Origin: a virus
DNA: 20,842 nucleotides
IMG/VR virus record: IMGVR_UViG_3300031951_001455
Coordinates: 1-20,842 of that record
Strand: one strand, 5' to 3'
Shown: positions 1 to 20,842 of the stretch, piece after piece
Layout: the number at the start of each line of letters is the position of its first letter
Numbering within the stretch: the stretch's first letter is position 1
Program-made: the position numbers and the translations under genes
Notes under the pieces: generated by a model
The model's database searches: none
The model's input: the letters and a program-made list of their open reading frames with translations, nothing else
What the model was told of the DNA's origin: nothing

Positions 1-1
1 G

Positions 2-160
2 TATCGGTCATTGGTTGAACGCAGACAGCGACAACGCTTTGAGCAAACTGGAATTTCTACAGATGGGTACGAATTGAATGGTGGGGCCATCACCGCACTA
101 CGCCAAGCCATTGCAGAGGCAGAGAATATATCAAAGGAAATTTTGAAAATAATAGAGTAA
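2..160 (+). CDS. C-terminal end of an unidentified protein (partial)
   Basis: An open frame enters from the left edge and stops at TAA 158-160, leaving the last 52 residues. The visible part is charged, with an Arg/Gln-rich start (RRQRQRFEQ) and a helical Ala/Glu-rich end (ALRQAIAEAENISKEI). I do not recognise a family. The stop lies 7 bases before tRNA-Tyr, so the gene and the tRNA are probably on one transcript. Coding is inferred from the open frame and the phage-like gene packing only. Confidence 0.6.
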   Translation, partial: YRSLVERRQRQRFEQTGISTDGYELNGGAITALRQAIAEAENISKEILKIIE

Positions 161-167
161 AAAATTT

Positions 168-252
168 GGGTAGCGAGAAGCATTGGTGACTTCAGCAGAC
201 TGTAAATCTGTCGCCTTAGGCATACGGGGTTCGAATCCCTGGCTACCCACCA
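168..252 (+). tRNA. tRNA-Tyr (GTA anticodon)
   Basis: The acceptor arms GGGTAGC (168-174) and GCTACCC (242-248) pair fully, followed by discriminator A and an encoded CCA (250-252). The anticodon loop CTGTAAA sits on a CAGA/TCTG stem, giving anticodon GTA. The 85-base length with a long variable arm is as expected for a class II bacterial tRNA-Tyr. The T arm GGTTCGAATCC is canonical. It is separate from the four-tRNA cluster at 8997-9501. Confidence 0.95.
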
Positions 253-266
253 ATAATAGGTGAATA

Positions 267-584
267 ATGGAACTAGAAGCAAAACACTATGATACGATAA
301 TGGACTGCCTCGATGAGTTTGATTTTGAGCGAGTCCATACCGTAATGAAATACCTCAATTGGACTTGGTCCGATGTAAAGGGAGTGCCAGAAATAACTGA
401 CCTCCGTAAGCATTGTAGGAAGTATCTACAAGAAGTGATTCGTGGTGCATTAGAACGAGAAAAAGAAGGTGGCCAATATATCATGGGCAGCGGTGGGTTT
501 CGCTTTGAATCCAAGGTATATCCAGATGGTTTTCTATGGCTAAGAATGTCCTTTGATATTGCTGATTGGGATAACTCAGAATGA
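267..584 (+). CDS. Conserved phage hypothetical protein, 105 aa
   Basis: The start is ATG 267, 14 bases after the tRNA CCA, with AGG at 258-260 as a weak ribosome site. The protein is soluble and acidic. It has a helical N-terminus (FDFERVHTVMKYLNWTW, then a GVPEITDLRK turn) and a C-terminal beta-like segment (GGFRFESKVYPDGFLWLRMSF) ending in DWD. This layout reminds me of a widespread uncharacterised phage family, but I have no name or function for it. The stop overlaps the next start (ATGA at 581-584), which suggests translational coupling. Confidence 0.75.
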   Translation: MELEAKHYDTIMDCLDEFDFERVHTVMKYLNWTWSDVKGVPEITDLRKHCRKYLQEVIRGALEREKEGGQYIMGSGGFRFESKVYPDGFLWLRMSFDIADWDNSE

Positions 585-727
585 TAGTCTGTATATGCCG
601 CCAGATAGATGACCAAGACTATACCAAAGAAGAATTAAAAGAGATTATAATGGCTGATAATTTCCAATGTGGCCAATGCCAATTATATTATGAATTAGGG
701 CTAGACCAAGACAATGGACAAGAATAA
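581..727 (+). CDS. Mini-protein with Bfd-like [2Fe-2S] cysteine pattern, 48 aa
   Basis: ATG 581 overlaps the upstream stop in ATGA. The protein begins MIVCICRQIDDQDYTKEEL and has a second cysteine pair in QCGQC. The cysteines fall at residues 4, 6, 30 and 33, a C-x-C...C-x-x-C pattern. Bacterioferritin-associated ferredoxin (Bfd) also starts with VCLC and ends its cluster site with CGKC, but its central gap is about 31 residues against 23 here. By analogy the protein could bind a [2Fe-2S] cluster or zinc. Role is inferred; a plain zinc-binding peptide is the main alternative. Confidence 0.65.
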   Translation: MIVCICRQIDDQDYTKEELKEIIMADNFQCGQCQLYYELGLDQDNGQE

Positions 728-767
728 GTAGGTAGTAACCAGATTGTAGTAATCCACCTGAAATCCG

Positions 768-1073
768 ATGCCTGGCGTATATAAAGAAAAAAACTGTAAA
801 TTCTGTAATAAACTCTATCGTAAGAGAGGGTTATACTGTAGCCAATCGTGTGCCTCATATGACCGAGAACCAACCGATGCTCAGCGAAAGAATATGCGAA
901 AGGTTGCGATAGAGTATAATCAAACACCTGAAGCCATCGCTAAACAAAAACAAATCAATACACCGCTCGCCTCTCTGACCGCTGATGATTACGCAATAGA
1001 GATTCCAGATATAAAGACCTTAGATGATTTTACCGATTATATTGACGGTTATAATAAGGCAGAGGATTGGTAA
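768..1073 (+). CDS. Small zinc-ribbon phage protein, 101 aa
   Basis: ATG 768 is the only ATG near the frame start because an in-frame TGA lies at 759-761; no clear Shine-Dalgarno is visible. Residues 10-28 hold CKFCNKLY...YCSQSC, a C-x2-C-x10-C-x3-C treble-clef/zinc-ribbon pattern seen in many phage proteins. The rest is acidic and helical, ending in a LDDFTDYIDGYNKAEDW tail. A DNA-, RNA- or protein-binding role is possible but not shown. The stop overlaps the first copy of a 21-bp direct repeat. Confidence 0.7.
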   Translation: MPGVYKEKNCKFCNKLYRKRGLYCSQSCASYDREPTDAQRKNMRKVAIEYNQTPEAIAKQKQINTPLASLTADDYAIEIPDIKTLDDFTDYIDGYNKAEDW

Positions 1074-1141
1074 TGTCCCGATCAGTAAATTTTCAGTATA
1101 ATTCGAAGATTTAATGATAAAATGTCCCGATCAGTAAATTT
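1072..1141 (+). repeat. Two identical 21-bp direct repeats, 49 bp apart
   Basis: The copies are 1072-1092 and 1121-1141. They are identical over 21 bases with the core TGTCCCGATCAGTAAATT. The first overlaps the stop codon of the zinc-ribbon gene. A TATAAT (1097-1102) follows copy 1 by four bases and a TATAAG (1143-1148) follows copy 2 by one base, so each copy occupies a -35-like position. This may be a tandem pair of factor-dependent promoters or a duplicated binding site. Confidence 0.75.
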
Positions 1142-1147
1142 CTATAA

Positions 1148-1220
1148 GTTAGTAACCACTCACATACTGTTGTTCCTATACAACACACCCCCTTGACAAT
1201 CCCTCCAACCATGTTATACT
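1148..1220 (+). promoter_or_regulatory. Promoter A with two upstream dyads
   Basis: Dyad 1 is GTTAGT-AACC-ACTCAC (1148-1163). Dyad 2 is TGTTGT-N6-ACAACA (1168-1185). Seven bases (CACCCCC) then lead to the -35 TTGACA (1193-1198), a 16-base spacer and the -10 TATACT (1215-1220). Transcription would start near 1227 and drive the acidic 66-aa protein and the GIY-YIG gene. The dyads lack a following U-run, so they look like protein-binding sites and not a terminator. The same module recurs at 4311 and 20472, and near 1766. Confidence 0.8.
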
Positions 1221-1245
1221 CCCACCATTGAATAACGGAGATATT

Positions 1246-1446
1246 ATGCCTAGATTTTCTGATGACCTAAATGACAACCTGCGTGATTTTGCCGAAGATG
1301 CTGAAGCCATGGGTTTCGATGAGCTTGTGAAGCAGATTGAGGATGATGAGGATGACGATATGATGTTAGCACTAGGCCCTCGAGCTTTTGGTCCTGATGC
1401 TGGTGACGATGATTGTGATGGTCTATTCTATTGGGATTTGAAGTAA
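1246..1446 (+). CDS. Very acidic small protein, 66 aa
   Basis: ATG 1246 is chosen over an in-frame TTG at 1228 because GGAG (1237-1240) lies five bases upstream and the TTG lies at the expected transcript start. The sequence (MPRFSDDLNDNLRDF...) is rich in Asp/Glu, with runs such as EDDEDDD and GDDDCDG, and has no transmembrane segment. Acidic phage proteins of this size include DNA mimics and host-enzyme inhibitors, but nothing here proves that role. It is the first gene after a strong promoter, which fits an early host-takeover gene. Its stop overlaps the next start (TAATG). Confidence 0.75.
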   Translation: MPRFSDDLNDNLRDFAEDAEAMGFDELVKQIEDDEDDDMMLALGPRAFGPDAGDDDCDGLFYWDLK

Positions 1447-1745
1447 TGCGAAAGAAGCGTAATGACCGAAATTATGTCCTATACCGTGTGACAGCGGATG
1501 GGCAAGAGTATATCGGTTTGACCGTGGCAATTGGCCGTGCTTTTCTCCGCTCGGTAAAGGTACGGTTACAGAAGCACTCGAGTCGTGCTAAATGTGAGAA
1601 TAAAGCCTGGGCCTTTTGTGAGGCGCTCCGGGTTGCTGAGAGCGTAGAGTATGAGGTATTAGAGGTTGTGCGTGGTCGTAAGGCAGCCTACCAATTAGAG
1701 CGTGATTATATTCGCCAGTATAACCCTGAATTAAATACTTTTTAA
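1446..1745 (+). CDS. GIY-YIG nuclease superfamily protein, 99 aa
   Basis: ATG 1446 overlaps the upstream TAA in TAATG, so it is preferred over the upstream TTG. Residues 9-25 read NYVLYRVTADGQEYIGL, matching the two GIY...YIG strands (VLY and YIG). Downstream Arg and His residues (RSVKVRLQKH) and the closing LERDYIRQYNPELN, with its Glu, fit the catalytic core of GIY-YIG endonucleases. The 99-aa length is a bare catalytic domain without an obvious DNA-recognition module. Free-standing phage members (Seg-like) are often homing enzymes; repair or defence roles are alternatives. Confidence 0.8.
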   Translation: MRKKRNDRNYVLYRVTADGQEYIGLTVAIGRAFLRSVKVRLQKHSSRAKCENKAWAFCEALRVAESVEYEVLEVVRGRKAAYQLERDYIRQYNPELNTF

Positions 1746-1765
1746 ACTGGATATACTGGAAGTAA

Positions 1766-1851
1766 GTGAGTGCATACTAACCAAATAGCTGTTGTATCGG
1801 CGCAACAACCCACCAAATAATGCTTGCTTTCCTGGCCGACCGTGTTAATAT
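1766..1851 (+). promoter_or_regulatory. Promoter B with two upstream dyads
   Basis: This lies in the 136-base gap between the GIY-YIG gene and the next gene. Dyad 1 is GTGAGT-GCAT-ACTAAC (1766-1781). Dyad 2 is TGTTGT-ATCGGC-GCAACA (1790-1807). A weaker -35 TTGCTT (1824-1829) and -10 TAATAT (1846-1851) follow with a 16-base spacer. The gap between dyad 2 and the -35 is 16 bases against 7 in promoters A and C, close to one extra helical turn. A short GATT repeat (1861-1872) precedes the ribosome site. Confidence 0.65.
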
Positions 1852-1881
1852 GGTACCGTTGATTGATTGATTGGAGAATAT

Positions 1882-2154
1882 ATGAGAGATAATGCTGATT
1901 TGATTCCTGTAAGCCCCGCTGTGATCCTGCGAATTTCACCAGAGCGTGCCATGAATATCGCCGCCGCTAATGTTCGCAACCCTGATTCCATCGGCTCGCT
2001 AATTGCATCCTCTACTAAAAGAATTCAAAAGCTAACCGATGAAATTGAACGGTTAGAAGCCATGCTTTGTGTATATGACCTAGAACCAAAAAAAGTAAAG
2101 GTTTCAAAGCGTGTCGCAAAAGTCCCGAAGTATGCTCGTGGAGTGACCAAGTGA
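1882..2154 (+). CDS. Hypothetical phage protein, 90 aa
   Basis: ATG 1882 is chosen over TTG 1867 because GGAG (1873-1876) is five bases upstream. The N-terminal half (residues 1-40) is mixed, a helical central part (KRIQKLTDEIERLEAML) could form a short coiled coil, and the C-terminus is very basic (KKVKVSKRVAKVPKYARGVTK), which could bind nucleic acid. I recognise no family. It is the first gene of promoter B, and its stop overlaps the GTG of a tiny membrane peptide. Confidence 0.7.
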   Translation: MRDNADLIPVSPAVILRISPERAMNIAAANVRNPDSIGSLIASSTKRIQKLTDEIERLEAMLCVYDLEPKKVKVSKRVAKVPKYARGVTK

Positions 2155-2231
2155 TTATCTTAGAATTCGCTACGCTGTTCCTTGGCTGCACCGCTATTGT
2201 CCTTATAATGAAACCTTGGAGTTTAAATTGA
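2151..2231 (+). CDS. Tiny membrane peptide, 26 aa
   Basis: GTG 2151 overlaps the upstream stop in GTGA. The peptide is almost wholly hydrophobic (ILEFATLFLGCTAIVLIM) with a short basic tail (KPWSLN), consistent with one inner-membrane span. Its stop in turn overlaps the TTG start of the next gene. Chained overlaps on both sides and the hydrophobic composition support it; short length makes the call tentative. Confidence 0.45.
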   Translation: MIILEFATLFLGCTAIVLIMKPWSLN

Positions 2232-2473
2232 GAACCAAAGTAATTATTGAAGGGTTGAATAATACCCAAAAGTTCCGTGCCATAATTAATGAAATTATGG
2301 TCGGTGATTGCCAAGTGAAAGACCTGATGAGCAGTCGCTTTCCCCACCAAGCGCAAAGGGCCGCAGTATGGGAAGCGCTTGTGGAAATTGCCATGCGAAA
2401 ACGCCATGGAGTGAAGATGATTGGTTTTGCTGGTGTTCGCCAAGGTTTTAATGTTCAAGTTGATTTAGTTTAA
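2228..2473 (+). CDS. Hypothetical phage protein, 81 aa, TTG start
   Basis: TTG 2228 is preferred because GGAG (2218-2221) is six bases upstream and the TTGA overlaps the previous stop. A longer TTG start at 2216 would sit on the ribosome site itself. The protein is a compact alpha/beta type: RTKVIIEGLNNTQKFRAIIN, a helical middle (RAAVWEALVEIAMRKRHG) and a closing strand (GFNVQVDLV). No known motif is visible. It is followed within 10 bases by another small gene with a good AGGAG. Confidence 0.65.
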   Translation: MRTKVIIEGLNNTQKFRAIINEIMVGDCQVKDLMSSRFPHQAQRAAVWEALVEIAMRKRHGVKMIGFAGVRQGFNVQVDLV

Positions 2474-2483
2474 GGAGTATAAT

Positions 2484-2630
2484 ATGGGTATGTTTAAAAG
2501 CCTAGTGATTGAAATATGTGAATTATATAAACAGGGACTGGATGCACCCACCATCGCATCCATTCTGAATATGCCAGTCCATGAAGTGGGCTATGTGATT
2601 GATGAATATGCTGAGGAGTTCTGCGAATGA
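2484..2630 (+). CDS. Helix-turn-helix-like mini-protein, 48 aa
   Basis: ATG 2484 has AGGAG at 2473-2477. The sequence (MGMFKSLVIEICELYKQGLD, then APTIASILNMPVHEVGYVID) has the spacing of a helix-turn-helix: a helix up to the Gly, 'APTIASILNMP' as helix 2 and turn, and 'VHEVGYVIDEY' as the recognition helix. Sigma region 4-like and small phage regulators share this shape. It could be one of the proteins that read the repeated promoter dyads, but that is inference. Its stop overlaps the next start (ATGA). Confidence 0.65.
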   Translation: MGMFKSLVIEICELYKQGLDAPTIASILNMPVHEVGYVIDEYAEEFCE

Positions 2631-2935
2631 TGCTAGTGATTGAAACCCAACGCTACGAAAATTATGGCACCGAAACCGACCCGTATTGGAAGGCCAAGGG
2701 TGGATCGTCATATAAGATCCTAGGCGTACCAACCAATGCTGACCAGAATGAGGTGGTTAGCATGGTGCGTGGAGAGATTGAAACCAACAATGCTTTCCTG
2801 CAAGAAACCATTATTGGTTATGGTATGGAGGCGGACGATTACCTGTCCGACTTTGAACGCTCGCAGCTAGAATATGATGGCGACATAGAATTCCCTGAGC
2901 CCTTTATATTGTATAGTGACTTATGTATGGCGTAA
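2627..2935 (+). CDS. Conserved phage hypothetical protein, 102 aa
   Basis: ATG 2627 overlaps the upstream TGA. The protein starts MMLVIETQRYENYGTETDPY, continues WKAKGGSSYKILGV, and ends in an acidic helical region. The N-terminal strand with aromatic residues and the WKAKGG turn resemble an uncharacterised phage family I have seen as hypothetical proteins. No catalytic motif or membrane segment is visible. It is the last gene before a 137-base gap without a convincing gene. Confidence 0.7.
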   Translation: MMLVIETQRYENYGTETDPYWKAKGGSSYKILGVPTNADQNEVVSMVRGEIETNNAFLQETIIGYGMEADDYLSDFERSQLEYDGDIEFPEPFILYSDLCMA

Positions 2936-3009
2936 AACAGCGTGGATACAGTTGGAAGGAGTCCTCTACAGCAGGTCTACTTTTGTTCTAGATTCCTTCA
3001 ATCGCTGTT
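2936..3009 (+). ncRNA. Possible structured RNA or decayed tRNA in a non-coding gap
   Basis: The stretch begins at the stop of the upstream gene. AACAGCG (2936-2942) pairs with CGCTGTT (3003-3009), closing a 74-base element. Inside it GAAGGA (2955-2960) pairs with TCCTTC (2994-2999), and TCTA (2965-2968) with TAGA (2989-2992), so three nested helices stack into a long imperfect hairpin. The 7-bp closing stem, 74-base length and a GTTCTAGATTCC segment resemble a tRNA, but no anticodon or T stem forms. Chance pairing is possible. Confidence 0.35.
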
Positions 3010-3072
3010 CTTTACCAGTTATTTTCGCTTTTCCATACCAGAGCTTACACAAATTTTTTTTCGGAGGAAATT

Positions 3073-3159
3073 TTGCTTGGATTCGTTTTTGGGTTTATAA
3101 CGGGCACTCTGTTTGCCCTTACTACTATTTTCGTTGGCATTTTGTCGTTTATCTCATAG
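3073..3159 (+). CDS. Tiny membrane peptide, 28 aa, TTG start
   Basis: A strong CGGAGGA (3062-3068) precedes TTG 3073. The peptide is a single hydrophobic span: LGFVFGFITGTLFALTTIF, then VGILSFIS. The strong ribosome site, hydrophobic composition and tight spacing (10 bases) to the next membrane peptide support a real gene. No family is recognised. Small phage membrane peptides can be lysis or exclusion factors, but no evidence chooses between roles. Confidence 0.5.
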   Translation: MLGFVFGFITGTLFALTTIFVGILSFIS

Positions 3160-3169
3160 GATACTTACC

Positions 3170-3298
3170 ATGGAATTTTTTATGTTATTACTGATTGCCT
3201 CTCTATTCACCATATATCTGATAGGCTTAACTGTGACCCTCTGCTTCCGTCGCTGGGGTATACATGATTATATGCACTACACTAAGGAAGAACAATGA
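3170..3298 (+). CDS. Single-span membrane protein, 42 aa
   Basis: ATG 3170 is chosen over an upstream frame start at 3113, which would overlap the preceding peptide. AGG at 3158-3160 is nine bases upstream. Residues 2-24 (EFFMLLLIASLFTIYLIGLT...) form one membrane span, and the tail CFRRWGIHDYMHYTKEEQ is charged and probably cytoplasmic by the positive-inside rule. Its stop overlaps the next start (ATGA). Function unknown. Confidence 0.6.
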   Translation: MEFFMLLLIASLFTIYLIGLTVTLCFRRWGIHDYMHYTKEEQ

Positions 3299-3471
3299 AT
3301 ACAGTAAATGAAAGAAAACTAGCACTCTCAAAGGCCATGAGAGTATTTGAGAAGGAATCGAATCTATTAAATATCCTCTATACCTATTCAGAGTGTATTA
3401 AAGAATTGGCCTCAGATAGACCAGATGATTTTTTTAAGGTAATGAATATGTTACAGAAGGAAACGGTATGA
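3295..3471 (+). CDS. Hypothetical helical protein, 58 aa
   Basis: ATG 3295 overlaps the previous stop, with AAGGAAG (3284-3290) as ribosome site. The protein (MNTVNERKLALSKAMRVFEK...) is predicted mostly helical and soluble, with one Cys and an acidic-basic C-terminal stretch (DRPDDFFKVMNMLQKETV). No family recognised. The stop overlaps the ATG of the next gene, again in ATGA, so it sits in a coupled series. Confidence 0.6.
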   Translation: MNTVNERKLALSKAMRVFEKESNLLNILYTYSECIKELASDRPDDFFKVMNMLQKETV

Positions 3472-4019
3472 GTGATGAGAAACCTTGGGTCAAGTCTTAT
3501 TGCGGGGGTAAACCTAACTACTGCACCCCTGAAGTCACCCATGAAGTCACCCATGAAGTCACAGGGGAAGCCTTCGTCTTAGACCGTGGTTGCTGGGAGC
3601 GTGGCTGTGTTGCCTACGATGAGCGAGATGGTGATGGCGTAACCATATCAGCAACACTTGTCAAAGGAGAAAATGTGAAGGTTGTAATTAATCGTGACTT
3701 TGGTGGGTTTGGTCTAAGTGATGAAGCAATAAGAATGTACCTCACTCGAACAAATCAGGTATGGGAAGAAGAAGTTCGGCAGCCCTCTGGTATGACTTTG
3801 TTTTGGTTAGATAAGGCCAATGATAAGTTATTTTGGGATGGAGATATAAACAGAAGCGATCCGATATTGGTGGAAATCGTGGAGACCTTGAAACCGAAAA
3901 AGGCGAGTGGGCAGTATGCGTCTTTGAAAGTTGTTGAAATTCCTGGTGATGTGGTTTGGGAAATTAAGGAGTATGATGGTATGGAACATATTGCGGAGGT
4001 ACATAGAACATGGTACTAG
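3468..4019 (+). CDS. Hypothetical protein with EVTH tandem repeat, 183 aa
   Basis: ATG 3468 overlaps the upstream stop. Residues 22-34 are EVTHEVTHEVTGE, encoded by a 12-base tandem repeat. Before and after it lie Cys and Trp residues (YCGGKPNYC, GCWERGCVAYDERDGDG). The middle has alternating strands (VTISATLVKGENVKVVINRDF) and the C-terminus ends WEIKEYDGMEHIAEVHRTWY. No catalytic motif or signal peptide is apparent and I do not recognise a family. The last ten bases overlap the next membrane peptide. Confidence 0.7.
   Translation: MSDEKPWVKSYCGGKPNYCTPEVTHEVTHEVTGEAFVLDRGCWERGCVAYDERDGDGVTISATLVKGENVKVVINRDFGGFGLSDEAIRMYLTRTNQVWEEEVRQPSGMTLFWLDKANDKLFWDGDINRSDPILVEIVETLKPKKASGQYASLKVVEIPGDVVWEIKEYDGMEHIAEVHRTWY
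3531..3566 (+). repeat. 12-bp tandem repeat inside a gene
   Basis: GAAGTCACCCAT occurs at 3531-3542 and 3543-3554, and a partial third copy (GAAGTCACAGGG) at 3555-3566. It encodes EVTH-EVTH-EVTG and keeps the frame. Slippage could change the copy number without breaking the protein. Confidence 0.85.
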
Positions 4020-4138
4020 GTTATGCTCTTGTGGCCTTTTTGGCGGCTGTAAGTTTAATGACAGGAACAGTAGAGCCAATGATATTAGCACTTGTTGGTG
4101 CGTTTCTACTGATATTGATTGAATGGGCGAAAAAATGA
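4010..4138 (+). CDS. Membrane peptide, 42 aa
   Basis: ATG 4010 overlaps the upstream gene by ten bases, with GGAGG (3995-3999) eleven bases upstream. The sequence (MVLGYALVAFLAAVSLMTGT, then VEPMILALVGAFLLILIEW) forms two short hydrophobic segments split by a TGTVEP turn, with AKK at the end. It could be a helical hairpin in the inner membrane. The stop overlaps ATG 4135 in ATGA. No family known. Confidence 0.6.
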   Translation: MVLGYALVAFLAAVSLMTGTVEPMILALVGAFLLILIEWAKK

Positions 4139-4314
4139 CAAGTGATTTAATTCAAACTCGGCGGCAGTATCGTGCGGTCTATACGAACTGGCCATCCGAA
4201 TTAATTGTAGCGCACCTGATTGTCCTTGATTGCAAGGTCGAGGAAATGAAATCGGATGATATGATTGAGGCAAGGCGCCTGATGGATGAAAAAATGCCTG
4301 CCTGGAAGAGGTAA
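4135..4314 (+). CDS. Hypothetical helical protein, 59 aa
   Basis: ATG 4135 is preferred because it forms the usual ATGA overlap; an in-frame ATG at 4123 would give four more residues and neither has a clear ribosome site. The protein (MTSDLIQTRRQYRAVYTNWP...) is soluble and helical with a basic N-terminal part and a C-terminal DEKMPAWKR. No family recognised. The stop codon lies inside the first dyad of promoter C, so the operon ends exactly where the next regulatory module begins. Confidence 0.6.
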   Translation: MTSDLIQTRRQYRAVYTNWPSELIVAHLIVLDCKVEEMKSDDMIEARRLMDEKMPAWKR

Positions 4315-4384
4315 GTGACCACTTACTTACTGTTGTATGGAAACAACACACCCCCTTGACATTTCTGCCTTGTTGGTGTATAAT
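4311..4384 (+). promoter_or_regulatory. Promoter C: two dyads plus perfect sigma70 consensus
   Basis: Dyad 1 is the perfect palindrome arm pair GTAAGT-GACC-ACTTAC (4311-4326). Dyad 2 is TGTTGT-ATGGAA-ACAACA (4331-4348). CACCCCC then joins to TTGACA (4356-4361), a 17-base spacer and TATAAT (4379-4384), the full sigma70 consensus. The dyad-to-dyad and dyad-to-promoter spacing is identical to promoter A. It drives the lipoprotein gene at 4418. A perfect promoter with upstream dyads suggests either early expression or control by a bound regulator. Confidence 0.85.
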
Positions 4385-4417
4385 GGTTATATTAATTAAT
4401 TGAGAAAGGTTTATATT

Positions 4418-4960
4418 ATGTTTAAAAAATTGTTTATTATCTCCTCTGTTGTAATGTTGTCTGCTTGTAGTTCCGTACCGTTGCAAAAAACGGAAGATGC
4501 ACCTACGATTAAAACCGAATTTCTCGGTGGTTCAATTAAGGTGTCTTATGATAAATCGACCGGCGAAGTAAAGCTTCTTGAATCGATGGCAACGGCAAAG
4601 CTTGTTAGCACTCTGCCAAATGCCGTTGATGAATCGTTTATCGTGGCTACTTTGAGAGCACGGAAGCAAATCGTTGAGTTTATGAAAACGGAAATCGAGT
4701 CTGAGAAATTCAGCGAAGCCATCTTTGATACCTTGCAAAAGTCCGAAGTTGCAAACAAAGACAAAAGCTCTGAAGTGAATCACAACATTTCCCAGGCTGT
4801 CAGGCAGAGTATTCGCCAGAAATCAAATGGCATTCTGAAAGGCACCTATGTTTCAGAAAAAGTTTACGATGATTCGACCAAAACGGTTCGTGTGATTGTT
4901 CGGTCAAGTGACCAAGATGTTGAGGTTGCAAAGCGTGTTTCTCGTATGATGGGTAACTAA
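4418..4960 (+). CDS. Phage-encoded lipoprotein, possibly LPP20-like, 180 aa
   Basis: ATG 4418 is chosen over TTG 4400 because it begins the signal peptide and follows GAAAGG. MFKKLFIISSVVMLSAC is a type II signal peptide with lipobox LSAC (Cys17), so the mature protein should be lipid-anchored at the envelope. The mature part has a beta-like start, a long helix with ARKQIVEFMKTEIESEKF, and a C-terminal GILKGTYVSEKVYDDSTKTV strand pair ending in DVEVAKRVSRMMGN. That layout resembles LPP20/FlgO-type domains, with modest confidence. The next exported gene starts one base after its stop, so the two are probably partners. Confidence 0.8.
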   Translation: MFKKLFIISSVVMLSACSSVPLQKTEDAPTIKTEFLGGSIKVSYDKSTGEVKLLESMATAKLVSTLPNAVDESFIVATLRARKQIVEFMKTEIESEKFSEAIFDTLQKSEVANKDKSSEVNHNISQAVRQSIRQKSNGILKGTYVSEKVYDDSTKTVRVIVRSSDQDVEVAKRVSRMMGN

Positions 4961-4961
4961 T

Positions 4962-5945
4962 ATGATTAAAAAAATAATTGCATTGGTCTGCTTTACGGCG
5001 ACCAGTGCGTTATCTGCCGCTCCCGTTTGGACTGCCATGGACCTTGTGTCTTTGGCAATTCACGGTGTGCGGTTTTCTTTTTCTGATTTAGTACCAAAAG
5101 AAATTACCGTTGACGCTACAGGCTACGGTAAAACACAAGAAGAAGCAGTCAATAACGCATTGGTAATTGCTGTACAAAAAGGCATTGGTGTGCTTGTTGT
5201 TTCAGATGCAACCGTTTCTGGCGACAAAGTGATTCGTGATCTCGCCGCCACATATTCATCTGGTGTTGTCAATAGTTTTGAAATACTCGTATGTGGAAAC
5301 GGTGGTTGTACTATTCGTGCCAAGGTTTCACCAGCAAGATTTCAGCGTAAACTCATGGCGGATTCAAATGTCGTTCAAGTGAATGGCAAAGACCTCCATG
5401 CACAACATATGACAGCGCAAAATGTTTTGAAGCAACGGATAAAGCTGACTGAATACTATTTCTCTCAGTTGCACCAATCTGGTTTAGATATAAAAGTAAA
5501 GAGTGTAGGATTGGCACCGGTTGCCACGCCATTGGCACCAGTAGGCGGGCCCGCAAATGCTACTATTCTTATGGACTATGAAGTGCGAATGAATCCTGAA
5601 TTCAAAAAGGATTTCATTTCGTTTTTACAACGCTTAGAGAAAGATACAAATGGAAAAACTGAGAATCATCAGCAGGTCTATATTCAATGGGGTCCAACGG
5701 GCTTTTTTGACAATCGGGTATTCATTAATGCGTACAGCCCGGATTTTAGGGTTATGATGGAAAGATACCTTGCTGCACCAATTTCAATTGGCATTAGAGA
5801 AGTTGGTATATGTGAGAGATTTGAACCGCCAGGCGGTAATGTAATGACCGTTGATTGGTATGGTTTTAGAAAGACAAAATATATTACTGTGCCTGTAAAC
5901 AAATTACAAAATGTAAAATCTTTAACTGTTTCGATAGGCTGTTAA
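4962..5945 (+). CDS. Exported protein with FlgT-N/LPP20-like domain, 327 aa
   Basis: The N-terminus MIKKIIALVCFTATSALSA is a cleavable signal peptide (likely cut after ALSA), so the protein acts in the periplasm or outer envelope. Residues about 48-115 (VDATGYGKTQEEAVNNALVI..., then IRDLAATYSSGVVNSFEIL) match the pattern of FlgT N-terminal and related envelope domains, where a GxGxTxEEAxxNAL helix precedes a strand ending in an SYEVL-like motif. Mature cysteines (VCGNGGC, GICERF, terminal IGC) could form disulfides. It is one base from the lipoprotein gene. Function is inferred: an envelope or secretion-related partner. Confidence 0.75.
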   Translation: MIKKIIALVCFTATSALSAAPVWTAMDLVSLAIHGVRFSFSDLVPKEITVDATGYGKTQEEAVNNALVIAVQKGIGVLVVSDATVSGDKVIRDLAATYSSGVVNSFEILVCGNGGCTIRAKVSPARFQRKLMADSNVVQVNGKDLHAQHMTAQNVLKQRIKLTEYYFSQLHQSGLDIKVKSVGLAPVATPLAPVGGPANATILMDYEVRMNPEFKKDFISFLQRLEKDTNGKTENHQQVYIQWGPTGFFDNRVFINAYSPDFRVMMERYLAAPISIGIREVGICERFEPPGGNVMTVDWYGFRKTKYITVPVNKLQNVKSLTVSIGC

Positions 5946-5946
5946 A

Positions 5947-6165
5947 ATGGAATTGTGTTGTAAAATTAAATGGATTGCTACGGCTGTCACACTTGCTGGC
6001 GCCATAGCGACCGCATTGATGTATGATCCGCTCAACATTTATCTGTTAAATCTTGGTGCGTTTTTGTTTTTGATTTGGGGTTATATGATTAAAGACAAGG
6101 CGATGATTACAGTAAATGCTGGCCTTTTGTTTATTTACATTATTGGAATTATGGTGAGGTTATGA
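5947..6165 (+). CDS. Small SemiSWEET-like membrane protein, 72 aa
   Basis: ATG 5947 lies one base after the upstream stop. The protein has three hydrophobic segments, about residues 8-25, 29-46 and 50-70, with an internal GAFLFLIWGYMIKDKAMITV motif and a following NAGLLFIY. The three-span layout and the W-G-(x)-IKD-(x)-(V)N pattern recall SemiSWEET/PQ-loop proteins, half-transporters that dimerise. A PQ motif is not obvious, so this may be only a general similarity. Its stop overlaps the next start (ATGA). Confidence 0.65.
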   Translation: MELCCKIKWIATAVTLAGAIATALMYDPLNIYLLNLGAFLFLIWGYMIKDKAMITVNAGLLFIYIIGIMVRL

Positions 6166-6389
6166 ATAGTGTTTTTGCATTAATGATTATTACGGCCGCC
6201 GGTGTTGTTGAAGCACCAAATACATTTGCCACAATGGCAGAGTGCCAAGCCGTTGTTAAACGGGTTCAGCGTGAAACATATTGTATTGAAAAGAAACCTG
6301 TCAATGTCGAAAGTGAACTAAGTAAATTTATAGCACTATTTAAAAATATGCAAAAGGAAATGGACAATGCAAATAGACAACAGTTTTAG
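6162..6389 (+). CDS. Small exported protein, 75 aa
   Basis: ATG 6162 overlaps the upstream stop. Residues 1-17 (MNSVFALMIITAAGVVE) are hydrophobic and could be a signal peptide or an anchor, though a basic N-terminus is missing. Two cysteines follow (AECQ and YCIE), which could pair in the periplasm, and the C-terminus is a charged helix (LSKFIALFKNMQKEMDNANRQQF). It completes a four-gene envelope run. Function unknown. The last 23 bases overlap the next gene. Confidence 0.65.
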   Translation: MNSVFALMIITAAGVVEAPNTFATMAECQAVVKRVQRETYCIEKKPVNVESELSKFIALFKNMQKEMDNANRQQF

Positions 6390-6579
6390 AGGCACGGAAA
6401 GTTTTAATACTTTTCTTGCTTGGTGGCAGGAAAGAATTGGTACAGCAAAAGAAAGAAATTTACCAGGAATGCCAGATTTTTTTGAGGTGTGGAATGCTCG
6501 ACAATCCACTATTGATGCATTGAGAAAAGAAAATGATGAACTTAAAAATAAAATTGCAAGTCTTGAAGCCAAAAAATGA
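6367..6579 (+). CDS. Hypothetical protein with coiled-coil tail, 70 aa
   Basis: ATG 6367 has AAGGA (6355-6359) at a suitable distance. It overlaps the upstream gene by 23 bases in another frame. The first half (MQIDNSFRGTESFNTFLAWW) is globular, and the second half (TIDALRKENDELKNKIASLE) is a clear leucine-heptad coiled coil. It may oligomerise. No family known. Confidence 0.65.
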   Translation: MQIDNSFRGTESFNTFLAWWQERIGTAKERNLPGMPDFFEVWNARQSTIDALRKENDELKNKIASLEAKK

Positions 6580-6694
6580 AATAGCAAAAGATTTGCGGTC
6601 TCCTAAATATCGTATGCGTGTGGCACAAAGTGCTAAACAGTATTCTCGCAAAGATTCTAAAACCGCAATTCTAAAGGAACTCTCATATGGATAA
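6563..6694 (+). CDS. Small basic phage protein, 43 aa, TTG start
   Basis: The frame opens at TTG 6563 (another TTG at 6554) and overlaps both neighbours by 17 and 8 bases. The sequence contains NEIAKDLRSPKYRMRVAQSA followed by KQYSRKDSK. The 'AKxLRSPKYRxRVxxxKxxYSRK' pattern recurs in small basic proteins of many phages, which is the main support. It is strongly basic and could bind nucleic acid. No convincing ribosome site is seen, so the start is uncertain. Confidence 0.55.
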   Translation: MKPKNEIAKDLRSPKYRMRVAQSAKQYSRKDSKTAILKELSYG

Positions 6695-7073
6695 GAAGTC
6701 TACGGAGTTTGATGGCATTTATTTTTTGCCAGGAGAAGAAGAAGGTGAATTAGTAATTTCATACTTTGATTTTAAACAAGAAATGGCAAATGCCATACAA
6801 ATTGAATCGACACAACTTGGCCCAAAATATCATATTGCATTTTTTAAGCGAGGTGAAGATGGTATGCCAGAGTTTGATGCTTCGTTTGAGGCAATTCTAG
6901 CATGCCCAAAAACATACATCCAAAATTTGGCTGGTGCAGGCATTTATGGTTGTGCGGTAAAAAAGACCAACAAATCGCAAAAATGGTTTGAAGATTACCT
7001 CGAGCGAACAGTTGGTCGTGTTACAATAAACAAGATGATCGGTACATTAAAATCTATTTTAGAAACTAAATGA
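6687..7073 (+). CDS. Conserved phage hypothetical protein, 128 aa
   Basis: ATG 6687 has AAAGGAA (6673-6679) upstream. The protein has an acidic N-terminus (FLPGEEEGELVISYFDF), a mixed centre (GPKYHIAFFKRGEDG) and a basic C-terminal third (KKTNKSQKWFEDYLERTVGR). No membrane segment or catalytic motif is seen. It could be a small single-domain alpha/beta protein. I do not recognise a family. Confidence 0.7.
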   Translation: MDKKSTEFDGIYFLPGEEEGELVISYFDFKQEMANAIQIESTQLGPKYHIAFFKRGEDGMPEFDASFEAILACPKTYIQNLAGAGIYGCAVKKTNKSQKWFEDYLERTVGRVTINKMIGTLKSILETK

Positions 7074-7089
7074 TGAAAGTGAGTTCGTT

Positions 7090-7695
7090 ATGCCTAATTG
7101 GTGCAATAATACATTTGAGTTAGTAGCGCCCAAAGAGAAAGTCCGTGAGTTCGAATCTTTCCTAAACGAAAAAAATGGTAAGGATTGGTTTGATTTCTTT
7201 CTACCGTGTCCTGAAGAATTAAAAGATGGTGGTGCTGTAAGTTTCCATGATGAGCCAAAGCCAGATTTAGTAGAAAAATATGGTGCCTCTGATTGGTACA
7301 CATGGTCTGTAAACAATTGGGGTTGTAAATGGAACTGTGACGCACAAGATTGGAATGTGGATGATTATGATGATGAAAATCTAAGCATCAAGTTTTGGTT
7401 CGATTCGCCATGGGGACCACCAACAGAGTTATACAACTTCATTGATGACCAAGATGGCCTGAATGTCTTTGCGAATTTCCATGAAGAAGGAATGGCCTTT
7501 GTAGGTAAATTTGAGTATGGTGATATTGAGCAGTATGAGTATTCTGACCTTGAATCGCTTGATATGATTCCTGATGACATGATTGAAGAATGGAATCTGC
7601 GTGAAATGCTTGAAGAGCGTGCCGAATGGGAAGAAGAAGATGAGGAAGAAGATGAAATCTTTGAGGATGTCAATAAAACCGGAGGAAAATGGTAA
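7090..7695 (+). CDS. Api92-like ferredoxin-fold phage protein, 201 aa
   Basis: The protein starts MPNWCNNTFELVAPKEKVREF, the hallmark N-terminus of the Api92-like/YubB family, a ferredoxin-like fold found in phages and plasmids. A central W/D-rich part (DWYTWSVNNWGCKWNCDAQD) and FDSPWGPPTEL are also family features. The C-terminus is very acidic (WEEEDEEEDEIFEDV). Family function is unknown. Ribosome site is weak (GTGAG). Its TAA overlaps the next ATG. Confidence 0.85.
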   Translation: MPNWCNNTFELVAPKEKVREFESFLNEKNGKDWFDFFLPCPEELKDGGAVSFHDEPKPDLVEKYGASDWYTWSVNNWGCKWNCDAQDWNVDDYDDENLSIKFWFDSPWGPPTELYNFIDDQDGLNVFANFHEEGMAFVGKFEYGDIEQYEYSDLESLDMIPDDMIEEWNLREMLEERAEWEEEDEEEDEIFEDVNKTGGKW

Positions 7696-7964
7696 TGGCA
7701 AGTCAAGTTGATACAAAAGAAGGTCGTGATTGGACAACAGCTTTACTAAAAACACAAGAAGTGACAATTTCGTTCACAAAAAAAGACGGAACAGAGCGAA
7801 AAATGCTCTGCACTCTTGCTGAAAACAAAATTCCTAGCGAAAAAATGCCAAAAAACAGCGGAAAATCAAAATCCGATGATGCACTTGCTGTTTTTGATGT
7901 TGAAAAAAATGACTGGCGCAGTTTTCGCTGGGATTCCGTAACAAAAATTGATTTTAAAATTTAG
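7695..7964 (+). CDS. WYL_2 (DUF2693)-like Sm-fold phage protein, 89 aa
   Basis: ATG 7695 lies nine bases from a strong GGAGG (7681-7685) and overlaps the upstream stop; an ATG at 7689 is too close to that site. Residues 17-39 (LLKTQEVTISFTKKDGTERK...) and 70-82 (VFDVEKNDWRSFRWDSV) match the family pattern: a strand, a KKDGTER turn, then a W-R-x-FRW-(x)-SV strand. This is a small beta-barrel fold common in T4-like phages. A nucleic acid binding role has been suggested for the fold; here it is inference. Confidence 0.8.
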   Translation: MASQVDTKEGRDWTTALLKTQEVTISFTKKDGTERKMLCTLAENKIPSEKMPKNSGKSKSDDALAVFDVEKNDWRSFRWDSVTKIDFKI

Positions 7965-7975
7965 GAAAAATGAAA

Positions 7976-8290
7976 ATGAGTGAAAAAAAGCGTTTTGCAG
8001 TTGAAACTTTGTCATCTTTTGCTGAAGTTCATGTAGTTTACGCAAAAGATGAAGAAGAAGCAAAGAAAATTGCGGCTAATGCTGATTACAATACATCAAA
8101 ATGGCTTGGTCAGCAAGTAGTCCGTATTCGTGATTGCGGAAAAAAGCAAATTGAGCGTTATAAACAAGAAGATAAGTATTTTTTCGATGGTGCTGCGATG
8201 ATTGACGATGAAAATTTCGTGGTTTATACTGACCTTGATGGAAAAGTAATCAATGAACATATGTCAAAAGTATATGTTGGTGAGCTGTGA
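7976..8290 (+). CDS. Hypothetical phage protein, 104 aa
   Basis: ATG 7976 is preferred to ATG 7970, since AGGA (7963-7966) is nine bases away from the former and only three from the latter. The sequence (MSEKKRFAVETLSSFAEVHV, then VYAKDEEEAKKIAANADYN) has a strand-helix pattern, with YAKDEEEAKKIA as a classic surface helix of small phage alpha/beta proteins. No catalytic motif. The stop overlaps the GTG of the glycosyltransferase. Confidence 0.7.
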   Translation: MSEKKRFAVETLSSFAEVHVVYAKDEEEAKKIAANADYNTSKWLGQQVVRIRDCGKKQIERYKQEDKYFFDGAAMIDDENFVVYTDLDGKVINEHMSKVYVGEL

Positions 8291-8994
8291 TTCCAAAAAA
8301 AGTCCACATTACATGGAAAACAAAAGACATACTTGAAAGTGACCATCCTTTGGTCACATACGGTATTGGCCGCTTACATAAAATGAATCCTGATTGGACA
8401 TTTGAAGTAAGTGATGATGCTGACATTGATAATTATTTGAAAGCATTTTTACCTTCAGCTGATTTTAATTTAATTAAAGATAACAAGATGCCACATAAAA
8501 GTGATTTATGGCGTCTTTTAAAGATTTACAACGAAGGCGGTTTGTATATTGACATTGATAAATTATGTAATGTGAGTTTAAATGACCTAGTTGATGATGG
8601 CACAATGTGGGTTTTGCCTTTTTGTCGTGATTATGATTTCTCACAAGATTTTATTATGAGTGAACCTGAAAATCCAGTTATAGCTGGAACAATTAGGTTA
8701 TTCTTACAGCGAAAAAGAGAAGGAATCACTAACGATTATTTTCTTGGCGCACAAACCTATATGCACGCTATAACAATGGCTATTGTTGGTCGTGTTGTGA
8801 ATACGGATCCTGGTGTTGAAGCGATGGAGGAAATAAGGTCTGTTTTAAAAACAATGCCTTTTGTGAAAATATACAGAGAAGATCCTCCTTACAACACCAT
8901 TGTGTATAATGGTAATGATGTAGCAGATTTAGAAAGTTTAAAAAGAGATTTTTATGCCAAGGCCGGTGTTAAACATTGGACTGGTGAATGGTAA
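8287..8994 (+). CDS. DXD glycosyltransferase (Gly_transf_sug/OCH1-like), 235 aa
   Basis: GTG 8287 overlaps the upstream stop (GTGA). The start IPKKVHITWKTKDILE and the central KSDLWRLLKIYNEGGLYIDI, with DXD at Asp89-Ile-Asp91, match the sugar-binding DXD glycosyltransferase family that includes capsular and OCH1-type enzymes. It should use a nucleotide sugar and a divalent metal. The GG-x-Y-x-D-x-D motif is intact. It stands apart from the sugar cassette at 16946-19570 and just before the tRNA cluster. It may modify host glycan or a phage component; the acceptor cannot be told. Confidence 0.85.
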   Translation: MIPKKVHITWKTKDILESDHPLVTYGIGRLHKMNPDWTFEVSDDADIDNYLKAFLPSADFNLIKDNKMPHKSDLWRLLKIYNEGGLYIDIDKLCNVSLNDLVDDGTMWVLPFCRDYDFSQDFIMSEPENPVIAGTIRLFLQRKREGITNDYFLGAQTYMHAITMAIVGRVVNTDPGVEAMEEIRSVLKTMPFVKIYREDPPYNTIVYNGNDVADLESLKRDFYAKAGVKHWTGEW

Positions 8995-8996
8995 TT

Positions 8997-9070
8997 GCTC
9001 TGTTAGTTAAATGGTATAACAGTTGATTTGTAATCATCAATTGGCAGTTCGATTCTGTCACGGAGCACCA
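8997..9070 (+). tRNA. tRNA-Thr (TGT anticodon)
   Basis: The acceptor GCTCTGT (8997-9003) pairs with ACGGAGC (9060-9066), followed by discriminator A and CCA. The D stem GTTA/TAAC pairs. The anticodon loop TTTGTAA gives TGT at 9029-9031. The anticodon stem GTTGA/TCATC has a T-T mismatch at the 28-42 position. The T stem GGCAG/CTGTC with loop TTCGATT is normal. It starts two bases after the glycosyltransferase stop. Confidence 0.88.
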
Positions 9071-9075
9071 ACTAT

Positions 9076-9152
9076 CGGAGATTAGCGCAGTCTGGTAGCG
9101 CATCTGCTTTGGGAGCAGAGGGTCGTAGGTTCGAATCCTACATCTCCGACCA
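9076..9152 (+). tRNA. tRNA-Pro (TGG anticodon)
   Basis: Acceptor CGGAGAT (9076-9082) pairs with ATCTCCG (9142-9148), then A and CCA. The anticodon arm is TCTGC-TTTGGGA-GCAGA, giving anticodon TGG. The T arm GTAGGTTCGAATCCTAC is canonical. It lies five bases after tRNA-Thr, so the two would be processed from one transcript. Confidence 0.95.
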
Positions 9153-9164
9153 AAAGGAAAATAA

Positions 9165-9356
9165 ATGTCAGGAAAAGGAAGTAAACCAAGACCATTGAGT
9201 GTTGATCAAAAAACATTTGATGATAATTGGAATAAAATCTTTAGTAAACCAGATAATTGGGATCATTATAGTGATTTACCAAGCCCAAACTCATACCAAG
9301 ACATACTTTCAACGGAAGATTGTGTCTTAGACGCTTTAGATAAAATCCGACCATAG
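9165..9356 (+). CDS. GSKPRPLS-type conserved small phage protein, 63 aa
   Basis: ATG 9165 follows AAAGGAAA. The protein starts MSGKGSKPRPLSVDQKTFDD and continues NWNKIF, a motif I recognise from short conserved hypothetical proteins of T4-like phages. The remainder is acidic (DNWDHYSDLPSPNSYQDIL). No function is known. The gene sits between tRNA genes, and its last ten bases, including the stop codon, form the 5' acceptor end of tRNA-Arg. Confidence 0.8.
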   Translation: MSGKGSKPRPLSVDQKTFDDNWNKIFSKPDNWDHYSDLPSPNSYQDILSTEDCVLDALDKIRP

Positions 9357-9421
9357 TTAAATGGAGATAACAAGGGATTTCTAATCCCTCGTTCCGGGTT
9401 CGATTCCTGGTGGTCGGGCCA
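9347..9421 (+). tRNA. tRNA-Arg (TCT anticodon), overlapping an upstream gene
   Basis: Acceptor CCGACCA (9347-9353) pairs with TGGTCGG (9411-9417), then G and CCA. The anticodon arm AGGGA-TTTCTAA-TCCCT gives anticodon TCT for AGA codons. The T arm is CGGGTTCGATTCCTG. Its first ten bases are also the final codons and TAG stop of the GSKPRPLS-type gene, so cutting out the tRNA would destroy the end of that message. Confidence 0.93.
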
Positions 9422-9426
9422 GACAG

Positions 9427-9501
9427 GCACCAGTAGCTTAATGGTAAAGCAGGCGACTCATAATCGCTTGAGTGTGGGTTCAATTCCTACCTGGTGCACC
9501 A
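9427..9501 (+). tRNA. tRNA-Met or tRNA-Ile2 (CAT anticodon)
   Basis: Acceptor GCACCAG (9427-9433) pairs with CTGGTGC (9491-9497), then A and CCA. The anticodon loop CTCATAA gives CAT. The first base pair is G-C, so it is not an initiator tRNA. Whether it carries Met or, after lysidine change, Ile cannot be decided by eye. Tandem spacing to tRNA-Arg is five bases. Confidence 0.9.
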
Positions 9502-9523
9502 ACTTTACTAAATAGCAAGTTAT

Positions 9524-9553
9524 TTGAATTTTGTCGGTCTTGTGGTTTATAGT
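9524..9553 (+). promoter_or_regulatory. Possible weak sigma70 promoter
   Basis: TTGAAT (9524-9529) and TATAGT (9548-9553) are 18 bases apart, just after the tRNA cluster and 24 bases before the 9578 start. It lacks both dyads of the repeated promoter module. The call is tentative; read-through from upstream is the alternative. Confidence 0.35.
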
Positions 9554-9577
9554 ATGCGAATCATAAGAAAGGCAAGT

Positions 9578-10138
9578 ATGAAACGATTATTGGTCTCAAT
9601 CATTATGATTGTGGCTGCACCGTCAGTTTACGCACAAACCGTAATTGACACCACTACAAGATCCACATCTGAAACAACCGTTAACAGTCCACCTCCAACG
9701 GCGGTGGCTCCATCTATTACAACCATCAACAATGATGTTTGCGCCGTAGCTGCATCTGGCGCAGTACAAACTCAAATTCTTGGTATCTCTATGGGCGGCA
9801 CAATGAGAGATATGAATTGCGAAAGAATTAAACTAGCAAAAAATCTTTATGATATGGGTATGAAAGTTGCCGCAGTAGCAACTCTATGCCAAGATGAGCG
9901 TATTTTTACGGCTATGAATGCCGCAGGAACTCCATGTCCAGTTGAAGGTAAAATTGGTACCGATGCTAAAGATGAATGGGAAAAAAGAGGAGTTACAACA
10001 AAAAGTTCAGACATTGGATTTTATGGTGTTTCTGCACCAAAGCAATTAAAGAAACCTGAAGAAAAGAAAGGTGAGTTTCTCTGCAAAGATTATGCAGGCG
10101 ATGACCCATTAATAAAACAGAGATTAGGTTGCAAGTGA
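9578..10138 (+). CDS. Exported conserved phage protein, 186 aa
   Basis: ATG 9578 is chosen over TTG 9524 because AGAAAGG (9566-9572) precedes it and it starts a clear signal peptide, MKRLLVSIIMIVAAPSVYAQ, cut near YAQ. The mature protein has a Thr/Ser/Pro-rich linker and a conserved-looking core with spaced cysteines (DVCAVAAS, DMNCERIKLAKNLYDMGMKV, ATLCQDERIF, GTPCPVEGK). These could form disulfides in the periplasm or virion. I recall similar proteins in other phages but know no function. The next exported gene starts with GTGA overlap, so the two are probably co-translated. Confidence 0.8.
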   Translation: MKRLLVSIIMIVAAPSVYAQTVIDTTTRSTSETTVNSPPPTAVAPSITTINNDVCAVAASGAVQTQILGISMGGTMRDMNCERIKLAKNLYDMGMKVAAVATLCQDERIFTAMNAAGTPCPVEGKIGTDAKDEWEKRGVTTKSSDIGFYGVSAPKQLKKPEEKKGEFLCKDYAGDDPLIKQRLGCK

Positions 10139-11724
10139 AAAAGTATTTACTGTTCCTAATATTTTTGTGTAATGTGTCTTACGCACAGGTGGTGGGTACA
10201 CAACCATCACCTAATGCTACATATACACAATCACAAGATGTATTAAATCCAACAGTAAATGCTTGGACTGGAACTGTTCAAGGTCAAAATGCGGGATTCT
10301 CTGGTGGCACTACACCAGCATTTAATCCTAGCACAAACACAATTATATTTGGTTACACAACAGCATCTGCCACACAAACAGTTGGCATCAATTCAGCTCT
10401 TGCAACTGCCGGCACAGGATTAAAAATTGGTGGTTACACCTATACTTGGAATATTAACAATGATATTGCAACTGGCCAATACGGGACATTATCAAGCACA
10501 ATTACATTGAAAGATGCATCAGGATCAACTTTACAATCTTATAATGCCAATTATCCTCAAATGCCTAACGCCGGGTTTATAACATACTCTGGTACTCAAT
10601 GGTTTCCGCAAGATTATTCTTTAGCAAGTGTATCAGATTTAGAAGTGAAGTTTACAGGAAAAGATGCTAAATTTTGGGCAGGATATTATGGCCCACAAGT
10701 TAGAAATCCATCTTTGAAATTAGAATATACAGTAGACCTTTGTGTTTCTAATCCTTTATCAGACCCATCTTGTCCTGGTTATGCTGCAGCTTATCAAACG
10801 CAACAATGCACATTAAATCCACTTTTTGATCCATCGTGCCCAAATTACACTACAGCCCAATGTAATATCAATCCTTTGTTTTCACAAGTTTGTTCAGGTT
10901 ATCAGGCTGCATTTCTAGCACAACAATGCTCTTTAAATCCATTGTATGATAAGTCATGTCCAGGTTATGCAGCTGCCTATGCTTCATCTCAACAAACACA
11001 ACAATGTACCTCAGATCCTTTGTATAGCACTTCATGTCCAAATTATGCTGAAGAATATGCAAAGAAAAATGTTCTAGGTATTTCTACAACAAGCACAACA
11101 CAAACAACAAACTCATCATCGAAAACGGAAGCAACAACAACTGTTTCTAATGAAGGTAAAGTAAAAACGGAAGTTTCAAAAACAGGTGATAGCAATGTTG
11201 ATAGTGTAATTGAAACAAAAACCACATCTGCTTCTCCAAGTGATACAACTGCGAGTGTGAAATTAACTTCACCATCAACAGGAGGCCAAAATGTTGGTAC
11301 TCAAACAGACACCCAAACGCAACAAACAAAAACCGAAACAAAGGCCGCATCATCCACAAATCAACAACAAACAACCAGAACCGCAAGAACAGAGCGAAAC
11401 GAACAAAGACTTGGAACTAATGAAGGTAAATCTAATATTGAAATGAAACAAGCTTCTCAAGAAAAAGCAAGAGAAGAAATGAAAAAAGTTGAAACCTCTA
11501 AATCATTTGAAAATCAAGTAGCAATTCAACCTAATGTAATTAGTGCCATGAGTTTTGTTCCAGGTTTTAATAGTTACGCACAGTCAACTGTTCCTGATAT
11601 TTTACAGAAACAATTACAAAAACAGTATGGCAGAGATGTGATAGACAATCGTAATGCTGGTCGTAGAATGTTCGGTGGGTCTGATAGATTACACGAAGAA
11701 ATGATTAACCAACAATACAGATGA
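10135..11724 (+). CDS. Exported Cys-repeat protein, 529 aa
   Basis: GTG 10135 is preferred to TTG 10129 for its GTGA overlap and AGG six bases upstream. Residues 1-18 (MKKYLLFLIFLCNVSYAQ) are a signal peptide. Residues 19-200 are beta-rich, Gly/Thr/Asn-rich, like an adhesin or tail-type domain. Residues about 203-312 hold five copies of a C-x9-C repeat (C-x2-N-P-L-x4-CPGY with AAY and QQ between copies). Residues about 313-430 are Thr/Gln/Ser low complexity. The end (VISAMSFVPGFNSYAQS..., RRMFGGSDRLHEEM) is an ordered domain. It may be a surface or virion protein; no function is proven. Confidence 0.8.
   Translation: MKKYLLFLIFLCNVSYAQVVGTQPSPNATYTQSQDVLNPTVNAWTGTVQGQNAGFSGGTTPAFNPSTNTIIFGYTTASATQTVGINSALATAGTGLKIGGYTYTWNINNDIATGQYGTLSSTITLKDASGSTLQSYNANYPQMPNAGFITYSGTQWFPQDYSLASVSDLEVKFTGKDAKFWAGYYGPQVRNPSLKLEYTVDLCVSNPLSDPSCPGYAAAYQTQQCTLNPLFDPSCPNYTTAQCNINPLFSQVCSGYQAAFLAQQCSLNPLYDKSCPGYAAAYASSQQTQQCTSDPLYSTSCPNYAEEYAKKNVLGISTTSTTQTTNSSSKTEATTTVSNEGKVKTEVSKTGDSNVDSVIETKTTSASPSDTTASVKLTSPSTGGQNVGTQTDTQTQQTKTETKAASSTNQQQTTRTARTERNEQRLGTNEGKSNIEMKQASQEKAREEMKKVETSKSFENQVAIQPNVISAMSFVPGFNSYAQSTVPDILQKQLQKQYGRDVIDNRNAGRRMFGGSDRLHEEMINQQYR
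10741..11070 (+). repeat. Five protein-level C-x9-C repeats
   Basis: Repeat units begin with the cysteine codon at 10741, 10807, 10861, 10927 and 11005. Each has the form C-x2-[ND]-P-L-x4-C-x-[GN]-Y, and most carry A-A-Y or Q-Q after it. The units differ in length (22, 18, 22 and 26 residues apart), and the DNA has diverged, so this is an old duplication and not a recent slippage product. Confidence 0.85.
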
Positions 11725-11930
11725 CAAGCACACTATTTGAATCTTTTATGATTTTCTATCTCTTAGAAGTTTTGGTTCTAAGCATAATAGCATTTCAAGT
11801 GTTTAGAGAAATGAAACAAGAAGAAACTGAAGAAAATATAAAAACTGATCAAGATAAAAAAGGTCCTTCTGCGGCTGACATGATAAAAATGAGGGCCTTA
11901 GCTAAAGAAATGGAGAGGCAGAGCAAGTGA
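11721..11930 (+). CDS. Single-span membrane protein, 69 aa
   Basis: ATG 11721 overlaps the upstream stop. Residues 5-27 (LFESFMIFYLLEVLVLSIIA) form one membrane span; the rest is charged (REMKQEETEENIKTDQDKKG) and ends KMRALAKEMERQSK. The C-terminal part is most likely cytoplasmic by charge. No family known. It starts a run of membrane and coiled-coil genes and overlaps the next start in GTGA. Confidence 0.7.
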   Translation: MTSTLFESFMIFYLLEVLVLSIIAFQVFREMKQEETEENIKTDQDKKGPSAADMIKMRALAKEMERQSK

Positions 11931-12364
11931 GTGACCTCAACGAAGTAAGTAAAAATTTAAACTCTCTTAAAGAAGCTCAGAAACTTGGAAAAGATACTGC
12001 AAGAATTGTTACTGATATACAATCTGATAACAATGAAGCTGTAAAGCAGGCACAGAAAAAGAGAGAATTAGAAAAAAAACAAAAAGAAAAAATGTATATA
12101 AATGCTGAGTTGCAAGCATTTGAGAAGTTTCAAGCAGAACAAGAACGAAAAGAAATGCTTCAAAAAATGGAGAAGGATGTAATCAACAAATATGGCAAAG
12201 AAGCGTGGCAAAGAGTTCAACAACTAAAAGAAGAAATCAATAAATCAAATGAAGAAGAAATGAAACTTGTACAGAAAGATAAAGATAAAGTAAATGACCT
12301 TTTTTGGTGGATATTAGGAATTGTTTCCATTTTGGTTTATATGTTTAAGGTTTATAAAGTATGA
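11927..12364 (+). CDS. Coiled-coil protein with C-terminal membrane anchor, 145 aa
   Basis: GTG 11927 overlaps the upstream TGA. Residues 10-120 are long charged helices (EKKQKEKMYINAELQAFEKF, QQLKEEINKSNEEEMK) typical of coiled coil. Residues 125-142 (FWWILGIVSILVYMFKVY) are a tail anchor with a short basic end. This tail-anchored layout places the coiled coil in the cytoplasm. Function unknown. The stop overlaps the next tiny gene (ATGA). Confidence 0.7.
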   Translation: MSDLNEVSKNLNSLKEAQKLGKDTARIVTDIQSDNNEAVKQAQKKRELEKKQKEKMYINAELQAFEKFQAEQERKEMLQKMEKDVINKYGKEAWQRVQQLKEEINKSNEEEMKLVQKDKDKVNDLFWWILGIVSILVYMFKVYKV

Positions 12365-12468
12365 GGCCAGCACATTGGTTTGCAGCGTTTTGTGTCATAG
12401 CTAGTTTTTTGGGGCTTTGGCTGGAGCATCAATATAATCAAATAACCAAATACGAAATAAGGAAGTAA
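12361..12468 (+). CDS. Tiny membrane peptide, 35 aa
   Basis: ATG 12361 overlaps the upstream stop. MRPAHWFAAFCVIASFLGLW forms one hydrophobic span, followed by LEHQYNQITKYEIRK. The ribosome site for the next gene (AAGGAAG) lies inside its last codons. It fits the chain of overlapping membrane genes, but its short length keeps the call tentative. Confidence 0.5.
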   Translation: MRPAHWFAAFCVIASFLGLWLEHQYNQITKYEIRK

Positions 12469-12469
12469 A

Positions 12470-12940
12470 ATGGCAGAAAAAAATATAGACAAACAAGTAG
12501 AAAAATTAGAAGAAGGCATGAAGAAGTATGCTAGTAAAGATACTGTTATTAGCGTTGGCGGTTATGACTTCACACCAGCAAAATTAATGATTGCTGGTAC
12601 TATCGTTTCTACAGTTCTTGGCGGTTTATACGGAGCTTTCGAAGTTTATAAATCATACCAAGATATGCAAAAAAAGATTCAGAATTATATAGCACCAGAT
12701 TTGACAGAGATTGAAAAGAAGTTGGCTATTGTGGAAGAAAATTCTGCAAAGTCTACTGATTACACCCGTGATATTAAGAATGATATGAAAAACGACATTC
12801 GCCGCTTAGAGAAGGTCGTTGAGCAGGTTGAGCGTGACAGTAAGCAATTGGCTCGTGAAACGGACCAAGACATTCGTAATCTTCGTAAGGAAGTAGATAA
12901 TAAGATCCAAAAAGCAATGGATAATCCATTAGCTAAATAA
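12470..12940 (+). CDS. Membrane-anchored coiled-coil protein, 156 aa (i-spanin-like layout)
   Basis: ATG 12470 follows AAGGAAG (12459-12465). Residues 1-37 are charged, residues 38-60 (LMIAGTIVSTVLGGLYGAFEV...) are one membrane span, and residues 64-150 are a long coiled coil (RLEKVVEQVERDSKQLARET...). A YDFTPAKLM motif precedes the span. I recall similar hypothetical proteins in T4-like marine phages. With the next lipoprotein gene it has the general build of a spanin pair, but a structural or membrane-scaffold role is just as possible. Confidence 0.75.
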   Translation: MAEKNIDKQVEKLEEGMKKYASKDTVISVGGYDFTPAKLMIAGTIVSTVLGGLYGAFEVYKSYQDMQKKIQNYIAPDLTEIEKKLAIVEENSAKSTDYTRDIKNDMKNDIRRLEKVVEQVERDSKQLARETDQDIRNLRKEVDNKIQKAMDNPLAK

Positions 12941-12952
12941 TAAGGAACAATT

Positions 12953-13189
12953 ATGAAGAAAATATGGTTTGTATGGTTGATGCCTTTATTCGTTCTAACA
13001 GGTTGTAGTGAGAGATACCGTTATCCGTGCCAAGATCCTGAAAATTGGAATGAAAAATTGTGTCAGAAGCCATTTTGTAGTGCCAACGGAACTTGTCCAG
13101 AGGATTTAAGACACTACGAAAAAGAAGGAACGAAAACGAATTTTAATGCACCACAATCTATGGTGAATAATAAAGGAGTATGTAAATGA
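12953..13189 (+). CDS. Small Cys-rich phage lipoprotein, 78 aa
   Basis: ATG 12953 has TAAGGAA at 12940-12946. MKKIWFVWLMPLFVLTGC is a type II signal peptide with lipobox LTGC (Cys18), so the mature protein should be lipidated. The mature part holds cysteines 26, 37, 42 and 48 in a YRYPCQDPENW...LCQKPFCSANGTCPEDL pattern I have seen in phage lipoproteins, with one more near the end. Size and lipid anchor match o-spanins, though Pro content is low. The last four bases overlap the next start. Confidence 0.85.
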   Translation: MKKIWFVWLMPLFVLTGCSERYRYPCQDPENWNEKLCQKPFCSANGTCPEDLRHYEKEGTKTNFNAPQSMVNNKGVCK

Positions 13190-13647
13190 TAGATAGTCTT
13201 TTTAGAGGTGAAAAATATACCAATGATGAATTGAATGCTCGTTTAAAATTCTTCATTGGTCTTATATTAGGTTTAACATTATTTGGTATTGTATTTGTTG
13301 TTTTGTATTCATTGATTTTTGTTACACAACCAATGAATGGTATGAGCCCGGTAGATAATAAGTTTTTTGAACTCATTATTCCAATCGCAACTTTCCTAAC
13401 TGGTACTTTGTCTGGTATTATGTTGGCAGGTGATGATAAAGAGTTAAGAGCAAAAGCGATTGATGCAGCATCTAAGTCTGCACCGCCGCCATCGTCAACA
13501 CCTCCAATGGCACCAAGGCCATTCACACCAACTGCACCAACATTTTCTGCACCTGCAGCAAGTCCATTTGCGGCCGCACCAGGACCAGTTACGACAGGTT
13601 TTGGTGGCAAGTTAGCACCACCGCCTGCACATGAGCCAGAACTATGA
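13186..13647 (+). CDS. Two-span membrane protein with Pro/Ala-rich tail, 153 aa
   Basis: ATG 13186 overlaps the lipoprotein stop (ATGA). Residues 21-46 (LKFFIGLILGLTLFGIVFVV...) and 62-83 (FFELIIPIATFLTGTLSGIM...) are two membrane spans. After AGDDKELRAKA the tail (residues 92-153) is low-complexity Pro/Ala/Thr (APPPSSTPPMAPRPFTPTAP...). Two spans suggest a holin or membrane scaffold; the long flexible tail is unusual for holins. I recall similar unnamed proteins in T4-like phages. Confidence 0.75.
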   Translation: MIDSLFRGEKYTNDELNARLKFFIGLILGLTLFGIVFVVLYSLIFVTQPMNGMSPVDNKFFELIIPIATFLTGTLSGIMLAGDDKELRAKAIDAASKSAPPPSSTPPMAPRPFTPTAPTFSAPAASPFAAAPGPVTTGFGGKLAPPPAHEPEL

Positions 13648-13730
13648 TGCCCTGGATGTTTGATATGTGGGTAATAATGTGTTTAGAAATGTGGTACATG
13701 CCGTATAAAATGATTACCCAAATGAAATAA
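13644..13730 (+). CDS. Met/Trp-rich micro-protein, 28 aa
   Basis: ATG 13644 overlaps the upstream stop in ATGATG. The peptide (MMPWMFDMWVIMCLEMWYMP, then YKMITQMK) has nine Met and three Trp residues out of 28 and is amphipathic to hydrophobic. It ends just eight bases before the long hairpin of promoter E. The coupling and the unusual composition favour a real gene, but a random frame cannot be ruled out at this length. Confidence 0.5.
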   Translation: MMPWMFDMWVIMCLEMWYMPYKMITQMK

Positions 13731-13737
13731 AAAATTG

Positions 13738-13796
13738 CCTGCCTGTTGTTACGGTACAACAGGCAGGTTGACATAGATACTATATTATGATAGGAT
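13738..13796 (+). promoter_or_regulatory. Promoter E: 12-bp-arm hairpin adjoining the -35
   Basis: The arms CCTGCCTGTTGT (13738-13749) and ACAACAGGCAGG (13756-13767) pair perfectly around a 6-base loop TACGGT. The core TGTTGT-N6-ACAACA is the second dyad of the repeated module. TTGACA (13768-13773) follows at once, and TAGGAT (13791-13796) is a plausible -10 with a 17-base spacer. No U-run follows on the plus strand. On the minus strand an A/T run (13730-13736) follows the hairpin, so it could also end antisense transcripts. It drives the 358-aa gene. Confidence 0.75.
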
Positions 13797-13826
13797 GTGG
13801 AATCTAGTGAAAAATGGAGTTTTATA

Positions 13827-14903
13827 ATGGCAAGAATTATTGATGCGAATTTGGCTTTTGTTGGCAACGAACCAAAATTTTCGGTTGAATTGTCATCAAT
13901 GGATATGATTAAAACTTTGTCGTGGTATTCTCAAAACAAAGATACAAAGGATGCCGTTAAGTGGGCAACCGAGTATTTCAAAAAGAAACAGAAGCTTGAT
14001 GTTTCTTCCGTAATTAAAAATTATCCATCAACATTTGGTTTTATCTGTCGCATTGTTTTAAATGGCGGCCAACTTTGTATGAAAGATCAAATTTGGTTCG
14101 ATGATATTGTTAAAAAAATAAAACAACAATTAAACGAACCTGTTATTGTTGAAGATAAACCAAAAGCGGTTGTCATTAATATACAAGAGCGTATTCGAGC
14201 CAAGGCCGATGATTGTATTGCTGAATTAGAAGGCCAAGTAGATGATTTAATCTCATCTGGTTTTTCTGCCAATTCACAACCATATGCCGTGTTTCACACT
14301 CTGAGTATTAAAGATGCTCAGACAAAGTTTATTGTTGAATGGGCTAAAGGTAAAAGAATTGAGTTTGATGAAATAATGAATACAGATGATAAAGACTTAA
14401 AAGAAGCGTATTCAAACTTCACCAAACCACAATTGAAGAAGATGATTGCGTATTTTGACCAAGTGATTCTGGATTGTCAAAAGGTTTCTGGTGAATCTAC
14501 CAAATCACGCAAGCCACGCAAGCGCAAGGCCAAGTCGCCTGAACAATTGACGGCGAAGATGAATTTTATGCCTGAGTTTAAAGAGTTGAAGTTGACATCC
14601 GTAAAACCTATTGATATAATTGGTTGTATGGCATTATGGGTGTATAATACAAAGACCCGTAAACTTGGTGTGTATCATGCTGAAGATGCTGGTGGTCTAT
14701 CAGTAAAAGGTTCATCGATTCTGAATTTCGTAGAAAGTAAATCAATTCAGAAAAAGTTGCGTAAGCCAGATGAGATGTTGCCTGAAGTATTAAATGGTGG
14801 TAAAGTATTTCTTCGTAATGTGATGGAGAGTATTCGTGCTGTTGACAGTAAGTTGACAGGTCGTATTAATGCAGATACTATTTTATTGAAAGTGACAAAA
14901 TGA
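13827..14903 (+). CDS. Conserved phage hypothetical protein, 358 aa
   Basis: ATG 13827 is chosen over GTG 13797 because GGAG (13815-13818) lies upstream and the promoter E start falls near the GTG. The N-terminal domain (residues 1-110: MARIIDANLAFVGNEPKFSV, then LSWYSQNKDTKDAVKWATEY) is helical. A linker with a basic cluster (STKSRKPRKRKAK, about residue 230) joins a C-terminal domain (KPIDIIGCMALWVYNTKTRK, GLSVKGSSILNF). No enzyme motif is seen. I recall unnamed relatives in T4-like phages. A DNA-binding or replication role is guesswork from its place upstream of RNase H. Confidence 0.7.
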   Translation: MARIIDANLAFVGNEPKFSVELSSMDMIKTLSWYSQNKDTKDAVKWATEYFKKKQKLDVSSVIKNYPSTFGFICRIVLNGGQLCMKDQIWFDDIVKKIKQQLNEPVIVEDKPKAVVINIQERIRAKADDCIAELEGQVDDLISSGFSANSQPYAVFHTLSIKDAQTKFIVEWAKGKRIEFDEIMNTDDKDLKEAYSNFTKPQLKKMIAYFDQVILDCQKVSGESTKSRKPRKRKAKSPEQLTAKMNFMPEFKELKLTSVKPIDIIGCMALWVYNTKTRKLGVYHAEDAGGLSVKGSSILNFVESKSIQKKLRKPDEMLPEVLNGGKVFLRNVMESIRAVDSKLTGRINADTILLKVTK

Positions 14904-15091
14904 AAGTACATATGATTGATCCGCCAGGCGGATGGAAATATGGGTTTCCAAAAGTTGTGCCAAGTCCTGCACCAGAAGATATGATGGCTTGGCTTGTAAG
15001 TGAAGGTTATCCACAAGAACAAATTGACATGATGGGTGACCATTTCTATTGCAGACATTGGGAGGAAGAAGATGACAATACATCTGAATGA
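14900..15091 (+). CDS. Conserved small phage protein, 63 aa
   Basis: ATG 14900 overlaps the upstream stop (ATGA). The start MKVHMIDPPGGWKYGFPKVV and the later AWLVSEGYPQEQIDMM and FYCRHWEEED form a pattern I recognise from small hypothetical proteins of T4-like phages. It is soluble with an acidic tail. The last 20 bases overlap the next gene, which has its own ribosome site inside this one. Confidence 0.75.
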   Translation: MKVHMIDPPGGWKYGFPKVVPSPAPEDMMAWLVSEGYPQEQIDMMGDHFYCRHWEEEDDNTSE

Positions 15092-15506
15092 TGACAGAGA
15101 TTATACCGAAATCGTAGAAGGTTGGGTGCGTGAATTCATTTGCACTATGGATGATGGTCATCTAGAACCTGGTGATGAATCTGGTGACGCTCCATTTGGT
15201 GTAAAAATCATTTTCGATGGTTATGGTTACGATGAAGAAACCGATACTGAAAATGCTAATGAAAATATGATAGGCTTTGCGGTGTTTGTTCATAAAAATT
15301 CTTTGACGGAGGAATTTCCTCCGCACCAATTAACACCTTGGGCTTTGATTCACCGACCAAAAGAAGAAGTTTGTATTTGGGCTTGGTATGATGTTGAGAA
15401 TGATGAGGTCGATATTATTCCGTTTGAAGATAACAATTCAACAGAGTTAGATCACGACTTTGTTACCAATTTGATTTTTGAAATTGAAAAGCGTGATAAT
15501 GAATAA
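15072..15506 (+). CDS. Acidic phage hypothetical protein, 144 aa
   Basis: ATG 15072 has a strong GGAGG (15061-15065) six bases upstream and is preferred over ATG 15036, which lacks one. The sequence is rich in Asp and Glu. It contains a strand-rich centre (GVKIIFDGYGYDEETDTENA, then MIGFAVFVHKN), an aromatic stretch (ICIWAWYDV-like, VCIWAWYDVENDEVDIIPF) and a helical acidic end. No family recognised. It continues the tightly packed run towards RNase H. Confidence 0.7.
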   Translation: MTIHLNDDRDYTEIVEGWVREFICTMDDGHLEPGDESGDAPFGVKIIFDGYGYDEETDTENANENMIGFAVFVHKNSLTEEFPPHQLTPWALIHRPKEEVCIWAWYDVENDEVDIIPFEDNNSTELDHDFVTNLIFEIEKRDNE

Positions 15507-15651
15507 GAAAGAAGAAGAAAGATTGTACCGGGTATTATTTGAAGATAGTGATGAAGAAGTCGGTAGTGAAGTTTATGAAATATACGACATTCTGGAAGAA
15601 GTGCTAGAAAATCGTTCACTATTGCCACAAACCATTCGTGTTTTGCATTAG
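15499..15651 (+). CDS. Small acidic helical protein, 50 aa
   Basis: ATG 15499 overlaps the end of the upstream gene by eight bases. The protein (MNKKEEERLYRVLFEDSDEE, then VGSEVYEIYDILEEVLENRS) is acidic and helical. No signal or family. It ends 12 bases before RNase H, and its short length makes the call moderate. Confidence 0.55.
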   Translation: MNKKEEERLYRVLFEDSDEEVGSEVYEIYDILEEVLENRSLLPQTIRVLH

Positions 15652-15663
15652 AATGATAACACT

Positions 15664-16512
15664 ATGATTATATTTGACTATCAACAGGTGGCAATATCAA
15701 ACCTGATGGAACAAATCGGCAGTTCTAAAACTGCCGTAGATGAAGGTCTTGTCCGTCACATGATTTTGAACACCATTCGTACCTATGTGAAGAAGTTTAA
15801 AGAATCTCATGGGCCTGAGGTCGTTATTGCTTGCGATAACAAAAACTATTGGCGCCGTGAGATTTACCCTCACTACAAAGCTGGTCGTAAGAAAGCTCGT
15901 GATGCTTCTGGTCACGACTGGAATACCATATTTGAATGCCTCAATAAAATTCGTGATGAATTGAAAGTTCATTCGCCTTACAAAGTGATTTCGGTTGATA
16001 CTTGTGAGGCAGATGACATTATTGCTACCTTAACTCAAAAATATTCAGCATCACAAAAGATTATGATTCTTTCAAGTGATAAAGATTTCGCTCAGTTACA
16101 AAAGTTTCCTAATGTTGAACAATTTTCACCAATTCTGAAAAAATACATTAAAGAACCTTTGCCTGCAGCACAACTGAAACAAATGATTATTCGAGGAGAT
16201 AAGGGTGACGGCATTCCCAACATTCTTTCTTTGGATGATGTGTTTGTTACAGGTGGACGCCAGAAACCAATAACAGAAGCCAAGATTATCAATTGGATGA
16301 ACCAAGAACCAAGAGAGTTTTGTAACGATGAGATGCTTCGTAATTATTCTCGTAATGAAACTTTAATTGACTTGACCAAAATACCAGAGCGCTTGACCAC
16401 GGAGATACTACATACCTATGAGAGCGCAAAAGGTTCTTCGAAGCAAGAGTTTATGAATTACATGATTGCGAACCGACTCAAAAACCTGATTGAAGTATTG
16501 GATGATTTCTAA
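15664..16512 (+). CDS. rnh: T4-type RNase H / FEN1-family 5'-3' exonuclease, 282 aa
   Basis: The enzyme removes RNA primers and 5' flaps from lagging-strand fragments during phage replication. All metal-ligand motifs of the family are present: Asp5 (MIIFDYQQV), Asp58 (ACDNKNYWRREIYPHYKAGR), Glu115-x-Asp117-Asp118 (CEADDIIA), Asp139 and Asp141 (SSDKDF) and the GDKGDGIPN loop (residues 178-186). The length (282) is close to T4 RNase H (305). The start is ATG 15664; the ribosome site is weak. Its stop overlaps the next start in TAATG. Confidence 0.93.
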   Translation: MIIFDYQQVAISNLMEQIGSSKTAVDEGLVRHMILNTIRTYVKKFKESHGPEVVIACDNKNYWRREIYPHYKAGRKKARDASGHDWNTIFECLNKIRDELKVHSPYKVISVDTCEADDIIATLTQKYSASQKIMILSSDKDFAQLQKFPNVEQFSPILKKYIKEPLPAAQLKQMIIRGDKGDGIPNILSLDDVFVTGGRQKPITEAKIINWMNQEPREFCNDEMLRNYSRNETLIDLTKIPERLTTEILHTYESAKGSSKQEFMNYMIANRLKNLIEVLDDF

Positions 16513-16943
16513 TGAGTGCAGAAAAATTATATTCGGAAGTATTTAAAGATTTTGGTAATGCTAAAACAAAGGCAGAAAGAATAGCTGTTCTTCAGAAACA
16601 TGATTCTAAGTCATTTAGAACATTTCTCGTATCAGCATTTAATCCTGCTGTTCAGTTTGATGCTCCTTTGCCGATGACTTATCGGCCAGCGGTTGAACCT
16701 GCTGGTTTAAACTTTACTTATTTGGATATGGAAATGCCCAAGTTGTATCGTTTCATTAAAGGTCATCCTCAACGTGATCCAAATTTAACTGATTCTAAAA
16801 AGACCGAGTTAGTTCGTGTTATACTAGAATCATTACATAAAGATGAAGCACGATTGATGGTTTCTTTATTGGAGAAAAAAGTAGAAGTAAGGTATCTTAC
16901 CGTAAACTTAATAAAAGAAGCGTTCCCTGATATTTCTCTTTAA
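16512..16943 (+). CDS. DUF6433-like T4-phage protein, 143 aa
   Basis: ATG 16512 overlaps the RNase H stop. The protein (MSAEKLYSEVFKDFGNAKTK...) has the family-like order: an N-terminal helix with KTKAERIAVLQKHDS, an FNPAVQFDAPLP strand, LYRFIKGHPQRDPNLTDSKK, and LHKDEARLMVSLLEKKVEV followed by NLIKEAFPDI. I recognise this as the DUF6433 type that lies next to RNase H in T4-like phages. Molecular function is not known. No membrane segment. Confidence 0.75.
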   Translation: MSAEKLYSEVFKDFGNAKTKAERIAVLQKHDSKSFRTFLVSAFNPAVQFDAPLPMTYRPAVEPAGLNFTYLDMEMPKLYRFIKGHPQRDPNLTDSKKTELVRVILESLHKDEARLMVSLLEKKVEVRYLTVNLIKEAFPDISL

Positions 16944-16945
16944 TT

Positions 16946-17365
16946 ATGAAAATCGTTATTTGTTCTGGTGGGTTTGATCCAATCCATTCTGGCCATATCG
17001 CCTATTTCCGTTCAGCTAAAAGACTTGGAGATACACTTGTTGTAGGTGTAAATTCTGATGCATGGTTAACTCGTAAAAAAGGCAAACCGTTTATGAATTT
17101 CAATGAGCGGTTTGAAATCGTTCAATCAATTAAATACGTTGATTATGTTATGTCATTTAATGATGATGATGATTCAGCTATCTTATTGATTGATAATGTA
17201 AAGAAAGCCTGGCCACAAGATGAAATTATTTTTGCAAATGGTGGTGACCGTAATACCTCAAACAATCGTGAAGCTGAAGTTAAAGGTGTAACTTTTGCTT
17301 TTGGTGTTGGCGGTTCACATAAGATGAATTCTTCTTCTGAAATACTTAAATCATGGAACAATTAA
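16946..17365 (+). CDS. HxGH nucleotidyltransferase (RfaE/TagD-like), 139 aa
   Basis: The sequence begins MKIVICSGGFDPIHSGHIAY with the HxGH motif (His14-Ser-Gly-His17), followed by GDTLVVGVNSDAW and RKKGKPFMNFNERFEIV. This is the cytidylyl/adenylyltransferase family, with heptose-1-phosphate adenylyltransferase (HldE C-domain) and glycerol-3-phosphate cytidylyltransferase as best matches. The C-terminal SHKMNSSSEIL fits the family's ligand loop. It makes a nucleotide-activated sugar or alcohol for the glycosyltransferase next door. Exact substrate is unknown. Confidence 0.85.
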   Translation: MKIVICSGGFDPIHSGHIAYFRSAKRLGDTLVVGVNSDAWLTRKKGKPFMNFNERFEIVQSIKYVDYVMSFNDDDDSAILLIDNVKKAWPQDEIIFANGGDRNTSNNREAEVKGVTFAFGVGGSHKMNSSSEILKSWNN

Positions 17366-18123
17366 AAGTAGCGGTGATAACACCAACAATTAATTCCGAC
17401 ACATTAGCTAAATGTTTAGTGAGTGTTCGGGATCAAACTTATCAAAATTTAACTCATTACATATTCATCGATGGTGGCGGACATGAAGATATGGTACGAA
17501 AGCGATTGTTTAAAACTTCAGCAACACCTAAAACAAAAACCATTGTCTTGGAAGAAAATATTGGCAAGGGTTGGTATGGACATAGAGTTTATGCTGCATG
17601 TTCTTTTCTGGTCAACGCTGATATTATCTGTTACCTTGATGAGGACAATTGGTACGAGCCTTGTCATGTTCAAAAATTGGTGGATAAAATCCAATCTGGA
17701 AACGATTGGGCTTATTCTTTACGAAAAATATTTAACAAAGATGGAGAATACCTCTGTGACGACAACTGTGAATCGCTTGGTAAATGGCCTGTATATTTTA
17801 ATAATCAGGTGTTCCATATTGACACCTCTTCTTTTGCCGTTAAGCGTGATGTTGCTGTCCGTATAGGACATGCATGGTACGGTCAATGGGGTGCTGATAG
17901 ACAATTCTTTTCAAATCTATCGATGCACTTTCCTAAATTTGATTGCACCCACGCACACACACTTTGTTATCGATTAGACGGAAATCCAAATTCTGTTACT
18001 AAAGATTTCTTTGACCAAGGTAATAAAGTAATGAAAGAAAAATATGGGGAAAAATTCCCATGGAAAAATGGTAATAACTTACATAACATTAAAATTGGAC
18101 CAGGGATTGTATTGACAACATGA
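17353..18123 (+). CDS. Family 2 glycosyltransferase, 256 aa
   Basis: ATG 17353 overlaps the upstream gene by 13 bases. The N-terminus LKVAVITPTINSDTLAKCLV, then VRDQTYQNLTHYIFIDGG, is the GT-A nucleotide-binding half. YLDEDNWYEP contains the metal-binding acidic motif (Asp96-Glu-Asp98). The second half (FAVKRDVAVRIGHAWYGQWG, then ADRQFF) has the acceptor-side acidic residue expected in GT2 enzymes. It should transfer a sugar to a glycan or other acceptor, probably in the cytoplasm, as no membrane span is seen. Confidence 0.88.
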   Translation: MEQLKVAVITPTINSDTLAKCLVSVRDQTYQNLTHYIFIDGGGHEDMVRKRLFKTSATPKTKTIVLEENIGKGWYGHRVYAACSFLVNADIICYLDEDNWYEPCHVQKLVDKIQSGNDWAYSLRKIFNKDGEYLCDDNCESLGKWPVYFNNQVFHIDTSSFAVKRDVAVRIGHAWYGQWGADRQFFSNLSMHFPKFDCTHAHTLCYRLDGNPNSVTKDFFDQGNKVMKEKYGEKFPWKNGNNLHNIKIGPGIVLTT

Positions 18124-18626
18124 AAGTAGAAAAAACAAAATTAAATGGTGTTCTATTAATTACACCGCCAGTTATGGCTGAAGATTTTCGTGGCACCAAC
18201 ACGGAAACATATCACTATGATGAATATCGCAAAGCTGGTATTAAAACGAATTTCATTTTAGATTCGATTAGCACTTCTCGCCATAAAGTATTGCGTGGTA
18301 TTCACGGTGACAAAGTAACGACCAAACTAATTACTTGCTTGCGTGGCAGTATCTATTTTGTGGTCGTTAATCGTGATCCAAGTTCCACTCATTTCAATGA
18401 ATGGCAATCATTTACACTATCAGACAAGAATCGTTTACAAGTTTTGGTACCACCAAACTACGGTAATGCTCATTTGGTGATGAGCAAAGATTGTGTGTTT
18501 TCATACAAGTTAGATGTTTACTATAATCGTGAAAACCAATTTACAGTTTCTTGGAATGACCCATCTATTGGTATTTGGTGGCCGATTGATGATCCTATTC
18601 TTTCAGAGCGTGATGCATTGTTATGA
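18120..18626 (+). CDS. RmlC-like dTDP-sugar epimerase, 168 aa
   Basis: ATG 18120 overlaps the GT2 stop (ATGA). The cupin signature of dTDP-4-keto-6-deoxy-sugar 3,5-epimerases is present: EDFRG, the SRHKVLRGIH motif with His62, Lys69, VLVPPNYGNAHLVMS with His118, Tyr129 and the end WNDPSIGIWWPIDDPILSERD. It should act on a keto sugar nucleotide. The length is slightly below the usual 180. No RmlA, RmlB or RmlD gene is in view, so host enzymes or other phage genes must supply the substrate. Confidence 0.88.
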   Translation: MKVEKTKLNGVLLITPPVMAEDFRGTNTETYHYDEYRKAGIKTNFILDSISTSRHKVLRGIHGDKVTTKLITCLRGSIYFVVVNRDPSSTHFNEWQSFTLSDKNRLQVLVPPNYGNAHLVMSKDCVFSYKLDVYYNRENQFTVSWNDPSIGIWWPIDDPILSERDALL

Positions 18627-19570
18627 AAACAGCATTTGTGACCGGTAGTTCTGGTTATTTGGGTTCACACGTTTGTAAAGAATTAAAAAAAGAAGGATGG
18701 AAAGTTTTTGGTTATGATTATCAGCAACCAAAACACGAATATTTGGATATGTGGGAAAATGCCGATATTCGTGATGAGTTATCTTTGTATGGAACTCTGA
18801 AGCGTTCTAAACCAAATGTGGTGTTTCATTTCGCAGGCCGTATTGAAGTAGGTCTATCGTTAGAAGAACCAACAGAATTTTACGAAGTGAATTCTGGCGG
18901 CACTACAATACTTTTAAATCTAATGAAGCGTTTAGATTTGAACAACATCATTTACTCATCGACCGCCGGCGTATATGAACCAAAAAATAGACCTATCATG
19001 GAACCTGATGCTAAGAATTGGGATAACAATCCATATGCAGGATCGAAGTTATGTGCGGAAACAGCTATACGACACTCTGGTTTAAAACACATCATTTTTC
19101 GTTATTTCAACCTGGCTGGAGCTGATCCCGAAAATGACATTGGTGAATGCCATGAACCAGAAACCCATTTGATTCCGAAAACTTTTCAAAATCTAAATAC
19201 TTTTGTTGAAATCTATGGAACAAATTACAATACAGAAGATGGCACCTGCGTTAGGGATTATGTTCATGTCAGCGATGTTGCCAACGCTCACCTTCTTGCT
19301 GCCAAACATCTTATGGCAGGCAAAGAATCTCACATACTTAACCTTGGTACCGGTAAAGGTGAATCGGTAGCTTCTATTATTGGTAAAATTGTTCAACTCA
19401 CAAATGCCCCTATGACAAATGTGGTAACCTTACCAAGGCGTGAAGGTGATCCAGATATATTGGTTGCCGACATTTCTCTTGCCAAAAAGATATTGCAATA
19501 CCGACCAAAGTATGATATAATGGCAATCCTCGAAACAGCATATAACTGGCACTTAAAACAAAATGGTTAA
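18623..19570 (+). CDS. galE: GalE-like UDP-sugar 4-epimerase (SDR), 315 aa
   Basis: ATG 18623 overlaps the previous stop. TGSSGYLGSH (residues 7-16) is the NAD-binding GxxGxxG loop, YSSTAGVY (111-118) and NPYAGSKLCAE (Tyr138, Lys142) are the catalytic Ser/Thr and YxxxK motifs, and DGTCVRDYVHVSDVANAH is the GalE-type signature. The protein should interconvert UDP-glucose and UDP-galactose or the N-acetyl or uronate forms. It is about 20 residues shorter than E. coli GalE (338). The usual HFAGLKAVGES is HFAGRIEVGLS here. Exact substrate is uncertain. Confidence 0.88.
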   Translation: MKTAFVTGSSGYLGSHVCKELKKEGWKVFGYDYQQPKHEYLDMWENADIRDELSLYGTLKRSKPNVVFHFAGRIEVGLSLEEPTEFYEVNSGGTTILLNLMKRLDLNNIIYSSTAGVYEPKNRPIMEPDAKNWDNNPYAGSKLCAETAIRHSGLKHIIFRYFNLAGADPENDIGECHEPETHLIPKTFQNLNTFVEIYGTNYNTEDGTCVRDYVHVSDVANAHLLAAKHLMAGKESHILNLGTGKGESVASIIGKIVQLTNAPMTNVVTLPRREGDPDILVADISLAKKILQYRPKYDIMAILETAYNWHLKQNG

Positions 19571-20138
19571 TAAAGATATTCAAAGACATGAAGGGCTTGG
19601 CGCCGGTGATATTATTGGCCTTGGTCTACTCAAAAATCATACTTTTGTTCTTAGCGGTGATATTACAGAGGAAAACATCAATGAAGCGCTTCGTTGGTTG
19701 ATTTATGAAAATACCAGCGATGAAGAAAAAGAATTAACCCTCTATGTGAATTCTACTGGTGGTTTGTTGAATGATGCGTTTGCACTAATTGATATGATGC
19801 GACACTCTAAGCATACAATCAAAACAATTGGCTTTGGTAATGTTATGAGTTCCGCTTTCCTTATCTTTGCAGCGGGCACCAGAGGATACCGTTACATCGC
19901 TAAAAACGCCAGCATTCTTTCGCACCAATATAGTGATGAGCTGAGTGAATCAAAACACCATGACATTAAATCATTTTCAAAAGAATGTGACAATGTAAAT
20001 GAGCGTATGGTCAGTTTACTTAAAACTTGCACCGACCTCAATGGTTCTACAATTAAACGAAAACTTCTTCCTGCATCCGATGTTTGGTTAAAGGCTGAAG
20101 AACTCGTTGATCTTGGCATTGCAGATCATATTTTATAA
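19563..20138 (+). CDS. clpP: ClpP-family serine protease, 191 aa
   Basis: ATG 19563 overlaps the GalE gene by eight bases. The protein aligns by eye with ClpP: LTLYVNSTGGLLNDAFALID matches the VNSPGG loop, GNVMSSAFLIFAAG holds Ser96, SILSHQYSDE holds His121, and SDVWLKAEELVDLGIADHI holds Asp173. The full triad is intact. No Clp ATPase is in view, so it may use host ClpX or ClpA, work alone, or process virion proteins. It lacks the extended C-terminal part of typical prohead proteases. It is 191 aa, close to mature ClpP. Confidence 0.88.
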   Translation: MVNKDIQRHEGLGAGDIIGLGLLKNHTFVLSGDITEENINEALRWLIYENTSDEEKELTLYVNSTGGLLNDAFALIDMMRHSKHTIKTIGFGNVMSSAFLIFAAGTRGYRYIAKNASILSHQYSDELSESKHHDIKSFSKECDNVNERMVSLLKTCTDLNGSTIKRKLLPASDVWLKAEELVDLGIADHIL

Positions 20139-20144
20139 GGAGGT
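20137..20144 (+). promoter_or_regulatory. Full anti-16S Shine-Dalgarno (AAGGAGGT)
   Basis: The octamer AAGGAGGT begins at the ClpP stop. It is 12 bases from ATG 20157, longer than usual, but three bases from an in-frame ATT at 20148. An ATT start would add three residues (ILE before MLTGG). The spacing conflict leaves the start of the next gene unsettled. Confidence 0.75.
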
Positions 20145-20156
20145 TAAATTTTAGAA

Positions 20157-20309
20157 ATGCTAACAGGCGGCAAAAAGTTTCAGAAACCAACAAAAACAAA
20201 ATTTAAAAAGAACCGTGATAAAGAAAATCAAAATCTTTTTAAATCAAAGCACCACGACAAATCAGTTTATCGTTTGGTAAAACAGGAGAAAGAAGATTAT
20301 GTCATATAG
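20157..20309 (+). CDS. Basic small protein, 50 aa
   Basis: ATG 20157 is used; an ATT at 20148 is a possible rarer start closer to the Shine-Dalgarno. The protein (MLTGGKKFQKPTKTKFKKNR, then DKENQNLFKSKHHDKSVYR) is strongly basic in its first half, which fits nucleic acid binding. Cysteines are absent. No family recognised. Its last 11 bases overlap the next gene's start. Confidence 0.6.
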   Translation: MLTGGKKFQKPTKTKFKKNRDKENQNLFKSKHHDKSVYRLVKQEKEDYVI

Positions 20310-20472
20310 AGAAGTGCTACTAAAACAAATAGCTGAATTAGAAACAAAGATTGCTACTGATTCTGCTGAAAAAGAAATTTTAGAAAAAGAATTGAATCGC
20401 CTTAAACTCGCTGAATATGAAGAAGATTGGCGAGAAACTCTAGAACAGCGCCTCCTACAAGAGGGATGTTAG
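20299..20472 (+). CDS. Coiled-coil small protein, 57 aa
   Basis: ATG 20299 lies inside the end of the upstream gene, with GGAG (20285-20288) before it. The sequence (MSYREVLLKQIAELETKIAT, then SAEKEILEKELNRLKLAEYE) has clear Leu/Ile heptads. A final EGC could allow disulfide or metal links. The TAG stop overlaps the start of dyad 1 of promoter D, so this is the operon's last gene. Confidence 0.65.
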   Translation: MSYREVLLKQIAELETKIATDSAEKEILEKELNRLKLAEYEEDWRETLEQRLLQEGC

Positions 20473-20557
20473 TTAGTACTCACTAACTTATACTGATTTA
20501 TACTGTTGTAAAAAAGCAACAGGGGGTATTGACATTTGGCCTCAGCCGTGGTATAAT
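20472..20557 (+). promoter_or_regulatory. Promoter D: two dyads plus consensus sigma70
   Basis: Dyad 1 is the perfect palindrome arm pair GTTAGT-ACTC-ACTAAC (20472-20487). An 8-bp direct repeat TTATACTG (20488-20495 and 20498-20505) follows. Dyad 2 is CTGTTG...CAACAG (20503-20522). TTGACA (20529-20534), a 17-base spacer and TATAAT (20552-20557) complete a full consensus promoter. The gap between the two dyads is 16 bases against 4 in promoters A and C, close to one helical turn longer. It drives the gene at 20588. Confidence 0.85.
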
Positions 20558-20587
20558 GGTTCTATACTGAAAAACGGCGATTATATT

Positions 20588-20842
20588 GTGTTTAAAATAC
20601 TGAAAGAAACAACCGAGTGGATATGTGATTATACTGTTTATAATCATACCTATTTACTTGATCCAAAAAATCGTATTATTGCTTATTATAATGTAAAAGA
20701 TAAAACGATTCATAAATTAAATTCACCGTATGTCATTGACAAAAAGTACCGCAAATTCGTGGAAACTAAACATGTCGGTTTATCTAAATTAATTCCCAAA
20801 GATTATAAAGAAGAACGGCAAGAGAATACAATGCCGTCAGCT
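20588..20842 (+). CDS. Hypothetical phage protein, N-terminal 85 aa (partial)
   Basis: GTG 20588 starts a frame that runs open to the window edge. It begins FKILKETTEWICDYTVYNHT, then YLLDPKNRIIAYY, and continues KYRKFVETKHV. The WICDYTVxNHTYLL start is a pattern I have seen in short phage hypothetical proteins. The ribosome site is weak. It follows promoter D directly. Confidence 0.7.
   Translation, partial: MFKILKETTEWICDYTVYNHTYLLDPKNRIIAYYNVKDKTIHKLNSPYVIDKKYRKFVETKHVGLSKLIPKDYKEERQENTMPSA

Follow-up and report, generated by a model that had tools for sequence, protein, structure and literature searches.

What do the paired inverted repeats that stand upstream of several sigma70-type promoters in an uncultivated phage do, and what might bind them? 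The question is raised by an IMG/VR record of 20,842 bases, which was analysed in its entirety and is referred to here as the window. Judged from its sequence, the window is part of the genome of a T4-like phage; its T4-type RNase H is closest to that of Methylophilales phage Melnitz (Kyanoviridae; 50%), 34 of its 48 ORFs are common to the relative G034, and the larger relatives (G001, G004, G034 and G038) are themselves T4-like, with equivalents of gp23, gp17, gp43, gp45, gp55 and gp33 recognisable among them.

A dyad and promoter scan found the four modules of the original prediction in place at 1148, 1766, 4311 and 20472 (modules A to D, Table 1), each with a strict dyad 1 (GTNAGT-N4-ACTNAC), a strict dyad 2 (TGTTGT-N6-RCAACA) and -35 and -10 boxes; modules A and C do share the same dyad-dyad and dyad-to--35 spacing. 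The list of four was short by one, since a fifth promoter with dyad 2 (module E, 13744-13796) had been missed. Strict dyad 1 (two registers at 20468/20472 included) and strict dyad 2 were each observed five times in the window, and the numbers expected for the strict dyads from 2000 first-order shuffles are 0.014 and 0.016; the full composite of dyad 1, dyad 2 and promoter occurs four times in the window and in none of the 2000 shuffles.

Table 1. Dyads, promoters and downstream genes of the five modules, in window coordinates.
Feature	Coordinates	Strand	Sequence or description
Module A dyad 1	1148..1163	+	GTTAGTAACCACTCAC
Module A dyad 2	1168..1185	+	TGTTGTTCCTATACAACA
Module A promoter (-35/-10 at 1193/1215)	1193..1220	+	TTGACA-16-TATACT; dyad 2 gap 7 bp
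First gene after A	1246..1446	+	66-aa acidic protein, no assigned function; 88% identical in G038
Module B dyad 1	1766..1781	+	GTGAGTGCATACTAAC
Module B dyad 2	1790..1807	+	TGTTGTATCGGCGCAACA
Module B promoter (-35/-10 at 1824/1846)	1824..1851	+	TTGCTT-16-TAATAT (weak); dyad 2 gap 16 bp
Module C dyad 1	4311..4326	+	GTAAGTGACCACTTAC
Module C dyad 2	4331..4348	+	TGTTGTATGGAAACAACA
Module C promoter (-35/-10 at 4356/4379)	4356..4384	+	TTGACA-17-TATAAT; dyad 2 gap 7 bp
First gene after C	4418..4960	+	180-aa protein, no assigned function; lipoprotein-like start (by inspection)
Module E dyad 2 (12-bp arms, without dyad 1)	13738..13767	+	CCTGCCTGTTGT-TACGGT-ACAACAGGCAGG; core 13744-13761
Module E promoter	13768..13796	+	TTGACA-17-TAGGAT; 6 bp from dyad-2 core
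Gene after E	13827..14903	+	phrog_11903, no assigned function
Module D dyad 1	20472..20487	+	GTTAGTACTCACTAAC; second register fits 20468-20483
Module D dyad 2	20504..20521	+	TGTTGTAAAAAAGCAACA
Module D promoter (-35/-10 at 20529/20552)	20529..20557	+	TTGACA-17-TATAAT; dyad 2 gap 7 bp
Gene after D (cut by contig end)	20588..20842	+	Family with a weak SWIM-like zinc motif at the end of its longer relatives

The pair also recurs far above chance outside the window, and the module is widespread among uncultivated phages of the T4-like type. Dyad 2 stands exactly 7 bp in front of TTGACA in at least 118 IMG/VR stretches; in nearly all of these, among the matches listed, a TATAAT-like box lies 16-18 bp after TTGACA. 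At least 117 stretches have both dyads within 30 bp. In 50 contigs dyad 2 was found at 206 sites and its reversed pattern at 2. To avoid selection by motif, loci were also recruited by the gp88 protein only (80 loci with 65 distinct upstream regions). A perfect dyad 2 was present in 29 of these 65 regions and a dyad 2 with at most one mismatch in 39, compared with 2.6% and 3.9%, respectively, of random segments of the same loci, and a perfect dyad 1 was present in 8 regions compared with 0.5% of random segments. Of 48 loci recruited by the 88-aa protein w88, discussed below, 42 have a perfect dyad 2 no more than 4.6 kb upstream, usually at CobS or CobT. Dyad 2 is absent from 12 cultured phages, including the nearest ones by RNase H, gp88, phrog_11903 or w88, and a blastn search of the consensus against cultured phages returned nothing useful. 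Matches to both dyads inside coding regions of some large contigs (L156, L157, L159) were rejected as chance-like, there being no promoter behind them.

Across the relatives dyad 2 recurs in a form somewhat looser than first described, as the inner base may vary in either arm (Y/R) and the pattern becomes TGTTGY-N6-RCAACA. Of 313 promoter-linked sites, 137 have T/A as the inner pair, 95 have T/G, 62 have C/A and 12 have C/G, and the bases flanking the arms pair at a rate of 0.268, the chance expectation being 0.262. Since the unpairable C-A combination is common and the flanks pair at chance, dyad 2 is a DNA palindrome of the half-site TGTTGY and not a hairpin. An RNA hairpin acting as a terminator or attenuator before the promoter is suggested by the terminator-like look of module E with its 12-bp arms, but the frequent C-A inner pair is what DNA half-site symmetry predicts, and with flanks that pair at chance and no U-run behind dyad 2 at the promoter-linked sites we regard this explanation as extremely improbable. 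Module E is a case of its own, having a TACGGT/TTCGGT dyad centre and an AT-rich stretch that follows on the minus strand; given its long arms and this centre, it could double as a terminator of upstream transcripts. Dyad 1 has a core of about GTTAGTRN-NYACTAAC, and 79 composites give a consensus of about TAAGTTAGTRN-NYACTAACTTA. A single-register 20-bp palindrome fits dyad 1 in the window; it was rejected for the wider set, which has a 16-bp core with AT-rich extensions.

The geometry of the sites was analysed with 657 distinct sigma70-like promoters from loci recruited by proteins only. Dyad 2 lies within 90 bp upstream of 132 of these (20%) and within 90 bp downstream of 2. Its distances to the -35 box cluster at 6-7, 13-17, 27-28 and 36-38 bp, with a circular resultant of 0.57 at a period of 10.5 bp versus 0.29 at 7-8 bp, and the spacing pattern is unchanged in the whole 4.56 Mb. 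In the same 4.56 Mb the gap from dyad 1 to the -35 box peaks at 27-29, 37-38 and 46-48; dyad 1 is found mostly 3-6, 10-14 or 24-26 bp upstream of dyad 2 (gap peaks 4, 13-14 and 24). Homologous modules vary in similar steps: that of module A in the close relative L151/G038 has 10 bp more between the dyads and 9 bp more before the -35 box, and that of module D in L240 has exactly 10 bp fewer between the dyads. Module B is almost identical in G038, weak core promoter included, and the arms of module E are kept in G034 and L240. With a 17-bp spacer, a gap of 7 places the centre of dyad 2 at -51.5 and a gap of 16 at -60.5. Module B, whose -35 box is nine bases further from dyad 2 than those of A, C and D, has a distance that is also found repeatedly in relatives and belongs to the class one turn out.

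Dyad 2 is, in other words, a dimeric-type site found upstream of the -35 box at helix-phased positions. Sites on one face at several whole-turn distances above intact -35 and -10 boxes form a class-I-type activation pattern. This type of activation is established for CRP, which in class I promoters occupies TGTGA-N6-TCACA at -61.5, -71.5 and -82.5. Like the CRP site, dyad 2 is a palindrome on an 18-bp scale with an N6 centre that occupies one helical face at successive turns; it differs in its half-site, in its main centre near -51.5 and in having no recognised host regulon. The conserved sites of dimer type tied to sigma70 promoters are thus borne out, and the phasing suits activator sites better than random operators. 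The reading that we favour, and consider rather likely, is that the modules mark a dedicated class of sigma70 promoters in a T4-like phage. A dimer would bind the core site dyad 2 upstream of the -35 box, always on the same helical face, with its centre near -51.5 or farther away by about one, two or three turns, and would probably activate the host RNA polymerase by a class-I-like contact; dyad 1 would be an optional site on the same face for another dimer, which probably cooperates with the first.

Activation is preferred here to repression on the basis of site position, and there is a counterpoint to it: many of the core promoters are close to consensus and might need no activator. The dyads might then be operators at which a phage repressor shuts off early promoters later, or silences them initially, by looping or bending from upstream, and the nearest predicted folds of the candidate factor w88 are of the PadR/MarR type, many of which are repressive. 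Repressor sites usually overlap the core promoter. The sites described here hardly ever overlap the -35 or -10 box and lie upstream, helix-phased to three or four turns, and module B is conserved despite its weak core promoter (TTGCTT/TAATAT), so we consider a repressor unlikely, though it is the foremost competitor of the activator.

Several known systems invite comparison. Like the modules, the P2/P4 Ogr-Delta promoters have a palindromic activator site just above the promoter in a TGT-N12-ACA frame, the site there being centred near -55. TGTTGY-N6-RCAACA does include TGT-N12-ACA, and late promoters with TGTTGT...ACAACA are reported from Ralstonia P2-like phages (PMC5694545, PMC3931495), which would make the modules P2-type late promoters under an Ogr/Delta zinc-finger activator. 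However, a profile search for Ogr_Delta (PF04606), with a positive E. coli control, found it in 0 of 30 module-bearing contigs, and most module sites have TTGACA-16/17-TATAAT rather than a poor or absent sigma70 core, whereas the late promoters of phiRSY1 have no sigma70 promoter (PMC5694545). The modules further differ from the Ogr-Delta system in their T4-like phage context, their optional second dyad and their several helix-phased positions, and a P2-type identity is scarcely credible. The middle promoters of T4 under MotA/AsiA are similar in that an element of a T4-like phage sets some sigma70 promoters apart ahead of the late phase, but the modules are palindromes above a consensus -35 box while the MotA box replaces the -35; MotA_activ (PF09114) was found in 0 of 19 module-bearing contigs (T4 control, 3.2e-63). 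Nor are the modules T4 late promoters: they have TTGACA and TATAAT, and the late box TATAAATA recognised by gp55 is absent from the window and lies elsewhere in the genomes of the relatives. We infer that the modules act before the gp55-dependent late phase.

The factors that bind the dyads are probably encoded by the phages. A host transcription factor exploited by the phages is conceivable, as the binding factor is still only a candidate and dyad 2 is common to two phage lineages, the T4-like one and that of G003, G005, G006 and G007. The module is, however, nearly absent from host genomes: a scan for dyad 2 with TTGACA and a -10 box (spacing 7 and consensus -35 only) gave 11 hits in 84,980 bacterial and archaeal species, nine of them in Planctomycetota, which makes a host factor improbable. 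Seven of these nine have surrounding sequence in common and seem to represent a single, unrelated orthologous site; a host-regulon origin of the module found no support. In the Planctomycetota MAGs (L124-L129 and L132-L134) the dyad TGTTGTTTTTTTGCAACA lies 7 bp before a TTGACA-like box, and in L126 the gene behind it is a histidine kinase close to a sigma-factor gene; for at least seven of the nine MAGs this is probably a single bacterial operator that has been conserved.

The target genes would be a minority of the non-late genes. At 300 collected modules the next gene is a CobT-like metallopeptidase in 41 cases, CobS in 20, gp88 in 20, a SWIM-like protein in 19, a 110-aa protein in 13 and phrog_11903 in 8, with others making up the remainder. 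Modules thus stand repeatedly before the same genes (CobT-like peptidase, CobS, gp88, SWIM-like and phrog_11903): both dyads are present in 17 of the 19 recorded members of the SWIM-like family of module D, and the phrog_11903 homologue in G004 likewise has dyad 2 upstream. Among sigma70-like promoters before genes, those with a module are 3 of 4 in the window, 6 of 10, 7 of 14, 4 of 17, 4 of 23 and 7 of 25 in relatives, and 0 of 27 in Melnitz, so that they are a minority in most contigs. The idea that one regulator controls all early genes is not supported, as just a subset of sigma70-like promoters has the sites and dyad 2 stands alone in phages without dyad 1; the paired layout, present at four sites of the window, proves across the relatives to be dyad 2 with dyad 1 as an optional companion. 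Two factors are therefore likelier than one.

Three further features lie near module A. A perfect 21-nt direct repeat, AATGTCCCGATCAGTAAATTT, is found just 5' of it at 1072-1092 and 1121-1141 (spacing 49); in G038 and G034 the 70 bases 5' of the homologous site showed no such repeat. A small zinc-ribbon-like protein (768-1073) is encoded directly upstream and is kept in G001, G034, G035 and G038. By inspection, a 48-aa ORF at 581-727 has a C-x-C ... C-x2-C layout like that of Bfd-type [2Fe-2S] proteins; Pfam gave nothing above cut-off for it.

Comparison of the contig proteomes pointed to two winged-helix families, w88 and w141, and no family follows dyad 1 cleanly. The 88-aa w88 (phrog_4973) is often encoded just behind CobS in a dyad-2 operon and is present in both dyad-2 lineages and in every one of the 15 contigs of 120 kb or more (in G055 as a partial match only). 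The structure predicted for it has a clear winged-helix fold (mean pLDDT 81), and the nearest folds are PadR/MarR and Stf76; the resemblance to PadR/MarR regulators is limited by weak structural E-values (best 3.6e-3), by the lack of a sequence match among solved structures and by the putative nature of the operator. The presumed recognition helix begins with N-[PV]-[ST/A] in most dyad-2 phages and differs in those free of dyad 2, a post hoc observation. Melnitz, HTVC008M, Mosig, DLP_6 and G046, which have no dyad 2, also encode w88 in diverged form, and in several phages w88 lies outside any dyad-2 operon. Autoregulation of w88 through dyad 2 was rejected as a general rule, as it holds in some operons and others have their own promoter. 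We nominate w88 as our best guess for the dyad-2 factor, an assignment that we hold with less than even confidence.

The second family, w141, has a linker rich in Lys, Ala and Pro and an acidic tail that is conserved (ELEVTEVTE), matches no Pfam family above cut-off and is encoded near gp88 in most loci (L020:6952-7374, L322:9998-10456 and about 50 more). A search of five cultured phages that lack dyad 2, and of G046, did not find it in any of them. It was rejected as the dyad-1 factor, being also present in phages without dyad 1, and as the dyad-2 factor, since it was not detected in G003/G005/G006/G007, a lineage that has dyad 2. Of the two families, w88 is the better match for dyad 2.

The mRNA leader of w88 contains an H-type pseudoknot just before the ribosome-binding site. 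In 36 aligned leaders (alignment A5: L441:5919-6003, L451:5919-6003, L473:686-770 and 33 others) it has 14 pairs, with 99.6% of cells paired and compensatory changes in 13 pairs; none of 500 shuffles scored as high, and slid versions reached 35-46%. Rfam gave no match at the leader in the few loci searched. The pseudoknot is possibly a translational control element or a riboswitch.

Put together, and as a tentative scheme that we think more apt to need revision than not, a large group of T4-like phages lacking MotA would use pseudoknot-led w88 at dyad 2 to switch CobT/CobS, gp88, SWIM-like and other genes, while a second phage factor at dyad 1 would tune a subset of them. The module belongs to a known kind, that of activator-dependent phage promoters; a literature search for either dyad as a phage promoter element found none, P2-type late promoters being the nearest. 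T4-like phages of marine cyanobacteria and methylotrophs have been reported to be without identifiable middle promoters, which the authors of the Melnitz study suggest may be too divergent for detection (PMC9004378). The module may replace the middle promoters that these phages were thought to lack. It is a concrete candidate for the missing level of control in uncultivated relatives of marine T4-like phages, one that comes with defined sites and a defined set of genes, a rule for helix phasing and a candidate factor, and it offers a way to predict which genes are co-regulated, and which transcription units they form, in metagenomic phages of unknown function.
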